From: Paenarthrobacter sp. GOM3
Lineage (GTDB): Bacteria; Actinomycetota; Actinomycetes; Actinomycetales; Micrococcaceae
Reading direction: 5' to 3'
Assembly: GCF_018215265.2 (NCBI RefSeq)
Contig: NZ_CP136562.1
Coordinates: forward strand, 186,001 to 250,000
DNA: 64,000 nucleotides
A program made the translations under genes and the position numbers. Within the stretch, counting starts at the first letter, position 1, and each line of letters starts with the position of its first letter. Below the pieces are notes generated by a model. It had not been told where the DNA came from. It worked only from the letters and a program-made list of their open reading frames with translations, and searched no databases. Of this stretch, positions 1 through 64,000 are shown in pieces.

Positions 1-417
1 TTCGTCTGCTCCAGGCGGCTCCGCGGCGCCCGCTACGACGTTGGAAACCTGGGCGGTGTCGCGTCCTGCCCGGAAGTAGACAGAGATCCGCTCCGGGTTT
101 TGGATGGTGGCGGCGCGGAGTGCGTAGAGCCGCCACAACGCCCCGGGGAGGCTTCGCGCCGGGCTTTCGGCCCACATTTCAGCGATGGCCTCGAGGCCCT
201 GTTCGTCAGCCAACTTCACCAGGCGTCGCGTAACTTTGGGGTCGTCACTGTCGCGGCCACGTTTGACCAGCGCTTGGGCAGCGAGATGCGCAGCCTCGGA
301 AACCCGCGCGGGGTCGGCTCCACCAGCGAACGGTTCGAAATCGATGGGCGCGAAGGGCTTGGGCTTGTGGTGCCTGTTTGCTCCGCCGTACGCAGGTGGT
401 CCTGGCTGTTCGCTCAT
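1..417 (-). CDS. Conserved actinobacterial protein of unknown function, 3' end outside window
   Basis: The first 139 residues are visible, running off the left edge of the window. The start is ATG at 415-417, preceded by a CAGGAG-type ribosome binding site. The N-terminus is basic and proline-rich (RHHKPKPFAPIDF), followed by a helical region with the motifs DPARVSEAAHLAAQALV, VKLADEQGLEAIAEMW and LPGALWRLYALR. From memory, this pattern belongs to a small actinobacterial family often mislabelled 'DNA-directed RNA polymerase subunit beta'; it has no resemblance to RpoB. No catalytic motif is visible. It is transcribed away from the tRNA-Lys gene. Existence as a gene is well supported; function is unknown. 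Confidence 0.75.
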   Translation of the reverse strand, partial: MSEQPGPPAYGGANRHHKPKPFAPIDFEPFAGGADPARVSEAAHLAAQALVKRGRDSDDPKVTRRLVKLADEQGLEAIAEMWAESPARSLPGALWRLYALRAATIQNPERISVYFRAGRDTAQVSNVVAGAAEPPGADE

Positions 418-551
418 GAGTTCACCGTACTCCTGTGCTCTGGCGGGGTCGAGTAACGGTTGCTTGGACGCACGACGGCGCACGCCACGTTGAGTTCCTT
501 GTCTGCGCTGACGTTGGGGTACAGTATTCATGGCTGTTTCTACAGCTGGAG

Positions 552-624
552 GGGCCTTTAGCTCAGTTGGTAGAGCATCGGACTTTTAATCCGTGGGTCG
601 TGGGTTCGATCCCCACAGGGCCCA
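552..624 (+). tRNA. tRNA-Lys, anticodon TTT
   Basis: A complete cloverleaf of 73 nt. The acceptor stem GGGCCTT pairs with AGGGCCC, with discriminator A at 624. The D-arm starts GCTCAGTTGGTAGAGC. The anticodon loop CTTTTAA gives anticodon TTT. The T-arm is GTGGG-TTCGATC-CCCAC. The 3' CCA is not encoded (the genome reads CCC after the discriminator). The 27-43 pair of the anticodon stem is T-T, so that stem has four good pairs. It is followed within about 10 bp by a strong terminator. Confidence 0.97.
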
Positions 625-634
625 CCCTCCAAAA

Positions 635-670
635 CAGGCCGGAGACGTTGAGTCTCCGGCCTGTTTTATT
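635..670 (+). terminator. Rho-independent terminator after tRNA-Lys
   Basis: A perfect 12-bp stem, CAGGCCGGAGAC (635-646) and GTCTCCGGCCTG (652-663), with loop GTTGA, followed by TTTTATT. This is a classic intrinsic terminator for the tRNA transcript. The T-rich side is only on the + strand, so it appears mainly unidirectional. Confidence 0.92.
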
Positions 671-726
671 TGTTTCCGGCTTGGGCTGGGTTCGGCAATC
701 CGTCAGTCACCCGGACGACGGTGTGC

Positions 727-1353
727 TCAGGGAACCAACGCGGGACCGGGCGTGCGGGTGGCGATGATCGCCGCGTGGGGGCGCGTCTCTGGGTCTTTCC
801 TGGAGTTTGAGCTGGTTACCAGGAACCCGGCTCTCTCGAGGCACTTCCCCATCTCTGCTACGGGCCAGAAGTACGCGGGCGTAACCGCGTGTGCAAATTC
901 TTCGACAGCCTCGCCTTCGAAGAAGCCCAGCAAGAGACTGCCTCCGGGGGCAAGGCAGCGGGAGAACTCCGCCAACACAGCAGCGATGTCATCCGGGCTG
1001 GTATGAATCAGCGAGTACCAAGCAAGGATGCCCGCCAATGATTGGTCCGGGACCTGAAGTTGTTCCAGCGACCCCACGCGGAATGCGGTGTTTGGGTGGT
1101 GCTGCCGGGCAGATGCGATGAACTCCGGAACAATGTCCACGCCTTCCGCTTCAAACCCTTGGGCATGAAGGAAGCTGGTCCATTGCCCGGGGCCACAGCC
1201 GGCGTCGATCACTTTGCCGTCGAGTCCGCGAGCCCAGGCCGCAATCAACGCCTGATCAGCGGGATGGGTGCTTTCTATGGTCCCGAAAAGCGCCGTGTAC
1301 TCCTTGGCGCGTGCACCATAGGCTGATCTGACGGTTCCGCGTGACATGGGCAC
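727..1353 (-). CDS. Class I SAM-dependent methyltransferase
   Basis: 208 residues. Motif I, VIDAGCGPGQW (about residues 48-58), is the SAM-binding glycine-rich loop. It is followed by an acidic residue at the end of strand beta-2 (GVDIV), motif IV-like ILAWYSLIHTSPDD, and a post-motif LAPGGSLLLGFF. These are the hallmarks of the Methyltransf_11/25 (UbiE-like) group. The substrate cannot be read from the sequence. An internal ATG two codons in (MSRG) is an alternative start. It stands alone, with the tRNA terminator downstream and a small hypothetical gene upstream on the same strand after 51 bp. Confidence 0.85.
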   Translation of the reverse strand: MPMSRGTVRSAYGARAKEYTALFGTIESTHPADQALIAAWARGLDGKVIDAGCGPGQWTSFLHAQGFEAEGVDIVPEFIASARQHHPNTAFRVGSLEQLQVPDQSLAGILAWYSLIHTSPDDIAAVLAEFSRCLAPGGSLLLGFFEGEAVEEFAHAVTPAYFWPVAEMGKCLERAGFLVTSSNSRKDPETRPHAAIIATRTPGPALVP

Positions 1354-1404
1354 AGCCTATCGAGGCCGTCACGTATGCGAACATGGTGCCGCGACGGCAG
1401 GCAG

Positions 1405-1779
1405 CTAGGCGATCTGCTGCGTTCCGTCGTGGAACATGGGAAATGCGGAGATTGGTGTGACCGTGGCCGTCGTGCCGGGTGCCGGTTCCTGCGCGGCGGC
1501 CGACGTGACAGGCTCGTCAACGGTCACGATCTCCATGGATTCCATGTCGAGCAGCCGTCGGCTTCCGGTCTCATCCTGCAGCCAGAAGAGCTCTGTTCCG
1601 GCCACCGTCTTGACCACGGTTCCCCGGTGGTAGAGGCGGCCATTGTGCCAGGCCTCGACGTACTCGCCTGCGTTCAGTGCGTGGGCTGCTTCGGCAGTTC
1701 CCGGCATTGCGCCGAAGGCCTGGGCCAGGCTGGCCTGCGTCTTCAACGCCTGGAAAAGGTCCCTGTTTGCGATAGTCAT
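1405..1779 (-). CDS. Small conserved hypothetical protein, possible SH3-like beta fold
   Basis: 124 residues. The start is ATG at 1777-1779 because AGGGGAG sits at ideal distance just upstream; a TTG at 1794 would swallow that ribosome binding site. The centre reads AGEYVEAWHNGRLYHRGTVV, then VAGTELFWLQDETGSRRLL, a run of short predicted strands that resembles a small SH3/KOW-like barrel. The C-terminus is low-complexity (Ala/Pro/Thr). The protein at 14014-14244 shows a similar pattern (AGDPVW...ELLWVVLEPTGRKLI). No enzymatic motif is seen, and function is unknown. It could share a transcript with the methyltransferase gene downstream (51 bp gap). Confidence 0.7.
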   Translation of the reverse strand: MTIANRDLFQALKTQASLAQAFGAMPGTAEAAHALNAGEYVEAWHNGRLYHRGTVVKTVAGTELFWLQDETGSRRLLDMESMEIVTVDEPVTSAAAQEPAPGTTATVTPISAFPMFHDGTQQIA

Positions 1780-1914
1780 GTGCGCTCCCCTCAAACTGTC
1801 GCCGTGCGTATGCCTCCAGCTTTATGCATCTTTGTTGCGGGCGCGTTGCAAGGGGATGAGCGGTGTGTGACGTGCCCCCGCTCCTCCGATGCTGTGACGC
1901 CGGACAGCGTCGAT

Positions 1915-2748
1915 CTACTCGTCAAAGACCGCCGTTATGCATTGGTCGCCCGCAATCTGCGCGATCACGCCCTCCGCTACGGCCCTGAGTTTGATGTTGC
2001 GATGGCTGGAAGCATCCACCAGGATCTGGAATGCGTTGTCCCGACTGCAACGGTTCTGCGCCATGATGATGCCGATGGCCGTGTCGATAGCGGCCCGGGA
2101 ATCCAGTGCGGCGGCAAGGTTTTCACGGGCGTCCTTCAACTGGGCGATTTTCAGGGCCAGATGAAGTGCTTTGGCTCCCGTGGCAGTAACCCGCCGAGCG
2201 GTGAGAAGATCCTCCTCGCCAAAGCCATGCGCCCGGGTCGAATACAGGTTAACTACTGCCTCGGCGGTGCTGTTCAGCTCCATGGGCAACGCCAGAATGG
2301 AACCGACGCTAGTGCGCGCCGCCGCCTTCATATAGTCAGGCCAGCGAACTTCGTGCCGAATGTCGGGCACATGGGTGATTCTCCGTGTCCGGAGGGCGGT
2401 CAGGCATGGACCATCACCGAAGCTGTTCTGGATGTCGTCCAGCCTGCGGGCCAGGAGGTCGCTGTCTGCAACGGCCACCGGCTTCTTTCGCCGGATCACG
2501 GTCACGCCACAAGCCACCGTATTGGCGGATGTGGTGAGCTTCCGTGCAGTCATTTCTGCCAGGTCCTCAAGGAACTCGCGGATGTCGGTGTTCTCAACCA
2601 GCAGGTTCTGCAGGTGCTCCAGGAAATCCGTCAGGTCCAGCTGGGCTTCATCGGGCAAAGGGACCGGGCTGTGGTTGATCATTGGTATTGCCTGAGGAGC
2701 AGATCCTGCAAAACCTTCGGGCGTTGGTACTGCGGTGTCCTGGGCCAT
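1915..2748 (-). CDS. GAF and ANTAR domain regulator (RNA-binding antiterminator type)
   Basis: 277 residues. After a 45-residue variable N-terminus, residues about 50-195 form a GAF sensor domain (FLEDLAEMTARKL, then DGPCLTALRTRR, WPDYMKAAA, VGSILALPM). Residues about 205-270 form an ANTAR domain: a coiled-coil lead (LKDARENLAAALDSRAAID) followed by the signature TAIGIIMAQNRCSRDNAFQILVDASSHRNIKLRAVAEGVI. Known ANTAR proteins bind paired RNA hairpins and prevent termination; actinobacterial GAF-ANTAR proteins usually sense stress or small ligands. The RNA target is not identifiable here. It is transcribed divergently from the downstream aldolase-like gene at 2972. Confidence 0.9.
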   Translation of the reverse strand: MAQDTAVPTPEGFAGSAPQAIPMINHSPVPLPDEAQLDLTDFLEHLQNLLVENTDIREFLEDLAEMTARKLTTSANTVACGVTVIRRKKPVAVADSDLLARRLDDIQNSFGDGPCLTALRTRRITHVPDIRHEVRWPDYMKAAARTSVGSILALPMELNSTAEAVVNLYSTRAHGFGEEDLLTARRVTATGAKALHLALKIAQLKDARENLAAALDSRAAIDTAIGIIMAQNRCSRDNAFQILVDASSHRNIKLRAVAEGVIAQIAGDQCITAVFDE

Positions 2749-2971
2749 GTGGCCTCAATTCGGCAAGACCGGACTTCATGCATTTCCGGCTGGGCGGTGG
2801 TGCGCTCGTGTTCGCGCACAACCCGGATCATTCAACCCCGGACCGTCACCACCCGAAATCTCCTACTTGCGACACTACGCTTGTGCCGATCAACAAGATA
2901 CAGCTGTCGGGCCGCCGCCGTCCGGCATTCGGGGAAAGCTGTCCGCACCCCAGGACGTTAGTGTTTTAGGC

Positions 2972-4072
2972 ATGAACGTGATCCCCGCCGAAGTGGTTAC
3001 CCCTGCCATCCTGATCGACGTCGATGTGCTGGATCGGAACATCGAACGCATGGCGTCGAGCATGCTCAGCAGGGGGCTCCGGCTTCGCCCGCATGTGAAG
3101 ACGCACAAGACGCTGGAGATCGCCCGGAAGCAGTTGGCGGCCGGCGCTGAGGGGATCACTGTTGCCACCATCGGCGAGGCCGAGGTTTTCGCGGCGGACG
3201 GGGTTACGGACATTTTCATCGCCTACCCGCTCTGGGTGGATGCGCCACGCGCTGAACGGCTCCGTGCGCTCGCGGCCTCATGCCGCGTCGCGGTGGGCCT
3301 GGACTCGGCGGAAAGCGCGACGGCGATGGGTCACCAGATGGGCGTGGATGCGCGGCGGATTGAGGTGCTGGTCGAAATCGATAGCGGACATCACCGCAGC
3401 GGCGTGCTCCCTGACGAGGCAGTGGACGTGGCCCGGGCCGCTGCTGAAGCGGGCCTGACTGTGGCTGGCGTTTTCACGTTCCCCGGCCACAGCTACAAAC
3501 CAGGAATGCCCACCGGGGCTGCCAGCAACGAGAACGAGGCGCTTGGCCTGGCAGCAGAAGCCCTGATGCGGGCTGGCTTTGAGATTTCCACCATCAGCGG
3601 GGGATCAACGCCAACGGCCCTTATCTCCGGGGAAACCGTGGCTACGGAGCTGCGCCCCGGCGTCTACGTGTTCGGCGACGCGCAGCAACTGGAACTGGAA
3701 CGCTGCGGCTGGGACGACATTGCCCTGACTGTGGCCGCCACCGTCGTCAGCCGCCACGAGGCCACGGGCGGAAACGTGCGACGCGTCGTGGTGGATGCGG
3801 GCAGCAAAATCCTTGGCAGCGACCGCCCGGACTGGGCAACGGGGTACGCGCGCCTGCCTGAGTTTCCGGAGGCCAGGGTTACCGCTTTGTCCGAGCATCA
3901 CGCCACGGTTGTCTGGCCGGATTCCGCCGAACTCCCTGCGCTGGGTACCAGGCTTCGGGTCATCCCAAACCATGTTTGCCTTGCCATGAACCTGGTGGAT
4001 GAGGTCACCGTGGTCCGCAATGACACCGTGGTGGATACCTGGAGTGTGGCAGCCCGCGGGCGAAACAACTAA
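2972..4072 (+). CDS. Alanine racemase N-domain/D-serine dehydratase-like protein (D-threonine aldolase family)
   Basis: 366 residues. This is a fold-type III PLP enzyme. The N-terminal motif RPHVKTHKT near residue 40 carries the PLP lysine. GSTPTALI and the C-terminal NHVCLAMNL (His-x-Cys) match the D-serine dehydratase-like C-terminal domain, in which His and Cys bind a divalent metal. Family members cleave D-threonine or related beta-hydroxy-D-amino acids, or dehydrate D-serine. The exact substrate is undetermined. The start is ATG at 2972; the open frame continues upstream without family resemblance. The stop overlaps the convergent flavin reductase gene by 4 bp. Confidence 0.88.
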   Translation: MNVIPAEVVTPAILIDVDVLDRNIERMASSMLSRGLRLRPHVKTHKTLEIARKQLAAGAEGITVATIGEAEVFAADGVTDIFIAYPLWVDAPRAERLRALAASCRVAVGLDSAESATAMGHQMGVDARRIEVLVEIDSGHHRSGVLPDEAVDVARAAAEAGLTVAGVFTFPGHSYKPGMPTGAASNENEALGLAAEALMRAGFEISTISGGSTPTALISGETVATELRPGVYVFGDAQQLELERCGWDDIALTVAATVVSRHEATGGNVRRVVVDAGSKILGSDRPDWATGYARLPEFPEARVTALSEHHATVVWPDSAELPALGTRLRVIPNHVCLAMNLVDEVTVVRNDTVVDTWSVAARGRNN

Positions 4073-4590
4073 GCCACAGCCGGAATAACCTGGACCAGTG
4101 TGTGGAATTCGCGATTGTGGTAGACCAACGGAGCGGAACTGGAAGCATTGGACCTGACATCCAGGACCTCCGCGGCCAGGAGCACGGAACTGCCCAGGGC
4201 TGCCCGGTGGACGATTTCGCAGCGCAGCGCCCATTGGGCATCCCTGAGCAGGGGCTCACCCGTAGGCAGCACCTCCCAGTCCATGCTCTCGGTGAAACGT
4301 GGAGCTGCCGGGTCGGCAAAAGTCCGGACGAGGTCCAACTGGTCGGCGCCTACCAGGTGCACCACGATCGTCTGGGCTGCCGCAATGACGGAAGCGGATC
4401 TCCCGCTGGTGACAGAGAACGCCAGGGTCGGCGGATCGACCGCAACCGATGCCACCGATGATGCAGTGAGCCCTACCGCGCCGTCGGGTCCGGTAGCCGT
4501 AACTATTGCAACGCCTGCCGGATGGCCGCGGAACGCACTCTTGAAGAGCTCGCTGACTCGCGGGGATGGCACGGGTAGGGAACCGCTCAT
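4069..4590 (-). CDS. Flavin reductase family protein (DIM6/NTAB, FMN-binding split barrel)
   Basis: 173 residues, the usual size for the family. Signature segments are FKSAFRGHPAGVAIVTATGPDG (residues 16-37), GLTASSVASVAVDPPTLAFSV (FMN contacts) and SVLLAAEVLDVR...PLVYHNREFHTL. Such proteins supply reduced FMN/FAD to monooxygenases or act in oxidative stress. There is no monooxygenase partner next to it. Its promoter region holds a perfect dyad placed inside a 19-bp -35/-10 spacer, which suggests activation by a SoxR or other MerR-family protein encoded elsewhere. Confidence 0.88.
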   Translation of the reverse strand: MSGSLPVPSPRVSELFKSAFRGHPAGVAIVTATGPDGAVGLTASSVASVAVDPPTLAFSVTSGRSASVIAAAQTIVVHLVGADQLDLVRTFADPAAPRFTESMDWEVLPTGEPLLRDAQWALRCEIVHRAALGSSVLLAAEVLDVRSNASSSAPLVYHNREFHTLVQVIPAVA

Positions 4591-4650
4591 TCAAACACCT
4601 CTGGGGAACTGGCCGGGATGGCGCTGGACTTTGTGCGCGCACCGGAATTG

Positions 4651-4681
4651 ATGCTATGACCTCAACTTTAGTTGAGGTCAA
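4651..4681 (-). promoter_or_regulatory. MerR/SoxR-type promoter and operator for the flavin reductase gene
   Basis: On the minus strand, TTGACC (4676-4681) and TAGCAT (4651-4656) form -35 and -10 boxes with a 19-bp spacer, too long for normal sigma-70 use. A perfect 10-bp inverted repeat, TGACCTCAAC-TTTA-GTTGAGGTCA (4657-4680, + strand), fills the spacer. Its core CCTCAA...TTGAGG matches the SoxR operator pattern as I remember it. An over-long spacer filled by a dyad is the defining layout of MerR-family activated promoters. No merR-type gene lies in the window. Confidence 0.75.
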
Positions 4682-4789
4682 TTTCTGTAGATTCGACCAG
4701 CGGGTCGGACCATTTGGTAACCTGACCGAAACCTCCGCTCCCTAGGCTGGTTTCAACTTCATAGCCCATGCCCAGTTCCAGGAGAGCCG

Positions 4790-5092
4790 ATGCATCTTTT
4801 GCCCCGTGAGCAGGAGAAACTCATGATCGTGGTGGCCGCCGACCTTGCCCGGCGCCGCCAAGGACGCGGGCTCAAGCTCAACTACCCCGAAGCTGTGGCG
4901 ATCATCAGCTACGAGCTCATCGAAGGCGCACGCGACGGCAGAACCGTCGCCCAGCTCATGAGCTACGGAACCACGCTTCTCCGCCGCGAAGACGTGATGG
5001 AAGGCGTACCGGAAATGATCCACGACGTCCAGATCGAGGCCACCTTCCCGGACGGCACCAAGCTCGTCACCGTGCATAACCCCATCCGATAG
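4790..5092 (+). CDS. ureA: Urease subunit gamma
   Basis: 100 residues, the normal length for UreA. It starts [20 protein letters not shown] and contains [20 protein letters not shown] and the C-terminal [15 protein letters not shown], all diagnostic of the gamma subunit. It is the structural subunit that packs with UreB and UreC in the cytoplasmic (UreABC)3 enzyme hydrolysing urea to ammonia and carbamate. It is the first gene of the seven-gene urease operon, 8 bp ahead of ureB. A GAG-type ribosome binding site (GGAGAG) precedes the ATG. Confidence 0.98.
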
Positions 5093-5100
5093 GAGCCCCC

Positions 5101-5469
5101 ATGATCCCCGGTGAATACAGGCTCCAACCAGGCTCCATTGCGTGCAACAGCGGCCGCGAGGCAATCGCCGTCGAAGTCGTAAACCGCGGAGACAGGCCCG
5201 TCCAGATTGGTTCGCACTACCACTTTGCCGAGGCGAACCGCGCCCTGGAATTCGACCGCAAAGCCGCCTACGGCCGCCGCCTGGACATTCCTGCCGGCAC
5301 GGCCGCGCGCTTCGAACCGGGAGACAGGAAGACTGTCCAACTGATCGAAATCGCCGGGTCCCGCGAAGTCTTCGGGCTCAGTAACGCAGTCAACGGAAAG
5401 CTCGATGGCGGAACCGGGGTTGACGGGGCAGCCCGCCCGGGCGTCGCAGCGGAAAGGGACCACCAGTGA
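5101..5469 (+). CDS. ureB: Urease subunit beta
   Basis: 122 residues. It begins MIPGEYRL and contains the conserved [39 protein letters not shown] and RFEPGD segments of UreB. The C-terminal about 15 residues ([15 protein letters not shown]) form a variable tail. An AGGAG site lies 6 bp upstream of the ATG. The stop overlaps the GTG start of ureC (GTGA), so translation is probably coupled. It is part of the urease holoenzyme with UreA and UreC. Confidence 0.98.
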
Positions 5470-7196
5470 GCTTCGAAATATCCCGCCGGCAATACGCCGA
5501 ACTGTACGGCCCGACGACGGGCGACGCCATGCGCTTGGCCGACACGGAACTGTTCCTGGAAATCGAGAAGGACTACACAGTCCACGGCGAAGAGGTGGTG
5601 TTCGGCGGTGGCAAAGTAATCCGCGACGGCATGGGTCAAAACGGTCAGCTGACGCGCGCTGAAGACATCCCGGACACCGTCATCACCAACGTCGTCGTCC
5701 TCGACTACACCGGGATCTACAAGGCGGATATTGCCCTGAAGGACGGCCATATCTTCAAGATCGGCAAGGCCGGCAACCCGCAGATCACCGACGGCGTGGA
5801 CATCGTGATCGGCGCGAGCACCGAAATCATCGCCGGTGAACGGAAAATCCTCACCGCCGGCGGCATCGACACCCACATCCACTTCATCTCCCCGGAGCAA
5901 GTACCCACTGCGCTGTGCAACGGCATCACCACCATGGTTGGCGGCGGCACAGGACCTGCCGAAGGGACCAAAGCCACCACCATCACGCCCGGTGCCTGGC
6001 ACATCTCACGGATGCTCCAGGCCGTGGAAGGGCTTCCGGTCAACATCGGCCTGTTCGGCAAGGGCCACGCGTCCGCCGTCGAGCCCCTCGCAGAGCAGAT
6101 CCGTGCCGGTGCGGTCGGCCTCAAAGTCCATGAGGACTGGGGCTCAACAACGTCCTCGATCGACATGTCCCTGCGCGTAGCCGACGAATACGACGTCCAG
6201 GTAGCCATTCACACCGACACCCTCAACGAGTGCGGTTTCGTGGAAGACACCATCCGGGCAATCGACGGCCGCGTCATCCACACGTTCCACACCGAAGGGG
6301 CCGGGGGAGGGCACGCGCCGGACATCATCAAGATCGCCGGACTGCCCAACGTTCTCCCCGCATCCACCAACCCCACGCTGCCGTACACCAAAAACACCAT
6401 CGAAGAGCACCTGGACATGCTCATGGTCTGCCACCACCTCAACCCGGACATCCCCGAAGATGTGGCCTTCGCAGACTCCCGCATCCGCGCCGAAACGATC
6501 GCCGCCGAGGATGTCCTCCACGACCTCGGAATCTTCGCCATCACGTCCTCCGACTCCCAAGCCATGGGCCGGGTGGGCGAAGTGGTCACCCGCACCTGGC
6601 AGGTAGCCGACGCCATGAAACGCCAGCGAGGCGTGCTCAAAGACCCCAGCGGAACCACGCACGGATCTGCCGAGTCGGACAATTTCCGGCTCAAGCGCTA
6701 CGTCGCCAAATACACCATCAACCCCGCAATCGCCCAAGGCATGGCCGACGTGATCGGCTCCGTGGAAGAGGGCAAATTTGCCGACCTGGTGCTCTGGGAT
6801 CCGGCGTTCTTCGGAGTGAAACCGGAACTCGTCATCAAGGGAGGCCAGATCGCCTACGCCCTCATGGGCGACTCCAACGGTTCCATCCCCACCCCCCAGC
6901 CCCGCACCATGCGGCCCATGTTCGCCACCTACGGGAAAGCCCTCCAACAAACATCCATCACGTTCCTGTCCAAGGCAGCCATCGACGCCGGAGTGCCCGC
7001 AGAACTTGGGCTCGAACGGATCATCAAACCCGTCACCGGCATCCGCAACCTCACCAAAGCGGACCTCAAATACAACGGCGAAACCCCGGACATCGCCGTC
7101 GACCCCGAAACGTACAAAGTGACGGTCGACGGCGAAGAAGTCACCTCCCAGCCGTCCGACGTGCTGCCCATGGCACAGCGCTACTTCCTCTTCTAG
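5466..7196 (+). CDS. ureC: Urease subunit alpha (catalytic)
   Basis: 576 residues, full length. Nickel ligands and active-site residues are all present: HIH at 137-139, the lysine to be carbamylated K220 in [10 protein letters not shown], His at about 249 and 275, the catalytic flap histidine in MVCHHLNP (about 323), and the aspartate ligand in [14 protein letters not shown] (D363). Nothing suggests inactivation. The start is GTG at 5466, overlapping the ureB stop. It hydrolyses urea in the cytoplasm; assembly needs UreEFGD encoded directly downstream. Confidence 0.99.
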
Positions 7197-7203
7197 GACC
7201 CCC

Positions 7204-7677
7204 ATGATCATCGAAAAAATCCTCGGAAACCTGCACGAACAACCCGACGCTTACGCGGGCCACCACAAGGAAAAGGTGGTGCTGCCCAGCGCCCTGCTGG
7301 TAAAACGCATCCAACGCGTCACCACCGACCACGGCAAAGAACTCGGCATCCGCCTCCCCTCCGGGACCGGAGACCTCCGCGACGGCGACATCCTCGCCAT
7401 CGACGACGCCAACCTCATCGTCATTTCCGTGCTACCAACCGACGTCCTGGTGATCGCGCCCCGGAGTATCCATGAGATGGGGGTCGTGGCACATTCGCTC
7501 GGCAACCGGCATCTGCAGGCACAGTTCTTCGATGCTTCATCCGAGTACGGGGCCGACGTCATGGTCTGCCAGTATGACCACACGGTCGAAGACTATGTGA
7601 AGAGCGTCGGCGTCCCCTACGACAGGCAAGAGCGGGTCATGCCGGTGCCTTTCCGCCATGCTGAGCATTCGCACTAG
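7204..7677 (+). CDS. ureE: Urease accessory protein UreE (nickel chaperone)
   Basis: 157 residues. The N-terminal domain has EKVVLPSALLVKRIQRVTTDHGKELGIRLP. The C-terminal metal-binding domain has HEMGVVAHSLGNRHLQAQF, in which the histidine near residue 97 corresponds to the conserved dimer-interface nickel ligand. The C-terminus (FRHAEHSH) has only three histidines, not the long His-rich tail of some enterobacterial UreE proteins, so nickel storage capacity is probably low. It overlaps ureF by 20 bp. Confidence 0.97.
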   Translation: MIIEKILGNLHEQPDAYAGHHKEKVVLPSALLVKRIQRVTTDHGKELGIRLPSGTGDLRDGDILAIDDANLIVISVLPTDVLVIAPRSIHEMGVVAHSLGNRHLQAQFFDASSEYGADVMVCQYDHTVEDYVKSVGVPYDRQERVMPVPFRHAEHSH

Positions 7678-8338
7678 CTATCAGCTGGCTCTCCAGCAGT
7701 TGACCGACTCCGCTTTGCCTACGGGGGCGTTTGCTCATTCTTTGGGGTTTGAGAGCTATATCGAGCGTGGGCTTGTGGGGGATGAGGGGTCTTTTGGGAC
7801 GTGGCTGCGGGCGTTTGTGGGGCAGCAGTTGACCTATTCTGACGGGTTGGCCATCCGCCTCATTTACGAGGGGGTGGATGTTGGTTTGTTGGATGGGGTG
7901 TTGTCCGGGCAGTTGTTGGCTCGGGAGGTGCGGGAGGCCTCCCTGAAAATGGGCGGGCGGCTCCTGGAGATTGGCGGGGAAGTGTTCCCGTCCGGGGAGT
8001 TGGAGGCATACCGGGAGTTGGTCCGTGGAGGAAGCGCATCGGGGCACCAGCCCTTGGCTTTCGGGGTCATCGCCCGGTCGCTGGGGGTGCCCTTTGAGGA
8101 GGCGCTTTCGGCGTATCTCTTTGCCGCCGTCACTTCCCTGACACAAAACGCCGTGCGCGCCATACCGCTCGGGCAGAACGCCGGGCAGCGGGTACTCCGC
8201 GACGCGCACGACGCCGTCGCTACCGCCATCAACGTTGTAGCACAGCTGTGCTGGGACGACTTTGGGGCAGTGAGCCCCGGACTTGAAATTTCGCAGATGC
8301 GGCACGAACGGCAACGCGCCCGCATGTTCATGAGCTAA
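7658..8338 (+). CDS. ureF: Urease accessory protein UreF
   Basis: 226 residues. Signature segments are [24 protein letters not shown] at the N-terminus and [24 protein letters not shown] near the C-terminus. UreF docks on UreD and UreG in the apo-urease activation complex. The start at 7658 lies inside the last codons of ureE, so translation is coupled. Its 5' half uses GGG, TTG, GTG and GTT codons far more than ureC or ureG do, a clear shift in codon style within one operon. Confidence 0.97.
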
Positions 8339-8351
8339 ACAAGGAGGACAC

Positions 8352-8969
8352 ATGACAGAACCCATCAAGATCGGTGTAGGCGGCCCCGTAGGAGCAGGCA
8401 AGACCCAGCTCGTCGAACGCATCACCCGGCACATGAGCGGCGACATCTCCATGGCCGCCATCACCAACGACATCTACACCATCGAAGACGCCAAAATCCT
8501 CGCCGCCAACGGTATCCTGCCCGAAGACCGGATCATCGGCGTCGAAACCGGTGGGTGCCCGCACACCGCCATCCGCGAAGACACCTCCATGAACACCGCG
8601 GCCATCGAAGAACTGAAGACGCGCCACCCGGATCTGCAGGTCATCTTCGTCGAATCCGGCGGTGACAACCTCTCCGCCACCTTCAGCCCCGAACTCGTCG
8701 ACTTCTCCATCTACATCATCGACGTCGCCCAAGGCGAAAAGATCCCCCGCAAAGCCGGGCAAGGCATGATCAAATCCGACCTCTTCATCATCAACAAAAC
8801 AGACCTGGCCCCGCACGTCGGGGCGGACCTGGCCATCATGGAGCGGGACTCCAAGGAGTTCCGCGGCAACAAACCCTTCTGCTTCACCAACCTCAAGACC
8901 GACGAAGGCCTGGAGGACGTCCTCAACTGGATCCGCCGCGACGTCCTGATGCTCGACTTGGCGCAGTGA
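8352..8969 (+). CDS. ureG: Urease accessory GTPase UreG
   Basis: 205 residues. The P-loop GGPVGAGKT (about residues 10-18) leads. It is followed by [11 protein letters not shown], the CPH metal-binding motif in [26 protein letters not shown] and the NKTDL guanine-specificity motif. It is a SIMIBI-class GTPase that delivers nickel to urease with UreF and UreD. A strong AAGGAGG ribosome binding site precedes the ATG. The stop overlaps the GTG start of ureD. Confidence 0.98.
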
Positions 8970-9979
8970 GCGAGTCGCTTTCCGCGGTCATCTCACCGGG
9001 GGCGGCGCCCGCGGATGAAGGGGGCCGTGCCCGTCCCCAGCCGCTCCCAACTCTCGCAAGCTCGAGTCGGGTCCCTCGCGGCAGTGGGCCCCCCGCGGTG
9101 CCCGCCACGCCGCGGCCCCCTTCATCCGCAGCCGCTTCTCGCCCTGTGCGGGGGCGGTTGGAGTTGGGCGTCAGTGTGCGGGGCGGGCGGTCCGTCGCTG
9201 CTCGGCAGTTCCATGAGGGCGCTTTGCGGGTTTTGCGGGCGCATTACTTGGATCAGAGTGGGCAGGTTTGTTATGTCATGGTCAATCCGGGTGGGGCTTA
9301 TCTGGGGGCGGATCTGTTCCTCATTGACGTGGAGGTCGAGGACGGGGCGGACCTGCTTCTCACTACGCAGTCGGCCACGAAGATTTACCGCACTCCGGGG
9401 TCCTTTGCTGAGCAGCGGATGAACATCAAACTGGGGGAGGGCGCCCGGTTGGAATTGGTGCCCGACCAGTTGATTGCTTACCGCGAGGCCAGCTATCGGC
9501 AGAATTCGCACATTAGCCTCCACCCGTCGTCGAGCCTTGTCATGGCTGAGGTCATCACGCCGGGATGGTCACCGGACGGCGCAGCCTTCAAGTATGAAGA
9601 GGTGCGGCTGCGCAACGAGATCTGGATCGAGGACGACGGCGGCCCCAGGTTGTTGGCGCTCGACAACCTTTTGATCCGCCCGCCTGCCAACGACGTGAGG
9701 GGGATGGGGTTCATGGAGGGCTTCAGCCATTTGGGGTCGTTGGTGGTGGTGGATCCGCGGGTGGATCAGGGGCTTGCTGATGACCTGGCCCACGTAGCGC
9801 GCGACTTTGACGCTTACACGGGGGTTTCCTTGACTCAGGCTCTTGCCGGGAGCACCGGGCTTGTGCTGCGATCGTTGTCGAACAGCACCGAGGAGCTCAA
9901 CAATTTGCTGGGTGCCTGCACCGGCGTTCTGCGCGAGCGTTGGTTCGGCCAGGCGCCTTTGAACCTGAGGAAGTACTGA
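8966..9979 (+). CDS. ureD: Urease accessory protein UreD with unusual N-terminal insertion
   Basis: 337 residues, longer than typical UreD. The conserved core starts near residue 63 ([20 protein letters not shown]) and includes [21 protein letters not shown] and [16 protein letters not shown]. Residues about 12-58 are a low-complexity Pro/Ser/Ala/Gly/Arg stretch with no UreD similarity. They are encoded by a segment bounded by a perfect 17-bp inverted repeat (9011-9027 and 9113-9129). The simplest reading is an in-frame repeat insertion that the protein tolerates. UreD is the scaffold that binds UreF/UreG during nickel loading. The stop overlaps the nickel permease start (ATGA). Confidence 0.95.
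9011..9129. repeat. Inverted-repeat element inside the ureD 5' region
   Basis: A perfect 17-bp inverted repeat, GCGGATGAAGGGGGCCG at 9011-9027 and CGGCCCCCTTCATCCGC at 9113-9129, encloses 85 bp of very GC-rich sequence. The segment lies between the first about 12 codons and the conserved core of ureD and stays in frame. It looks like a small non-autonomous palindromic repeat rather than an insertion sequence: there is no room for a transposase. No second copy was noticed in this window. Confidence 0.7.
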
Positions 9980-11022
9980 TGACCGCGCTGACTGAGTTCG
10001 CCACCATGTACCGGGAGCGGGAGAACCTCTCCCTGCGGACCAGGTTGCTGTTCACGTTTGGTGCGGTGGCCGCATTGCATGCTGCCGGCGTCGTCCTTCT
10101 GCTCGCCGGCGCCGCTGGTGGTGCCCAGCCGCTGGCGCTGGGCCTGGTGATCACCGCCTACGTTGCGGGCGTCAAGCACAGTTACGACTGGGACCATATC
10201 GCCGCAATCGACAACTCAACCCGCAAGTTCGTCGCCCAGCACAAGGACCCCGTGAGCGTGGGTTTCGCGTTCAGCCTGGGCCACAGTTCGGTGGTGGTGC
10301 TGGCCGGGTTGCTGGTGGTAGTGGGTGCCACGCTGGTGGGGCAGTTCATGGAGGACGGCACCACAGGCAATACGGTGCTCGGCTTGATCGGGAGCGGCGT
10401 CTCGGGACTGTTCCTGCTGGCGATGGGCCTCTTTAACGGCTCGGCATTCGTGCGCGCCACCAAGCTGTACAGGGACGTGCAAGCCGGTGGCGAGGTCCGC
10501 CACGAAGACCTCGAAGCGAAAGGCTTCGTAGCCCGGCTCCTGGCCAAACCCCTGTCCAGGGTGGAGCGGCCGCGGAACATTTACGTGATCGGCTTCCTCT
10601 TCGGACTGGGCTTCGATACCGCCACCACCATCGGGCTGCTGGTAATAACCACGACGGCGTCCCTCGCCGGTGTGTCGCCGCTCGCCTTGATGGCGCTGCC
10701 GCTCGCGTTCACCGCAGCCATGACCCTGTGCGATTCCGCCAACGGCGTGGCCATGATGAAAATGTACAAATCCGCGATCAACAATCCGCAACGCAAGCTC
10801 GGCTTCAACGCCCTGATCACAGGCATCTCAGCTGTGTCGGCCCTTTTCATCTCCGTGATCACGCTTGGCGGGTTCGCCAACACCGCTTTTGGGCTGGATG
10901 ACCCGCTGACCTCCTGGCTCGGGGAAGTGGACCTCGGCGACGCGGGCCTGATCCTCGTGGCATTGTTCGCGATGGTGTGGGCTGTGTCCGTGTGGCGCGG
11001 ACGGGTTGCCCGCAGGGGTTAG
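9979..11022 (+). CDS. Nickel/cobalt permease of the HoxN/NixA (NiCoT) family
   Basis: 347 residues, about eight hydrophobic segments. The diagnostic HX4DH motif is in VKHSYDWDHIAAIDN (H67 to H73). Two more family signatures follow: FSLGHSSVVV and FGLGFDTATTIGLL, with DSANGVAMM further on. These residues select Ni2+ or Co2+ in the membrane. Position as the last gene of the urease operon, overlapping ureD by ATGA, indicates nickel supply for urease. It is convergent with the serine hydrolase remnant downstream, and the stop codons overlap. Confidence 0.95.
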   Translation: MTALTEFATMYRERENLSLRTRLLFTFGAVAALHAAGVVLLLAGAAGGAQPLALGLVITAYVAGVKHSYDWDHIAAIDNSTRKFVAQHKDPVSVGFAFSLGHSSVVVLAGLLVVVGATLVGQFMEDGTTGNTVLGLIGSGVSGLFLLAMGLFNGSAFVRATKLYRDVQAGGEVRHEDLEAKGFVARLLAKPLSRVERPRNIYVIGFLFGLGFDTATTIGLLVITTTASLAGVSPLALMALPLAFTAAMTLCDSANGVAMMKMYKSAINNPQRKLGFNALITGISAVSALFISVITLGGFANTAFGLDDPLTSWLGEVDLGDAGLILVALFAMVWAVSVWRGRVARRG

Positions 11023-11994
11023 GAAGCCGCCACTGCGTTGAACAACTCGGTGGTGTCCACGCCGAGGTCCGGGGTGTCCAGGACATTGGTCAGGAACACC
11101 ACGCAGCGATCCTGCTCAGGGAACATCCACCACTCCGTTCCGGACCAGCCAGGATGGCCGTAGATCCCCCGTGCGATCAACTCGGACTCGTTGGCCGGCA
11201 GTTGGAATCCCAATCCGGTGTGGCGAAGGGGCCTGGGCCGGGTGGTGATGTGTGAAAGCTCCGTGGTCCGCGGCCGGCGCATGGCTGCCAGGGTGGCCGG
11301 TTGGACAGCCTTGCCGGAATCCCTGAGTAACTCCGAGCCCAGGTTGAGCAGGTCCGTGGCGGTTCCAAAGAGCCCGGCCCCCGGATGCCGCTGCTCGAAC
11401 ATGGCCCCGGCGTTCAGCCCCGCCGCTTCGGTTCCGTGCACCGTGTGGATTGCAGTCGGTGCTGAAAGTGAGGCCGCTTGCGCCGGTGTCAGCGGCCAAG
11501 GACAGGACCTGCTCCTCAAAAGGACGCCCATCAGCCCACTCGGCCATCGCTGCGGCACCCTCGAAAGCGATGTTGCAGTACTGGACCAGGGATCCGGCGT
11601 AGAAGGTTTGCCCCGCCGAGGTGAGGGCGTCGCGGAGGGGGACTCCGTCGTCGAGCTCCGGGTCGGTGATCCCGGACCGGTGACTCAACAGGTGCTCCAG
11701 CGTCACGGTGTCGGTGCGGCCGGCACCGAAGCCCGGAACCGCCGTCGAGAGTGCGGTGCCCAGCGACAGCTTTCCCATCTCAACCTGGCGCATGATGGCC
11801 AAGGCGCTGATGGGCTTTGAAACCGAGAACAGCGCGAAGTGGTGGTCGGCTGTGGCTTGCCGCCCGCCGTCGGACCCGAAAGCCACGACGTCCTCGATCC
11901 CGCTGCTGGAAGCAATCCCCAGAACCCCCACAGGCACGCGCCCGAGGTCTACCTGCTTACGCGCCCACTCAACTGACGCCCCTGTATTCACCAT
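11019..11994 (-). pseudogene. Frameshifted serine hydrolase (beta-lactamase/class C-like)
   Basis: Two overlapping frames together make one beta-lactamase-family protein. The first frame (from ATG 11994) carries the SxxK nucleophile motif FSVSKPISALA, LLSHRSGITD, and the Y-x-N motif in VQYCNIAFEG. It runs out of homology near DCNPHGAR at about 11450. The second frame, offset by one base, then continues HTVHGTEAAGLNAGAMFEQ through GLFGTATDLLNLG and IYGHPGWSGTEWWMFP to the stop at 11019. The join needs one single-base change around 11435-11475. Either a real inactivating frameshift or a sequencing error is possible. The stop overlaps the nickel permease stop. Confidence 0.7.
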
Positions 11995-12022
11995 GACTCG
12001 AAACTATCGCAGGGATCACAGC

Positions 12023-12110
12023 AAAAAACTTTTCGCCGCGTGTAACCACGGCGGCCGGGCCGGAAACTAAACAAGTATCCTGCAGGTCCGGGTTCTATTT
12101 TTCAGGGGGA
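12023..12110 (+). promoter_or_regulatory. Probable promoter and ribosome binding site region of the ECF sigma operon
   Basis: The segment AAAAAACTTTTC-G-CCGCGT (12023-12041) followed by GTAACC is shared in part with the leader at 47430-47454 (AAAAAACTTTTTC...CCGCGT), which also precedes a sigma-factor-linked gene. GTAACC resembles the AAC-containing -35 elements of ECF promoters. CAGGGGGA at 12103-12110 is a strong ribosome binding site for the GTG start at 12114. Promoter assignment is inference. Confidence 0.4.
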
Positions 12111-12113
12111 ATC

Positions 12114-12623
12114 GTGCTTTCCGAGCGCGAATTGGCATTCATCGCCATTCACAAAGACAGCTATCCATCCGTCTACAAGTTCGTTTGCCGACGCGTTGAA
12201 TCGGCGCATGTGGCGGAGGAAATAGCAGCGGACGTATTCCGTGTCGTGTGGCAGAAATGGGTGGACGACTCACGCCCGGACCTCGCCTATTTGTTGACCA
12301 TTGCCCGCAACCTGGTGGGCAATGCGTACCGCAGCCGCGACAGGCGGCAGGCGCTGCAGGAGAAATTGCGCACGACGGCGGTGCAGCGGTTTGGCGGCGA
12401 CTCGGAAAACGTCGCGGTACAGGAAGCGATGGAACGCCTCCGGGAGAAGGACCGCGACATCCTGCAGCTGGCCTATTGGGACGGTCTGGGGATCGCCGAC
12501 ATCGCCACAATGCTGCAATGCAGTGAATCAGCAGCGAAAGTCCGTCTCCACCGGGCACGCGCGGCCTTCCGGAAGCAGATGCCTGCAGGGGCCGACTCGA
12601 CTACAGAGAAGATGGGGGTCTGA
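12114..12623 (+). CDS. ECF-type RNA polymerase sigma factor
   Basis: 169 residues. Region 2 spans about residues 15-75 (YPSVYKFVCRRVESAHVAEEIAADVFRVVWQKW, then AYLLTIARNLVGNAYRSRDRR). Region 4 spans about 105-155 (LREKDRDILQLAYWDGLGIADIATMLQCSESAAKVRLHRARAAFRKQM) with a standard HTH. Regions 1 and 3 are absent, as in ECF sigmas. The start is GTG at 12114, chosen for the upstream CAGGGGGA. The next gene follows after 5 bp and encodes a single-span membrane protein, the usual place for an anti-sigma factor. Confidence 0.92.
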   Translation: MLSERELAFIAIHKDSYPSVYKFVCRRVESAHVAEEIAADVFRVVWQKWVDDSRPDLAYLLTIARNLVGNAYRSRDRRQALQEKLRTTAVQRFGGDSENVAVQEAMERLREKDRDILQLAYWDGLGIADIATMLQCSESAAKVRLHRARAAFRKQMPAGADSTTEKMGV

Positions 12624-12628
12624 AGACA

Positions 12629-13657
12629 ATGGATCCGATCAAGAACCAGATTTCAGCTATCGACCCGCTCACTATCGATCCAGTGACGGAACCGAACGGC
12701 GAAGAAGCCCTGCACAAGATCCTGTCGGGATCCACGGTGTACAGCGACAGCCGTCCACTGGCCGGGGTGACGTCCCTGGAAGGCCGACGGCGGCGCAAAG
12801 CGCAGATCGCCGGCGGACTGTTGCTCGGCGCAGCCGCTGTCACCGCCGGGGTGCTTGTCGCGGCGAACTTCGGGACCGTGACCTCAACCCCGGCGCCCGC
12901 GAACACGGTGACGTCCACCGAAGCGACCCCCACGCCCAGTGCGTCCGTAACGCCGACTCCGACGGACACCCCGTCCGCAACGCCCACGGCAAGCCCGGCT
13001 CCCACAACCACCCAGGCCCCGACACCTACAGTGCCTGCTGCGCCGACCACCGCGCCGGTGGTCCCGCCGGTGCAGGTTCCCACCAGCCAGACCTTCACCT
13101 TCCCGGACGGGCACCTGTCCTTTAATTACCCGGTTGGCTGGAGCGTCCGGGCGGAACAGGGGCCCTTCGATCCACCCGGGACCGCGGAAGCCTCACGCAT
13201 TGTGACTGTTTTCGATGCCGCGGGGGCCGAGGTAGCGCGCGTGTTCAACGGAAATTACGCGGATGGGACGGGCGGCTGGGTGAAGCGAACCGTCTACGAT
13301 CGCGCCACAGTACCCGGAGTGGTGTCCACAACCTCAGCCAGTGATCCCGTGCAGTTCGGTTTCTTTGCCCATCAGGCGGCCATGATGGTTCACCCAGGAG
13401 AAACGCCTTCGACCACAGAGCTGGATCAGACGCCCACGTACGTTATGGATGTCCGCCTGGCCTCAGAGATGCAATCCGGGGAAACGGGCTCAGGTATCAA
13501 TCAGATCCGCGTGCCCAACGGGATCATGAGCGCTTACGCTGTGTTCGATCCCGCCAAGCAGCCGGCCTTCGCCACTCCGGAGGCGGCCAAAGCCTGGATG
13601 AAGACCACGCAGTACGCGCAGCTGAAGGCAATGTTCCTGAGCCTGAAGTACCAGTAG
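12629..13657 (+). CDS. Single-span membrane protein with extracytoplasmic domain, putative anti-sigma partner
   Basis: 342 residues. A short cytoplasmic N-terminus (about 1-58) ends in RRRRKAQ. It is followed by a transmembrane helix (about 60-85, IAGGLLLGAAAVTAGVLVAA), then a long Thr/Pro/Ser-rich linker (about 90-150), then a folded outer domain (TFPDGHLSFNYPVGWSV to the end). The cytoplasmic part resembles the start of other actinobacterial anti-sigma-like proteins (PLTIDPVTEP...LHKILSG) but shows no zinc-finger cysteines. Role as regulator of the upstream ECF sigma factor is inferred from the operon and topology only. Confidence 0.8.
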   Translation: MDPIKNQISAIDPLTIDPVTEPNGEEALHKILSGSTVYSDSRPLAGVTSLEGRRRRKAQIAGGLLLGAAAVTAGVLVAANFGTVTSTPAPANTVTSTEATPTPSASVTPTPTDTPSATPTASPAPTTTQAPTPTVPAAPTTAPVVPPVQVPTSQTFTFPDGHLSFNYPVGWSVRAEQGPFDPPGTAEASRIVTVFDAAGAEVARVFNGNYADGTGGWVKRTVYDRATVPGVVSTTSASDPVQFGFFAHQAAMMVHPGETPSTTELDQTPTYVMDVRLASEMQSGETGSGINQIRVPNGIMSAYAVFDPAKQPAFATPEAAKAWMKTTQYAQLKAMFLSLKYQ

Positions 13658-13672
13658 CGGGGGCCCAAGAAT

Positions 13673-13691
13673 GGGGCCCAGAGCGGGCCCC
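13673..13691 (+). terminator. Possible hairpin terminator after the ECF operon
   Basis: GGGGCCC (13673-13679), loop AGAGC, GGGCCCC (13685-13691), 16 bp after the stop codon. The stem is perfect but no T-run follows, so this is a weak terminator call. The adjacent 13692-13819 stretch holds no gene. Confidence 0.4.
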
Positions 13692-13819
13692 TGTGCAAAA
13701 GCACTGTGCAGCCGCAGAACGTTATTCATTTGTCCATAACGATCGTCGCTTGAGTTTCATAGGGTTGAGGAGATCTGCTTCACAAAATCCCCCGAACTAC
13801 CCAAGGATGAGTTTCAACG

Positions 13820-14017
13820 ATGAAGAGCATCGCCCTCCTGCGCGAACGAGCCACCCGCGTCATGCCTACCGGTTCCCACTGCCCGGCGTCGGGCTTGTGG
13901 AGCCCGGAATCTGACCCGGACGCAGTCCAGGTCTTCGCAGAAGGCAGTGTTCTTCCGGCCTACGAGGGGATGCCCACGGTTTGGCGGCGGCGCTCCACGG
14001 CTGAAGTACCGGCATGA
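13820..14017 (+). CDS. Small hypothetical protein (65 aa)
   Basis: Starts at ATG 13820 behind an AAGGATGAG ribosome binding site. It contains MPTGSHCPASGLWSPES and a second-half motif EGSVLPAYEGMPTVW. The Gly/Pro-bounded CP-x-G-x-W pattern resembles short stress or YjzC-like proteins with a small beta fold, but the match is weak. It overlaps the next small gene by 4 bp (ATGA), which supports both as real. Function is unknown. Confidence 0.6.
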   Translation: MKSIALLRERATRVMPTGSHCPASGLWSPESDPDAVQVFAEGSVLPAYEGMPTVWRRRSTAEVPA

Positions 14018-14244
14018 CCAGCACCATCCTGAACAGGCCTGCCGATTACCGCCATGTGCCGTCGGCGGAGTGGTCGGAGCTCAGCGCCGGTGATCCTGTG
14101 TGGATTTACGATGTTGCGTGGGGCGCCGGGGTAGGTCGAGTCGACGACGTTTCCAAGCACCAGGAGTTGCTATGGGTCGTCCTCGAACCGACGGGCCGCA
14201 AGCTGATCTGCGGTACCGACGACGTTCAAGTCTGGTCCGCCTGA
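14014..14244 (+). CDS. Small hypothetical protein, possible SH3-like fold (76 aa)
   Basis: ATG at 14014 overlaps the stop of the preceding small gene. It contains the strand-rich sequence LSAGDPVWIYDVAWGAGVGRVDD, then ELLWVVLEPTGRKLICGTDDVQVW. The spacing AG-x-x-V ... G-x-V ... EL-x-W ... TG-R-x-L resembles the core of the protein at 1405-1779, suggesting a shared small barrel fold. It is followed 5 bp later by a long hairpin. No catalytic motif; function unknown. Confidence 0.6.
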   Translation: MTSTILNRPADYRHVPSAEWSELSAGDPVWIYDVAWGAGVGRVDDVSKHQELLWVVLEPTGRKLICGTDDVQVWSA

Positions 14245-14249
14245 AAACT

Positions 14250-14312
14250 CGCCGAGATGGCACATGATGACAATTTCTGAGCGGATGATTGTCATCAAGT
14301 GCCATCTCGGCG
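14250..14312. terminator. Long bidirectional hairpin between convergent genes
   Basis: The outer stem CGCCGAGATGGCAC (14250-14263) pairs with GTGCCATCTCGGCG (14299-14312). The inner stem TGATGACAAT pairs with ATTGTCATCA after one bulged base on each side. The loop is about 13 nt. It lies between the stops of the small gene at 14244 and the lactonase at 14317, so it can terminate both. Confidence 0.85.
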
Positions 14313-14316
14313 TCAG

Positions 14317-15360
14317 TTAAACCGCCAGGACAAGGACGCTGGGAGAACCCGTCTCCACTCTGCCCACAGGCCCCTCCAACAGTCCCGTTTCCGGGTCCAG
14401 CCTGAAGCTTACGACGTCGTCGGAACCTTCGTTCGCGACGTACAGCCAGCCTTCGCGGACCAAGTGGTGGCGCGGCCAGTCGCCACCACACGGTACGTCC
14501 GCAAGGGGTTCGATTTCAGCGCCGTCCGCCGATACCTTCAGCACGCAGATGCGGTTGGTTCCGCGGACACCCACGTAGGCGAAGCGGCCGTCCGGAGACA
14601 GGGCGATTTCCGCTCCCGCGTCGCCCTTCTGTGCGCCGTTGGTGCTTGCCGGAACCATCGCCGTCAGCTCGTACGTGCCGTCCGGTTGCATACGGACCGC
14701 GGCCACCTCCACCGAATACTCCGTGTCCACCAACACTGTGCCACTGTGGTGGCGGGCCATATGCCGGGGGCCCGAACCCTGGGGCAGGATCACCTGATGG
14801 TCGATCACCAGTCCCTCACCCGCCGCGTACTTCCAGATGCGCACCAGGTCATGCCCCAGGTCCGTGGTCATCACCCGGCCGTCGGGCAGCATCAGGCTTG
14901 AATGCGCACGGCTCGGACGGGCCTGGTCCGGGGACGTTGCCGTGTGGGGGTCGACGGCGGCTTCCGCGCTGGTGCGCGAGGTGATGGCGCCGTCGTCGTC
15001 CAGTTCGTAGAGAATGACCTGGCCGTCGCCCCAGCAGGTGGCCACGATGAAGCGGCCCTGCGGATCCGCCGCGACGTGGCACGTGGCCTCGCCTGCGGGC
15101 CACGGTTCCCCAAAAGCCTCCAGCTCGGCGGCACCAGTCCGCCGGTAGGCCCGCACCGTTTTGCCCTCCTCCGCCACGGCATAGATCACGGGAAGCGTGG
15201 GGTGCAGGGCAAGGAATGACGGCGAGTTTGCCTCGATGGCCAAGCCGACCGAGGTGAGTTGGCCACTGTCATCGGCGGAAAGGGCCGCGATGCCCTTGCC
15301 GTTTCCGTTCCTGTCGGCGGTGTAAGAGCCGGTCCAGATGAGTGTTTCCGCTGTTTCCAT
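14317..15360 (-). CDS. Lactonase family protein (6-phosphogluconolactonase/3-carboxymuconate cyclase-like beta-propeller)
   Basis: 347 residues. Propeller blade motifs recur: LIWTGSYTADRNGNGKGI, PSFLALHPTLPVIYAVAE, CHVAADPQGRFIVATCWGDG, GSGPRHMARHHSGTVLVDTE and IALSPDGRFAYVGVRGTN. This is the Lactonase (PF10282-type) seven-bladed propeller. Members hydrolyse 6-phosphogluconolactone or other lactones in the cytoplasm. The substrate is not fixed by sequence. It is the last gene of an operon that reads leftward from 19045, 2 bp after the aldo-keto reductase gene. Confidence 0.88.
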   Translation of the reverse strand: METAETLIWTGSYTADRNGNGKGIAALSADDSGQLTSVGLAIEANSPSFLALHPTLPVIYAVAEEGKTVRAYRRTGAAELEAFGEPWPAGEATCHVAADPQGRFIVATCWGDGQVILYELDDDGAITSRTSAEAAVDPHTATSPDQARPSRAHSSLMLPDGRVMTTDLGHDLVRIWKYAAGEGLVIDHQVILPQGSGPRHMARHHSGTVLVDTEYSVEVAAVRMQPDGTYELTAMVPASTNGAQKGDAGAEIALSPDGRFAYVGVRGTNRICVLKVSADGAEIEPLADVPCGGDWPRHHLVREGWLYVANEGSDDVVSFRLDPETGLLEGPVGRVETGSPSVLVLAV

Positions 15361-15362
15361 GG

Positions 15363-16193
15363 TCAGTGCCCCTGAACGTCTGAGTCGACGCCCGCGTCCG
15401 GGCCGGCGTCGAGCGTTTGCAATCTGGTGAGGTCGTCGTGATCCAGTTCGAAATCGAACACGTCCAGGTTCTCCTTCATCCGTTCCGGGTTGGCGGTCTT
15501 GGGGATGGCAACCAGGCCCTGTTGCACGTGCCAGCGGAGCACAACCTGGCCCGGCGTCTTTCCGTGCTTTTCACCAACGGCAGCCAGGACCGGGGCGTTC
15601 AACAACTCGCTGCTGGCGCCCAGTGGGCTGTAGGACTCGGTGATGATGCCGTTCCGTTCGTTGAAAGCCCGGGCAGCAGGCCGGGGAATCGAGGGACTGA
15701 CCTGGATCTGGTTCACTGCAGGAATCACGTCCGTTTCCCGCAAAAGGCGGTCCAGGTGCGCGGGTTTGAAGTTGGAAACGCCGATGGAGCGAGCCTTTCC
15801 GGAGGCCTGCAATTCCTCGAAGGTCTTCCATGTGGAGACGAACTCGTCGCGGCGGGGGAGCGGCCAGTGGATGAGGAGCAGGTCCACGTAGTCCAATCCC
15901 AAGCGCTCCAATGAGCCGTCGAGTCCAGCAGCGGCCTTGCCGGAGCCCTGGAATTCTCCGTCCAGCTTGGTGGTGATGAAAAGTTCCTCCCGGCCCACCC
16001 CGCAGGCCCGGATGCCGTTGCCCACGCCCTTCTCGTTGCCGTACTTCACGGCAGTATCGATGTGCCGATACCCGCGGGATACGGCCTCCACAACGGCATC
16101 AGCCACCTGCGCGTCGTTCAGGGGCCACGTGCCCAAACCCAGTTGCGGAATCTTGTTACCGTCGTTGAGCTCGATGAGTGGGGCTAGTGTCAT
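15363..16193 (-). CDS. Aldo/keto reductase (2,5-diketo-D-gluconate reductase-like)
   Basis: 276 residues. The catalytic tetrad is visible: Asp and Tyr in RHIDTAVKYGNE, Lys in FITTKLD, and His in LLIHWPLP. The NADPH-binding end has VAIPKTANPERMKENLDVF. This is an AKR of the 3/5 type that reduces sugar ketones or small carbonyls. The start overlaps the upstream epimerase stop by 4 bp. It is about 35-40% similar by eye to the AKR at 18224-19045, so the two may be old duplicates. Confidence 0.93.
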   Translation of the reverse strand: MTLAPLIELNDGNKIPQLGLGTWPLNDAQVADAVVEAVSRGYRHIDTAVKYGNEKGVGNGIRACGVGREELFITTKLDGEFQGSGKAAAGLDGSLERLGLDYVDLLLIHWPLPRRDEFVSTWKTFEELQASGKARSIGVSNFKPAHLDRLLRETDVIPAVNQIQVSPSIPRPAARAFNERNGIITESYSPLGASSELLNAPVLAAVGEKHGKTPGQVVLRWHVQQGLVAIPKTANPERMKENLDVFDFELDHDDLTRLQTLDAGPDAGVDSDVQGH

Positions 16194-17224
16194 GGCCGTA
16201 AGTTCCTTTCATAAAGCCGGTCGCTGAGCTCCATATAGTCTTCCTTCACCACTTGCAGCTCAGGATGCTGATCATGCCACGCCACGATTTCCCTGGCACC
16301 GTCCGCAAAGGGAATGGTTGCCCGATAATCCGGGACGAGTGCCTTGATCTTGGAGTTGTCGAAAACTACTGAGTGGGAGCGGTCGCCAAGCAGGTTGGGT
16401 CCGAGCTCCGGGCTGTGGGCGGCTATGGTTTCGGACGCTACGTGGAAAAGCTCGGGCTCCGGAACGCCGGCCGCGCGCGCGAACAAGCGGTAGATCTGGT
16501 TCCACGGCAGGTACTCGTCCGAGGTGATCGTGTAGCTTTCGCCAACAGCCTGTGGCCGTCCAAGGAGTCCGACAAACGCCTTGGCGAAATCGCGGCTGTG
16601 GGTCAGCGTCCATAGCGATGTTCCATCCCCATGCACCATGACCGGCATACCCGCGCGCATCCGGTGGATGTCCGTCCAACCACCAACCATGGCAATCTTG
16701 GTCCGGTCATACGTATGCGAAGGCCGCACCACCGTCAGCGGGAAGTCCTGCTCCCGGTACGCCTCAAACAGCACTTCCTCGCACGCGATCTTGTCCCTCG
16801 AGTACTGCCAGAACGGGTTCTTCAGAGGGGTCGACTCCCTGATGGGAAGCGTCGTTGGAGGCTTCTGGTACGCCGAAGCGGAACTGATGAACACGTACTG
16901 CCCCGTCCGCCCGCGGAACATCTCCAAGCCGGCCAGCGCCTGATCTGGGGTGAAGGAGATGAAGTCCGCTACGGCGTCGAACTCCCTTCCCTGAAGTACC
17001 TCACGCACAGCTTGGGGATCGCGGATGTCGGCATGGAGCACTTCTGCGCCATCAGGAACCGGCCGCCCGGCTGACCGTCCCCGGTTGAGGACGGTCAGCC
17101 GGTGGCCCAGTGCGACGACGCGTTCAGCCGCCGCCGCACTGATGACCCCGGTCCCGCCGATGAACAGGATGTTCCGCGGCGAGACGGTGTCGGTTCCGAG
17201 GCCGTCGGGTGGGAGGGTGCTCAC
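16190..17224 (-). CDS. NAD-dependent epimerase/reductase (extended SDR)
   Basis: 344 residues. The Rossmann motif ILFIGGTGVISAAAAERVV is at residues 19-37. FISSASAYQ and the active-site Y-x3-K in FWQYSRDK mark an extended SDR of the NAD-epimerase group. VVRPSHTYDRTK and VVHGDGTSLWTLTHSRDFA-like segments (here MPVMVHGDGTSLW) are typical of nucleotide-sugar or mycothiol-linked epimerase relatives. The product is not defined. It overlaps both neighbours by 4 bp (ATGA), so it is firmly within the AKR operon. Confidence 0.88.
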   Translation of the reverse strand: MSTLPPDGLGTDTVSPRNILFIGGTGVISAAAAERVVALGHRLTVLNRGRSAGRPVPDGAEVLHADIRDPQAVREVLQGREFDAVADFISFTPDQALAGLEMFRGRTGQYVFISSASAYQKPPTTLPIRESTPLKNPFWQYSRDKIACEEVLFEAYREQDFPLTVVRPSHTYDRTKIAMVGGWTDIHRMRAGMPVMVHGDGTSLWTLTHSRDFAKAFVGLLGRPQAVGESYTITSDEYLPWNQIYRLFARAAGVPEPELFHVASETIAAHSPELGPNLLGDRSHSVVFDNSKIKALVPDYRATIPFADGAREIVAWHDQHPELQVVKEDYMELSDRLYERNLRP

Positions 17225-18192
17225 CAGGCGTAGTCCTCGGGGGCGGGACGGTGGCCCGGGAAAATATCATCGAGCCGCTTGAGCGCATCCTCGTTCAGGG
17301 AAACATCCAGTGCGCGGATAGCGGCGTCCAACTGTTCCTGTGTGCGCGGTCCAACGATCGGCGCCGTCACGGCAGGCTGGTGGAGCAACCAGGCCAGTGC
17401 TACATCGCCAGGTGCGTGGCCCAGCTCGTCCGCGAAATCCTCGTACTGGCGGATCTGGTCCTCATGCTTCTTGAGGGTTTCAAGCGCCCGGCCCTCAGTG
17501 CGGCGGACGCCCTGCTCTTCCTTCTTCAGCACGCCGCCCAACAGGCCACCCTGCAAAGGCGACCACGGGATCAGCCCAAGGCCATACTGCTGTGCGGCCG
17601 GGATGACCTCGAGTTCGAGTTCGCGCCGGAACAGGTTGTAGATGGACTGCTCACTGACCAGGCCGGTGTAATGGCGCCGGCGGGCGGCTTCCTGTGCTTG
17701 GGCGATATGCCAGCCGGCAAAGTTGCTGCTGCCCGAATAGAGGATCTTGCCCTGCTGGACGCCGACCTCTATGGCCTGCCAGATCTCGTCCCACGGCGTA
17801 TCGCGGTCGATGTGGTGGAACTGGTAGATGTCGATGTAGTCCGTCTGCAGCCGTTTCAGGCTCGCATCCAGTGCCCGCCGAATGTTCAGCGCGGACAGTT
17901 TGGATTCGTTGGGACGGTCCGTCATGGTGCCGTAGAGCTTGGTTGCCAGGACGGTCCGTTCGCGGCGCTCGCCGCCCTTTGCGAACCAGCGGCCGATGAT
18001 TTCCTCGGTCCAGCCGCGGTGCTCGGCTCCGCCGTAGACGTTGGCGGTGTCAAAGAAATTGATGCCCGATTCCAGTGCGGAGTCCATGATCGAGTGAGCG
18101 GTTGCCTCGTCGGTCTGCGGGCCAAAGTTCATGGTGCCCAGGCAGAGCCGTGAAACTTTTAGGCCGGAACGGCCCAAGTGCGTGTACTGCAT
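17221..18192 (-). CDS. Aldo/keto reductase (Tas/YajO-like)
   Basis: 323 residues from ATG at 18190-18192 (MQYTHLGRSGLKVS), chosen because AGGACC lies just upstream; the open frame extends 24 codons further without homology. The tetrad is NFFDTANVYG (Asp, Tyr), LATKLYG (Lys) and YQFHHIDRD (His). The C-terminus has LHQPAVTAPIVGPRTQEQLDAAI, the cofactor-binding end of AKR11/12/13-type enzymes. It is the second gene of the leftward operon, 31 bp after the first AKR. Confidence 0.93.
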   Translation of the reverse strand: MQYTHLGRSGLKVSRLCLGTMNFGPQTDEATAHSIMDSALESGINFFDTANVYGGAEHRGWTEEIIGRWFAKGGERRERTVLATKLYGTMTDRPNESKLSALNIRRALDASLKRLQTDYIDIYQFHHIDRDTPWDEIWQAIEVGVQQGKILYSGSSNFAGWHIAQAQEAARRRHYTGLVSEQSIYNLFRRELELEVIPAAQQYGLGLIPWSPLQGGLLGGVLKKEEQGVRRTEGRALETLKKHEDQIRQYEDFADELGHAPGDVALAWLLHQPAVTAPIVGPRTQEQLDAAIRALDVSLNEDALKRLDDIFPGHRPAPEDYAW

Positions 18193-18223
18193 AGCTGTGG
18201 GGTCCTTTTGTCTGGTTGCGTGA

Positions 18224-19045
18224 CTACATCTGGGTGAAAGCGGCGACGGCGGGATCGGAGCCAATGCGGGCGCCCGCCTCCAGTGCGGTGATTGCTGCCA
18301 ATTCGGATTCGGTCAGGGTGAGGTCGGCCGCGCCGTAGTTCTCTCGCATGCGGGTGGAGTCTGCGGACTTGGGAATCACGATGGTCCCCTGGGCGAGGTG
18401 CCAGGCCAGGATCACCTGTGCAGGAGTGGTGCCGTGGGCCGCCGCCACCAAGGCCACTTGCTCGGCGTTCAAGTCCTTGCCTTGGCCCAGCGGACTGTAC
18501 GCCTCTACTGCGATGCCCAGGTCGCGGCATTTGTTCGCCAGATCGCCCTGTTGATACGTGGGGTGGAGTTCGATTTGGTTGACGGCGGGCACAACCTCGG
18601 CCTTCCGGAGCAGGTTGTCCACGTGGTCGGCCAGGAAGTTGGAGATGCCGATGGCCCGGATCTGCTTGTCCTGGTAAAGCTTCTCCATCTCCTCCCATGC
18701 CTGTGTGTACAGGTCCTGAGAGGGGACCGGCCAGTGGATCAGGTAGAGGTCGATGACCTCCAGGCCCAGTGCGTCCCTGCTGCGCTGGAACGCGTCATAA
18801 GCCTCGCCCTGCTCGCCGTTGCGGAGCTTGGTGGTGATGAACAGTTCCTCGCGGGGAATCCCCGAGGCCGCGACGGCCGCGCCGACTCCGGCCTCGTTGC
18901 GGTACGCGGCCGCGGTGTCGATGTGGCGGTAGCCGGCCTCCAATGCATCTTCCACCACCTTCTGCGTTTCATCCGCAGGCACTTGGAATACACCAAATCC
19001 CAGCTGTGGGATGGTGACGCCGTTGTTCAATGTCAGCTCTGGCAT
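18224..19045 (-). CDS. Aldo/keto reductase (2,5-diketo-D-gluconate reductase-like), first gene of operon
   Basis: 273 residues. It begins MPELTLNNGVTIPQLGFGVFQV, followed by RHIDTAAAYRNE (Asp, Tyr), FITTKLRN (Lys), YLIHWPVPS (His) and IVIPKSADSTRMRENYGAADL. This is a complete AKR of the DkgA/DkgB group. It leads a five-gene operon (AKR, AKR, epimerase, AKR, lactonase) and is divergent from an MmyB-like regulator 185 bp away, the common arrangement for such regulators and the oxidoreductases they control. Confidence 0.94.
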   Translation of the reverse strand: MPELTLNNGVTIPQLGFGVFQVPADETQKVVEDALEAGYRHIDTAAAYRNEAGVGAAVAASGIPREELFITTKLRNGEQGEAYDAFQRSRDALGLEVIDLYLIHWPVPSQDLYTQAWEEMEKLYQDKQIRAIGISNFLADHVDNLLRKAEVVPAVNQIELHPTYQQGDLANKCRDLGIAVEAYSPLGQGKDLNAEQVALVAAAHGTTPAQVILAWHLAQGTIVIPKSADSTRMRENYGAADLTLTESELAAITALEAGARIGSDPAVAAFTQM

Positions 19046-19174
19046 GACGGTCTCCTTCGACTGGATGGTTTGGGTGGTGACACTCCAGAAAGCGTTTTCG
19101 GGGCTCGGTACTGAGCCTATGCAGTTTTGGGGGCTGAGTCAGCAATCCTGCCTGATCCTGTTTTTCCTAGGTCT

Positions 19175-19186
19175 GGTAGTCCTACC
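19175..19186. promoter_or_regulatory. Candidate operator for the MmyB-like regulator
   Basis: GGTAG-TC-CTACC, a short perfect dyad, lies 45 bp upstream of the regulator start in the divergent region 19046-19230 and is preceded by CCTAGGTCT. It is the clearest symmetrical element there. Assignment rests on position alone. Confidence 0.3.
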
Positions 19187-19230
19187 CAAAATGGTGGTCT
19201 TTCAAGCACCCGGAACGGCAGAATGGATGG

Positions 19231-20115
19231 ATGGGTCAAAGCGCGGAGTTCGGTAAATTCCTCAAAGTCATGCGTGCCCGCCTCTCACCCGACGACGCCG
19301 GGACGCAGGAGTCGGGCGGTTCCCGCCGTGTCCCCGGGCTCCGTCGCGAAGAGGTTGCCAGGCTCTCGGGCGTCAGCACCGACTACTACACGCGGCTGGA
19401 GCAGGGCCGCAATATCCACCCCTCCAAGGCTGTTCTGGAATCCGTGGGACGGGCCCTCCGACTGGACGCGGGGGAGCAAGCGCACATGATGGACCTGCTG
19501 GAACACTGTGCCAGCTCCTCCGGCAACCCAGGCCCCGTGCAAAAGGTGCGTCCGGCGTTGCGGCAGCTGCTTGATGCCGTCGGGGATGTTCCGGCAATGG
19601 TGCTGGGCAGGCGGGCGGACGTCCTGGCGGGCAACCGGATGGCACACCAGCTCTTCACCGATTTCGCCGCGCTGCCTGCACCCGAACGCAACTTGACGCG
19701 TTGGATCATCCTGGATCCAGCGGCGGGGCGCCTGTTCAGGGACTGGAAAACGGTGGCTGCCGAAGCCGTCGGCGCGCTGCGCATGGACGTTGGCAGGCAT
19801 CCCAATGATCCCCAAACCAACCAGCTGGTGGGTGAACTCGCCGTACACAGCGAACACTTCCGCCAGTGGTGGGCCGGTCACCGCGTGGCCACCAGGTCCG
19901 CCGGCACCGTCCGGCTGCACCACCCCGTGGTGGGGGACCTGGAACTGAACTTTGAAACCCTCAGTCTCCCGGACGACCCCGACCAACTGCTGAGGGTGTA
20001 TTCCGCGAAGGCGGGCTCGCCGTCGTCGGACGCTTTGACGCTGCTCAACTTCGGTGACGTGGGCACCCAAATCCTGGCTGATGCACCCGAAACAGCCCGC
20101 CCAGACGGCAGTTAA
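19231..20115 (+). CDS. XRE-family transcriptional regulator with MmyB-like ligand domain
   Basis: 294 residues. The N-terminal HTH (about 1-75) has GSRRVPGLRREEVARLSGVSTDYYTRLEQGRNIHPS, the typical MmyB-group signature. The rest (RADVLAGNRMAHQLFTDFAALPAPERNLTRWIILDP, then HPVVGDLELNFETLSLPDDPDQLLRVYSA) is the PAS-like MmyB ligand domain, thought to bind lipids or small hydrophobic molecules. It is likely a repressor of the divergent AKR operon. Its stop codon lies inside the left arm of the following terminator hairpin. Confidence 0.92.
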   Translation: MGQSAEFGKFLKVMRARLSPDDAGTQESGGSRRVPGLRREEVARLSGVSTDYYTRLEQGRNIHPSKAVLESVGRALRLDAGEQAHMMDLLEHCASSSGNPGPVQKVRPALRQLLDAVGDVPAMVLGRRADVLAGNRMAHQLFTDFAALPAPERNLTRWIILDPAAGRLFRDWKTVAAEAVGALRMDVGRHPNDPQTNQLVGELAVHSEHFRQWWAGHRVATRSAGTVRLHHPVVGDLELNFETLSLPDDPDQLLRVYSAKAGSPSSDALTLLNFGDVGTQILADAPETARPDGS

Positions 20116-20154
20116 TGACAGTCCGGAGCCCCGGAACTGTCATTAACTGCCGTC
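20104..20154. terminator. Long perfect hairpin overlapping the regulator stop codon
   Basis: A perfect 19-bp stem, GACGGCAGTTAATGACAGT (20104-20122) and its complement at 20136-20154, with an inner CCGG/CCGG pair. The left arm contains the TAA stop of the MmyB-like gene. It sits between convergent genes (the regulator and dodecin), so bidirectional termination is likely. Confidence 0.85.
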
Positions 20155-20165
20155 TCGCGGGCTAA

Positions 20166-20375
20166 TCAGCGCTCCAGTCGGAAACCAAGCTTGATGGTGA
20201 CCTGCCAGTCGGCCACTGCGCCGTCCTCGAGGTGGCCGCGGATTTCCTTGACCTCAAACCAGTCCAGGTTCCGCAGGGTCTGGGAGGCTGTGGCGATGCC
20301 GTTCTTGATCGCGTCGTCAACGCCTTCACTGGAAGTTCCTACAATTTCGGAAACGCTATATGTGTGGCCAGCCAT
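20166..20375 (-). CDS. Dodecin (flavin-binding dodecamer)
   Basis: 69 residues from ATG at 20373-20375, chosen for the GAGGAG site upstream and because dodecins are about 65-75 residues. The sequence MAGHTYSVSEIVGTSSEGV, then NGIATASQTLRNLDWFEVKEIRG and WQVTIKLGFRLE is a full match to the family. The tryptophan in LDWFEV is the residue that stacks on flavin. Dodecins store or buffer FMN/FAD or CoA and protect against flavin photochemistry. Confidence 0.95.
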   Translation of the reverse strand: MAGHTYSVSEIVGTSSEGVDDAIKNGIATASQTLRNLDWFEVKEIRGHLEDGAVADWQVTIKLGFRLER

Positions 20376-20486
20376 GGTGCTCCTCATCAACGTCTTGCGA
20401 ATATATGGAAGGAAATCAGACCCGCCAAGCAGGCCGTCCAAGCAGACTAGCCCACTGACCTCCGGGCGGCCAGAGCTTGCGTGGGC

Positions 20487-21293
20487 CTAGCTTTCACGCC
20501 AGTCATTGCTGGTAATGTGCGATCCCGCCTGCGGTCCCATTTGCAGCATTCCGCCGTCCACGGGCCACGAGGCCCCATTGACATAGCTGGACGCCGGGGA
20601 GGCCAGGAACGCAATGACCGCGGCGATCTCCCGGGCATCCCCGGGACGGCCCAGCGGCACTCCGGGCCGTTCCTTCGTGCCCGGATCCTCGTCTTCCTGG
20701 CCCGTCATGGGGGTCGCGATCTCGCCCGGCGCCACGTTGTTCGCGGTGATTCCGTACTCGGCCAGTTCCAAGGCCATGGTTTTGATGAGCCCACCCAGGC
20801 CGTGCTTGGAGGCGTCGTAAGCCGAGGCCCCAACCCGGGGTTGGAACTCGTGCACGCTGGTCACCGCGATGATGCGTCCGCCGCGTCCCGCTTTGACCAT
20901 GCGTTTAGCCGCAGTCTGCATGGCAACGAAGGCGCCATTGAGGTTGGTGTCCAGGGTGGACATCCAGGTATCGTAGTCGAGCTCCAGGAACTTGGTGCCG
21001 TCGCCGGTGCCGGAGTTGTTGACGAAGACGTCGACGCCACCCAGTTCATCGGCCAGTTTCCCAATGGCGGCAGCTGTTCCCCGGACATCCGTAGTGTCCA
21101 GTTGCTGGACCACGGCTTTGCGGCCCAACGCCCGGACCTCCTCCGCGGTTTCTTCGGCGCCCTGCTGGTCCGAGTGCCAGGTGACGCCTACGTCCATGCC
21201 GGCCTGGGCCAAAGCCACCGCGGTAGCTCGTCCGATGCCTGAATCCGATCCCGTGACGATGGCGGTCTGCGGGGAAAATGGTGCGTCGCTCAT
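20487..21293 (-). CDS. Short-chain dehydrogenase/reductase (glucose 1-dehydrogenase-like)
   Basis: 268 residues. The cofactor motif TGSDSGIGRATAVALAQAG is at residues 15-33. VNNSGTGDG replaces the usual NNAG. The catalytic Ser and Tyr-x3-Lys are in VTSVHEFQPRVGASAYDASK. The C-terminal ASPASSYVNGASWPVDGGMLQMG is typical of classical SDRs. Substrate unknown. It is divergent from the universal stress protein gene across 203 bp holding a 21-bp tandem repeat. Confidence 0.92.
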   Translation of the reverse strand: MSDAPFSPQTAIVTGSDSGIGRATAVALAQAGMDVGVTWHSDQQGAEETAEEVRALGRKAVVQQLDTTDVRGTAAAIGKLADELGGVDVFVNNSGTGDGTKFLELDYDTWMSTLDTNLNGAFVAMQTAAKRMVKAGRGGRIIAVTSVHEFQPRVGASAYDASKHGLGGLIKTMALELAEYGITANNVAPGEIATPMTGQEDEDPGTKERPGVPLGRPGDAREIAAVIAFLASPASSYVNGASWPVDGGMLQMGPQAGSHITSNDWRES

Positions 21294-21344
21294 GGTCCTG
21301 CCTTTCGGTCGTGTGATCGTTCCGATGCCTTATCCCTACCCTGC

Positions 21345-21419
21345 CCGGCGCAGCCGTAAACACTCCCGGCGCAGCCGTAAACACTCCCGGTGCAGCCGTA
21401 AACACTCCCAGCGCAGACG
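21345..21419. repeat. 21-bp tandem repeat, about 3.5 copies
   Basis: The unit CCGGCGCAGCCGTAAACACT plus C recurs at 21345-21365, 21366-21386 and 21387-21407 (one substitution), with a degraded partial copy to about 21419. It lies between the divergent SDR and universal stress protein genes, 52 bp upstream of the SDR start. There are no spacers, so it is not a CRISPR. It may be a cluster of regulator binding sites or a simple slippage repeat. Confidence 0.85.
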
Positions 21420-21496
21420 CTTCGACCCGGCGGATCAGGATGGAGTGTAGATTTCTTGCAGCAGCACCCAGTAAATCCCCAGAACCAGGAGTACTC

Positions 21497-21928
21497 ATGT
21501 CAGAAGTAATTGTGGTCGGCGTCGACAACAGCGAAACGGCCAAACGTGCGGCAGTGGCAGCAGCGAAGCTCGCCACCGCGCTCGGTGCCGAACTGCACGT
21601 GATCAGCGGCTTCTCCGACGACCGCATCGAAGAATTTGGCAGCGGGAGCGACCGCATCACTGTCTCTTCGGCGGACTCGGCAGAATATGTTGCCCGCAAG
21701 GTCTCTGAGGAACTGGACATTCCTTCCGCTAACGTCAAGTACTTCGCTGCCCGCGGCACACCGGCCAACGCCCTCATCAACTACGCCGAGGCCAACAACG
21801 CCTCGCTGATTGTGGTGGGCAACAAGCGCATGAAGGGCCTGGGCCGCGTCCTCGGCAGCATCGCTAACAGCGTTGCGCACGGTGCGCCGTGCGACGTGTA
21901 CATCGTGAACACGGACGTGGACGCCTAA
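21497..21928 (+). CDS. Universal stress protein (UspA family)
   Basis: 143 residues from ATG 21497, chosen for the AGGAG at 21487-21491; an upstream ATG at 21440 adds 19 unrelated residues. It contains VVGVDNSETAKRAAVAAAKLA and the ATP-binding C-terminal signature G-x2-G-x9-G-S/T in VVGNKRMKGLGRVLGSIANSVAH. This signature implies an ATP-binding (MJ0577-like) USP. It is monocistronic, followed by a long hairpin. Confidence 0.93.
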   Translation: MSEVIVVGVDNSETAKRAAVAAAKLATALGAELHVISGFSDDRIEEFGSGSDRITVSSADSAEYVARKVSEELDIPSANVKYFAARGTPANALINYAEANNASLIVVGNKRMKGLGRVLGSIANSVAHGAPCDVYIVNTDVDA

Positions 21929-21932
21929 GCAC

Positions 21933-21996
21933 CCAACTAAGGGACAGCAAAAGTCGCTATGAGCACTCATAGCGACGTTTGCTGTCCCTCAGTTGG
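21933..21996. terminator. Long bidirectional hairpin
   Basis: Nested stems: CCAACT/AGTTGG outside, then AGGGACAGCAAA with a TTTGCTGTCCCT-like partner, then GTCGCTATGAG/CTCATAGCGAC at the tip. It lies between the universal stress protein stop (21928) and the end of the leftward ThDP/Sty operon (22009). It is a likely terminator for both directions. Confidence 0.85.
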
Positions 21997-22008
21997 GCGG
22001 CCCGGTAC

Positions 22009-23685
22009 TTAGTGGCCTTGGAACGCCTCCGCCAGCCACCACGAGCCGCCGTCTGAGGCGATCTTGGCGTCGATGACCAGTGGCCGGTCCTGCGTCCCGG
22101 CTTCGTAGGCTGCGATCCACGGGCGCACGGCGTCCAGGTCCGCTACGGTCCTGACGGTGACTCCGTGAGCCCCGAAGCCGCGGGCAATCGCGGCGATATC
22201 GGTGTCCGGGAACACCACGCTGGACAGCTCCTCCGGGGAATGCTGCGACGCGAAGTGGTGTACTTCGGCCCCATAGGCGGCGTCGTTGTAGACGATGCAA
22301 ACCAAAGGCAGTTTCAGCCGTGCAGCTGTCTCCAGCTCGCTGATCCCCATGAGGAATCCGCCATCGCCGGCGCCCAGGACAGGCAGCCGGTTCGGTTGGG
22401 CAACAGCCGCGCCGATCGCCGTGTACAACCCCAGCCCAATGGCCTGGAACGCTTGCGTGAAGCAGAAGCCGAACTCGTCCGGCACGGCAAGGTACTGGCT
22501 GGGATAGCCCATGAAGTTCCCCGAATCCACCGCGACGATCCTTTCCGTCGGAAGCATGGTGTCGAGTTCGCGGGTCAGCACGCGCGGATCAATGGACGTC
22601 GCCGTGGACAGGTCCGGCGTTTCGACGTCCCGCCAACGAGACCCCTGCTTGATGGCCAGGGCGTTGGCTTCGGTACGGTACTTCCCGGCCGGTTCGGTTT
22701 GAACGTCCTGGAGGGCTGACAAGACATCCGAGGCGGTCAGCGCGGCATCGCCCAACACTCCCAGCGAGATGGGCCGGTTGGCGCCCAGGGCAGCGTCTTC
22801 GACGTCGATCTGCACCACTTTCGCGCCGGCAGAAATCAGCCGTCCGTGCCGCATGGTCCACATGTTCAGTGCGCAACCCCAGCCCACGATCAGGTCGGCG
22901 CCGCTGATCAACTCTGCCGTCAGCGGCGAAGAGAACCCACCCGAAATCCCCAGGTTGTGCGAGTCGCCGTTGAACAGGCCATTGGCTACGGCGGAGGTGG
23001 CCACCAACGCGCCGGCGTGCCGGGCCAACTCCAGGATTTCCTCCCGGGCAGCCCGGCCACCGCGACCCGCGACAAAGACCGGGCGTTCCGCCGCGGCGAT
23101 CAGCGCCCCCAGTTGTTCAACTGCGGCAGCGTCCGGCCGCACCTTCAGCGGTTGAGGCGCGACGACGGCACCCACCTCGTCTGCGGCGGCTCCACTTTGG
23201 ACGTCCAACGGCAAGCTCAGGACCACTGTGCGGCGCTCATTCACTGCCGTGCGGAAAGCCCGGACGGTGTCAGCAACGGCCGTCGCGGGGGAGTGGATCC
23301 GTTCCGCCACGGCCCCAACGCTGCGGGCCAGGGCATCCTGGTCGATCTTGAAGTTCGATCTGATGGCTGCGGCCTGGGTATCGGCCGTGAGTACGATCAT
23401 GGGCGTGCGGCTCTTGGCTGCCTCGCCAACTCCCGTGATGGCGTTCGTGAGGCCGCAGCCCTGGTGCGTAGTAACCACGCCAACCTTGCCCGACATTCGC
23501 GTGTAGGCGTCCGCCATGGTTGCCGCACCGCCCTCGTGCCGGGCCGCGGTGAACGGGACACCGGACTCCATCAGCGTGCTGGTGACGTCGAAATTGCCGC
23601 TGCCCACCACCCCAAAAACATGCCCGACGCCGAGCTTCGCCAACGTCCGCCCAACGAGCGTGGAAACCCTCACCTGCTCACTCAT
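22009..23685 (-). CDS. Thiamine-diphosphate enzyme, benzoylformate decarboxylase/acetolactate synthase-like; putative isatinate decarboxylase
   Basis: 558 residues from ATG at 23683-23685, overlapping the upstream cyclase stop (ATGA). The PYR domain has the catalytic glutamate E51 in AARHEGGAATMADAYTR and THQGCGLTNAITG. The PP domain has the ThDP motif GDGGF (440-444) ending YND (466-468). Known relatives decarboxylate 2-keto acids such as benzoylformate. Next to an isatin-hydrolase-like gene, the obvious substrate is isatinate (2-aminobenzoylformate), giving anthranilate or 2-aminobenzaldehyde. That assignment is inference. It is the last gene of the six-gene operon starting at 29913. Other ThDP lyases of the same fold (for example sulfopyruvate-type) remain possible. 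Confidence 0.9.
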   Translation of the reverse strand: MSEQVRVSTLVGRTLAKLGVGHVFGVVGSGNFDVTSTLMESGVPFTAARHEGGAATMADAYTRMSGKVGVVTTHQGCGLTNAITGVGEAAKSRTPMIVLTADTQAAAIRSNFKIDQDALARSVGAVAERIHSPATAVADTVRAFRTAVNERRTVVLSLPLDVQSGAAADEVGAVVAPQPLKVRPDAAAVEQLGALIAAAERPVFVAGRGGRAAREEILELARHAGALVATSAVANGLFNGDSHNLGISGGFSSPLTAELISGADLIVGWGCALNMWTMRHGRLISAGAKVVQIDVEDAALGANRPISLGVLGDAALTASDVLSALQDVQTEPAGKYRTEANALAIKQGSRWRDVETPDLSTATSIDPRVLTRELDTMLPTERIVAVDSGNFMGYPSQYLAVPDEFGFCFTQAFQAIGLGLYTAIGAAVAQPNRLPVLGAGDGGFLMGISELETAARLKLPLVCIVYNDAAYGAEVHHFASQHSPEELSSVVFPDTDIAAIARGFGAHGVTVRTVADLDAVRPWIAAYEAGTQDRPLVIDAKIASDGGSWWLAEAFQGH

Positions 23686-24458
23686 GCGCGCTCCACCAAC
23701 GCGTACACGCGGCTCGGGCTGCCTGTGCCGCCGACAATCGGCAGGGGGGCGACAACCAGTGTGGCGCCCGTGACCGGCAGGCGGTCCACGTTGCGAAGGG
23801 ACGTTACCCCGTACTTGTCCGCGCCGAGGAGGAACGAGTGGACCGGGAACATCGGATCCAGTGCGCCCGCCTGGCCTGCGTCGATGCCCACAGTTTCCAC
23901 CCCGAAACCACTGAGTGAGGCGTTTCCGGCCAGCCACTTGGCACCTGCCGCAGAGACGCCGGGAGTGTGGGGTCCGGCGTCGTCCGCGTTGACGAAAGCC
24001 GTAGCGTCGGCGCCCCGGGCGGACCACCCGGTGCGGAAGACGATCCAGCAGTTCTCCGGAAACGCACCATGCTCGGATTGCCACTGCTCAAAGTGTTCGG
24101 GCTCCAGCAGGAAATCAGGGTTGGCTGCGACCTCGGCTGTCTTGTCGATCACCGCGATGGGCCCAACCAGGCGGTGGGGTGCGATCTGGTCCACGGATTT
24201 GCCGTCCTTGCCTGTGATCCAGTGGACGGGAGCGTCCAGGTGCGTCCCGGCATGCTCCCCGACGGTGACGTCGTTCCACGCCCAGGCCGGTCCGGCGTCG
24301 TCGAAATTACTCACTGGCGAGACGGACAGCCCAACCGTATTCGCGAACGGCTGCGGCAGGTTCAGGATGGGGGTTTCGGAGCTGAGCGGGGTGGTGAGGT
24401 CGATGATTTCCACCGAGCCATTCGAAAGGGCTGCTGTGAGCCCGGCCAGAACAGACAT
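23682..24458 (-). CDS. Cyclase-family metal hydrolase, putative isatin hydrolase
   Basis: 258 residues. The family motif HxGTHxDxPxH appears as GEHAGTHLDAPVHWITGKD: H69, H73, D75 and H79 would bind the divalent metal. The family includes kynurenine formamidase and isatin hydrolase. The length (about 258 versus about 210 for KynB), the Trp after the last motif histidine and the GKD that follows fit isatin hydrolase better, as I recall it. It would open isatin to isatinate. It overlaps the ThDP enzyme gene and follows the FAD oxidoreductase by 24 bp, so it belongs to the StyA1/StyA2B operon. Confidence 0.85.
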   Translation of the reverse strand: MSVLAGLTAALSNGSVEIIDLTTPLSSETPILNLPQPFANTVGLSVSPVSNFDDAGPAWAWNDVTVGEHAGTHLDAPVHWITGKDGKSVDQIAPHRLVGPIAVIDKTAEVAANPDFLLEPEHFEQWQSEHGAFPENCWIVFRTGWSARGADATAFVNADDAGPHTPGVSAAGAKWLAGNASLSGFGVETVGIDAGQAGALDPMFPVHSFLLGADKYGVTSLRNVDRLPVTGATLVVAPLPIVGGTGSPSRVYALVERA

Positions 24459-24482
24459 TGTTCTCCTATCGCTTGCGTGGTT

Positions 24483-26069
24483 TCAGTGCTTTTTGATCAA
24501 TTTTTGTGACACCAAGTGCCCCGAGCCGCCCGAGAGCCCCGGGCCCGGATGGGTGGACGCTCCGATGTGCCAGAGTCCCTTGACGGCAGTTTGGTGTCCC
24601 GCGGCTGCGGGGAAGGGCCGCCACAAAAGGTTCTGGAACAGCTCAGCCGAGCCGCCATAGGGGTCGCCTTTGACTGCGTTGGGGTTGGCTGCGGACAAGT
24701 CAGTGGGTGCAAGGATGTCGGACGCCAGGACCGCGTCGCGGGTCCCGGGCGCGAACTGTTCCAAACGCGCCAGCACCCGGTCGAGATACGCCTGCTTGAG
24801 CTCGTCCGTCCAGCCTTCGCTGACATCGAGCTTTCCCGCAGCGTCACCCACCGGAGCAAAGGGCACTTCCTGCAACTGCAGCCACAGCGTCGCCTTGCCT
24901 TCCGGTGCCCGCGACGGATCCAACACGTATTGCTGGCCCACCACCACCGTTGGCTCAGTGGGCAGGAGGCCGGCTTCAGCTTGGGCGCAGGCGATTCCTG
25001 TGCTGTCCGAACCGTTGCTGATATGCACCAGTGGAACCCGGTTGAGCCGGGAATCGAGCCACTCCACAGGTTTGTCGAGGGCGAGGTGGATCTGCATGGC
25101 TCCGCGGCCGTTCTGGTATTTTTCAGCTGCCGAGGCAGCGGCGGCAGGCGGCCGGCGGAGGAGTTGGGTGTAGAGGGCCTGCGGCGAAACGTTCGCCAGG
25201 ACGGTCCCGGCGGGGACCACGCCATTCGAGGTCCGAACTCCCTTCACCGATCCCGCGCCGACCAGGATCTCTTCTGCCTCAGTACACAGCATGATCCGCA
25301 CTCCGTTGTCCTGCAGGAGCGACTCAAAAGCGGCAACAAACCGCGAAGCGCCGCCCTTGACCACCGGAAGGCCGAATCCGTGCATGCTCATGGCCATCAC
25401 CGGCAACATGATCCCGCCTGTCGCCTGGTCCGGGCCGAGCCCTGCGTGCAGGAGCCAGGGTGACCACAGCTGGTCGGCTTCCCAACCATCAAAACGGCTG
25501 CGGACGAAGTTCCGGCCGCTCATCACCGAGTCCCTCATGAAGGCTTCCGTACCGGCCAGGCGGCCCCGCCGCAACGCCCCGAACGCGATCTTCGCGACCT
25601 CCTTGAAGGAACGGAGTTCAGCGGCAAAGGCCCCGAAGACAGTACCGGCGTTGCTGCCCAGGTCATCCAGCATGGCCAAGTACGCAGCCTGGTCCGAGGA
25701 GACCTTGAACGCTGCGGCCGTTTCCGCCGGATTCCGCTGAGCAATGACCACGCGGTGGGCTCCGCTCGCCGGGTCAACAGCCACACTGGCCGTCACCCCG
25801 TCGGTGGTGTTGCAGTACTCCAAGCCCCTGTCATGCAGTTCCTTGCCCAAGCTTGCATATGCACCGCCGGAAACGAAGAGCGGATGCCAGGAAGAGAACG
25901 TGTCGTGAATGAAGCCCGGAAGGGTTCGCTCCGCGGAGTGGATGAAGCCGCCCAGCCGGTCCGAGCGTTCGATGATGCACACGCGCTTCCCGTCCAGGGC
26001 AAGCTCGGCCGCAGCGACCAGGGAGTTGATGCCCGAACCAATGATGGCGACGTCAACGGGATCGTTCAT
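24483..26069 (-). CDS. FAD-dependent oxidoreductase of the phytoene desaturase/PYROXD2-like group
   Basis: 528 residues. The N-terminal dinucleotide fold DVAIIGSGINSLVAAAELALDGKRVCIIERSDRLGG (residues 5-40) is followed by a C-terminal FAD motif near HIGASTHPGPGLSGGSGHLV, both characteristic of carotenoid-desaturase-like amine-oxidase superfamily members. Middle regions include LLHAGLGPDQATGGIMLPVMAM and LPVVKGGASRFVAAFESLLQ. It probably oxidises a C-C, C-O or C-N bond. In this operon it could convert an indoxyl or oxindole intermediate toward isatin, but nothing in the sequence proves it. There is no carotenoid gene nearby. It sits 25 bp after styA2B. Confidence 0.85.
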   Translation of the reverse strand: MNDPVDVAIIGSGINSLVAAAELALDGKRVCIIERSDRLGGFIHSAERTLPGFIHDTFSSWHPLFVSGGAYASLGKELHDRGLEYCNTTDGVTASVAVDPASGAHRVVIAQRNPAETAAAFKVSSDQAAYLAMLDDLGSNAGTVFGAFAAELRSFKEVAKIAFGALRRGRLAGTEAFMRDSVMSGRNFVRSRFDGWEADQLWSPWLLHAGLGPDQATGGIMLPVMAMSMHGFGLPVVKGGASRFVAAFESLLQDNGVRIMLCTEAEEILVGAGSVKGVRTSNGVVPAGTVLANVSPQALYTQLLRRPPAAAASAAEKYQNGRGAMQIHLALDKPVEWLDSRLNRVPLVHISNGSDSTGIACAQAEAGLLPTEPTVVVGQQYVLDPSRAPEGKATLWLQLQEVPFAPVGDAAGKLDVSEGWTDELKQAYLDRVLARLEQFAPGTRDAVLASDILAPTDLSAANPNAVKGDPYGGSAELFQNLLWRPFPAAAGHQTAVKGLWHIGASTHPGPGLSGGSGHLVSQKLIKKH

Positions 26070-26094
26070 ACGGAACCACTCCTTTCAGGAGGTG

Positions 26095-27822
26095 TCAGAA
26101 ATCCGGGTGGGTGGCAGTTGCGTGGTATTTGCCGGCATGGAACACCAGGGGAGCGCCGCCGTCGTGGTTGTAACCCTCAACTTCACCCACATAGATGACG
26201 TGGTCGCCGGCGTCATGCCGGGAGACCGTCCTGCATTGGAACGTGGCGACGGCGCCGTTGAGGAGCGGCACGCCGGCGATCCCCTCGGTGGTCTCCGTTC
26301 CCGCGAACTTGTCCGTTGCGGGCGTTGCGAACTGGCGGGACAGGACGTGCTGGTCGCTGGCAAGAATGTTGATGGCGAAGTGTGTGGCATCCTCAAAGTC
26401 ACCCAGGCTGGGCGCTCGCTTGCTGGGGCACCACAGCACCAGCGGGGGTTCCATGGAGACTGACGTGAAGGAGTTTGCGGTCATGCCTACCTTCCTGCCG
26501 TCGGCGGCAACAGTGGTCACAACGGTAACGCCGGTTGCGAACTGACCCAAGGCACCCCTGAAGTCCCGGAGGTCGAAGGCGGCTGTGTCGTCCTCCTTCC
26601 GGGCTTGCATGAAGTCCGCGGCGGCCGTGGGGTCGAACCACCAGGGGTACGAGGTTCGGGGGTCGTCGAAGCCGGCCACAATGCTAGCCGCCAGTGCCGG
26701 GTGCTCCGCGGCCTCGCTCAGCAGTATTTTCTGGTGATCCCTGCGGGGCTTGAGGAGATCGTTGGTCCATTCGACGGCCCACTGGCCCCAACCGCGCCAG
26801 AACTCGTCGAAGGTGCGCTCCATCCATGCGCGGTCAAAGGGCTGCTGGCCGCGGCGGACGATCGAATCAAGGTAGTACTTGGCGGCCAGCGTGGCGTTGT
26901 TGGAACCTTGCCCGGTGAGGGGATCGTTGAGGACCACGGCGTCGCCGAGGCCGAACACCAGTTTCCCGTTGCCGAGTTCCCCGACGGCGGACCGCACCGT
27001 GGGCGTGATGCGCCCCAGGAGCGTGGCGCCGCTGTCGGTCAGTTGTGCTTCGGCAAAGTTCTCGGCCTCATGTGGGAAGTGCTCCCGCAGGATCTCCAGT
27101 GAGCGTTCCAGTTGCTCTTCGGGGCTCCCGACGTCGGTCCAACAGTCCATGGGGCCGCCCACCACGCCCTCGAACACCATCATGCGGCACGGTCCGGAGA
27201 CGGTCAGGCCAGGGAACGTAAAGAACTCGCCGACGCCGGGTGCCATGGACATGCGGATGGCGTCACCGTGGGTGTCCGTGCTGTCGGAGGACGTGACGTA
27301 GTTCAGCGCCAGGACCCGCTGCGGGCGGTCGAAGGGCGACTTTGCCTTGTCCCGCGGGAAGATCTGACCGATTTCGCCCTTGCCCGTGCTCACAATGACC
27401 AGCTCGTAGTCGCGGGCGAGTTCTTCGAGCATGCGCGCGGTGACTTTCTCGATCCGGAAGTCCCCGCCGTTGGAAACGAACGTCTCGATCCATAGGGCAC
27501 TCTTGATCCGCTGGTCGATGGAACGGGCCGGGCCGTCCAGGGGTGCCTCCCACTCGATGGGCTGCTCGGCATCGACGCGCAACCGGATCGAGGTGATACC
27601 GGGCACGGCCCCTGATTCATAGAAAGCCGTAAGCGCTGCGCCCATCTGGGCTTCGGCGTCGAGGGCCGTGGCGAACATGCACTGGCTGGACATGACCTTG
27701 CCCGTCCGGATCTGTGCGGCCGAGCGGTCGGACAGCAGCGTCACTTCGTAGCCGTCCCGCTGCAGGCCCAAGGCCAGTTGGGCGCCGGATTCGCCGGCCC
27801 CAACGATTGCTATTTTTCGCAT
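26095..27822 (-). CDS. styA2B: StyA2B: styrene/indole monooxygenase fused to flavin reductase
   Basis: 575 residues. Residues 1 to about 410 are a StyA-type flavoprotein monooxygenase: FAD motif KIAIVGAGESGAQLALGLQ at 3-21, GKGEIGQIFPRD, and VVLNDPLTGQGSNNA. Residues 420-575 are a StyB-type flavin reductase (DFRGALGQFATGVTVVTTV, then GMTANSFTSVSMEPPLVLWC, PLVFHAGKYHAT). One polypeptide therefore both makes FADH2 and can oxygenate. Natural StyA2B fusions paired with a separate StyA1 are known from Rhodococcus opacus 1CP. They epoxidise styrene slowly and oxidise indole. Gene order StyA1 then StyA2B and the 27-bp gap match that system. Confidence 0.95.
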   Translation of the reverse strand: MRKIAIVGAGESGAQLALGLQRDGYEVTLLSDRSAAQIRTGKVMSSQCMFATALDAEAQMGAALTAFYESGAVPGITSIRLRVDAEQPIEWEAPLDGPARSIDQRIKSALWIETFVSNGGDFRIEKVTARMLEELARDYELVIVSTGKGEIGQIFPRDKAKSPFDRPQRVLALNYVTSSDSTDTHGDAIRMSMAPGVGEFFTFPGLTVSGPCRMMVFEGVVGGPMDCWTDVGSPEEQLERSLEILREHFPHEAENFAEAQLTDSGATLLGRITPTVRSAVGELGNGKLVFGLGDAVVLNDPLTGQGSNNATLAAKYYLDSIVRRGQQPFDRAWMERTFDEFWRGWGQWAVEWTNDLLKPRRDHQKILLSEAAEHPALAASIVAGFDDPRTSYPWWFDPTAAADFMQARKEDDTAAFDLRDFRGALGQFATGVTVVTTVAADGRKVGMTANSFTSVSMEPPLVLWCPSKRAPSLGDFEDATHFAINILASDQHVLSRQFATPATDKFAGTETTEGIAGVPLLNGAVATFQCRTVSRHDAGDHVIYVGEVEGYNHDGGAPLVFHAGKYHATATHPDF

Positions 27823-27849
27823 GGTTGAATCCTTGCTGGCAGGGGTGTG

Positions 27850-29088
27850 CTACAAAACTTTGGCGGAGGCGAGTCCGGCCAGGTAGCCGGCGGCCTTGTC
27901 GGGGTACATGAACCACTCCTGGAATTCCGGTGGATGGTTGAAGCCGTTCGCGAACCGATGGGCGATGGCAGGTTCCTGGTTGGCTGCGCCCAGAAGCTCC
28001 AGGACATGCGGCGGTGGCGGGGCCAGGAGCGCATTGGTCCAGTGTGCAACGTGCTGGGCGTAATCCCAATAGCGCTCGAACGTGGCCTGCATGAACCCGG
28101 CGTCGAAAGGACCGCTGTGCTGGACGATGCTGTCCGTGTACGACGCCGCGCACTTGCTCGCGTTGTTGGACCCTTGGCCCGTGATGGGATCGTTCAAAAC
28201 CACGACGTCGGCCAGGCCCAGTACCTGCCGACCGCTCGGGAGCGTGGCGATCGGGTGCCGGACCGTGGGTGCGAACCGGCCTTGGAGGATGCCGTTGGGA
28301 TCGGTGAGTTCCACGTCCGTGGCGCGTTCGGCTTCCCACGGGAGGAAAGTCTGCAGGATCTTCTTGGAGTTCTCCAGGTGCTCCTCGGGCGTCAGGCCCT
28401 TCCAGGTGTCCATCGGGCCGCCGGGCACGCCCTCGAAGACCATAATTTCGCAAGGGCCGGTGGTGGTCAGAGCAGGGAAAACGAAGAACTCCCCAACACC
28501 GGGGATGAGGTTGAAGGACACTGCCGAGTAGTCTTCCCGGGGTGTCAGGCCCTTCACGTAGGTCAAGGCCAACGCCCGCTGCGGTGCGTCATAGGTGCTG
28601 CGTTCGGCGTCGCGGGTGAAGAGCTGCGCGATCTCGCCCTTGCCGGCGGCCACGATCACCAGGTCCGAGTTCAGGGTGTACCTTTCCAGCTCTTCAACCC
28701 CCGCGTCTTCGAAGACCAGTTCGCCGCCGCGCGCGACGAACTCTTCCATGAAGCGCGGGAACTTCACCCGCTGGTCGATCGACTTGGCGTGATTGTCCAG
28801 GCGGGAGGCCCAACTGATGGCTTTCTCGCCCGGCACCTCGGGGTGGGGGATGGTGAAGGAGATCCCGTCCACGGTGGGTGCGTCCGGCCAGAAATCGAGC
28901 CCCAGCGCACGCTCATTTTCCAAGGCGTCGTGGAAGATGCACTGGCTGGAGGCGACTTTGCCGTCGCGGATTTCTTCGGGTGTCCGGTTGGAGATGGTTG
29001 TGACCTGGAAACCGGCGTCCAGCAGGCCGATGCCCAGCTGCAGTCCGGACTGGCCGGCACCGACGATGGTGATGTGGCGTTGAGTCAT
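27850..29088 (-). CDS. styA1: StyA1: FAD-dependent styrene/indole monooxygenase oxygenase component
   Basis: 412 residues, the standard StyA length. The FAD motif ITIVGAGQSGLQLGIGLLDAG is at residues 6-26. IVAAGKGEIAQLF and VVLNDPITGQGSNNASKCA mark the group E flavoprotein monooxygenases. It lacks its own reductase and is expected to take FADH2 from the reductase part of StyA2B. Family chemistry is epoxidation of styrene-like or indole double bonds; indole gives indole 2,3-oxide, then indoxyl (indigo precursor). Substrate preference cannot be read from sequence; the operon favours indole. Confidence 0.95.
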   Translation of the reverse strand: MTQRHITIVGAGQSGLQLGIGLLDAGFQVTTISNRTPEEIRDGKVASSQCIFHDALENERALGLDFWPDAPTVDGISFTIPHPEVPGEKAISWASRLDNHAKSIDQRVKFPRFMEEFVARGGELVFEDAGVEELERYTLNSDLVIVAAGKGEIAQLFTRDAERSTYDAPQRALALTYVKGLTPREDYSAVSFNLIPGVGEFFVFPALTTTGPCEIMVFEGVPGGPMDTWKGLTPEEHLENSKKILQTFLPWEAERATDVELTDPNGILQGRFAPTVRHPIATLPSGRQVLGLADVVVLNDPITGQGSNNASKCAASYTDSIVQHSGPFDAGFMQATFERYWDYAQHVAHWTNALLAPPPPHVLELLGAANQEPAIAHRFANGFNHPPEFQEWFMYPDKAAGYLAGLASAKVL

Positions 29089-29124
29089 GGTGTTGTCCTC
29101 TTCTGTTGGTTCCGATTGCGAATG

Positions 29125-29913
29125 TCAGTTGGCTGCGAGCAGCGGGATGGTCTCTTCGGCGCGTTCGGGGCCCAAGGCGGAATAGCCGCCGTCGACCGCC
29201 CAATCGGCTCCCGTCACGAAACTCGCCTGGTCGCTGGCTAGGAAGGCGACGACGTCACCCACCTCGCGCGGACGGCCTACCCGTCCCAGTGCGTGGAACG
29301 GGGCCGCGACGGAGTCCGTTTTTTCAAGGCTTCCGTTGCTCAGGGTGTCCATGATGTTGCTCCATACCCAGCCCGGGCTGACGGAGTTCACCCGGATGCC
29401 GTCTGCCGCGAAGTCCACGGCCATGCTGCGGGTGGTCTGGACCAGGGCTGCCTTGCTGGCCGGGTACAGCCACCGGCCGGTCTGGGCTACGGAGCTGGAA
29501 ATGGAGGTGAAGTTGACGATGGCTCCATGCCCGGAAGCTTTGAGGTAGGGACGGGCTGCGTTGGCCGCCACTACCGCGCTCACGAGGTTGACGTTGAGGG
29601 CTTCGAGCCAGTCGGCCCTGCCGGACGCTGCGCCGTCGTCCTTGTAGGTGCAGGCGAGGTTCACCAGGATGTCCAGGCCTCCGTGCTGGGCGGCCGTGCG
29701 GCTGAGCAGCGCTTCCACTGCGAAATCGTCCGTGATGTCTGTGTGGGAGTAGTGGATTCCCGCGCCCAGCCCGGCGGTGAGTGATTCGCCGTCGGGCGCT
29801 ATATCCGCGACCACCACGGTGGCACCGGCATCCCGTAACGCGGTCACCACTCCCTGGCCTACCTTGGTGGCGCCGCCGGTAACGATTGCCGTCCTGCCCT
29901 TCAGTGCTGACAT
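29125..29913 (-). CDS. Short-chain dehydrogenase/reductase, first gene of the StyA1/StyA2B operon
   Basis: 262 residues. The cofactor motif is TGGATKVGQGVVTALRDAG (residues 12-30), a non-canonical T-G-G-A-T-K-V-G version of TGxxxGxG. It also has LVNLACTYKDD in place of NNAG, catalytic Ser in NFTSISSSV, Tyr-x3-Lys in RWLYPASKAALVQ, and the C-terminal ASDQASFVTGADWAVDGGYSAL. It would oxidise a hydroxy intermediate made by the monooxygenases; in the Acinetobacter iif indole pathway an SDR plays a comparable part. A ribosome binding site AAGGAAAGG precedes the ATG. Located at the promoter-proximal end of the operon. Confidence 0.9.
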   Translation of the reverse strand: MSALKGRTAIVTGGATKVGQGVVTALRDAGATVVVADIAPDGESLTAGLGAGIHYSHTDITDDFAVEALLSRTAAQHGGLDILVNLACTYKDDGAASGRADWLEALNVNLVSAVVAANAARPYLKASGHGAIVNFTSISSSVAQTGRWLYPASKAALVQTTRSMAVDFAADGIRVNSVSPGWVWSNIMDTLSNGSLEKTDSVAAPFHALGRVGRPREVGDVVAFLASDQASFVTGADWAVDGGYSALGPERAEETIPLLAAN

Positions 29914-29948
29914 GGCCAGACCTTTCCTTGGTGGATTGTTGCGGAATT

Positions 29949-29962
29949 ATGACGTGCGTCAT
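29949..29962. promoter_or_regulatory. Palindromic operator candidate upstream of the SDR/StyA operon
   Basis: ATGACG-TG-CGTCAT is a perfect 6-bp inverted repeat with a 2-nt centre, 36-49 bp upstream of the SDR start codon. CATAAT on the minus strand (29945-29950) overlaps it and could be the -10 box. A bound protein here would sit on the promoter. No protein is assigned to it. Confidence 0.4.
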
Positions 29963-30043
29963 ATTCGTTCTGGATGCGACTCTAGCTACCGTGCGGCGGC
30001 GTGAATATCCGTTGAGCGCAGGCATCATCCGGATTACGCAGGC
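29955..30043. repeat. Regulatory block A of a duplicated 89-bp element
   Basis: Aligned without gaps to 30226-30314, 55 of 89 bases match (my hand count). The conserved islands are GTCATA, GCGACTCTAG (29976-29985), GAATATCC and ATCATCCG. This copy is next to the SDR/StyA operon promoter. It may hold the AraC-type activator site. The intervening 30044-30225 holds no credible gene. Confidence 0.6.
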
Positions 30044-30225
30044 TCTTCCTCTTCTTCGTGCCAGCCCACCCACGCCGCCGATGTGAGCCGCGCTTCCCTT
30101 GCCAGGAGCTCCGCGGCCCACAAGTCAAAGTGGTTGAGGTCCCGCTCTTCGCGACGATCGTGTACGAGCTTGATGTTCTTCACTTTCCCCACCTGCGTTT
30201 CGAGCGTTGTTTCGGTGCTGTGAGC

Positions 30226-30314
30226 TGGGTCATACTTGTCTTAAAAGCGACTCTAGACAGCCGCTGCACTCCGGAATATCCACATGGCGCGGGGATCATC
30301 CGAAAGGCGAAAGC
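30226..30314. repeat. Regulatory block B of a duplicated 89-bp element
   Basis: The second copy in the same orientation, offset 271 bp from block A, with GCGACTCTAG at 30247-30256 and ATCATCCG near the right end. It ends 30 bp before the AraC gene start, so it could serve autoregulation or form a DNA loop with block A. Short reading frames over both blocks translate to similar peptides, but this follows from the DNA duplication and does not imply a gene. Confidence 0.6.
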
Positions 30315-30344
30315 TGCGAAAAAACCCTGTGAAGTAGGTGGCAG

Positions 30345-31313
30345 ATGGTGAGGATTCTTCCCCGGGACGTTCTACGGGGACGGCCGACAACGGCCACGAA
30401 GGACGTGGATGAAGCCCACGCGAAGATTGCCGAACTGTTCTGCAGCCATGAGCTGGCGCCGCGGACCAGGACATCCGCCGTGGACATGAAGTTGCGGTCC
30501 CTCCATCGGGCCGATGTTGGCATCGAGTTCCTGGATTACGGCGCCGATGTCCGCATCGACCCCGAGGGCCTGCAGGATTTCCACCTTGTGCAGATTCCGT
30601 TGGCGGGCCATGCGACCATGCAGGTGGGGTCCGCCATCGTGGAATCCAGTCCCACGATGGCCAGCGTCCCACCGATCGACAAGCCGTTTTCCATGAGCTG
30701 GGACGGCGGCAGTCCGCACTTGATCGTCTATGTGCGCCGGCTGGCCCTGGAGCGCGTCGCCGCGCAGTTATACGGCGAAGGTGCCGTGGACCTGGGCTAC
30801 GGCATGGACCTAAGTGGTGGGGCAGGGCGCGCCTTCCTGAGGGCCGTCGTCGAACTCCACGACGACATGATCAGCCGGCCACAGTCCGTTGCACCGCAGT
30901 TCGTGCAGGGGCTCCTGGCGGACAGCATGGTGTCGCGTCTGCTGATGGCCATGGAACGCCCCGGGGACGACGCCCGCGATCCCGAAGCCGAGAGCAGGCT
31001 GGTGCGTGAGTGCCGCGAGCTACTGGAGCGCCACGCCTTCGAAGAGCTCACCGTGCCGGACATCGCAGAGTGCCTGGGTGTGTCCGTCCGGACCCTGCAG
31101 ACCGCGCTCAGGGCGGAGACCGGCGCCACGCCGTCGGAGCTGCTGCGGAGCATCCGGCTGGACCGGGCCCGGGAAATGCTGCTCGAGGCCGACCCTCGGG
31201 AGCAGAGCGTCACGGCGGTGGCGGAGCTCTGCGGATTCACGCATCAAGGCCGCTTCTCCGCGCTGTACTTGAAGACTTTCGGCGAACTGCCCTCGGAGAG
31301 CCTGCGCCGGTGA
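30345..31313 (+). CDS. AraC-family transcriptional regulator (XylS/FeaR-like ligand domain)
   Basis: 322 residues. The N-terminal about 190 residues (IEFLDYGADVRIDPEGLQDFHLVQIPLAGHATMQVG, then PTMASVPPIDKPFSMSWDG and HLIVYVRRLALERVAAQL) form the 'AraC-binding-like' domain found in activators of aromatic catabolism. The C-terminal double HTH (about 220-320) has EELTVPDIAECLGVSVRTLQTALRAETG and VTAVAELCGFTHQGRFSALYLKTFGELPSESLRR. Placed divergently from the StyA1/StyA2B operon, it is the likely activator responding to the aromatic substrate or an intermediate. An AGGTGG site precedes the ATG. Confidence 0.93.
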   Translation: MVRILPRDVLRGRPTTATKDVDEAHAKIAELFCSHELAPRTRTSAVDMKLRSLHRADVGIEFLDYGADVRIDPEGLQDFHLVQIPLAGHATMQVGSAIVESSPTMASVPPIDKPFSMSWDGGSPHLIVYVRRLALERVAAQLYGEGAVDLGYGMDLSGGAGRAFLRAVVELHDDMISRPQSVAPQFVQGLLADSMVSRLLMAMERPGDDARDPEAESRLVRECRELLERHAFEELTVPDIAECLGVSVRTLQTALRAETGATPSELLRSIRLDRAREMLLEADPREQSVTAVAELCGFTHQGRFSALYLKTFGELPSESLRR

Positions 31314-31323
31314 GCTGGGGCTC

Positions 31324-32025
31324 CTACGCCTCCAGCACGTACGTCTTCAGGTCATCCAGTGTCTGCTGCATGTGGGCGTCCATGGCGAGCCGGGCCTCGT
31401 TGGGATTCCGTGACTCCAAGGCGGCGGCGATCTTCCGGTGGTGCCCGATTGCGTGCTCCTGGATTTCCGGGAAAGCCGAGGTTTCCGTGCGCCGGGCTTC
31501 AAGGACACGGTGCAGCGGTTCGAACAGGACGGCCACAAACACGTTGCCCGAAGCATGGAGGATCACGTCGTGGAAGGCGAGGTCGGCTTCGACGAATCCG
31601 GCGAGGTCGTTGACTTCGTGCGCGGATTGCATCTTTTCCACGTGTTCCTTGAGGGCCGCGAGTTCATCGTCGGAGATGCGTTCGGCGGCCAGTTCGCACG
31701 CGCCGGTCTCAAGCATCCGGCGCAGCTCGATCAGCTGGATTGCGGCAGCCGCGTCCTTGGTTCCTTCGGAAGCTGCGCGCAAAACAGCTTCCAGCGAGGC
31801 CCACTGATTCAGGGGATTCACGAACGTGCCACGCCCTCGCTCCACGCTGAGGATCCGCTGCGCCTCGAGGGTTTTCATGGCTTCGCGCACGGTCATGCGG
31901 CTCACCTCATGCTTGGCGCTGAGTTCCAGCTCGCCCGGGACCACCGTTCCGGGCGGGAATTCGCCCGCCACAATGCGGTCCAGCAACTCGTCAGCTACGA
32001 CGCCGACCAGCGACTTGCGTGCCAT
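31324..32025 (-). CDS. GntR-family regulator (FadR type, FCD domain)
   Basis: 233 residues from ATG at 32023-32025 (MARKSLVGVVADELLDRIVAGEF); the open frame extends 44 codons upstream across an operator, so those are not translated. The winged HTH is at about 10-72 (VSRMTVREAMKTLEAQRILSVERGRGTFV). The FCD ligand domain has RRMLETGACELAAERI, FVEADLAFHDVILHASGN and HHRKIAAALESRNPNEARLAMDAHM, including His/Asp metal ligands. Two matching palindromes, upstream of this gene and of the kinase operon at 33 kb, indicate autoregulation and control of that operon by a sugar acid. Confidence 0.93.
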   Translation of the reverse strand: MARKSLVGVVADELLDRIVAGEFPPGTVVPGELELSAKHEVSRMTVREAMKTLEAQRILSVERGRGTFVNPLNQWASLEAVLRAASEGTKDAAAAIQLIELRRMLETGACELAAERISDDELAALKEHVEKMQSAHEVNDLAGFVEADLAFHDVILHASGNVFVAVLFEPLHRVLEARRTETSAFPEIQEHAIGHHRKIAAALESRNPNEARLAMDAHMQQTLDDLKTYVLEA

Positions 32026-32089
32026 GTTTCCCCGTTTCCTGTCCTTCAGACCGCCCGGCGCCCTTTGGATTTTCCCGCAGGACCGGATG

Positions 32090-32102
32090 GATGTCAGACA
32101 TC
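32090..32102. promoter_or_regulatory. GntR operator, site 1
   Basis: GATGTC-A-GACATC, a perfect 13-bp palindrome followed by TTAC, 65-77 bp upstream of the GntR start. It carries the TGTnnnACA-type core expected for FadR-class GntR proteins. The near-identical site 2 at 32971 makes chance unlikely. Confidence 0.75.
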
Positions 32103-32900
32103 TTACGCTGGCGCGTGCCAGCTCGTTCTCCAAAACCCGCATAACGCTTGGGCACATTCATCCGGCCGCTCCCAGTGCACGTTGTGGCCGGCGTCGGGAA
32201 TCACTTTCAGCTGCCGGTTGCGGCCTGCCGCCACGAACTCACGCATCTGGTCGATGGACCGTACCCGGTCCTCGGTTCCTGCGATGACCAGCAAGGGCGC
32301 TTGGACGCGCCCGGGTACTGAAGGTTCGACGCCGGTCATGGCCGCCATCGCGCTGGCGGACAGAACCGGGAAAGGTACGTCGAAGCCTTTGCTCAGCATT
32401 GCCATCTCTTGGTCGGCCAGCGGCCCGTACCAGGCGTTCATGAGCTTCGCTTTGGTGGCCGTATCGAAAAATCCTTGCTCCAACTGGGACACCAGGAGCC
32501 TCTTGAAGCCCTCATTTTGCGGCGCTGGAACCATGCCCACCAGGGTCACTGTTGCCACCAGATCCGGCCTGCTGGCGGCCAGGGTCAGGGAGACGCTGCC
32601 ACCCATCGAGTGGCCCACCACATGAACCGGATGGCCCCCCAAGTCCGAAATGAGCGCCGCCACCGAAGCAGCGGCAGTGTCCAGCGTCCACTCGAAGTCG
32701 GGCATGTCCTCGCCTGGGTGGTAGCCGGGGAGGTCGATAATCCAGACTGGCCGGCCGCCGTCGAGCAGTTTCTCCGCCAGCGGTTCCCAGTACAACGAGC
32801 CCGACGCCCAGCCGTGGATGAGTACGGCCGGAACCTGCTCCCCGGCGCCAGCGGGCACGCGAACATCCACGAATGGAAGCGGAACCGCGCTGTCAGCCAT
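32103..32900 (-). CDS. Alpha/beta hydrolase
   Basis: 265 residues. The nucleophile elbow is GHSMGG (about residues 97-102). The oxyanion-hole region is VLIHGWASGSLYWEPLAE. The acid is in IAGTEDRVRSID and the catalytic His is in IPDAGHNVHWERP. It is a cytoplasmic esterase, lactonase or C-C hydrolase; the substrate is unknown. It is divergent from the DUF1537 kinase operon and shares operator site 2, so it may open a sugar lactone for that pathway (inference). Its stop codon abuts operator site 1, upstream of gntR, so gntR may also be reached by read-through. Confidence 0.9.
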   Translation of the reverse strand: MADSAVPLPFVDVRVPAGAGEQVPAVLIHGWASGSLYWEPLAEKLLDGGRPVWIIDLPGYHPGEDMPDFEWTLDTAAASVAALISDLGGHPVHVVGHSMGGSVSLTLAASRPDLVATVTLVGMVPAPQNEGFKRLLVSQLEQGFFDTATKAKLMNAWYGPLADQEMAMLSKGFDVPFPVLSASAMAAMTGVEPSVPGRVQAPLLVIAGTEDRVRSIDQMREFVAAGRNRQLKVIPDAGHNVHWERPDECAQALCGFWRTSWHAPA

Positions 32901-32970
32901 GCCCCCAGCCTAGTGACGACAGGCACCTTGCGCGGGGAAGAGCTGTGTGTCACACTGGCATTCAAATGCT

Positions 32971-32985
32971 AGATGTCTGACATCT
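32971..32985. promoter_or_regulatory. GntR operator, site 2, in the divergent hydrolase/kinase promoter region
   Basis: AGATGTC-T-GACATCT, a perfect 15-bp palindrome followed by TAC, 35-50 bp upstream of the kinase start. It shares ATGTCnGACATCTTAC with site 1. Position near the expected -35/-10 region suggests repression of the kinase operon and probably of the divergent hydrolase. A separate GTGTG-T-CACAC dyad lies at 32945-32955, of unknown meaning. Confidence 0.78.
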
Positions 32986-33031
32986 TACATTCACAAAACT
33001 GCTACAGAGATTTCCCACGATGGAGTGCACA

Positions 33032-34513
33032 GTGACTTTTGAAGCCGACGTTCTGGCCGCTTTCCCGGCGGAAGTCCAGATTCCCGCCCAGCTGGTTGCA
33101 GATGCCGTTGCGGCGTCGGCCGCCGCCGCACCGAAGATCCTGGTGGTCCTCGACGACGACCCCACCGGCACGCAGTCCGTCGCGGACCTCGCGGTTCTCA
33201 CCCGCTGGGAGGTCCAGGACTTCACGTGGGCCTTCACCCACATCAGTGAAAACCACACCAAACCTGCCGTCTACGTCCTCACCAATACCCGGAGTCTGGA
33301 CCCTGCCGAAGCCTCAACCCGTAACGAAGAGATCGTGCGCAACGCATTGGCCGCGGCTGGCCCAGCCGGTTTGAAGCTCGGATTCGTCAGCCGCAGCGAC
33401 TCCACCCTCCGCGGCCACTACCCGCTGGAGCCGGACGTCATCGCCGCCACCGTGGCCGCTGAAACCGGCGAAACCACCGATGGCGTCGTCATCGTTCCCG
33501 CGTTCCCCGACGCTGGCCGCGTCACCATCGGGGGAGTCCACTACATGCGGGGCGACGCCGGTTCGCTCACCCCCGTGGCCGAGACCGAGTTCGCCAAGGA
33601 CGCAAGCTTCGGCTTCGCCAATTCCGAGATGGCCAAGTATGTGGAGGAGAAGTCGCAGGGTCGATTCCCCGCCAGCGACGTGATCGTCCTGGACCTGAAC
33701 ATCATCCGCGCAGGTGCCTCCGCCCAGGACCCCGCCATCTCCGCGAAGGCCATCGCCGACGCCATCGAGCCCGCCACCAACTCCACCCCGATCGTGGCCG
33801 ACATCGTCACCGAGAACGACTTCCGTGCCCTGGCCCTGGGCCTTGAAGAAGCAGAACGCCGCGGCAAGAAGCTCCTCTACCGCGTAGGTCCGCCGTTCGT
33901 TCGTGGCCGCATCGGCCAGGAGATCCGCACGGCCCTCACCTCCCAGGAAGCCTACGCAGGCAACACTCCCTCCACTGCAGGCGGACTGATCGTGGTCGGC
34001 TCCCACGTCGGCGTGACCACCCGCCAACTGAACAACCTCACTGCCGAGCACAGCTCGGCGAGGATCATCGAGATCGATGTAGAACAGCTGCTGGGCGCTG
34101 AAGCCGATGCCTACATCGCAACCGTTGTGTCCGACGTCGTCGGTGCCCTTCGCGACGGCGACGTCATCGTCCACACCAGCCGCCTGCTCATCAAGACCGA
34201 CGACGCCGCAGCGAGCCTGAAAATCGCCCGCACCGTCTCGGCCGCCGTCGTCGCCGTGGTGAACCGCACCCTGAAGACCTTCCCGCCGCGGTTCGTCATT
34301 GCCAAGGGCGGCATCACCTCCTCGGATGTCGCCGCGCACGGCTTGGAAATCCGACACGCGATCGTCCGCGGGCCCATGCTTCCGGGCATCGTCTCGCTGT
34401 GGGAACCCGTGGACGGCCCCGCAAAGGGCATCCCGTACATCGTCTTCGCTGGCAATGTGGGCGACGACCAGTCCCTGACCCACGTCACCCGCAAGCTCAG
34501 CGCCACTTTCTAG
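33032..34513 (+). CDS. Four-carbon acid sugar kinase family protein (DUF1537, OtnK/DtnK-like)
   Basis: 493 residues from GTG 33032, preferred because GGAG lies 6 bp upstream; an ATG at 33020 gives 497 residues and contains that GGAG. N-terminal VVLDDDPTGTQSVADLAVLTRW and FVSRSDSTLRGHYPLEPDVI are hallmarks of DUF1537. The C-terminal nucleotide-binding domain has FVIAKGGITSSDVAAHGL and FAGNVGDDQSLTHV. Known members phosphorylate 3-oxo-tetronate, D-threonate or D-erythronate with ATP. It is the first gene of a four-gene rightward operon with an LtnD-like dehydrogenase. Confidence 0.92.
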   Translation: MTFEADVLAAFPAEVQIPAQLVADAVAASAAAAPKILVVLDDDPTGTQSVADLAVLTRWEVQDFTWAFTHISENHTKPAVYVLTNTRSLDPAEASTRNEEIVRNALAAAGPAGLKLGFVSRSDSTLRGHYPLEPDVIAATVAAETGETTDGVVIVPAFPDAGRVTIGGVHYMRGDAGSLTPVAETEFAKDASFGFANSEMAKYVEEKSQGRFPASDVIVLDLNIIRAGASAQDPAISAKAIADAIEPATNSTPIVADIVTENDFRALALGLEEAERRGKKLLYRVGPPFVRGRIGQEIRTALTSQEAYAGNTPSTAGGLIVVGSHVGVTTRQLNNLTAEHSSARIIEIDVEQLLGAEADAYIATVVSDVVGALRDGDVIVHTSRLLIKTDDAAASLKIARTVSAAVVAVVNRTLKTFPPRFVIAKGGITSSDVAAHGLEIRHAIVRGPMLPGIVSLWEPVDGPAKGIPYIVFAGNVGDDQSLTHVTRKLSATF

Positions 34514-34542
34514 AAGCACCCCCACATTCAATGGAGAACACC

Positions 34543-35445
34543 ATGACCAGCAGCAACTACACCGTCACAGTCCTGGGCCTCGGTGCCATGGGCCTGCCCA
34601 TGGCAACCCGCCTCGCATCCGAACTGACCGTTCACGGCTTCGACATCGCCGAGCCGCGCCTTGAACTCGCAGCAGCGGCCGGGATCAAGACCTTCGCCTC
34701 AGCCCGTGAAGCTTCCCAGGACGCCGACGCACTGTTTCTGGCGGTCCGCAACGGCGAACAGCTCAACGATGTCCTCTTCGGCGAGAACGGCGTTGCATCG
34801 GAACTGAAGCCGGGCGCCGTCGTGATCCTTGGCAGCACGGTCGGCACTGAAGCCATCCCGGCCACAATTGCCAAGCTGGCCGAGTACGGCGTGGCCCTCG
34901 TGGACGCTCCGCTGTCCGGTGGCCCGAAGCGTGCCGGTGAAGGCGACCTGCTGATCGTGGTCGGCGCCGAGCCGGAAGCACTGGAGAAGGCCCGTCCCGC
35001 GCTGGAGCTCCTGGCTTCCACCCTGAGCATCGTGGGGGACAAGCCCGGCGACGGACAGGCACTCAAGACCGTCAACCAGCTCCTGTGCGGCGTGCACATT
35101 GCCGCTGCTGCCGAGGCCATGGCCCTCGCCGACGCCCTCGGCCTGGACCAGGCCAAGACCCTCGCCGCACTCGAAGCCGGTGCCGCGGGTTCCTTCATGC
35201 TCTCCAACCGCGGCCCGCGCATCCTCGAGGCCTACACGGAGGACGGCGCCGAGGTCCTCAGCCGCCTGGACATCTTCGTCAAGGACATGGGCATCGTGGG
35301 CAAGGCAACCCGCGCCGCCGGCCTTGCAGCACCCGTAGCCGCCGCCGCTGAACAGCTCTACCTGCTCGGCCAGGCCCAGGGCCTCGCCGCCGCCGACGAC
35401 TCCGCCGTCATCAAGGTTGTTGCGCCCACAAAGCGCACGTCCTAG
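34543..35445 (+). CDS. NAD(P)-dependent beta-hydroxyacid dehydrogenase (LtnD/GarR-like)
   Basis: 300 residues from ATG 34543 (MTSSNYTVTVLGLGAMGLPM); GGAG lies 8 bp upstream and an ATG at 34531 precedes it. Motifs: Rossmann GLGAMGLPMATRL, substrate loop VDAPLSGGPKRAGEGDL, catalytic Lys in GDGQALKTVNQLLCG. These define the 3-hydroxyisobutyrate dehydrogenase family; L-threonate dehydrogenase (LtnD) is the member usually linked to DUF1537 kinases. It would oxidise the sugar acid before phosphorylation. Follows the kinase by 29 bp. Confidence 0.93.
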   Translation: MTSSNYTVTVLGLGAMGLPMATRLASELTVHGFDIAEPRLELAAAAGIKTFASAREASQDADALFLAVRNGEQLNDVLFGENGVASELKPGAVVILGSTVGTEAIPATIAKLAEYGVALVDAPLSGGPKRAGEGDLLIVVGAEPEALEKARPALELLASTLSIVGDKPGDGQALKTVNQLLCGVHIAAAAEAMALADALGLDQAKTLAALEAGAAGSFMLSNRGPRILEAYTEDGAEVLSRLDIFVKDMGIVGKATRAAGLAAPVAAAAEQLYLLGQAQGLAAADDSAVIKVVAPTKRTS

Positions 35446-35462
35446 CCGCACCAGATAAACCC

Positions 35463-35496
35463 GCGACGACGGCGGTCCCCCCTCCGCCGTCGTCGC
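35463..35496 (+). terminator. Intra-operon hairpin (attenuator or processing site)
   Basis: A perfect 13-bp stem, GCGACGACGGCGG (35463-35475) and CCGCCGTCGTCGC (35484-35496), with an 8-nt loop and no T-run. It lies between the dehydrogenase and the GntP permease genes. It may lower expression of the distal genes or stabilise the upstream mRNA. Confidence 0.6.
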
Positions 35497-35546
35497 ACCT
35501 CCCACCGGTCATCTTTAGACTGGTACGTCAAAGGAGACACCCCCCA

Positions 35547-37016
35547 ATGAACCCCCTCGTTAACTCGCTGATGGTTCGGGCGGCCGATGCCCCCGCCATC
35601 AAACCCGCAGTGGAGCTGGGAACACCCCTCCTGCTGACCATCGCCGCGGCAGGCATCGCCTTGCTGTTGGTGTTGATCATCCGCTTCAAGATCCAGGCCT
35701 TCGTCGCCCTCCTGGCCGTCAGCATCCTGGTGGCTGTTGCCGCGCAGATTCCGCTCAAAGACATTTTCACCGTGGTCACCAACGGTGTGGGCAGCACCAT
35801 GGGCAAGGTCGCGTTGCTGATTGCCCTCGGCGCCATCCTTGGCCGCATGATCGAAGTTTCCGGAGGAGTCCAGTCGCTGGCGACACACTTCACTGAGAAG
35901 CTCGGTGCCAAGCGTGTTGCCGTCGCGTTGACCGCCGTCGGCTTCCTGGTGGCTATCCCGGTCTTCTTCGAGGTGGGCGTGATCGTCCTGGTCCCCATCG
36001 TTTACGCGTTCGCCAAGATCGCGAAGGTCCACCCCATCAAGTTCGGCCTGCCCATGGCCGGCATCATGCTCTCCATCCATGTGGCAGTTCCGCCGCACCC
36101 AGGGATCGTTGCGGGTGCGGGTGTCTTCGGAGCCGACATCGGCCTCATCACCATGATCTCGTTGATCATCTGCGTGCCACTCGGTTTCCTGTCCTACTGG
36201 GTTGCCAGCATCATGAACCGCAAGGACTACGAGCTCCTTCTCGGCGTCAAAGCCCAGGTTGAGGAATTCGGTTCGGCAGAAACCCTGGTACATGTTGGCC
36301 ATGACGGACCTGGAGCCCAGGCGATCGCCCCTCCCCGTCCCGGCCTGATCATGTTCCTCATCGCGGCCCCCATCGTGCAGATCCTCCTCGGCACCGTGGG
36401 TACGCTCACCATCGCCAAGGACAACTACTGGTACGGCGTCGCCTCGTTCATCGGCAACCCGTTCTTCGCCCTCCTCGTCGCGGTGGCGCTTTCCTTCTTC
36501 CTGCTCGCTGTCCGCCGCAACTGGTCGCTCAAGGAAACCGGCGAGATCTTCGAAGGTGCGCTTCCTCCCATCGCCTCCATCCTCATGGTGGTCGCGGCCG
36601 GTGGCGTCTTCGGTGAAGTCCTCCGCACCTCGGGCATCGGCGCGGCCCTGTCCCACACCCTGGACAGCCTGGGCCTGCCGGTGATCGTACTAGGCTTCAT
36701 CATCTCGCTGGCATTGCGGGCCGCGCAGGGTTCGGCAACGGTGGCCATTGTGACCACCACCGGTCTGCTCACTTCCGCTGTCATGGAAGGCGGCTACTCA
36801 CCCGCACAGATCGCTGTGATCGTGATCGCCATCGGTTTCGGGGCCCTGGGTCTCTCCCACGTTACGGATGCCGGCTTCTGGACCGTGATCCGCTACTACG
36901 GACTCACGGTGTCCGATGGCCTCAAGACCTGGACCGTCCTCACCACCATCCTGGGGTTGGCCGGCTTCGCACTCACGTACGTCGCCTGGATCCTGGTGGG
37001 AGGACTGGGCCACTAA
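35547..37016 (+). CDS. GntP-family permease (gluconate/sugar-acid H+ symporter)
   Basis: 489 residues, at least twelve hydrophobic segments. Family signatures include GVGSTMGKVALLIALGAILGRMIEVSGG, GFLVAIPVFFEVGVIVLVPIVY, SIHVAVPPHPGIVAGAG and ALRAAQGSATVAIVTTTGL, with GLSHVTDAGFWTV near the end. These match GntP/GntT/DsdX transporters of gluconate and related acids. It imports the substrate of this operon. A GGAGAC site precedes the ATG. The stop overlaps the aldolase start (TAATG). Confidence 0.95.
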   Translation: MNPLVNSLMVRAADAPAIKPAVELGTPLLLTIAAAGIALLLVLIIRFKIQAFVALLAVSILVAVAAQIPLKDIFTVVTNGVGSTMGKVALLIALGAILGRMIEVSGGVQSLATHFTEKLGAKRVAVALTAVGFLVAIPVFFEVGVIVLVPIVYAFAKIAKVHPIKFGLPMAGIMLSIHVAVPPHPGIVAGAGVFGADIGLITMISLIICVPLGFLSYWVASIMNRKDYELLLGVKAQVEEFGSAETLVHVGHDGPGAQAIAPPRPGLIMFLIAAPIVQILLGTVGTLTIAKDNYWYGVASFIGNPFFALLVAVALSFFLLAVRRNWSLKETGEIFEGALPPIASILMVVAAGGVFGEVLRTSGIGAALSHTLDSLGLPVIVLGFIISLALRAAQGSATVAIVTTTGLLTSAVMEGGYSPAQIAVIVIAIGFGALGLSHVTDAGFWTVIRYYGLTVSDGLKTWTVLTTILGLAGFALTYVAWILVGGLGH

Positions 37017-37891
37017 TGCGCGTTGCACTCCATCAGCTGGTCAACTCCGCCCTCGCCTCGGGCTCCGCTGTTCCGGCCTTTACTTGCTACGACTTCACCA
37101 CTGCCATGGCAGTCGTTTCAGCCGCGGAGGAAGCCCGGCTGGGCGTGATCCTGCTCGTGGCTCCGAAGACGGCCTCCACTTCCAACGGCCTTCGGCTGAT
37201 TGCGGCTCTGCGCGGACTTGCCGACTCCGCAAGCGTCCCGGTGTCCGTCCAGCTGGACCATGCTTCGGATCTCAAGGTCATCCGCGATTCCGTGGCCGCC
37301 GGTGCGGACGCGGTCCTGGCCGACGGTTCATCGCTGCAGTTCGAGGACAACATCGCCCTGGTCCGCGAAGTCCGTGCCGCGTTGGACGCTTCCGGACACA
37401 CCGACGTCGTGATCGAAGCGGAACTGGGCGGGCTGGCGGGCGATGAGGACAAGGCGTTCGGCGCGGAAGATGTAACGCACGACGCCGGTACGTCCGTCGC
37501 GGGATTGACTGACCCGGCGCAGGTGGCGGACTTCGTTGAGCGAACCGGAGCCCAGTTGCTGGCCATCGCGGTGGGCAACGTGCACGGCAAATACAAGGGC
37601 GAACCCAACATCCGCTGGGATGTGCTGGAGGACGTCGCGACGCGCACCGAGGTGCCGCTGGTGCTCCACGGGGCATCCGGAATCCCCGCGGACGAGCTCG
37701 CGAAAGCTCCCTCCTTGCGGGTTGGCAAGGTGAATTTCAACACCGAACTACGCACAGGGATCCTGGCCACACTCGAAGCGGAAACCGCAGAATACCGGGC
37801 AGATGGCGAGAATCTTCAGGGTTTGTTGGCGCGTTGGAACGGCACTGCGGGCGCATTCGCGGGCGCCACGCTGGAGCTGCTGAGCGCCTGA
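37016..37891 (+). CDS. Class II (zinc) fructose-bisphosphate/tagatose aldolase-family protein
   Basis: 291 residues. Zinc ligands and active-site segments are visible: SVQLDHASD (His), VIEAELGGLAGDED (Glu), LLAIAVGNVHGKYKG (His) and LVLHGASGIPADEL (His), with the phosphate-site FNTELRTG. It cleaves phosphorylated keto sugars or sugar acids to DHAP or a related product. In canonical threonate pathways the last step uses the unrelated decarboxylase OtnC and isomerase OtnI, which are absent here, so this operon either uses a different cleavage or a different substrate. Last gene of the GntR-controlled operon. Confidence 0.9.
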   Translation: MRVALHQLVNSALASGSAVPAFTCYDFTTAMAVVSAAEEARLGVILLVAPKTASTSNGLRLIAALRGLADSASVPVSVQLDHASDLKVIRDSVAAGADAVLADGSSLQFEDNIALVREVRAALDASGHTDVVIEAELGGLAGDEDKAFGAEDVTHDAGTSVAGLTDPAQVADFVERTGAQLLAIAVGNVHGKYKGEPNIRWDVLEDVATRTEVPLVLHGASGIPADELAKAPSLRVGKVNFNTELRTGILATLEAETAEYRADGENLQGLLARWNGTAGAFAGATLELLSA

Positions 37892-37930
37892 CAGCCCGTC
37901 CCAACAACACAGGGAGGCTAGGATCAGACC

Positions 37931-38323
37931 ATGATTCTGGCCTCCCTGATTTTCGCCCTGATTGCGGCTTTGCTTCACGTATTCATCTTCACCATGGAGT
38001 CCATCACCTGGACCAAGCCAGCCACGTGGAAACGCTTCAGCCTCACCTCGCAGGCCGACGCGGAGACCACCAAGTCGCTCGCCTACAACCAGGGGTTCTA
38101 CAACCTCTTCCTGGCCATAGGCGCGTTGATCGGCATCATCGCAGTCTGGGCCGGGGCTCCGCAGGTAGGTTGGACCCTCGTGTTCAGCAGCTGTGGGTCG
38201 ATGCTCCTGGCAGCGCTGGTCCTCGCGGCCAGCGGGAAAAAGTACCTCCGCGCAGCCACCACCCAAGGCATTACGCCTTTGCTCGCCGTAGTCCTGGGCG
38301 TGCTGGCCGTGACACTCACCTAG
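37931..38323 (+). CDS. DUF1304 family small membrane protein
   Basis: 130 residues, about four transmembrane helices (ILASLIFALIAALLHVFIFTMESI, NLFLAIGALIGIIAVWAG, VFSSCGSMLLAALVLAAS, ITPLLAVVLGVLAVTLT). The N-terminal helix and FYNLFLAIGA are diagnostic of DUF1304 (YqjF/YkvI-type epimerase-like label in some annotations). Function unknown. It lies 39 bp after the aldolase, so it could be co-transcribed, but its content gives no link to sugar acids. Confidence 0.88.
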   Translation: MILASLIFALIAALLHVFIFTMESITWTKPATWKRFSLTSQADAETTKSLAYNQGFYNLFLAIGALIGIIAVWAGAPQVGWTLVFSSCGSMLLAALVLAASGKKYLRAATTQGITPLLAVVLGVLAVTLT

Positions 38324-38324
38324 A

Positions 38325-38384
38325 CACGTTGGTGGCCCGCTGTTCCGCTGTTGGGCAACGACGGAACAGCGGGGCCACGACGTG
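38325..38384. terminator. Long bidirectional hairpin
   Basis: CACGT pairs with ACGTG at the base. GTGGCCCGCTGTTCCG (38332-38347) pairs with CGGAACAGCGGGGCCAC (38362-38378) with one bulged G. It separates the convergent DUF1304 and VOC genes. Confidence 0.85.
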
Positions 38385-38394
38385 CGTATCGAAA

Positions 38395-38814
38395 TTAGTG
38401 CTCCGGCGGACCGGCCTGGGCTGCGGCGTCATCCATCCACAGCACCTCCCAGTGGTGGCCATCGAGGTCGCGGAAGGCCCTGCTGTACATGAATCCGAGA
38501 TCCTGGGCGTCATAGGTCTCGGATCCGCCGGCTTCGAGGGCCTTGTTCGCCAGGGCATCTACCTCTTTGCGGCTCTCGGCTGAAATGGCGACAATAGCCG
38601 CCGTCGAATTTTTCGTATCCGCAATGGGCTGCTTGGTGAACTCGCTGAACTTGGCGTGCGTCAGGAGCATGGCGTAGATGGTGTCGCTGAAGACAACGCA
38701 GGCAGCGGTCTCATCTGTGAAGTTGGGGTTGATGGAATAGCCAAGTGCTGTGTAGAAGGACTTGGAAGCCTCGAGGTCGCTGACAGGCAGGTTCACGAAA
38801 ATAGACGTAGTCAT
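38395..38814 (-). CDS. VOC-family protein (glyoxalase/dioxygenase-like)
   Basis: 139 residues. It begins MTTSIFVNLPVSDLEASKSFYTALGYSINPNF, the first VOC module, and ends DLGFMYSRAFRDLDGHHWEVLWMD, with the metal-binding Glu in the last strand. Members bind divalent metal and include lactoylglutathione lyase relatives and antibiotic-binding proteins; this subgroup is usually annotated 'glyoxalase, extradiol dioxygenase-like'. Its start codon overlaps the stop of the Lrp-family gene, so both are on one transcript. Confidence 0.9.
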   Translation of the reverse strand: MTTSIFVNLPVSDLEASKSFYTALGYSINPNFTDETAACVVFSDTIYAMLLTHAKFSEFTKQPIADTKNSTAAIVAISAESRKEVDALANKALEAGGSETYDAQDLGFMYSRAFRDLDGHHWEVLWMDDAAAQAGPPEH

Positions 38815-39866
38815 GGCTCTGATCCTGCCGGTGTTTCGACGCCCCGTCCAGACCCCTCCCTCCAGAGCGGCAGCGGCACAACCCTGAGGCTTCGTCCGGA
38901 TTCATCGAGGACATGGCCGAGGCGCTTGTACGTCCGGACCACCGCTTGCCGGGAGATTACCGTGCTGCCAGGTGCCCGCTCGGCCAATTCGCGTTCGAAC
39001 GCCTGCGCCTCCAGGTAGTCCCGGACCCACAACGTGACCACCAGGTTGTGCGAGCCGAGTACCTGGGCACTGAGCCTGCAGTTCGTTTGTGAAGCGAAGT
39101 AGCGGCCGACGTCTTCCACGTACTGTGCCGGAACATTGAGCATGAGTGTCACCTCCCGCAGACCCCGATTCGCTGCAGTGGACGCATCGCACCTCAGCGT
39201 GATGTAGCCGGACGCCAGAAAGCGTTCCACGCGCCGTCGGGCAGTTTGCGGTGAGACGCTGCAGGCTTCTCCCAGTTCAGCCCATGAGGCACGTCCGTCG
39301 TTGGCAAGTTCCTCAAGCAACGCAGCGTCCAGCCGATCGGGCGAGTAGCTTGCCGGTGCCGTCTTGGCTTCAGCTGAGACCAGTCGGGCGCGTGCGGGTT
39401 CAAGTGTTCCGCTGCGCCATTCCGAGGCCTGCCGGTAGAGCTTGGTGACAAAGACGACTTCCCGGTGGGTGAGGCCAGGCAGCGCAGGAAAGGCTCCGGT
39501 CACGATGTCCATGAGTTCCTCGTGGCTGGACGCGAAGCAATCCATGAAGACGTCGTGGGAGCCTGTGACCATGGAGACGGTGCCGAACGCCGGCACCTCG
39601 CACAGCCTCTGTATCAGTGCTTCGCTTTCGCCGGGCAGGGAAGAAAGTTGGATGAAAGCCGACCAACCGGCACTGAGGTAGCGCTGTCCCGGAGATGGTG
39701 TGATCCATGCCAGTCCCTGTTCGGCCAACGCGTTCCAGCGCCTCGCCACAGTAGGGCCGGACAGGCCCAGAGCATCCGCAATACGGCTCCATTCCGCCCG
39801 CGGATTGATCTGAAGGGCATTAACGATTTCGAGGTCTAGTTCGGAGACATTGGCCGATTCGTTCAA
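38811..39866 (-). CDS. Lrp/AsnC-family regulator with duplicated module
   Basis: 351 residues, twice the length of a standard Lrp protein. HTH 1 is at about 8-55 (LDLEIVNALQINPRAEWSRIADALGLSGPTVARRWNALAE). It is followed by an AsnC effector domain to about 145. HTH 2 is at about 180-225 (LDAALLEELANDGRASWAELGEACSVSPQTARRRVERFL), then a second effector domain. The two-module form is common in actinobacteria. It is divergent from an MFS transporter and amidohydrolase pair, which it probably controls through dyads at 39889-39920. Confidence 0.93.
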   Translation of the reverse strand: MNESANVSELDLEIVNALQINPRAEWSRIADALGLSGPTVARRWNALAEQGLAWITPSPGQRYLSAGWSAFIQLSSLPGESEALIQRLCEVPAFGTVSMVTGSHDVFMDCFASSHEELMDIVTGAFPALPGLTHREVVFVTKLYRQASEWRSGTLEPARARLVSAEAKTAPASYSPDRLDAALLEELANDGRASWAELGEACSVSPQTARRRVERFLASGYITLRCDASTAANRGLREVTLMLNVPAQYVEDVGRYFASQTNCRLSAQVLGSHNLVVTLWVRDYLEAQAFERELAERAPGSTVISRQAVVRTYKRLGHVLDESGRSLRVVPLPLWREGSGRGVETPAGSEP

Positions 39867-39888
39867 GATTCACTGCCTTGTGTGGGTT

Positions 39889-39920
39889 TCAAACAATTTG
39901 AACGTCAGCATAACTGACGG
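39889..39920. promoter_or_regulatory. Two adjacent dyads, candidate Lrp operator
   Basis: TTCAAA-CAA-TTTGAA (39889-39903) is directly followed by CGTCAG-CATAA-CTGACG (39904-39920). Both are perfect inverted repeats, placed between the Lrp start (39866) and the MFS start (39979). Tandem dyads suit an oligomeric Lrp-type regulator. Confidence 0.5.
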
Positions 39921-39978
39921 TCATAGCGTTGTGACTCGCATCACCACCGGCGAATCCGCCCAGGACTCTAGGAAGCTC

Positions 39979-41394
39979 ATGGCAAGCAAGACAGCACCAC
40001 CGGCAGCGGCCACCACGCGCAAAACCATCGCAGGCATGATCCTGGCGATGGCACTCATCGAATCGCTCAGCGGTGTCACCCAGGGGTATCTGAACCCCAT
40101 CCTGCCCGCTCTGGGACCGGTCTTCGAGATTGACGATCCCACCATCAACGGCATTTTCCTCATCTCAAATGTGAGCTTCGCCGTCCTCACCCCCATCATT
40201 TCAAGGCTCGGCGACAGCTATGGCTACCGACTCGTACTCCGTTGGTCCACAGGAGTAGTAACGGTGGGTGTACTGCAAATGGCACTGTGGCCGACGCTGT
40301 GGACGGTGACCATTGGCGTGGTCATGTTGACCTGCGTGGTGGGCTTTATCCCGCTCATGATGGGAATTCTCCGTGTGACCAGTCCCGCCCACACACGGAC
40401 TGGCGTCAGTGTCATGATCGGCATGCTCATGATCATGGTGGGAGCCGGCGGCCTGCTTGCCGGAATCGTTGGCGTCACCGACCCAACACTCGGATTTTGG
40501 GTGGCGGTTCCGTTCGCGATCGTCGCATTTGTTTGCTCCTTCCTGCTGCCCGACGCCGGGGTCCCGACCCGGGAGGGGATGGCCCTTAAACCGTTACTGG
40601 CTTGCTCCCTGGGGCTGATCGGGTTCGTGGTGGCGCTCTCCATGGCACCTGAATGGGGCTGGCTGGACGCCCGTACCCTCGTGGCCGGCGTGTTGGGGCT
40701 TGTCCTGCTGGCCTTCTGGGCCAAGCGAGACTACAGCAGTGCGGCCGGACAGCGATTCATGGACCTGCGCATGCTGGCCACGCCGCGGATCCGCGCCATT
40801 TCCGTGGCAACGTTCTTCTTCGGCTTCGCTTCGATCAGCTACTTCGGCACCAACGGCATCTTCCTGCACTCCAACCCGGACAAAACAGGGTACGGGTTCG
40901 CTCTCAGCCCGCTGATGATCGCGATTGTCCTTGCTCTGGCATCCGTACTCTCCTTGGTCGCGTCCCTCCTGACGGCACGGGCGCTCCGGAGATTCGGTGA
41001 GCGGGCCACGTTGGTCTTTGCCGGCGTTCTGCTGGCTGGCGGGTTCTTGGTCATGATGCTCGCGCACGATTCCTTCGCCGGATACTGCGTCGGCTTCGCC
41101 ATGTTCAACCTCAGCTTGGGGATGTACCAAGCGGGCACCCGCTCGCTGTCCGTGGAGGGAGTCCCCTTGGAAGAAACGTCAACGGCCGCTGGGCTCAACG
41201 AGTTGGCGTTGTCAGTCGGCATCGCCGTGGGCGCGGCAGTGGTCAAGTTGTTGTCGTCCGCTTCTGTCGCCAACGGACGCATCACCGAAACCGGATTGCT
41301 GACCATCTGGGGAGCCCTCGCTGTCGCGGCCCTGATCGCCGCGGCGGCCAGTGCCCGGTACCCGAAGCGCCAGGCCGCAGAGGTGACGGCATGA
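39979..41394 (+). CDS. MFS transporter
   Basis: 471 residues from ATG 39979, chosen for the GGAA site and the MASKTAPP start of the folded region; the open frame upstream crosses the operator dyads. About 14 hydrophobic segments are present. MFS loop motif A appears as SRLGDSYGYRLVLRW after helix 2. It resembles drug or small-molecule exporters of the DHA2 type. Coupled by ATGA overlap to an M20 amidohydrolase, so it likely moves the substrate or product of that enzyme. Confidence 0.9.
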   Translation: MASKTAPPAAATTRKTIAGMILAMALIESLSGVTQGYLNPILPALGPVFEIDDPTINGIFLISNVSFAVLTPIISRLGDSYGYRLVLRWSTGVVTVGVLQMALWPTLWTVTIGVVMLTCVVGFIPLMMGILRVTSPAHTRTGVSVMIGMLMIMVGAGGLLAGIVGVTDPTLGFWVAVPFAIVAFVCSFLLPDAGVPTREGMALKPLLACSLGLIGFVVALSMAPEWGWLDARTLVAGVLGLVLLAFWAKRDYSSAAGQRFMDLRMLATPRIRAISVATFFFGFASISYFGTNGIFLHSNPDKTGYGFALSPLMIAIVLALASVLSLVASLLTARALRRFGERATLVFAGVLLAGGFLVMMLAHDSFAGYCVGFAMFNLSLGMYQAGTRSLSVEGVPLEETSTAAGLNELALSVGIAVGAAVVKLLSSASVANGRITETGLLTIWGALAVAALIAAAASARYPKRQAAEVTA

Positions 41395-42599
41395 CCGCCG
41401 GGCTGGACAGCGGGACTGCAGGCTCCGCCGTCGTGCCCGCCTCCCGGGCGGACGTCCAGGCTGTACTGGAGCGCGAAGTTCAGCGGTGGAAACCGGACAT
41501 TCTGGACCTTAGCCACGCCATCCACGCCGACCCGGAGCTGGGTAGCCAGGAATTCCGTGCGGTCAAACGGGTCAAGCGGGTGCTCCGAAAGGCCGGGTTC
41601 ACCTTCGACGAAATACAGCCGGAACAGCCCACCGCGTTCAGTGCGCGCTTCGGATGCGGCCAACTTGTGGTGGCACTCTGCGTTGAATACGATGCGTTGC
41701 CGGATATTGGGCACGCCTGTGGACATAACGTCAACGCGGCCAGCGCGGTGGGCGCAGCACTGGCTCTGGCCGCTGTGGCCAAAGAGCTGGACATCACCGT
41801 CAAGGTCCTGGGAACTCCCGCGGAAGAGACCACCGGGGGAAAGGTGGACCTGATCGAGGCAGGCTTTCTCGACGACGTTTCACTCGCCATGATGGTCCAC
41901 GCCGGAGCAGCGGATGTGGTGGGCGGCTCGTCCTTGGCCATGTCCATGTGGGACGTAGTCTTCGAGGGACGCCCTTCGCATGCCGCCGCGGCGCCGTCGG
42001 AAGGAGTCAACGCGTTGGACGCGCTGGTGGTGGCCCAGCTGGCCATCGCCCTGTCCCGGCAGCAGCTCCCCGTGGGTTCGATCGTCTCGCTGATCGTCAC
42101 CGAGGGCGGCAGCGCAGTCAACGTCATTCCCGAGCGCTCCCGGGCAAGTGTGGAAATGCGGGCACCCGGTATTGGGCAATTGCGCCTCATCCAGGACAAG
42201 GTCCGGCGCTGCCTCGAAGCCGGTGCCCACGCGAGCGGCTGCACCCTGCAACTGAACTCCCAAGGCAACGACTACGCAGAACTGCTGCAGGATCCGTTCC
42301 TGTCCGGGGCATATAAGGAAGCTATGAAGGCCATGGGAAGGGACGTCGTGTTCAACGCCGACCCAGTGGCCTCCACGGACATGGGCAACGTCTCGCAAAT
42401 CGTGCCATCCATTCATCCGATAGTGGGTTACGACGTCCGGGGCGCTGTCCACCACACCGCCGAGTTCGCCGCGTTCGGCGCCTCTGCGGGTGCCGACAAT
42501 GCGGTTCTTGATGGATCGTTCGGCATGGCCGCCGCGGCCTGCGCTGCGGCAATGGACGCGGAGCAGCGGAAGCGCCTGCTGGAGAAAGCACCCGGGTAA
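41391..42599 (+). CDS. M20-family amidohydrolase (hippurate/aminobenzoyl-glutamate hydrolase-like)
   Basis: 402 residues. The metal-binding motif LPDIGHACGHNVNAAS is at about residues 104-118, followed by LGTPAEETTGGKVDLIEAG (catalytic Glu pair). The dimerisation domain has FEGRPSHAAAAPSEGVNALDALV. ASTDMGNVSQIVPSIHPIV contains the last metal region. The AbgB/IAA-amino-acid-hydrolase subgroup releases amino acids from N-acyl or N-aroyl conjugates. Physical coupling to an MFS gene and an Lrp-type regulator suggests uptake and cleavage of an amino-acid conjugate. The substrate is unknown. Confidence 0.93.
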   Translation: MTAGLDSGTAGSAVVPASRADVQAVLEREVQRWKPDILDLSHAIHADPELGSQEFRAVKRVKRVLRKAGFTFDEIQPEQPTAFSARFGCGQLVVALCVEYDALPDIGHACGHNVNAASAVGAALALAAVAKELDITVKVLGTPAEETTGGKVDLIEAGFLDDVSLAMMVHAGAADVVGGSSLAMSMWDVVFEGRPSHAAAAPSEGVNALDALVVAQLAIALSRQQLPVGSIVSLIVTEGGSAVNVIPERSRASVEMRAPGIGQLRLIQDKVRRCLEAGAHASGCTLQLNSQGNDYAELLQDPFLSGAYKEAMKAMGRDVVFNADPVASTDMGNVSQIVPSIHPIVGYDVRGAVHHTAEFAAFGASAGADNAVLDGSFGMAAAACAAAMDAEQRKRLLEKAPG

Positions 42600-42689
42600 G
42601 CCGAACCAGCGGCAAGCCTGCTGGCCCCGTTCCACAAGGGGGCGGACAATGGAGGCAGCGCGCGGGTCAGCGCGCTCGTAGGGAGAGCC

Positions 42690-44051
42690 ATGGAGAGGGC
42701 CAGGCAAACACACCCTCCCGCCGGCCTGGATGAGGCCGTGCGGCGGGATCCTGCGATCGACCTTGTCCGCTTCACATGCCTGCTCCTGGTTGTTGCCGCG
42801 CACTGCATGATGGTCAGTCCTGTCCTGCACAAAGACGGCACAGTGGACACGCAGAATGTCCTCATGGACCAAAGCTGGTTCACGCCAGTGCTCTGGGTGC
42901 TGATGATCGTCCCGCTTTTCTTCGTGATGGGCGGGGTCACCGGGCTCCAGTCGTGGCGGAGGCTCGCGGCTCGCGGCGGAACGGGCTTCGACTTCGCCCA
43001 GCTCCGGCTCCTGCGCCTGGTCCGCCCCGCCATGGCCTTGCTTGCACTGATGTGGGGCGGGCTATGGGTGGCGTTGCTCCTTGGCGTGCACCCCCAGGTC
43101 GTTCAGCTCATGACCGCTGGTGCCGCCATGCCCCTGTGGTTCCTCGCGGCATTCCTGACCGCGCAACTGAGCATTCCGCTGATGGCCCGGTTGCATGAAA
43201 AGTCGCCGCTGGCGGTTTTCGGTGTTCTGGTGGCAGCGATTATCACGGTTGATTCCCTCCGCGGAGCCATTCCGGTGCTCGCGTTCACCAACATGATTTT
43301 CGTTTGGTGCGCGGTCCAGCAACTGGGTTTCCTGATGGCCGACGGCTTCTTTGAGCGACGCAGCCGCACGTGGCTAATGGGCGCAATCGTGACCAGCAAC
43401 CTCCTGCTGGGTCTCGTTACCGGAGTGGCTGTATATCCGGGAAACATGGTTGTGAACATCAACCCGCCCAACCTCTGCTTGCTTCTCTTGGGCATCTCCC
43501 AAACAGCAACGCTCCAGTTGATCCAGCCGGGCCTGCGGTGGGTGGCCAGCGCCCGCTGGGTCCAGGCAGTGATGGCGCTCGCCGGCCGCAGGTCCATGAC
43601 CATCTATTTGTGGCACCTTCCGCTGCTGGTGGGGTTGTCGGGGATGCTGCTGCTGACCGACCTTCCGATACCCGACGCCGGCACTGCCGACTGGTGGTGG
43701 GCGCGGATTCCCGTCTTCGCCGCGGTAGTCGCCTTGCTCGTTCCGGTCGTGTGGCTTTTCGGCCGTCTGGAGGAACGTCCGACGGCGGCCAGCCACGCGC
43801 GCGGTCCCTCACGCATCGCTGTGGCGACCGCCGCCGTCGTGGTTTTCGTGCCGGTTGCGGACGCTGCTTTCAACGGCCTGACGCTGGCTCTTCTGGGTGG
43901 GGGAGCGGCCTGCTTCGCGCTGGCAGTCCTGCTGCTGGGCAGGGTTCCGACGCCGCCGTTGGCCGAGCCGGACGCGAACGTTACGGAACGGCGTGAGGCC
44001 CAGGCGCCCACGTTGCCAGAGCCGGATTTAAGTGCCAATCTCGAACCATGA
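42690..44051 (+). CDS. Acyltransferase 3 family membrane protein
   Basis: 453 residues with about ten transmembrane helices. The N-terminal RDPAIDLVRFTCLLLVVAAHCMM carries the R/D-x-x-R-F/H-type motif of Acyl_transf_3 (OafA/ExoZ) enzymes. PLFFVMGGVTGLQSW and MTIYLWHLPLLVGLSG are further family landmarks. Members O-acylate sugars or lipids at the membrane, and the acceptor is unknown. The C-terminal about 40 residues are a soluble tail rich in Pro and Glu. Overlaps the next gene by ATGA. Confidence 0.88.
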   Translation: MERARQTHPPAGLDEAVRRDPAIDLVRFTCLLLVVAAHCMMVSPVLHKDGTVDTQNVLMDQSWFTPVLWVLMIVPLFFVMGGVTGLQSWRRLAARGGTGFDFAQLRLLRLVRPAMALLALMWGGLWVALLLGVHPQVVQLMTAGAAMPLWFLAAFLTAQLSIPLMARLHEKSPLAVFGVLVAAIITVDSLRGAIPVLAFTNMIFVWCAVQQLGFLMADGFFERRSRTWLMGAIVTSNLLLGLVTGVAVYPGNMVVNINPPNLCLLLLGISQTATLQLIQPGLRWVASARWVQAVMALAGRRSMTIYLWHLPLLVGLSGMLLLTDLPIPDAGTADWWWARIPVFAAVVALLVPVVWLFGRLEERPTAASHARGPSRIAVATAAVVVFVPVADAAFNGLTLALLGGGAACFALAVLLLGRVPTPPLAEPDANVTERREAQAPTLPEPDLSANLEP

Positions 44052-44404
44052 CCGAGTACACGGATTCACTGGCAGAGTCGTTCCGCGCTGGCGTCACTAC
44101 GGTGCGCAACGACAAATTTCACCGCTATGAGCTTCACGTAGACGGCGAGCTGGCGGTGATCTCCCAGTTCCTCGACAGGCCCGGCCACATCGATTTCATC
44201 CACACCGAAACCAAGCCCGGCTTCAACGGACAGGGCTTGGCCAAAGTGCTCGCCCACTTCGCCTTGGATGACGTAGTGGCGTCCGGCAAACGCATCATCC
44301 CTCACTGCCCCTATATCGCGGCTTACCTGAAGAAGCACGAAGGCTACGAACAGGACGTCGATTGGCCTGCAGAGAGGCCCACCGGCGACCCCGACAACGA
44401 GTAG
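44048..44404 (+). CDS. GNAT-like N-acetyltransferase (YjdJ/GCN5-related, short form)
   Basis: 118 residues. RYELHVDGELAVISQFLDRPGHIDFIHTETKPGFNGQGLAKVLAHFALDDV has the Q/R-x-x-G-x-G/A acetyl-CoA loop as GFNGQGLA. RIIPHCPYIAAYLKKHEGY is the typical C-terminal half of the short YjdJ-like GNATs. They are thought to acetylate small amines; the target is unknown. Its start overlaps the acyltransferase stop. The downstream gene is convergent. Confidence 0.92.
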   Translation: MTEYTDSLAESFRAGVTTVRNDKFHRYELHVDGELAVISQFLDRPGHIDFIHTETKPGFNGQGLAKVLAHFALDDVVASGKRIIPHCPYIAAYLKKHEGYEQDVDWPAERPTGDPDNE

Positions 44405-44409
44405 CGGGG

Positions 44410-45003
44410 TTATCCGGCCGCTCTGAGGTGGCCGACCGCAGTGAGCTTCACCCGTGCACAGCAGTGGTCGGTGACCTCAGTGTTGCTTCCTGCGCTCCTG
44501 GCGCTGACAGTAAGGTTGCTCACCAGGTCTCCACCACTGCGGGCCTCATGCTCGGAGACTGTGTGGCTGAACGAGATGGACCTCATGCCGCCCGCGGGGA
44601 GGTCTCCCATGTCGAAAGGCGACGTGATCCCAGTGAAGATGACGTCGCCTTCCGCGGCGCTGGTTTGGCGGCCCGGAATCAGGTTGGTGTCCAACAGGGT
44701 GACCGAGTCATCGTTGAGGATGTCAGCGGTGAAAGTTACCACCTGGCCCGCGCGCGCTACCAGGACGTCCGGGGTGTACACCAGGGTCAGGCCGGGAGGG
44801 GCGTCAGGGGCTGAAACCTGCAGCGGCGGTGAGTCTGCACCGGGGGTGAAGTCCAAGGCCAGGTTGCTGAGCCGTGACAGCCAAAGCGAAATAGTGGCAA
44901 TCGGAAGCCCCAACAGCTCCGCCATTTTTTCGGGACAGTAGCCCTCACCCAAGGCCATCATGAATTGGTCATAGATGGTCCGCCGTGCAATCGCTTCCGG
45001 CAC
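44410..45003 (-). CDS. Cytoplasmic protein with N-terminal HTH-like segment and DUF11-like domain
   Basis: 197 residues, no signal peptide or membrane helix. Residues 5-47 (ARRTIYDQFMMALGEGYCPEKMAELLGLPIATISLWLSRL) read as a helix-turn-helix. Residues about 75-180 (LVARAGQVVTFTADILNDDSVTLLDTNLIP, then LPAGGMRSISFSHTVSEHEARSGGDLVSNL) follow the pattern of DUF11/DUF7507-type Ig-like repeats, which are normally extracellular. The second half aligns with the neighbour at 45068-45655. It lies in a locus with a sigma/anti-sigma fusion and a secreted DUF11-type repeat protein. I know no characterised family for this combination. Confidence 0.75.
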   Translation of the reverse strand: MPEAIARRTIYDQFMMALGEGYCPEKMAELLGLPIATISLWLSRLSNLALDFTPGADSPPLQVSAPDAPPGLTLVYTPDVLVARAGQVVTFTADILNDDSVTLLDTNLIPGRQTSAAEGDVIFTGITSPFDMGDLPAGGMRSISFSHTVSEHEARSGGDLVSNLTVSARSAGSNTEVTDHCCARVKLTAVGHLRAAG

Positions 45004-45067
45004 GCGGAATTCCTCCTGCTTACTGCCTTGTGATTGCCTCCTGCCCTAGCCACGTTATAGCTCGGGG

Positions 45068-45655
45068 CTAGGCTCCGGCAAGGTGGGCCTGATGTGGGTA
45101 GCCGGGCGGCCGGGCGGGGGCCTGGTATCCAGTAGGCCCAAAGGGCCAGTCCTTTCGCGTCCCGCTGAGGGAGACGATGGCGTCGTGCTCGTCGAGTACT
45201 GCGAGGCCACGGCACGTACCGCGAACCTGCATGGCGCTGATGATGCTGCCGCCATGCACATGATCGGATTCCGTCACCAGGTAGGAAAAACTGCGCATGA
45301 CTGACTGGCCCGGCGCCAGGAGGTCGATGCGGAGGTCCCGTTCCACCGGTTCGGACGTGTACGCCAGCATCTCCATTCCCTCATTGGTGAGGGACCTCGG
45401 CACCAGGGTGATATCCCGTACATGACTTGAGGAGTCGTTGGTGATCCAGGCGGTAAAAATGACAGTATCGCCGGGGATGGCCACCGGCCGGTCCGCTCCA
45501 TAGACGAGGACGACGTGACCCGCGTTCTTCTTCCGGGCCAACGGACCGGAGCGGCGCATCGGCAAGGATCGAACGATGGTGTTCTGCTGTGCGAGCAGGT
45601 TTTTGTGGGTGGCGCGCATCAGTTTTAGGAAAGGCCGGGGGCGCCTGATATCCAT
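45068..45655 (-). CDS. Cytoplasmic DUF11-like domain protein, paralogue of 44410-45003
   Basis: 195 residues from ATG 45653-45655 (MDIRRPRPFLKLMRATHKN); an upstream start at 45700 adds 15 residues. A basic N-terminus (about 1-60) is followed by VAIPGDTVIFTAWITNDSSSHVRDITLVPRSL, then LLAPGQSVMRSFSYLVTESDHVHGGSIISAMQVRG. That region aligns with AGQVVTFTADILNDDS...GGMRSISFSHTVSEHEARSGGDLVSNL of the neighbouring gene. No signal peptide. The C-terminus is Pro-rich. It is divergent from the sigma/anti-sigma fusion gene. Function unknown. Confidence 0.72.
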   Translation of the reverse strand: MDIRRPRPFLKLMRATHKNLLAQQNTIVRSLPMRRSGPLARKKNAGHVVLVYGADRPVAIPGDTVIFTAWITNDSSSHVRDITLVPRSLTNEGMEMLAYTSEPVERDLRIDLLAPGQSVMRSFSYLVTESDHVHGGSIISAMQVRGTCRGLAVLDEHDAIVSLSGTRKDWPFGPTGYQAPARPPGYPHQAHLAGA

Positions 45656-45800
45656 GAGTCCTCGCTTGGCTCCAGGGGATGGGAAGTTCACGCCTAACAA
45701 GTAATGCGAGGGCCCGAATCGTGATGCGAAAAACCAAGTTGTCTACAGGGCGGGAGCTGCCGATTCAAGTCACACAGGTTGTGATGGCACACTATTGTTT

Positions 45801-47420
45801 ATGGATCAAGTATTTGCGGGTGGGGCCGGCGGGGCGTCCCCAACTTTCGCGATGGCCTCCGGCAGTGATCCCCAGATCATGGCTTTGGTGCGTGAAGGCG
45901 TCACCGAGGCCTTTGATGTGCTCTATCAGCGGCACCTGAAAGTTGCCCAGTACGTGGCCCGGGCGCAGACCGACAACCCAAGTGACGCCGATGACGTCGT
46001 TGCTGAGTCGTTCGCCTCCATCTTCCAGTTGCTCAAGGAAGGCAAAGGGCCAAAGGAGTTCTTTCGGTCCTACCTCCTGACCGTCGTCCGGCGCACCGCC
46101 CATGACAGGAACCGCAAGGCCCGCCGGATGCCGACCGCTGCCGATGAAGCCATTCTCGATTCCCCCGTGCTGGACAACGACCCCGTCCTCAGCGACCTCG
46201 AGTCGAGCATCATGGCCAAGGCGTTCAAATCCCTGCCTGAGCGGTGGCAGGCCGTGCTGTGGCACTTGGACATTGAAGGGCTCAAGCCAGCAGCGGCGGC
46301 GCCTTTTGTGGGGCTCACTCCAAATGGTGTCTCTTCATTGGCCATCCGTGCCCGCGAAGGACTACGCCAGGCCTATTTGCAGCAGCACATCAGCCAGACC
46401 GTGGACCAGGCATGTGACGAATACGCCAGCCAACTTGGGAAGTATGCGCGGAACGCACTGAAGCGCACCTCGCAGGAAAAGGTCACAGCCCACCTGGAAG
46501 GTTGTGCCCAGTGCACCGCGCTGCTGATTGAGCTCAATGATGTCCAGGGCGGCATGCGGACTATCCTGTTCCCTTTGGTCACGGGGATCGCTTTTACCCC
46601 TGGCGTGATTGCGGCCATTGGATCCGGAGCTTTGTCCGGGACGGCATCCTCGGGTGCCGGCAGCACCGCAGTGCCCGGCAAGGTGGGACTCCAGTCGGTC
46701 AGCAGGGCCTGGCAGCTGGCGGCGTCCATCGTCCTGGGAGCCGCTGCCTTGGCCGGTCTCCTTGTGTGGTTGATGCAGCTCAACGCGGGCTCCCAATCGG
46801 CGACCGAAAACAACACGGCCACCATAGTCCCGCCTGTTCACGAAACCTCGGCGCCCAGCACCTCGCCAAGCCCGGGCATCGGGCCGACGTCCACGCCGTC
46901 TTCGGAAAGCGCGGCCGTACCGCCGGCCGCAAAGGCGAGCCAGCTGCCCGCCGTCGAGGTTCCACCAACGGAGCGGGCGCGGCAAAGTGCCGTCGTGGTT
47001 GACTCCGGGACGGTATTTTCGACGACGGCGCCTGGCATTTCCGCCTCCTCGTCACCGTTGACCCAAACGGTTGATGCGACGTTCGCCGCTGCTGTCGGTC
47101 CGACCTCAACGGATCGGGAGCTCCGGGTGGGGTTCTCGCTCCAAGGGGACGGAACCCCCACCACAGGGGAGGTCGTTTTTGCGTTGCCGGACCAGGCGGC
47201 CTTTGTGGAGGGAAGGGCGGTGGCTCCCAACGGGTGGTCTTGTGCCACTGACGTGGCAAATACGCGCCAGCTTCGCTGCACCACGGACTCCCTGAATGCC
47301 GCCGATCTTTCCTTCACTTTGGGAGTGGACATGCCGCCGGCTGCCGAGGGCGGAACGGTGAGCTATCGGTTCGCTGGCCAGGGCATCGTGCCTAAATCGT
47401 TCGCCAACACCGTGCACTAG
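45801..47420 (+). CDS. ECF sigma factor fused to zinc-finger anti-sigma domain, membrane segment and outer domain
   Basis: About 539 residues from ATG 45801 (a TTG at 45795 would add two). Region 2 is at about 28-105 (VTEAFDVLYQRHLKVAQYVARAQ, DADDVVAESFASIFQLL). Region 4 is at about 140-195 (LPERWQAVLWHLDIEGLKPAAAAPFVGLTPNGVSSLAIRAREGL). Next comes a zf-HC2-type anti-sigma zinc motif, with Cys in QACDEY and HLEGCAQC. Hydrophobic segments follow at about 252-278 and 306-330. A Thr/Ser/Pro linker leads to a C-terminal beta domain (RELRVGFSLQGDGTPTTGEVVFALP to the end). Sigma and anti-sigma in one chain implies release by proteolysis or conformational change. It lies upstream of a wall-anchored repeat protein gene that it may control. 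Confidence 0.88.
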   Translation: MDQVFAGGAGGASPTFAMASGSDPQIMALVREGVTEAFDVLYQRHLKVAQYVARAQTDNPSDADDVVAESFASIFQLLKEGKGPKEFFRSYLLTVVRRTAHDRNRKARRMPTAADEAILDSPVLDNDPVLSDLESSIMAKAFKSLPERWQAVLWHLDIEGLKPAAAAPFVGLTPNGVSSLAIRAREGLRQAYLQQHISQTVDQACDEYASQLGKYARNALKRTSQEKVTAHLEGCAQCTALLIELNDVQGGMRTILFPLVTGIAFTPGVIAAIGSGALSGTASSGAGSTAVPGKVGLQSVSRAWQLAASIVLGAAALAGLLVWLMQLNAGSQSATENNTATIVPPVHETSAPSTSPSPGIGPTSTPSSESAAVPPAAKASQLPAVEVPPTERARQSAVVVDSGTVFSTTAPGISASSSPLTQTVDATFAAAVGPTSTDRELRVGFSLQGDGTPTTGEVVFALPDQAAFVEGRAVAPNGWSCATDVANTRQLRCTTDSLNAADLSFTLGVDMPPAAEGGTVSYRFAGQGIVPKSFANTVH

Positions 47421-47429
47421 AAACAACCC

Positions 47430-47542
47430 AAAAAACTTTTTCAAAAAACCGCGTCACGATTTGAGCTTCCCGCGCACTTTATAGCGGAGCCCATCTGGGC
47501 CTCCTGTCGGGAATGCAGAGCGATCTGCATAAAAAGTGAGGA
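47430..47542 (+). promoter_or_regulatory. Promoter/leader of the wall-anchored repeat protein gene
   Basis: AAAAAACTTTTTC (47430-47442) and AAAAAACCGCGTCACGA (47443-47459) are A-tract elements resembling 12023-12041 upstream of the other ECF gene. Two hairpins follow: GGAGCCCA-TC-TGGGCCTCC (47486-47504, one bulge) and ATGCAGA-GCGA-TCTGCAT (47513-47530). A GTGAGGA ribosome binding site lies at 47536-47542. The hairpin directly before the ribosome binding site could affect translation. Confidence 0.45.
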
Positions 47543-47548
47543 TCGGCC

Positions 47549-50125
47549 GTGAAAACGACTGGCATCCCACCCACGTTGTCGGTACGCCCGAGTCCCCGTG
47601 GGTTGGCCAAGGTTACCGCTGGGAGGATTGTTGCGATCCTCCTGGGCGCCTGCCTCGCCCTCGGGGCGGTGGCGGGTATCGCCGTCGCGCCCGTCGAGGC
47701 GGCGGCGACGTCTTCGGACGGCCTGACTGCCACGGTGAACCCGGTCAGCATCCCTCCCCGGACTGCGGCAGGAAGCCCGGGATTTACGCTGGCAGCCACG
47801 GATACGAATCCGCACGGCGTTGCCTTCACCCACTACACCCTTTCAGGTGTTCCGTCCGGCTGGGACGTCACGGTGAACGGCGTTATCCAAGGGCCGGCGT
47901 CGTCCAATCCCGTGATCTACCTCCTCGAAAAGGCGGATGCGCTGGGTGGGGCGGTCCGGATTCTTCCGCCGCTTGGTTTCCGGGGAACCCAAGCCGGCAT
48001 AGCCTTATCGAGGATCACGGCTACCGCTGAGTTGATCACGGATTTCGACGGCGGAACCTTCAATTACGTCGGAACAGCCAAGCCCCAATTACCTGCTGCC
48101 AACACCCAGTACGGCTACCACGACCCCACTACCTTGATGGGTACCGCGCCGTACAAGCAATATGGGCCATTGGACGGGTACTACTCGATCTGGGGGACAT
48201 CCCGATTCCGTGGGCCGGACGTTTCCTACAACAACCTCTGGGCGGATTTCCGGAGCGTGACCAACCCACTTCCGGATGCAACGTACAGCTCTGCGGCAGC
48301 CTGCCAGAACGCTCCCGCAAATTTTGCCGGCATGATGCTTCCGCCAGGGACTCCGGTCACTGACTCGGAGTCCGCAGCAAACGGCAAGTTCATGATTGTC
48401 AATGGTTCGAAAGACCTCCCAGTACCCAACAACCTGATTCAAACAACTGTCAGCGTGGCGCCCCATACCTGGTACAACTTCACCGGGTACACGGCGAATT
48501 TGAGCTACGACAGCTCGGCCACTGTTGGTGTGCGGTCAGCTTTGTTCGTCGGCGCGCACCCCGGTGATTCGGGCGAGTTGGTGGGAACATCGCCAGCCCT
48601 TGCCAAGCAGCCTTCATGTGCCAACTCCGAGACCACATGGTCCTACAACACCGGAATGTGGTTCTCGGGATCGAACACCACCGCGGTCCTGGGAGTCCGC
48701 AATTTGAGCGGCGGGGGATTCGGCAACGACCTTGGCGTTGACCAACTCAGCTTCCAGGAAATGGCCACATCAACCTTTGACGCTGTAGTTGAGGTTCCTG
48801 ATCCTTCTCCAGTTCCGGTTCCGGCGATGGAGTTCTCCAAAGCCGCAGATACCTCGGGCATCCAGCAGCCGCCTGTTGCCGGCGACCGGATCACGTACAC
48901 GTTCACGTCGAAGAACACGGGCAACGTGAAGCTCACTGGCGTGGACATTGTTGATCCGCTTGCTGGCCTCCCGGCGCTGGCCTTCACCTGGCCGGGCGCC
49001 ACGGGTGAGCTCCTTCCTGGCCAAACCGTGACCGCGAAGGCTGTTTATGCGATCACCCAAGCGGACATCGACGCCGGACACGTCGCCAGCACTGCAACCA
49101 CCACCGGGAGTCCGCCCATCGGGCAGGCGGTGAGCAGTAACACCGCCTTGGTCCAGGCGCCGGGCATTGCCTTCAGCAAAACGGCCGATGTTGCAGCGGT
49201 GCAGTCACCGGCGAAGGTCGGTGACACGATCACCTACAAGCTGGTGGCCCAGAACACCGGAAATGTCACGTTGACCAACGTCTCCGTGGACGATCCCTCG
49301 GCTGGATTGTCTGCGATGACGTACAGCTGGCCAGGTGCCCCCGGGGCGCTCCTTCCGGGTGAAGCCGTCACCGCTACAGCGAGCTATCCGGTAACCCAAA
49401 CAGATATCGACGCCGGTCACGTCGCCAGCAGTGGAGCAGCCACTGGTACCCCTCCATCCGGCATCCCCGTCACCCCTCCTCCGGGCGAGACCGACACCCC
49501 GCTCTCACCGGGTTTCGGTTGGGAGTTCTCCAAAAAGGCCGATGCCTCGGCGATTGGAGATCCCGCCCGGTTGGGTGAGGTGATTGTCTACCACTTCGTT
49601 CTTAAGAACACCGGCACTGTCCCCATGGCTGGAGTAAAGGTTAACGACCCGCTGGTGGGCCTCCAGAACCTGGTCTATGCCTGGCCCGGTGTGGCAGGAA
49701 CCCTGCTTCCCGGTGAAACGATGACGGCCACCGCGGACTACGCCATCACCGAGGCCGACATCAAGGCAGGCAAGGTTGCCAACACTGCGACCGCAACGGG
49801 GACCCCTCCCATGGGGCCGTCCGTCACCACGCCTCCGGCACATGTCGTGGTGATCTTTCCGCCAGTGGACTCCGCGGACGCTGAACGAGCCACACCCGCT
49901 CCCCCCGCCGCTTCCGGCGGGGTGGACCAATTTCCGTCGGGACCCCCGGTCACTGCACCACCTGCAAGTGGTGCTGTGACTTCCCCGCCGGAAGTTCCGG
50001 GCCAGCCGGGAGGGGCGTTGGCCAGCACGGGAGTTGTCCTCACCGTGTTGCCGATCAGCCTCCTGGCATTCGGCTCGGGACTGTTCCTGTTCCTCAGCGG
50101 ACGTCGCAGGCGTTCCGGGGCATAG
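47549..50125 (+). CDS. Secreted, cell-wall-anchored DUF11/DUF7507-type repeat protein
   Basis: 858 residues. A signal peptide lies at about 1-52 (hydrophobic core AGRIVAILLGACLALGAVAGIAVA, cleavage after VEAAA). A unique domain runs to about 420 (CNSFAG-free, with FRGPDVSYNNLW and YNFTGYTANLSYDSS). Three tandem repeats of about 117 residues start near 422, 539 and 656. Each has FSKxAD...GDxITYxxxxxNTGxVxxxxVxVxDP, WPG, LLPGExVTATA, ITxADIDAGHVA. A Pro-rich linker precedes the sorting signal LASTG (824-828), a hydrophobic helix and RRRR. LAxTG is the class E sortase motif. No sortase gene is in the window. The start is GTG 47549. Likely a surface stalk or adhesion protein. Confidence 0.9.
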   Translation: MKTTGIPPTLSVRPSPRGLAKVTAGRIVAILLGACLALGAVAGIAVAPVEAAATSSDGLTATVNPVSIPPRTAAGSPGFTLAATDTNPHGVAFTHYTLSGVPSGWDVTVNGVIQGPASSNPVIYLLEKADALGGAVRILPPLGFRGTQAGIALSRITATAELITDFDGGTFNYVGTAKPQLPAANTQYGYHDPTTLMGTAPYKQYGPLDGYYSIWGTSRFRGPDVSYNNLWADFRSVTNPLPDATYSSAAACQNAPANFAGMMLPPGTPVTDSESAANGKFMIVNGSKDLPVPNNLIQTTVSVAPHTWYNFTGYTANLSYDSSATVGVRSALFVGAHPGDSGELVGTSPALAKQPSCANSETTWSYNTGMWFSGSNTTAVLGVRNLSGGGFGNDLGVDQLSFQEMATSTFDAVVEVPDPSPVPVPAMEFSKAADTSGIQQPPVAGDRITYTFTSKNTGNVKLTGVDIVDPLAGLPALAFTWPGATGELLPGQTVTAKAVYAITQADIDAGHVASTATTTGSPPIGQAVSSNTALVQAPGIAFSKTADVAAVQSPAKVGDTITYKLVAQNTGNVTLTNVSVDDPSAGLSAMTYSWPGAPGALLPGEAVTATASYPVTQTDIDAGHVASSGAATGTPPSGIPVTPPPGETDTPLSPGFGWEFSKKADASAIGDPARLGEVIVYHFVLKNTGTVPMAGVKVNDPLVGLQNLVYAWPGVAGTLLPGETMTATADYAITEADIKAGKVANTATATGTPPMGPSVTTPPAHVVVIFPPVDSADAERATPAPPAASGGVDQFPSGPPVTAPPASGAVTSPPEVPGQPGGALASTGVVLTVLPISLLAFGSGLFLFLSGRRRRSGA

Positions 50126-50134
50126 GACAAAGAG

Positions 50135-50172
50135 TGCGCGGCAATCGGGGCCCCAACCCCGGTTGCCGCGCA
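50135..50172 (+). terminator. Terminator after the repeat protein gene
   Basis: TGCGCGGCAA (50135-50144) pairs with TTGCCGCGCA (50163-50172), with an inner CGGGG/CCCCG pair around CCCCAA, followed by TTTCTG. It sits 9 bp after the stop. Confidence 0.82.
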
Positions 50173-50202
50173 TTTCTGTGCCGCACGCAGCTCAGATGTC
50201 TG

Positions 50203-50568
50203 TCACCTGCCCGGCCGTTTCTTTTGCCATTGCGCTGCATGCCAAAACAGGAGGGCGGCGGTGAGCAGGACCGCCGCGAGAAGGGCGTACGGCGCGTTGG
50301 AGAGCATCAGGAAGTTCAGTTGGGCGGACTCCGGCCCTTGGTTGGACGTGGGCGTGATGATTGCGGACGTGGCTGTGGTCAGCGCCCACGTCCCGAACCA
50401 CGCCAGCCCTACATCCAAAACCCACAGCGCAATCACGAATGGGTTGACGGAAATGCGGGAACTCCCGGGGTCAGCAGGCTCGGGTACATGCGGACTGATC
50501 GCTTTGACGGCATTGCCGTGTTCGTCAATCTCACGGAAGCCGATGCGCTCGTGAACGTGGTCCTTCAT
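50203..50568 (-). CDS. Small two-helix membrane protein
   Basis: 121 residues. A soluble N-terminus (about 1-40, HVHERIGFREIDEHGNAVKAI) is followed by transmembrane helices at about 43-67 (PFVIALWVLDVGLAWFGTWALTTA) and 90-112 (APYALLAAVLLTAALLFWHAAQW), and a basic tail QKKRPGR. No family recognised. It is convergent with the wall-anchored protein gene; region 50569-50844 upstream holds no other gene and carries the iron box of the des operon. Confidence 0.7.
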   Translation of the reverse strand: MKDHVHERIGFREIDEHGNAVKAISPHVPEPADPGSSRISVNPFVIALWVLDVGLAWFGTWALTTATSAIITPTSNQGPESAQLNFLMLSNAPYALLAAVLLTAALLFWHAAQWQKKRPGR

Positions 50569-50781
50569 GGGATCCCCCAGCCGCTGGCCGTCGATGGTTC
50601 ATTGCACTCTACCCCCTTCCGCTGACACCCCAGATGGCTATCCTGCAGTACCCGCAGGCAGAGATGAAGGCCAACATTGTGCACTCCGGAGGGTCGCAAG
50701 GAAAGTCAATGACGCTTCGACACCGTAGAAAACCGCTTGAAACCGCCTTCTAAGCGAAATAGGTCACAAAAGTTTGACGGA

Positions 50782-50809
50782 AAGGCTTACCTAAGTAAGG
50801 CTTACCTTG
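50782..50809. promoter_or_regulatory. IdeR/DmdR-type iron box (double)
   Basis: CTAAGTAAGGCTTACCTTG (50791-50809) matches the 19-bp consensus TTAGGTAAGGCTTACCTAA at most positions. The core AAGGCTTACCT occurs twice, at 50782-50792 and 50797-50807, with a 15-bp period, so two regulator dimers could bind. It lies 36-63 bp upstream of the desA start. Fe(II)-bound DmdR/IdeR would repress the siderophore operon. Confidence 0.88.
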
Positions 50810-50844
50810 CTAACAAGCGCCCAACGCAATGGAAGGAAGCTGAC

Positions 50845-52407
50845 GTGACGTCACCTAGTGTCGAAGAGCGGATCGCTCAGGAGCAGGATTTTGGCTCCAA
50901 AGTGGAACTGGCCCTCGCTGCCACCAACCAGCTGTTCAACGCACGAAATTCGCCCAGTTACGTCGCGCAGGTCCTTCAAGGAGTCAATGCTGTCTCCACC
51001 AAGGTGCAGCGGACCGGTAAGCCGTTCACCGGCGTCGGGCATGCTGAACTGAAGGCCAAAGTTGGCGCCGTCGACCTCGAACGCCCCCTGCCCGATACGG
51101 CAGCGGCCCTCGAGGAGCTCGACGAGCTATACCTCAAGGACGCCATCTATTTCCACGACGCCCGCTACGCGGCCCACCTCAACTGCCCGGTAGTCATCCC
51201 GGCGCTGGTTGGCGAGGCTGTGCTCTCGGCAGTGAACTCGTCCATGGACACCTGGGACCAGAGCGCAGGCGCCACCATGATCGAGCGCCGCTTGATCGAC
51301 TGGACCGCTGAGCGCATCGGCTTCACCGCTGACGCGGACGGGGTTTTCACCTCGGGCGGCAGCCAGTCCAACTTCCAGGCCCTGCTGATTGCGCGCAATC
51401 ACGCGGTGGCCAAGCTGCGTGTTGGGCACCCGGACGCCCGCCTGCCGCACCTGCTGGACCGGCTGCGGATCTTCACGTCCGCAGACAGCCACTTCAGCAT
51501 CCAAAAGTCTGCCTCAATGCTGGGCCTGGGATTCGACGCCGTCGTCGCCATACCCACCGCCGAGGACCACCGCATGGACCCCACCGCGCTTGCGGCTGCT
51601 TTGGCAGAAGCGCACGACGCCGGGCTGGTACCCATGGCGGTGGTGGCGACCGCCGGGACCACGGACTTTGGTTCGGTTGACCCTCTGGCGGAGCTGGCCG
51701 CCCTGGTGCGGGCCTATGATTCCTGGCTGCACGTCGATGCCGCCTACGGGGGAGGGCTCATTGTGTCCGGTCGTTACCGGAACCTCCTGGACGGGATCCA
51801 CCTGGCCGACTCCGTCACCGTGGACTTCCACAAAACGTTCTTCCAGCCGGTCAGCTCAAGCGCGGTGCTGGTCCGCAATGGCTCCATGATGGGCCATGTC
51901 ACCTACTACGCGGACTACCTCAATCCTGAGAGTGCCGCCAAGGCCGAAATCCCCAACCAAGTGGACAAGAGCATCCAAACCACGCGTCGCTTCGACGCCC
52001 TCAAGCTCTGGCTCACGCTGCGCATCATGGGCGCGGAGGCCATTGGTGCGCTCTTTGACGAAGCGATCGACCTCGCGGGACGTGTGGGAACCTTGCTTGC
52101 CGACGATGCCGAATTCGAGCTGGCCGCCACGCCGCAGCTGAGCACTTTGGTGTTCCGCTACCGCCCTGTGGCCGACGGTGCGGTCATCGATGATGACGCA
52201 GCCGATGCCATTAATCCCGCCATCCGTGCAGCGATTTTCGCCTCGGGTGACGCGGTCGTGGCAGGCACCAAGGTGGCTGGGCACCACTACCTCAAATTCA
52301 CCCTCCTCAACGCTGAGGCCTCCCTGGGGGACATCCAGGAAATCATCGAACTTATTCGCAGGACCGGCGCCAGCCTCCTCGCAGAAACCACGGAGGCCGC
52401 CGCGTGA
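50845..52407 (+). CDS. desA: PLP-dependent lysine decarboxylase-like protein of siderophore synthesis
   Basis: 520 residues from GTG 50845, chosen for the GGAAGG site just upstream; the open frame continues 36 codons into the iron box. It is a group II pyridoxal-dependent decarboxylase: FTSGGSQSNFQALLIARN, DSHFSIQKSASMLGLG, TAGTTDFGSVDPL, WLHVDAAYGGG, and PLP lysine in VDFHKTFFQPVS. In desferrioxamine pathways DesA makes cadaverine from lysine. The GTG start of the next gene overlaps its stop. The end product may be desferrioxamine E/B-like. Confidence 0.93.
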   Translation: MTSPSVEERIAQEQDFGSKVELALAATNQLFNARNSPSYVAQVLQGVNAVSTKVQRTGKPFTGVGHAELKAKVGAVDLERPLPDTAAALEELDELYLKDAIYFHDARYAAHLNCPVVIPALVGEAVLSAVNSSMDTWDQSAGATMIERRLIDWTAERIGFTADADGVFTSGGSQSNFQALLIARNHAVAKLRVGHPDARLPHLLDRLRIFTSADSHFSIQKSASMLGLGFDAVVAIPTAEDHRMDPTALAAALAEAHDAGLVPMAVVATAGTTDFGSVDPLAELAALVRAYDSWLHVDAAYGGGLIVSGRYRNLLDGIHLADSVTVDFHKTFFQPVSSSAVLVRNGSMMGHVTYYADYLNPESAAKAEIPNQVDKSIQTTRRFDALKLWLTLRIMGAEAIGALFDEAIDLAGRVGTLLADDAEFELAATPQLSTLVFRYRPVADGAVIDDDAADAINPAIRAAIFASGDAVVAGTKVAGHHYLKFTLLNAEASLGDIQEIIELIRRTGASLLAETTEAAA

Positions 52408-53747
52408 GCACCCAAAACAACGGCAGGATTTACGACGTCGCGGGCATCGGCGTCGGGCCCTTCAACCTGGGCCTGGCCGCGCTCAGCGAACCGGTGGAGG
52501 ACCTCGATTGCGTGTTCCTGGATCGCCGGGAATCCTTCGATTGGCACCCGGGCATGATGCTGGAGCCGGCGCATCTGCAGGTCCCGTTCATGGCGGACCT
52601 CGTTACCCTGGCCGACCCGACGTCCCGGTTCTCGTTCCTGAACTTCCTGAAGCAGACCGGCCGCCTGTACCGCTTCTATATCCGCGAGAACTTCTACCCC
52701 CTGCGCGCCGAGTACAACCAGTACTGCCAGTGGGTGGCGGGTCAGCTGGAGTCGGTCCGTTTTAGCACGGATGTGCTGAATGTGACTTACGACGACGGCG
52801 TGTACCGCCTTTCGGTGCAGGGGCCCGGCGGCGCGGAGGTGCTTCGCGCCCGGAAACTGGTCCTTGGCACGGGCACATCACCCTATGTCCCGGACGCCTG
52901 TGCAGGAATAGTCGACGCTGGAGGACTCGTCATCCACAACGCCGACTACCTGTCGAGGAAGAGTGAGCTGCAGTCCAAGCGCAGCATCACCATTGTCGGC
53001 AGCGGCCAGAGCGCGGCCGAGCTGTACTACGAACTCCTTCAGGAAATCGACGTCTACGGGTATCAGCTCAACTGGGTAACCCGTTCGGGCCGCTTCTTCC
53101 CGCTGGAGTACACCAAACTCACACTTGAGATGACCTCGCCGGAGTACGTGGACTACTTCCACTCGCTCCCGGGCGAGCAGCGCGATTCCTTGATCAAGAA
53201 CCAGAAGAACCTGTACAAGGGCATCAACTCGGACCTGATCGACGACATCTACGATCTCCTCTACACCAAGAGCCTCTCCGGCATGGTGGACACCCAACTA
53301 CACACTCACTCGTCGCTGACTGCCGCCGGGTGGGACGCTTCCGCCGGGGTCCATACACTCCAGCTGCACCACGAAGAACACGGCCGCGACTACTCATTGG
53401 ACTCCGAGGCCGTGGTCCTCGCCACCGGCTACACCTACAAGGAGCCCGCGTTCCTGGCCGGCATCCAGGACCGAATCCGCCGCGACTCCAAGGGCCGCTT
53501 CGACGTCGAGCGCAACTATGGAACCGGCGTCGAACCCGGCGAAATCTTCGTCCAGAACGCCGAGCTGCACACCCACGGCTTCGTCACCCCGGACCTCGGC
53601 ATGGCCGCCTACCGCAACTCCTGCATCCTGCGCGAAATCACGGGCCGGGAGGTCTATCCGATCGAACGCAGCATCGCATTCCAGCAATTCGGCGCACCGG
53701 CTCCTGTGGCGGCCAACCTCCCGGAGACAGCTGGAGCAACCGTATGA
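52404..53747 (+). CDS. desB: L-lysine/cadaverine N-monooxygenase
   Basis: 447 residues from GTG 52404. FAD motif DVAGIGVGPFNLGLAAL, substrate-region FDWHPGMMLEPAHLQVPFMADLVTLADPTS, NADPH motif ITIVGSGQSAAELYYELLQ and C-terminal TGYTYKEPAFL identify the SidA/IucD/PvdA/DesB N-hydroxylating monooxygenases. In this operon it hydroxylates cadaverine to N-hydroxycadaverine. Overlaps desA by 4 bp and is overlapped by desC. Confidence 0.96.
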   Translation: MSTQNNGRIYDVAGIGVGPFNLGLAALSEPVEDLDCVFLDRRESFDWHPGMMLEPAHLQVPFMADLVTLADPTSRFSFLNFLKQTGRLYRFYIRENFYPLRAEYNQYCQWVAGQLESVRFSTDVLNVTYDDGVYRLSVQGPGGAEVLRARKLVLGTGTSPYVPDACAGIVDAGGLVIHNADYLSRKSELQSKRSITIVGSGQSAAELYYELLQEIDVYGYQLNWVTRSGRFFPLEYTKLTLEMTSPEYVDYFHSLPGEQRDSLIKNQKNLYKGINSDLIDDIYDLLYTKSLSGMVDTQLHTHSSLTAAGWDASAGVHTLQLHHEEHGRDYSLDSEAVVLATGYTYKEPAFLAGIQDRIRRDSKGRFDVERNYGTGVEPGEIFVQNAELHTHGFVTPDLGMAAYRNSCILREITGREVYPIERSIAFQQFGAPAPVAANLPETAGATV

Positions 53748-54334
53748 GCTTCACGTTCCGGCCCGTTGATCCCGTGGCCGATGCACCCGTCCTCCACAGC
53801 TGGGTGAGCCAGGAGTACGCACGCTTTTGGGGCATGGTTTCGTCCACAGAGCAGGATGTTGTGGAGGAATACTCGAGGATCGCCGAATCGGGCCATCACC
53901 AGGCATTCCTGGGGCTCGACGGCGGTGTCCGCGCCTTCCTGATGGAACGGTACCGCCCCGAATCCTCGCCATTGGCGGACGTGTACGAGGTCCAGGACGG
54001 CGACATCGGAATGCACCTCCTGGTGTCCCCGCCCAGTGGTGAGCCGAAGCCGGGCTTCACCACCGCCGTCATGCAGTCCGTGATGGCCGAACTGTTCGCC
54101 GACCCCGCAACACGGCGGGTCGTCGTCGAGCCTGACGCCCGCAACCACAAGATCCACGTCCTGAATGAAAAGGTGGGCTTCCGGCCGTACGGCGTGGTGA
54201 CCCTTCCCGCCGTCGACCCTGCGGAGGACCACAAGCAGGGGCTCCTGAGCTTCTGTACCCGCGAGGACTTTCTTGCCACCCTGACCCCAATTCTGGCCGC
54301 GCCCGCCGCGGCGACCAGAGGAGAATCCCTGTGA
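53744..54334 (+). CDS. desC: GNAT acyltransferase of hydroxamate siderophore synthesis
   Basis: 196 residues from ATG 53744, overlapping the desB stop (ATGA). FTFRPVDPVADAPVLHSWVSQEYARFWGM and VYEVQDGDIGMHLLVSPP, with VVVEPDARNHKIHVLNEKVGFRPYG at the acetyl-CoA end, are typical of the RhbD/IucB/DesC group. It transfers a succinyl or acetyl group to N-hydroxycadaverine. The downstream desD GTG overlaps its stop. Confidence 0.95.
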   Translation: MSFTFRPVDPVADAPVLHSWVSQEYARFWGMVSSTEQDVVEEYSRIAESGHHQAFLGLDGGVRAFLMERYRPESSPLADVYEVQDGDIGMHLLVSPPSGEPKPGFTTAVMQSVMAELFADPATRRVVVEPDARNHKIHVLNEKVGFRPYGVVTLPAVDPAEDHKQGLLSFCTREDFLATLTPILAAPAAATRGESL

Positions 54335-56172
54335 CCACCACTGCCGATAACGTGACCACCGCGGCTGCTGCCGCGGTGTCCCACCTGACACCTGAGCGCT
54401 GGGCCGTTGCCAACCGCCACGTGGTCCGCAAGGCGATTGCCGAGTTTTCGCACGAACGGATCCTGGTTCCGGAGCTGATCCGCGACGAAGGCGCCGGCGT
54501 TGGCCTGTACAAGGTGGTGAGCGATGATGACGCGACGGAATACCGGTTCCGGGCGCGCGTCCTGCAGCTGGAGCACTGGTCTGTTGCCGCGGAATCCATC
54601 CTTCGGTTGCGGGATGGCCAGGAGCTTCCGGTGGACGCCTTGGACTTCATTGCCGAATTTCACGAAGCCCTGGCCATCCGCCAGGAAATGCTGCCCGTGT
54701 ACCTCGAGGAAATCAGCAGCACACTGGCCAGCCACGCGTACAAGCAGGGCAAACCCTTCAGTTCGGCGCAGTTGGCGGCGGGAATCACGGGCGGGGCCGA
54801 CCGGGCCGCGGATTTCCAGGCGATCGAGCACAGCATGACCGAGGGACATCCTTGCTTCGTGGCCAACAACGGCAGGCTGGGATTCGGTATTGCGGACTAC
54901 CACGCGTTCGCGCCGGAGACCGGTGCAACGGTGAAGCTGCAGTGGATCGCCGTGCACCGCAGCAAAGCGGTGTTCACCTCGAGCGGGGGGCTCGATTACC
55001 GCACCCACTTCGAAGCTGAACTGGGACCCGCCACCTTGGCGTGGTTCAACGCCGAACTTTCCGCATCCGGCCTGGATCCAGAGGAGTACCTCCTCATGCC
55101 GGTCCACCCATGGCAATGGGACAACAAGCTCACGGTGACGTTCGCGGCAGAAATCGCCCAGCGCCACATCGTGAACCTGGGCACAGGCGAGGATTCTTAC
55201 CAGGCTCAGCAGTCCATCCGCACGTTCTTCAACACCACGGCACCGGAGAAGGCGTACGTCAAAACGGCGATGTCCGTGCTGAACATGGGCTTCATGCGTG
55301 GGCTCTCGCCGCAATACATGAAGGCAACGCCAGCCATCAACGATTGGTTGCAGGAATTGATCGGCAATGACCAGGAGCTCCAGAACCGGGGCCTGGCCAT
55401 GATCCGTGAAACAGCGGCCATCGGCTATCACAACCACTATTACGAGGCTGCTTCGGCCAAGGGTTCGCCCTACCGCAAGATGCTCTCGGCCCTGTGGAGG
55501 GAAAGTCCGCTGCCGTTGCTCAAGGACGGACAGCAACTGGCTACCATGGCTTCGCTACTGCACGTGGACCAGTCCGGGGCCTCCATGGTCACGGCACTCA
55601 TGGAACGTTCAGGCTTGGCTCCCACTGAATGGCTTCGCCGCTACTTCGAGGCCTATCTTGTGCCGTTGCTTCACTGCCTCTACGAGTATGAGCTCGCGTT
55701 CATGCCGCACGGCGAAAACGTGATCCTGATCCTCGAGAATGGCGTGCCTGTCCGGGCGATCATGAAGGACATTGCCGAGGAAATCGTGGTGATGGGGGAC
55801 CGGCTGGAGCTCCCGCAAGACGTGTCCCGCATCAAAGCCGACATCCCTGCGGAGGAAATGGTGCTGGCTATCTTCACCGACGTGTTCGACTGTATCTTCC
55901 GGTTCCTGGGGGCGATCCTTACGGAGGACGGGACGCTCAGCGAGGACGAATTCTGGGGAACCGCCGCAACTGTTGTGAAGGAGTACCAGCAGCGTCACCC
56001 GGAGCTCGCGGACCAGTTCGCCATGCATGATGTATTCGCCCCGGACTTCGAACTGTCGTGCCTCAACCGACTCCAGCTGAGGAACAATCAGCAGATGCTG
56101 GACATCTCGGATCCATCTGGTGGCCTCCAGATGGCGGGGCGCCTGGCCAATCCGCTGGCGAAGTTCGCCTGA
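54331..56172 (+). CDS. desD: NRPS-independent siderophore synthetase (IucA/IucC family, DesD)
   Basis: 613 residues, full length. The N-terminal IucA/IucC domain carries EGHPCFVANNGRLGFGIADYHAFAPE (ATP/citrate-like acid site), LMPVHPWQWDNKL and STRTFF-like IRTFFNTTAPEKAYVKTAMSVLNMG. The C-terminal FhuF-like domain has YEYELAFMPHGENVILILENGVP. It oligomerises N-hydroxy-N-succinylcadaverine units to a desferrioxamine macrocycle or chain. It is the last gene of desABCD; no ferrioxamine receptor or exporter follows in the window. Confidence 0.96.
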   Translation: MTTTADNVTTAAAAAVSHLTPERWAVANRHVVRKAIAEFSHERILVPELIRDEGAGVGLYKVVSDDDATEYRFRARVLQLEHWSVAAESILRLRDGQELPVDALDFIAEFHEALAIRQEMLPVYLEEISSTLASHAYKQGKPFSSAQLAAGITGGADRAADFQAIEHSMTEGHPCFVANNGRLGFGIADYHAFAPETGATVKLQWIAVHRSKAVFTSSGGLDYRTHFEAELGPATLAWFNAELSASGLDPEEYLLMPVHPWQWDNKLTVTFAAEIAQRHIVNLGTGEDSYQAQQSIRTFFNTTAPEKAYVKTAMSVLNMGFMRGLSPQYMKATPAINDWLQELIGNDQELQNRGLAMIRETAAIGYHNHYYEAASAKGSPYRKMLSALWRESPLPLLKDGQQLATMASLLHVDQSGASMVTALMERSGLAPTEWLRRYFEAYLVPLLHCLYEYELAFMPHGENVILILENGVPVRAIMKDIAEEIVVMGDRLELPQDVSRIKADIPAEEMVLAIFTDVFDCIFRFLGAILTEDGTLSEDEFWGTAATVVKEYQQRHPELADQFAMHDVFAPDFELSCLNRLQLRNNQQMLDISDPSGGLQMAGRLANPLAKFA

Positions 56173-56182
56173 TAGTCCGTGA

Positions 56183-56234
56183 GGGGTTAGCTCTCGGCAC
56201 TCTCGAGGTGCCCAAAGGGGCGGGAGCTAACCCC
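56183..56234. terminator. Hairpin after the des operon
   Basis: GGGGTTAGCTC (56183-56193) pairs perfectly with GAGCTAACCCC (56224-56234). Inside, GGCAC and GTGCC form a second short stem. No T-run follows. Lies between desD and the next same-strand gene. Confidence 0.65.
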
Positions 56235-56262
56235 GCGGGGTGCGGGCGGCTAGTCTTGGCCC

Positions 56263-57042
56263 ATGACGACTCGAGCCAATGAACTCACCGCCCTGGTCAC
56301 TGGTGCGACGGCGGGAATCGGCGCTGAATTCGCCCGCCAACTCGCCGAAGCGGGGCACCACCTGGTCCTGGTGGCCCGTGACGAGCAGCGCCTCAAAGAA
56401 AAAGCCGCAGAGCTTGAACGCGACTTCAGTATCTCGGCGGAGGTCCTGTCCGCAGACCTGACCACCGACGTCGGCGTTTCGGCAGTAGCGGACCGTCTCA
56501 GGGACGCCGAAAGGCCCGTTGACGTGCTGGTGAACAACGCCGGCCTGGGACTCCTGAAGTCGTTCGAGCGTAACGAATTGGAGGAAGAACGCCGCCATCT
56601 GAGGCTGCATGTCCAGACGCCCATGGAGCTGTGCCATGCAGCCCTTGAGGTGATGTTGCCACGTGGCCGGGGCAGGATTATCAACGTCGCCAGCGTTGCC
56701 GCGTTCGCCAACAGGGGCACGTACTCCGCCGCAAAGGCGTGGCAGGTGACCTTCAGCCGGTGGGCCAACCTCAGCTATGCGAAGTCCGGCGTCCAAGTCA
56801 CTGCCGTGTGCCCGGGTTTTACGCATACGGAATTCCACGACCGGATGGGCATGGACAAATCCGTGGCACCCCGGTTCCTGTGGCTGACCGCCGAACGCGT
56901 GGTCCGTGAAGGTTTGGAAGACAACGCCAAGGGCAAAGGCGTTTCCATCCCCACCAAGCGCTACAAAGTGGTCAGCTTCTTTGCGCGCGTCCTGCCGGCA
57001 AAGCTGACTTCGGGCCCGCCACGTCGGCCGCTGGAGCCTTAA
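56263..57042 (+). CDS. Short-chain dehydrogenase/reductase (DltE/YqjQ-like)
   Basis: 259 residues. TGATAGIGAEFARQLAEAG (cofactor), VLVNNAGLGLLKSF, INVASVAAFANRGTYSAAKAW (Ser, Tyr-x3-Lys) and VTAVCPGFTHTEFHDRMG are all present. The C-terminus ends in a basic, hydrophobic stretch (YKVVSFFARVLPAKL) as in membrane-associated SDRs. Substrate unknown. It is separated from the des operon by a hairpin, so it is probably not part of siderophore synthesis. Stop overlaps the convergent TOPRIM gene by 4 bp. Confidence 0.92.
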   Translation: MTTRANELTALVTGATAGIGAEFARQLAEAGHHLVLVARDEQRLKEKAAELERDFSISAEVLSADLTTDVGVSAVADRLRDAERPVDVLVNNAGLGLLKSFERNELEEERRHLRLHVQTPMELCHAALEVMLPRGRGRIINVASVAAFANRGTYSAAKAWQVTFSRWANLSYAKSGVQVTAVCPGFTHTEFHDRMGMDKSVAPRFLWLTAERVVREGLEDNAKGKGVSIPTKRYKVVSFFARVLPAKLTSGPPRRPLEP

Positions 57043-57593
57043 CTTTCACGCGCGAACCCTTCAACGAGTCGCGCGAGCGGGTCGGGTGCGTGTCCTGTTG
57101 GTAAAGCGGCGACCAACAAGGGCGCGTAGCGGATCTTGTTGCCGCTGCGGCCGCCGAAGAACCGGCGCAACTGTGCCGGTACCGGCTGCCCGCGCTGCGA
57201 TGGCTGGCGTTGGAGGAGCCGAAACGACGCAAGCTCACCCTGGGCGTCAATGACGTCGAGCACAGCGTCGACGCCGAGGCAGCGGATGAGTTCGTCCTCA
57301 AGATCGGCCCGACAAACATGGAATCCCAGCTCGTCCAGTGGCCCGGATCCGAGCCCGGCCCTTTCCAGCGCGTGGGCTATGCCCCGCGATTCACCTTCGT
57401 CACACAGGCCCAGGAGCCGGTGGTTCGCCCCACCCGGACCGTAACGGTCCAGGAAGCGGACGATGCTCGTGGCGCCTCCCATGGGAACCACCGTGATCTG
57501 CTCTGCAAGCAGGTCATGTCCGCAACGACGAGCGAGCGATTCGACCGCGAGCCGGTCACTTTGGCCCTCGACCAACACCGTTGTCGCCTGCAT
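57039..57593 (-). CDS. TOPRIM-domain protein (OLD-like, stand-alone)
   Basis: 184 residues from ATG 57591-57593 (MQATTVLVEGQSDRLAVESLA). The VEGQSD glutamate and LLGLCDEGESRGI (Asp) match the TOPRIM acidic motifs, as in the C-terminal part of OLD nucleases. The ATPase domain of OLD proteins is absent, so this is a TOPRIM-only form. FLDRYGPGGANHRLLGL and DLEDELIRCLGVDAVLDVIDAQGELASF fit actinobacterial 'TOPRIM nucleotidyl transferase/hydrolase' proteins. Role unknown, perhaps nucleic-acid repair. Confidence 0.85.
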   Translation of the reverse strand: MQATTVLVEGQSDRLAVESLARRCGHDLLAEQITVVPMGGATSIVRFLDRYGPGGANHRLLGLCDEGESRGIAHALERAGLGSGPLDELGFHVCRADLEDELIRCLGVDAVLDVIDAQGELASFRLLQRQPSQRGQPVPAQLRRFFGGRSGNKIRYAPLLVAALPTGHAPDPLARLVEGFARES

Positions 57594-57616
57594 TGAACCA
57601 GTATGACTTACGGCCC

Positions 57617-58690
57617 TTAAGCGCTGGGCTTTGCCCGGGGCGCCCGCACAAGAACGGCGACGGCGATGCCCACCACTGCCCCGACGAACGTTTCGATGGC
57701 ACGCTCCATCACCAACACACCCGGATCCATGGGCGACGCGAGTTGGGCGATCAGCAGGATCACCGGGGTGAAGAACACCATCGCCCAGCCATAGTGCCGG
57801 GCCATGAACAGCTCCGTGGGGAACTGGCACAGGACCACCACCACAGCCAGGACCACGGCGGCGTGGCCGGGAAAGTACTGTAGGGGCGACAGTGGACTGG
57901 GGAAAAGTACGACGGCGACCACTACCAGCCCGAGGAACGTCCCCACGATGCGGTGGATGCCCCGGTGGACGCGGCTGGGGAGGTCGGCGCCGGCGAGCGG
58001 CACCGCCGCTGCGGCCATGGCCCAGTGCGGGTGGCCGCTCACGCTCAACACGCCGATGACTCCCGCTGCGCCAACCGCCAACATGTAACGGGTCGCATGG
58101 ACAAGTGCCGCTTGGCGCAAGGGCCCGCTGAGCACGGGAACGTTCCGGGCAGCGCCGGCCACCCAAGTGCGGTGCCGGAACCAGCCGACAAAACCGACCA
58201 CCAAGGAGAAGGCGGCCGACGCGGCCCCGATGAGTATCGCCGTCGTGAATGGGACGCTGGTTGGCACCGAAGCGCAGGCGCCCAGGGCGAGGATGCCAAA
58301 GAACGGACCGATTGGCTTCAGCCGCACGGCATCGGCATACAACGAGCCGAGTCCTGCGAAGAGGGTAGCCACCAGCACCAACCACCACGAGTGGATGTGG
58401 TTCACGGACAGGACGACGCCGATACTCAACCCGCCCACAAGGATCAGCGCGGCCTGTGCCTGGTGCTTGAGCCGGAGCTGGTGGGTTTCGTTGCGGCCGT
58501 ACATTCCGGTCAGGCCGCCGAAGACTGCGTACATCATGAGATCGGGGCGCCCAATAAGGACCAGGACCAGCCCCGGCAAGGCAACGCTGAGCGCAACGCG
58601 AACGGCTGAGAGGCGATCGTTGTTGGCAGGGCCAAGCCGGTGGAGTTCACGGGCGTGCGTCAACAGCGCGGGCACAGGGAACACCACCAA
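57617..58690 (-). CDS. FUSC-family membrane protein (aromatic acid exporter-like)
   Basis: 357 residues, two blocks of about five to six helices. The first (LPGLVLVLIGRPDLMMYAVFGGLTGMYG, ALILVGGLSIGVVLSV) and second (HRGIHRIVGTFLGLVVVAVVLFPSPL, FMARHYGWAMVFFTPVILLIAQL, ERAIETFVGAVVGIAVAVLV) contain the R-x3-R-x2-GT and E-R-x2-ET-x2-G motifs of FUSC/YccS/AaeB-like efflux proteins. The start is TTG or one of several nearby GTG codons; no clear ribosome binding site decides. Substrate unknown. Confidence 0.87.
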   Translation of the reverse strand: MVVFPVPALLTHARELHRLGPANNDRLSAVRVALSVALPGLVLVLIGRPDLMMYAVFGGLTGMYGRNETHQLRLKHQAQAALILVGGLSIGVVLSVNHIHSWWLVLVATLFAGLGSLYADAVRLKPIGPFFGILALGACASVPTSVPFTTAILIGAASAAFSLVVGFVGWFRHRTWVAGAARNVPVLSGPLRQAALVHATRYMLAVGAAGVIGVLSVSGHPHWAMAAAAVPLAGADLPSRVHRGIHRIVGTFLGLVVVAVVLFPSPLSPLQYFPGHAAVVLAVVVVLCQFPTELFMARHYGWAMVFFTPVILLIAQLASPMDPGVLVMERAIETFVGAVVGIAVAVLVRAPRAKPSA

Positions 58691-58807
58691 TCATCACGGG
58701 TATGCTTTCGAAATTAGCAGGGTGCCCCGACATGCCGCTATAAGCCCGGTCACAACACGTGGTGAACTGGGGCATTCGGAAGCAGGAAGGTCTGGGAAGA
58801 TCAACAT

Positions 58808-59278
58808 ATGCCTGTTGCTTTCGTTTGCCGCACCCGCTCCGCCATGCCGCCGCAGGAGCTGTTCGATCTTTCGCGGAACATCGACGCCCACGTGGGCTCG
58901 ATGACCAAGAGCCGCGAGAAGGCAGTTGCAGGTGTCACAACAGGCCTGATCTCGGAAGGCCAGACTGTTACATGGCAGGCCTGGCACCTCGGAGTCCGGT
59001 TCCGCATGACCAGCCGCATCGTGCGGATGGAGGCTCCGGCGTCGTTCTCTGACGAACAGGTGAAGGGCCCTTTCAAGTACCTCCGCCACACCCACGAGTT
59101 CCGCCCGGACGGCAGCGGAACACTGATGGTGGACACCATCGAGTTCGCTGCGCCTTTCGGGCCGCTCGGCCGCCTGGCGGAAAAGCTGATCCTCGCCCGG
59201 TACATGCAAAACCTTATTGAAAAGCGCAACGAATTCCTGGTTGCACAGGCACCTCCGGCGCTGGACGCACGGCAATGA
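58808..59278 (+). CDS. SRPBCC-family protein (polyketide cyclase/START-like)
   Basis: 156 residues. FVCRTRSAMPPQELFDLSRNIDAHVGSM begins the fold. QTVTWQAWHLGVRFRMTSRIVRME and FRPDGSGTLMVDTIEFAAPFGPLGRLAEKLILARYMQNLIEKRNEFL complete the helix-grip pattern of the SRPBCC superfamily. Such proteins bind hydrophobic ligands; this subgroup is often called 'cyclase/dehydrase-like'. Coupled by ATGA overlap to a GNAT gene. Confidence 0.9.
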   Translation: MPVAFVCRTRSAMPPQELFDLSRNIDAHVGSMTKSREKAVAGVTTGLISEGQTVTWQAWHLGVRFRMTSRIVRMEAPASFSDEQVKGPFKYLRHTHEFRPDGSGTLMVDTIEFAAPFGPLGRLAEKLILARYMQNLIEKRNEFLVAQAPPALDARQ

Positions 59279-59790
59279 TCCGGCTCGCCCACGCCGATGA
59301 CCTGCAGATGATGCAGGACATTGAACGTGCCGCGGGGGAAGCCTTCCGCCAGCTTGGCATGGACTCGATAGCGGACGACGAGCCATTTCCCGTGGAGAAG
59401 CTGGGCGCCTACGCGGCTGCCGGGCGTGCATGGGTGTACGTCGACGGGCTTGACTACCCGGTGGCGTACCTCCTGGCCGACGTCGTGGACGGGGAAGGCC
59501 ATGTGGAACAGGTCAGCGTCCACCCCGACCAGGCGCATCAGGGCCTTGGCCGCGAACTGCTCCACGCCGCCCGCGTCTGGGCCAGGGGCCACGGAATGCA
59601 CCGGCAGACCCTCACTACTTTCCGGGACGTGCCCTGGAACGCGCCGTACTATCGGCGGCTCGGCTTCGAAGTGTTCGACGCCGGCGCCTGGGGTCCTGAG
59701 TTGACTCGCCTGATGCAGCATGAGGCCGAGGTGGGGCTGGCCCGCTGGCCGCGGGTGGCCATGTGGCGCCCGGTAGCGCCACCCACCTAA
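59275..59790 (+). CDS. GNAT-family N-acetyltransferase
   Basis: 171 residues. VEQVSVHPDQAHQGLGRELLHAARVWARGHG contains the acetyl-CoA loop Q-x-x-G-L-G. TLTTFRDVPWNAPYYRRLGFEVF is the usual C-terminal GNAT motif. Acceptor unknown. ATG overlaps the SRPBCC stop. The stop overlaps the convergent VOC gene. Confidence 0.93.
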   Translation: MIRLAHADDLQMMQDIERAAGEAFRQLGMDSIADDEPFPVEKLGAYAAAGRAWVYVDGLDYPVAYLLADVVDGEGHVEQVSVHPDQAHQGLGRELLHAARVWARGHGMHRQTLTTFRDVPWNAPYYRRLGFEVFDAGAWGPELTRLMQHEAEVGLARWPRVAMWRPVAPPT

Positions 59791-60200
59791 CTGGCAGCCA
59801 CCAGCTCAACCTCGTAGCTGTCGGTGTTGATCAGGTAAGCCGCATAGTGGTCCGGGCCGCCGGCGTGCGGGTACTTCGACTCGAACATCTCGTACCAGCC
59901 CGCGTCCGCCCCGAGCTCGCGGATGCGATCCACGTTTTCCCGCGTGCCAGCGTGGAAGGCGACATGGTTGACCCCCGGATCGGTGCGGCGGTGCGCGGTG
60001 CCAGTGATGGCGTCGGAGCACTCCACCACGACGTAGGTTCCGCCGAGTCTCCAGCTGCAGCCGGTGGGCCACTCCTGGAACGGCTCATAACCGAGCTCGC
60101 CCAGCAGCCATCCCCACTCGGCCCTTGCACGATCCAGCAATGGCACCCAGATTTCAAGATGGTGGATGGACCCCACGGACCCAGTTGCAACCTCACGCAT
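59787..60200 (-). CDS. VOC-family protein (glyoxalase-like)
   Basis: 137 residues. VGSIHHLEIWVPLLDRARAEWGWLLGELGYEPFQEW (first metal His in HHLEIWV) and GVNHVAFHAGTRENVDRIRELGADAGWYEMF (second module), ending YAAYLINTDSYEVELVA with the metal Glu. A probable divalent-metal enzyme or binding protein of unknown substrate. It is 9 bp downstream of the PaiB-like gene and likely co-transcribed. Confidence 0.9.
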   Translation of the reverse strand: MREVATGSVGSIHHLEIWVPLLDRARAEWGWLLGELGYEPFQEWPTGCSWRLGGTYVVVECSDAITGTAHRRTDPGVNHVAFHAGTRENVDRIRELGADAGWYEMFESKYPHAGGPDHYAAYLINTDSYEVELVAAS

Positions 60201-60209
60201 GCGCCGAGT

Positions 60210-60833
60210 CTACGAGGTCCGGGCCCTTTCCACATCGGCGGCACTCACAGAGTCTCCACGGGCGCGAAGCCCGGCAATCACTCCATCAACGTCGGCGGGC
60301 GCACGGTTTTGGCTGAGTTTCGTCTTGGCCTCCACCCGGCTGATGACAAGTTCGACGCCGACAATCGCCCGCAGTTGCCCGGCAATGAACCGCTCGGGTG
60401 CTTCGTCCACCGTCCAGGGTTTGGGCATACCGGTTTCGTTCTGGTTGGACAGGCGCCGGACGTGCGTTGCCAGCCAGTCGGCGTCGTCGTGGATTATCAA
60501 CTCGCCGTAAGCGTGCGCAGTGGAGTAGTTCCACGTGGGTACTACGCGGCCGTGTTCGGCCTTGGACGCGTACCAAGAGGGCGAGATGTAGGCGTCGGCG
60601 CCCTGCACGATCATCAACGCCTCACCGTAAACCGGCAAGGACCACTGGGGGTTGTTGCGGGCCATGTGTGCCTGCAGTGCGCCATGCTCCCCAACCGAGG
60701 GGTCATACACAAAGGGCAACAGGGTCGCCAGCAGTCCCTCCGGGGACATGGTGACGAGGTTGGCGGCGCCGTTCTGCGTGAGCAACGAGCCAAGTGCTTC
60801 CGGTGATGCGGCGAAGTGCGCTGGGGTGTACAT
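60210..60833 (-). CDS. PaiB-like FMN-binding protein (putative negative transcriptional regulator)
   Basis: 207 residues. MYTPAHFAASPEALGSLLTQNGAANLVTMSPEGLLATLLPFVYDP, LQAHMARNNPQW, IVQGADAYISPSWYASK, VVPTWNYSTAHAYGEL and the C-terminal LSQNRAPADVDGVIAGL are the full signature of the PaiB family, a split-barrel flavin-type fold. Bacillus PaiB is named as a regulator; the biochemical role is unclear. AAAGGA lies upstream of the ATG. Confidence 0.94.
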   Translation of the reverse strand: MYTPAHFAASPEALGSLLTQNGAANLVTMSPEGLLATLLPFVYDPSVGEHGALQAHMARNNPQWSLPVYGEALMIVQGADAYISPSWYASKAEHGRVVPTWNYSTAHAYGELIIHDDADWLATHVRRLSNQNETGMPKPWTVDEAPERFIAGQLRAIVGVELVISRVEAKTKLSQNRAPADVDGVIAGLRARGDSVSAADVERARTS

Positions 60834-60861
60834 GCCAGGTGTCCTTTCGGGGTGACGGGTC

Positions 60862-61794
60862 TTAGGAGGCCGACGGCGGGTTGAGCCTGACGCGGACGGC
60901 GGCGCCTGCGCAGAGAATCACGGCTAGGCCGCCCACCACGGTGGTCCAACTCATGGTTTCGCCCAGCAAAAGCGCGGCCCATGCGATGCTCATGACTGGT
61001 TGGACCAGTTGGATTTGGCTGACCTGGGCCATGGGGCCGATGGCCAGTCCCCGGTACCAGGCGAAGAACCCGAGGAACATGCTCACGACGCCCAAGTATG
61101 CGAATGCCAGCCATTGAACGGGCGTGGCTGAGGGAATCCCGGACCCCAACGACAGGGCCGTCAGCAGGATCATCACGGGAGATGCCACCACCAATGCCCA
61201 AGAGATGGTCTGCCAGGCTCCGAGTTCGCGGGCCAATAACCCGCCTTCCGCGTAGCCAACGGCTGCAGCCAGGACGGCGGCGAGCAGCAGGAGGTCGGCC
61301 CAGTGCAGGGCACCGAAACCGCCTGACTGCACCAGGGCGAAAGTAAGGGCCGCTGTCACGCCCACTGCGGTGAGGACCCAGAACAGGAGGCGGGGCCGTT
61401 CCCGTCCCCGGATGACCGCTGCTGTGGCGGTCGCCGCCGGAAGGAGCGCAATGACCACCGCTCCGTGGCTGGCGGACGTGCTGGTGAGGGCGAAGGTGGT
61501 GAGCAAGGGGAAACCCGCGACGATGCCTCCTGCCACAACAGCCAGCCTGAACCATTGCAGGCCGCGGGGAAAGCGCTGCCGGGTCACGGACAGGGCCAGC
61601 GCAGCGAGTACGGCCGCCACTACAGCCCGGCCTGCGCCGATAAACAGGGGCGACAGTCCCTCCACAGCCACTCGGGTGAACGGGACGGTGAAGGAGAAGG
61701 CGATAACTCCCAAGAGGCCCCACCACATGCCGGTGGATGTCTTGGTGGATATCACTGGCCGCGAAAGCGTAGTAGCGCTACTATTGTGACTCAT
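60862..61794 (-). CDS. DMT-superfamily transporter (EamA)
   Basis: 310 residues from ATG 61792-61794, ten transmembrane helices in two EamA repeats (GLLGVIAFSFTVPFTRVAVEGLSPLF, then LLLLAAVLAAAVGYAEGGLLAREL, ending VQPVMSIAWAALLLGETMSWTTVVGGLAVILCAG). Exports or imports small metabolites; the substrate may be linked to the MocR regulator next door, often vitamin B6 or amino-acid related. The start codon overlaps that of the divergent MocR gene by 2 bp. An internal ATG at 61726-61728 (MWWGLLG) is an alternative that would free the intergenic operator. Confidence 0.9.
   Translation of the reverse strand: MSHNSSATTLSRPVISTKTSTGMWWGLLGVIAFSFTVPFTRVAVEGLSPLFIGAGRAVVAAVLAALALSVTRQRFPRGLQWFRLAVVAGGIVAGFPLLTTFALTSTSASHGAVVIALLPAATATAAVIRGRERPRLLFWVLTAVGVTAALTFALVQSGGFGALHWADLLLLAAVLAAAVGYAEGGLLARELGAWQTISWALVVASPVMILLTALSLGSGIPSATPVQWLAFAYLGVVSMFLGFFAWYRGLAIGPMAQVSQIQLVQPVMSIAWAALLLGETMSWTTVVGGLAVILCAGAAVRVRLNPPSAS
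61770..61784 (+). promoter_or_regulatory. Palindromic operator and -10 box of the MocR gene
   Basis: TAGTAGCGCTACTA (61770-61783) is a perfect 14-bp palindrome. It overlaps TACTAT (61779-61784), a good -10 box 8 bp before the MocR ATG, consistent with a leaderless transcript. A MocR dimer bound here would block its own promoter and, depending on the real start, the transporter. Confidence 0.6.
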
Positions 61795-63208
61795 GAATAA
61801 CGATAGCAGTTCCCGAATTGCCGCGCGACTAAAAGAATGGATCGCCGCGGCCGCTCCGGGATCGAAACTGCCGTCAACCCGCCACCTCGTGGCCGAATAC
61901 CAAGCGAGTCCGGTCACCGTCCAGAAGGCACTGCGGACGTTGACGTCCCAGGGACTGATCGAGAGTCGTCCCGGCGTGGGTACCTTCGTTCGTGCCTACC
62001 GCACAGCGCGGCCATCGGACTACGGATGGCAGACGGCGGCACTCAGGTCAGCCCATGCAGCGCGGCCCCTGAACTCGGCTGCCATGCGCAGCGCTTCCAA
62101 CGACGTCATCGCCTTCCACTCCGGCTACCCGGACCGTGAACTCCTGCCCGAAAGGCTGGTCCGTGCCGCGCTGACCCGGGCAGCGCGAGGTGACTCCGCC
62201 CTGTCGAGGCCTCCGGCGCAAGGCCTCCCGGAACTGCAGTCGTGGTTCGCGCATGAGCTCAGTACCTCAATGCCCGTCGGCGTGACGCCGCCCCAGCCGA
62301 GCGACGTCGTCGTACTTCCCGGGAGCCAAAGCGGACTCAGCTCAATTTTCCGTGGATTGGTGGGCCACGGCCAGCCCCTGCTGGTGGAGTCGCCGAGCTA
62401 TTGGGGCGCGTTGCTGGCCGCGGGCCAGGCAGGCGTAAACGTCATTCCCGTCCCCAGCGGCCCCGAGGGTCCCGATCCCGACGAGCTGGACCGGGCTTTC
62501 GAGGAATCCGGCGCGCGGCTGTTTTACGCGCAGCCGAACTTCGCCAACCCTACGGGAGCGCAGTGGTCGGCCAAGCGTGGCGAAGAGGTGCTGAGGATCG
62601 TGCAGCAACACGGAGCTTTCCTTGTGGAGGACGACTGGGCCCACGATTTCGGGATCACCGCTCCTTCCGCTCCGCTGGCGGCCAAGGATGATTCGGGCCA
62701 CGTGGTTTACATCCGCTCGCTGACCAAAAGCGTGTCGCCGTCCGTTCGCATTGCGGCGATCATTGCCCGTGGGCCGGCGCGGGAGCGGATCATGGGGGCC
62801 CAGGCCGCAGAGTCGATGTACGTGAGCGGTTTGCTGCAGGCGGCGGCGCTCGACGTCGTCACGCAGCCCGGGTGGCAAACCCACCTACGCGGACTCAGCC
62901 ATCAACTGCAGTCGCGGCGCGACCTCCTGGTCACCAGCCTCGCGGAACACGTCCCCGAAGCCCACCTCAGCAACCTGCCCAAAGGCGGCTTGAACCTGTG
63001 GTTGCGGATGCCGGACGGGCTCGACGCCGAGCAGCTCACCAAGGATTGCGAAGCGGCCGGGGTGCTCATTGCTGCCGGGACCGAGTGGTTCCCCGCCGAG
63101 CCGGAAGGGCCATACATCAGGCTCAACTACGCCGGCCCCAACCCCGGAGCTTTCCCGGAGGGCGCGCGGATTATTGGGGAAGCGGTGCGGAAGTTGCTGG
63201 GCGCTTAA
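61793..63208 (+). CDS. MocR-family regulator (GntR HTH fused to aminotransferase domain)
   Basis: 471 residues. The winged HTH is at about 5-68 (KLPSTRHLVAEYQASPVTVQKALRTLTSQGLIESRPGVGTFVRAY). A fold-type I aminotransferase domain from about 100 has LPGSQSGLSSIFRGLVGHG, FYAQPNFANPTGAQWS, LVEDDWAHDFGI, and the PLP lysine in IRSLTKSVSPSVRIAAI. MocR proteins sense PLP or amino acids. No ribosome binding site precedes the ATG; a -10 box 8 bp upstream suggests leaderless translation. It probably controls the divergent DMT transporter. Confidence 0.94.
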   Translation: MNNDSSSRIAARLKEWIAAAAPGSKLPSTRHLVAEYQASPVTVQKALRTLTSQGLIESRPGVGTFVRAYRTARPSDYGWQTAALRSAHAARPLNSAAMRSASNDVIAFHSGYPDRELLPERLVRAALTRAARGDSALSRPPAQGLPELQSWFAHELSTSMPVGVTPPQPSDVVVLPGSQSGLSSIFRGLVGHGQPLLVESPSYWGALLAAGQAGVNVIPVPSGPEGPDPDELDRAFEESGARLFYAQPNFANPTGAQWSAKRGEEVLRIVQQHGAFLVEDDWAHDFGITAPSAPLAAKDDSGHVVYIRSLTKSVSPSVRIAAIIARGPARERIMGAQAAESMYVSGLLQAAALDVVTQPGWQTHLRGLSHQLQSRRDLLVTSLAEHVPEAHLSNLPKGGLNLWLRMPDGLDAEQLTKDCEAAGVLIAAGTEWFPAEPEGPYIRLNYAGPNPGAFPEGARIIGEAVRKLLGA

Positions 63209-63260
63209 CGACCGTAGCCACCAACCTCAAGGAGAGCGCCTTGGGGCTGGTGGCTACGTT
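63207..63260. terminator. Long hairpin after the MocR gene
   Basis: AACG/CGTT at the base, GTAGCCACCA (63214-63223) with TGGTGGCTAC (63248-63257), and CCTCAAGG/CCTTGGGG at the top. It overlaps the MocR stop codon and faces the convergent MHS transporter gene, so it may terminate both. Confidence 0.8.
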
Positions 63261-63336
63261 GGGCGGCGCATGGCCGCGAACTATCCGTGTCGCTTGCAGT
63301 GTTTGTCACTGCGCAGAAGTCGCAGGCAAAGAGTTC

Positions 63337-64000
63337 CTAAGCGGGTGTCATGTCCTTGTGGCCTTTGCCGAACACGGCGTCATCGATGGGCTGGCCGTCG
63401 AACGGCATCTCGTCCAGGTTGATGAGCGGGTTGGTGTCCTGCGTTGCCACGAGTTCGCGTGCTTCAGCCTGCGTGTCCACGCTGGGCATGGATCCCGGCA
63501 GCGGCCGCTGGGCGGATTCACGCAGGAAGTAGATGGCGATCGCACCCACAATCGAGGTGGCCATCAGGTAGTAGGCCGGCATCATGTCATCGCCGGTGCC
63601 CTCGATGAGGCCCTGCACGATGAACGGCGTGGTTCCGCCGAAGATCGCTACCGAGAAGTTGTAGGCGATACCCATTCCGCCGTAGCGGCTGGACGTTGGG
63701 AACAGTGCCGGCAGGGCCGAGGCCAGGTTGGCAATGTAGAACGTCACCGGGAAGGCGATCATCGCGAGGCCGGCCAGCGTGGACCAGATCTCACCGATAC
63801 CGATCAGGAGGAAGGCGGGGATGGCGAAGACAATGGTGCTGCCAGCGCCGATCCACAGGACGGGACGGCGACCGATGCGGTCCGAGAGCCTACCGGTCAG
63901 CGGGATGCACACGGCCATGATCACCAGGACCGGGATGGTCAGCAGCGTGCCGTGGACGGGGTCGTAACCCTTGGAATCCGTGAGGTACGTGGGCATGTAG
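63337..64000 (-). CDS. MHS-family MFS transporter (ProP-like), 5' end outside window
   Basis: The last 221 residues are visible, continuing past the right edge. YMPTYLTDSKGYDPVHGTLLTIP and the MFS loop PLTGRLSDRIGRRPVLWIG, then PALFPTSSRYGGMGIAYNFSVAIFGGTTPFIVQGLIE are diagnostic of the metabolite:H+ symporter group (proline/betaine, alpha-ketoglutarate, shikimate types). The C-terminal about 55 residues are a soluble acidic tail (VDTQAEARELVATQDTNPLINLDEMPFDG). Substrate not determined. Confidence 0.92.
   Translation of the reverse strand, partial: YMPTYLTDSKGYDPVHGTLLTIPVLVIMAVCIPLTGRLSDRIGRRPVLWIGAGSTIVFAIPAFLLIGIGEIWSTLAGLAMIAFPVTFYIANLASALPALFPTSSRYGGMGIAYNFSVAIFGGTTPFIVQGLIEGTGDDMMPAYYLMATSIVGAIAIYFLRESAQRPLPGSMPSVDTQAEARELVATQDTNPLINLDEMPFDGQPIDDAVFGKGHKDMTPA

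Follow-up and report, generated by a model that had tools for sequence, protein, structure and literature searches.

A putative operon for indole catabolism to anthranilate through isatin in Paenarthrobacter sp. GOM3

Is isatin a real step in the bacterial breakdown of indole, or a side product? A 2018 review lists the part played by isatin in indole degradation as an open question, since the known iif cluster holds no gene that makes or uses it (PMC6221969). The operons described here bear on this question, as they physically join an indole monooxygenase and an SDR to an isatin hydrolase and two further enzymes, with no close IifA. The example analysed lies in a 64,000-nt window (the whole stretch of DNA studied) from Paenarthrobacter sp. 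GOM3 (GCF_018215265.2, contig NZ_CP136562.1, positions 186,001–250,000). This operon, faced by an AraC-family regulator, probably serves the catabolism of indole to anthranilate through isatin.

Six leftward genes on the minus strand make up the operon: an SDR, IifB-like (29125..29913; Pfam adh_short_C2); the StyA1-type monooxygenase IndA1 (27850..29088; Smoa_sbd); the StyA2B-type IndA2B, a monooxygenase fused to a flavin reductase (26095..27822; Smoa_sbd and Flavin_Reduct); a CrtI/CrtO-like FAD enzyme (24483..26069; Amino_oxidase/NAD_binding_8); a cyclase (23682..24458; Cyclase); and a ThDP enzyme (22009..23685; three TPP_enzyme domains). The tight spacing claimed in the preliminary description is borne out by the coordinates, with gaps of 36, 27, 25 and 24 bp and then a 4-bp overlap (ATGA) between the cyclase and ThDP genes. 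The ThDP frame opens further upstream (24084) in the mechanical ORF list, and the ATG at 23685 is taken as its start. Facing the operon, as already described, is the AraC-family gene (plus strand, 30345–31313; AraC_binding_2 and HTH_18), which scores 127 bits on the AndR model, under the cut-off of 350, and is present in all 11 full operons found among the best 80 of 578 isatin hydrolase loci.

Two GGAT half-sites spaced by 20 bp form an operator-like pair that occurs twice, on the minus strand, between the regulator and the SDR gene: copy 1 at 30277..30302, with a core-like element (TAGAGTC...TATGAC) at 30229–30255, and copy 2, just before the SDR gene, at 30006..30031, with a core-like element at 29958–29984. 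In 12 intergenic regions (the window and 11 loci) at least one copy of the pair is found in all 12, a second copy in 10 and the core-like element in 11. Between the two copies lies a small minus-strand ORF of 49 aa (30034..30183), with a pN/pS of 0.165 over seven intact copies and no Pfam match at E≤1. Past the end of the ThDP gene, a terminator-like hairpin (21953..21976, minus strand; 10-bp stem, T-rich tail) qualifies on both strands, and is a weak call since the scan yielded 10 such sites against 6.6 expected.

IndA1 (at least 90% identity), the cyclase (at least 94%), the FAD enzyme (at least 86%) and the ThDP enzyme (at least 89%) are found in the same five of 37 genus genomes, and the gene order is the same in all four relatives fetched. 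The co-occurrence and shared order of the genes are more than chance. The earlier view of a dedicated operon is supported. Sought elsewhere, the complete six-gene order appears in 11 of the best 80 of 578 confirmed isatin hydrolase candidates, nearly all from actinobacteria by title; all 11 A1/A2B-bearing loci among these 80 also carry the SDR, FAD enzyme, isatin hydrolase and ThDP enzyme. As the best 80 of 578, the set leans to close kin; it includes two Chloroflexi MAGs, many of its contigs are short, and its counts tally loci rather than independent events. Gene presence was scored by tblastn thresholds of our choosing, gaps between genes were measured from alignment end to alignment end rather than from called starts and stops, and neighbouring genes were called with a simple GC-based script that mis-split some of them.

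The monooxygenase pair points to indole as the substrate. The best PDB match of IndA1 is 7z4x at 598 bits, compared with 150 bits for the styrene monooxygenase 3ihm, and IndA2B scores 400 bits to 7z97 and 134 bits to 3ihm; we take 7z4x and 7z97 to be the Acinetobacter indole monooxygenase. The indole monooxygenase of the operon is 60% identical to the IifC-type enzyme of the Burkholderia iif cluster. Of the residues described as an indole-monooxygenase fingerprint, S46-Q48-M50-V/I73-I76-A96 (PMC13101512), IndA2B has 6/6 and IndA1 5/6 (I for M50), as placed by eye on alignments with StyA numbering. On their sequences, the pair belongs with the indole, not the styrene, monooxygenases (group E). 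The preliminary description, which likewise took indole as the substrate, was out of date in regarding such pairs as usually discussed as styrene epoxidases: in 2018 they were reclassified as indole monooxygenases and renamed IndA1/IndA2B (PMC6165268).

The SDR is 57% identical over 261 aa to that of the Burkholderia iif cluster, and 53% and 55% identical to SDRs of Alloyangia and Azospirillum; its gene adjoins the indole monooxygenase (36-bp gap), as in the iif pathway. One of the surveyed loci (L015) has a second SDR, 35% identical to the Burkholderia iif SDR. In the known iif pathway, IifB and IifA are described as converting indole-2,3-dihydrodiol to anthranilate, with 3-hydroxyindolin-2-one in between (PMC12538310). 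Given this chemistry and the IifB-like first gene, a route via indoxyl is unlikely, so that the series indole, indoxyl, isatin, isatinate, anthranilate first put forward keeps its indole start, its isatin hydrolase and its anthranilate end but loses indoxyl. A close IifA is absent from the genome (best match 36% over 193 aa); eight other genomes give matches of at most 37% or none, and IifA exceeds the score threshold in none of the best 80 of 578 isatin hydrolase loci. Weighing against the proposal, many relatives of the monooxygenase do not have such neighbours: a phylum sample contains 12 other genomes with a close A1 relative, and in none of them do the stretches read include IifA or the isatin genes. 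From the plasmid collection we covered 7 of 21 monooxygenase records and 6 of 57 cyclase records (Alloyangia and Azospirillum in both); two of the seven monooxygenase neighbourhoods have isatin genes, two IifA and three neither. On a Rhodococcus plasmid, the annotation shows neither a ThDP nor an IOR gene close to an isatin-hydrolase-like gene.

The cyclase scores 242–265 bits to isatin hydrolases of known structure, 113 bits to the 'cyclase family protein' 8f9x and 23.5 bits to the kynurenine formamidase KynB. In a tree of 22 rows, the 18 that hold it with the three characterised isatin hydrolase types are split 100/100 from four genus paralogues. By scores and tree it groups with the crystallised isatin hydrolases and not with other hydrolases, the opposite of the grouping that the preliminary description had named as refuting its view, and identity as a kynurenine formamidase is rejected. 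The reported marks of isatin hydrolases are the metal motif HxG[T/A]HxDxPxH, H79, D193, H207 and a WxW pocket (PMC6117287). H69, H73, D75 and H79, which had been noticed earlier and are confirmed by alignment, are invariant in 20 sequences including that of the window, as are W59, W61, W80, D193 and H207. The enzyme is 46% identical to a Roseibium aggregatum protein that groups with LaIHA in the tree. The published signature, GLQC or GLAS (PMC6117287), is not matched: the enzyme has GVTS, Deinococcus has GLTS, and the 20 sequences read G[LIV]T[SQ]. We therefore claim membership by kinship and catalytic residues only, and assign the cyclase as a predicted isatin hydrolase of a third clade.

For the ThDP enzyme, Pfam agrees with the enzyme namings of the preliminary description, but 'benzoylformate-decarboxylase-like' was loose: it scores 150 bits on the NCBIfam model for that enzyme (equivalog cut-off 493), outside the family, and three other ThDP genes of the genome score higher (176–207 bits, none above the cut-off). 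S29, E51 and H74 are invariant in 64 rows (63 rows plus the query, from 66 loci that passed the score, with rows shorter than about 500 aa or containing a stop dropped), and their spacing, compared by residue number, is like that of Ser26/Glu47/His70 in benzoylformate decarboxylase. We propose that the enzyme is an isatinate (2-aminophenylglyoxylate) decarboxylase. Among the best 80 of 578 isatin hydrolase loci, a ThDP enzyme lies nearby on the same strand in 67 and an indolepyruvate-oxidoreductase-like (IOR-like) 2-oxoacid oxidoreductase pair in nine; one or the other is present in 76 and both together in none, an alternation that suggests a single expected step served by either of two unlike enzymes. 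In the remaining four, a ThDP fragment runs off the contig (L071), the contig stops 58 bp past the isatin hydrolase (L045), or both decarboxylase types are genuinely missing (L083, L084). Also against the proposal, the isatin hydrolase–ThDP half is mostly found without a group E-type monooxygenase, and in 51 of these best 80 loci without any other operon gene. In two genomes (L097, L098), ThDP relatives sit with anthraniloyl-CoA-type genes but no isatin hydrolase.

All six genes are as described, but whether the operon is complete, as was suggested, is uncertain, because non-oxidative decarboxylation by the ThDP enzyme would make 2-aminobenzaldehyde and Pfam finds no aldehyde dehydrogenase among the six. 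Lower-pathway genes are present. A 2-aminobenzoyl-CoA monooxygenase/reductase-type gene occurs in all five operon genomes, compared with 5 of 32 other genus genomes (p 6e-4, kinship not corrected), and in 14 of the best 80 of 578 isatin hydrolase loci. In Arthrobacter sp. ISL-28 and A. silvisoli (L023, L026) the operon is followed immediately by anthraniloyl-CoA-type genes, and a Deinococcus cluster of this type reads monooxygenase/reductase-...-ligase-isatin hydrolase-ThDP-RidA. A neighbour cluster (c5) considered as molybdenum hydroxylases proved, by Pfam and NCBIfam, to comprise a salicylyl-CoA/2-aminobenzoyl-CoA monooxygenase-type protein and a CoA ligase. The close relative Rue61a is described as apparently using anthranilate only by the CoA route, with a chromosomal ligase that is active when expressed (PMC3534580).

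Proteins of known structure match the FAD enzyme only weakly (50 bits); it is 41% and 40% identical to its Azospirillum and Alloyangia relatives, whose genes also adjoin isatin hydrolase. In Azospirillum thermophilum the locus reads AraC | SDR-monooxygenase-reductase-transporter-FAD-isatin hydrolase, without a ThDP gene. Of the best 80 of 578 isatin hydrolase loci, 19 also hold a relative of the FAD enzyme (one a partial match, at the locus edge), alongside either decarboxylase type. As such relatives also accompany the IOR-like pair, where no aldehyde should arise, an aldehyde-to-acid role is disfavoured and we place the enzyme upstream. The IifB-type route would reach 3-hydroxyindolin-2-one (dioxindole), not indoxyl, and the FAD enzyme is therefore likely, by elimination only, to be the dehydrogenase or oxidase that converts dioxindole to isatin.

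We infer every catalytic step in Paenarthrobacter sp. GOM3, and likewise regulation of the operon by the AraC protein. IndA1/IndA2B would add oxygen across C2–C3 of indole, and the epoxide would hydrate to indole-2,3-dihydrodiol, which the IifB-type SDR would oxidise to dioxindole. The CrtO-like FAD enzyme would oxidise dioxindole to isatin, isatin hydrolase would open the ring to give isatinate, and the ThDP enzyme would decarboxylate this to 2-aminobenzaldehyde, oxidised elsewhere later, or directly to anthranilate. Anthranilate would then pass through anthraniloyl-CoA to a 2-aminobenzoyl-CoA monooxygenase/reductase whose gene lies at another place on the chromosome. The proposed pathway is a variant of the known iif route, and what is new in it is the roles given to the FAD and ThDP enzymes; candidates are offered for the isatin-forming and isatinate-decarboxylating enzymes. 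We see an even chance that the wider picture holds in all its parts: two previously unassigned enzyme functions in the operon, dioxindole dehydrogenase (CrtO-like) and isatinate decarboxylase (ThDP); isatin hydrolase–ThDP, with its third isatin hydrolase clade, as a widespread, mainly actinobacterial module for isatin assimilation; isatin hydrolase linked with genes for indole oxidation in two lineages or more (Arthrobacter-type and Alphaproteobacteria), independently or not; and the IOR-like pair as an alternative to ThDP that gives 2-aminobenzoyl-CoA directly.

The isatin branch could instead be a clean-up device, with dioxindole processed by some other enzyme and isatin hydrolase and ThDP only recovering isatin that forms spontaneously. 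For iif strains, isatin has been described as a dead-end or an artefact (PMC6221969), and the 51 of the best 80 of 578 loci with isatin hydrolase and ThDP alone would suit such a role. We nevertheless consider it unlikely, as the five genus genomes with the operon give only weak IifA-like matches and the FAD gene is part of the operon and, in Azospirillum and Alloyangia too, the neighbour of isatin hydrolase. Less probable again is a different natural substrate (skatole, indole-3-acetate or a halogenated indole), or indigoid detoxification rather than growth. Group E enzymes are reported to accept skatole or sulfides also (PMC13101512, PMC6017014) and isatin-hydrolase relatives occur in iad-like clusters, but skatole enzymes are said to lack the fingerprint (PMC13101512) that was placed by eye in IndA2B (6/6) and IndA1 (5/6), and Pfam finds no iad-type ring-hydroxylating dioxygenase, thiolase or CoA ligase in the operon.

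Styrene epoxidation, the function implied by older annotation, is very improbable. Although the StyA NCBIfam model matches at 244 and 215 bits and strain Rue61a is reported to co-metabolise styrene (PMC3534580), both matches are far under the cut-off of 550, IndA1 is nearer to 7z4x, and the IndA1/A2B genes of Rhodococcus opacus 1CP are reported as not styrene-induced (PMC13101518). The six operon genes, to which this search was confined, include no further styrene gene, in agreement with the preliminary description. Indole catabolism through isatin, the preferred reading, suggests a purpose for the StyA1/StyA2B genes of Arthrobacter-type strains, formerly read as styrene genes.

Comparison with known systems places the operon among several partial counterparts. 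IndA1/IndA2B of R. opacus 1CP and Variovorax paradoxus show the same monooxygenase arrangement, but on the Variovorax plasmid the pair is followed by IifA, where this operon has isatin genes. LaIHA, LaIHB and RsIHA share with the cyclase their family, Mn ligands, Asp-His-His residues and WxW pocket; they have Gln/Ala219 and GLQC/GLAS, whereas the separate clade of the present enzyme has Thr219 (GVTS/GLTS). The iad auxin pathway of Variovorax and Bradyrhizobium has the reported intermediates dioxindole, isatin, isatinate and anthranilate (PMC9613470) and a cyclase/kynurenine-formamidase-type hydrolase (IadI) as a counterpart, but its starting compound is IAA, attacked by a Rieske oxygenase, and its upstream genes differ; a 2025 preprint revises the iad route (PMC12633357). 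The iif pathway of Acinetobacter and Burkholderia (IifA-IifB-IifC-IifD) likewise has a facing AraC gene, an IifB-type SDR, a group E indole monooxygenase and a flavin reductase, and its product is anthranilate, the end product proposed here too. The reductase is fused to the monooxygenase in IndA2B, unlike in iif, and the place of IifA, a cofactor-free oxygenase of the DLH family, is occupied by the FAD enzyme, isatin hydrolase and ThDP enzyme. Most likely, one enzyme of a known pathway has been replaced by three others in these Arthrobacter-related soil bacteria.

The operon occupies window positions 22009-29913 and comprises six leftward genes, separated by gaps of 36, 27, 25 and 24 bp and then a 4-bp overlap, that encode an SDR, the monooxygenase proteins A1 (StyA1, or IndA1) and A2B (StyA2B, or IndA2B), a CrtO-like FAD enzyme, a cyclase-family protein and a ThDP enzyme. 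An AraC gene (30345-31313) is divergent from it. These coordinates bear out the tightly spaced genes and facing activator of the preliminary description, and each protein family was confirmed by Pfam. The same gene order is found in four relatives of the genus, with proteins 85-98% identical, and of 37 genomes from the genus the same five each carry the genes for A1, the cyclase, the FAD enzyme and the ThDP enzyme at high identity. Weaker relatives of the ThDP enzyme occur in genomes G018 and G019 (76%) and G025 (53%).

Comparison of the cyclase with characterised isatin hydrolases and KynB, the check named in the preliminary description, groups it with the isatin hydrolases. Its best matches in the PDB are the isatin hydrolases RsIHA, LaIHB and two LaIHA entries (242-265 bits), followed by 8f9x, a 'cyclase family protein' (113 bits), and kynurenine formamidase (23.5 bits). 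The residues H69, H73, D75, H79, D193, H207, W59, W61 and W80 are all present at LaIHA numbers, among them the H69/H73/D75/H79 noted earlier. The published GLQC/GLAS signature, taken with the residue set from the accessible part of PMC6117287, is absent from the window cyclase, which reads GVTS, and T219 is invariant in 20 aligned sequences. Deinococcus and a Rhodococcus plasmid have GLTS at this site, and the published forms occur in Azospirillum (GLQC) and Alloyangia (GLAS). In a midpoint-rooted tree of 22 rows, one of them long, a 100/100 split sets 18 rows, the characterised enzymes among them, apart from four functionally uncharacterised paralogues of the genus. The window cyclase lies in an 11-row clade (support 96/97) separate from the rows with characterised enzymes, and we call this a putative third clade of isatin hydrolases.

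A scan of GTDB species genomes with the cyclase confirmed 578 loci, of which the best 80 were retained. Among these best 80 of 578, a ThDP gene lies near the isatin hydrolase gene in 67, on the same strand in 67 of 67 and with alignment ends -10 to 60 bp apart in 58. In nine others it is replaced by an indolepyruvate ferredoxin oxidoreductase-like (IOR) alpha/beta pair (L035, L039, L040, L042, L049, L067, L074, L089 and L092; a further pair is in L110); no locus of the 80 has both, and four have neither. Isatin hydrolase and ThDP enzyme are alone, among the genes sought, in 51 of the best 80 loci. A1 and A2B occur in 11, all named Arthrobacter or Paenarthrobacter and all with the six genes in order, the FAD gene in 19 (one partial) and an IifB-type SDR in 15. 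Four loci (L035, L039, L083 and L089) have the SDR and FAD genes without A1, and in all four an FMO-like monooxygenase is present. Three of these, L035, L039 and L089, are among the nine IOR loci and lack IndA1/A2B; they would represent a parallel version of the pathway. A luciferase-like monooxygenase gene is found in 10 of the best 80 of 578 loci (at 7054-8654 in L039), adjoined by a flavin reductase gene in L039 and some others.

We infer all enzymatic steps from these sequence relationships. The IifB-type SDR would yield 3-hydroxyindolin-2-one, which the FAD enzyme would oxidise to isatin, this being the sole enzyme left between the SDR product and the substrate of the isatin hydrolase. 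The FAD enzyme also accompanies the IOR pair, which should give the CoA ester directly, and so would not be needed for an aldehyde. The isatin hydrolase would convert isatin to isatinate, an aryl 2-oxo acid and as such the expected substrate for a ThDP decarboxylase and an IOR-like enzyme alike, and the ThDP enzyme would decarboxylate it to 2-aminobenzaldehyde or anthranilate. The ThDP protein falls below the benzoylformate decarboxylase model, on which three further ThDP genes in the genome outscore it, and the closest proteins of solved structure match it weakly (BbmA at 160 bits, benzaldehyde lyase at 140, benzoylformate decarboxylase at 92). All 64 aligned rows keep its Ser29, Glu51 and His74, at spacings that we take to be like those of benzoylformate decarboxylase.

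For the monooxygenase, structural matches point to indole. A1 gives 598 bits with 7z4x, deposited under 'putative dehydrogenase/oxygenase subunit' and presumably the Acinetobacter indole monooxygenase, compared with 213 for 9j0h and 150 for the styrene monooxygenase 3ihm; the A2 domain of A2B gives 398-400 bits (400 with 7z97), and 134 with 3ihm. Both proteins, at 244 and 215 bits, are well below the NCBIfam StyA cut-off of 550. The earlier remark that StyA1/StyA2B pairs are usually discussed as styrene epoxidases is outdated, since the portion of PMC6165268 available renames the E2-type enzymes indole monooxygenases, with StyA1/StyA2B becoming IndA1/IndA2B, and that of PMC13101518 cites a study that gives indole as the substrate of the pair from R. 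opacus 1CP, which styrene did not induce. Excerpts of PMC3534580 link the StyA1/StyA2B genes of Arthrobacter sp. Rue61a to styrene co-metabolism. Clusters of E2-type enzymes often contain an SDR and a dienelactone hydrolase, along with genes whose products probably act on anthranilate, indolepyruvate and other compounds (PMC6165268, in part). A close A1 relative is present in 13 of 396 genomes of a phylum sample, the window's own included; in 13 stretches from the other 12, neither IifA (the cofactor-free oxygenase of the known indole pathway, iif) nor isatin genes were found, and an IifB-type SDR lies in both stretches of one genome and the single stretch of another. Streptomyces and Nonomuraea records have AraC with a monooxygenase pair, or a monooxygenase and reductase, with no IifB-type SDR, IifA or isatin genes adjoining the monooxygenase. 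Given these misses, the monooxygenase is not tied to the isatin pathway.

The strongest argument for the predicted pathway is that its pieces recur in varied orders and hosts, as seen in records chosen from a plasmid collection (7 of 21 with the monooxygenase, 6 of 57 with the cyclase). In Azospirillum thermophilum, AraC faces genes for an SDR, monooxygenase, flavin reductase, transporter, FAD enzyme and isatin hydrolase, followed by an ISAs1 transposase, with no ThDP gene in the locus. A plasmid of Alloyangia pacifica carries AraC, SDR, monooxygenase and reductase, a 2-aminobenzoyl-CoA-type set, and then isatin hydrolase, FAD enzyme, MarR, IOR alpha, IOR beta and a FAD enzyme. That of Deinococcus psychrotolerans has monooxygenase/reductase, SDR, MarR, enoyl-CoA hydratase, acyl-CoA dehydrogenase, AMP-binding ligase, isatin hydrolase, ThDP enzyme and RidA, with an indole monooxygenase-like gene at a separate site. 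Roseibium and Sulfitobacter have the isatin hydrolase within dioxygenase-thiolase clusters resembling those of the auxin pathway (iad), in stretches whose annotation shows no ThDP gene, and in Rhodococcus erythropolis R138 the cyclase adjoins RidA and EthD-type genes, with no ThDP or IOR gene annotated nearby.

The likely end point of the pathway is anthranilate or anthraniloyl-CoA, as judged from the lower-pathway genes that accompany the operon and from the CoA route of strain Rue61a. A protein of L039, the one run, passes the salicylyl-CoA 5-hydroxylase model (1216 bits; cut-off 1078), and its family is one to which we take 2-aminobenzoyl-CoA monooxygenase/reductase to belong. Relatives occur in 14 of the best 80 of 578 loci, in several of them with a benzoate-CoA-ligase-like protein, RidA, a thioesterase, an FAH hydrolase and a PaaX regulator (one example of each run). 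This 2-aminobenzoyl-CoA-type set directly follows the full operon in L023 and L026, and lies at 4.28-4.30 Mb in the window's 4.46-Mb genome. Within the genus, all five genomes with the operon have the monooxygenase/reductase-type gene, as do 5 of the 32 without it (p 6e-4, kinship ignored). Strain Rue61a appears to use anthranilate only via CoA thioesters, and expression of its chromosomal ligase gave active enzyme (PMC3534580, in part). In L097 and L098 a ThDP enzyme 73-76% identical adjoins anthraniloyl-CoA-type genes without isatin hydrolase, which we count against the proposal; an MFS-type transporter is also encoded there (the L098 gene was run).

The 431-bp intergenic region between the SDR and AraC genes contains two direct, operator-like copies of GGAT-N16-GGAT, each followed by TAGAGTC...TATGAC, one ahead of the SDR gene and the other ahead of a small ORF of 49 residues (30034-30183, minus strand) that lies between the repeats. 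A sigma-70 consensus scan detected no promoter-like site, with 0.9 expected, and the core element TAGAGTC...TATGAC is therefore taken simply as a pattern. A pN/pS of 0.165 across seven intact copies suggests purifying selection on the small ORF. It is shortened in two loci, lost to a deletion in L015 or a frameshift in L022, was not found in L079, and matched no Pfam family. Elsewhere in the window, an Rfam 5_ureB_sRNA match (104 bits; 5621-5910, minus strand) is antisense to a long plus-strand frame (5466-7196), presumably ureB, and may merely reflect conserved coding sequence.

In the accessible full-text literature we found no description of the operon and no named isatinate decarboxylase gene. 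An earlier depiction of the cluster is possible, because subscription literature, including a 2012 survey of StyA2B clusters cited in the available part of PMC6165268, was outside the search. Arthrobacter strain B1 is listed in a table of PMC6221969 as forming isatin and anthranilate from indole.

Among the closest known systems is iif, in which IifC/D convert indole to indole-2,3-dihydrodiol and IifB/IifA then give anthranilate, according to the accessible part of PMC12538310. The window SDR shares 57% identity with its counterpart in a cluster from Burkholderia pyrrocinia whose annotated genes are AraC, dienelactone hydrolase, SDR, monooxygenase and flavin reductase; we take this cluster as iif with IifA and IifB. 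Identity to the SDRs adjoining the monooxygenase in Alloyangia and Azospirillum is 53-55%. A close IifA is absent from the window's genome (top match 36% over 193 residues); nine genomes searched gave matches of at most 37% or none, and none of the best 80 of 578 isatin hydrolase loci has IifA above the score threshold. A Variovorax plasmid has the order AraC, IifB, A1, A2B, IifA, showing that the A1/A2B pair can join the classical route. Three of the components have been described before: isatin hydrolase, indole monooxygenase and IifB. What is new is the exchange of ThDP and IOR enzymes and the replacement of IifA: whereas iif contains IifA, the window operon has no close IifA and instead carries the FAD enzyme, the isatin hydrolase and the ThDP enzyme.
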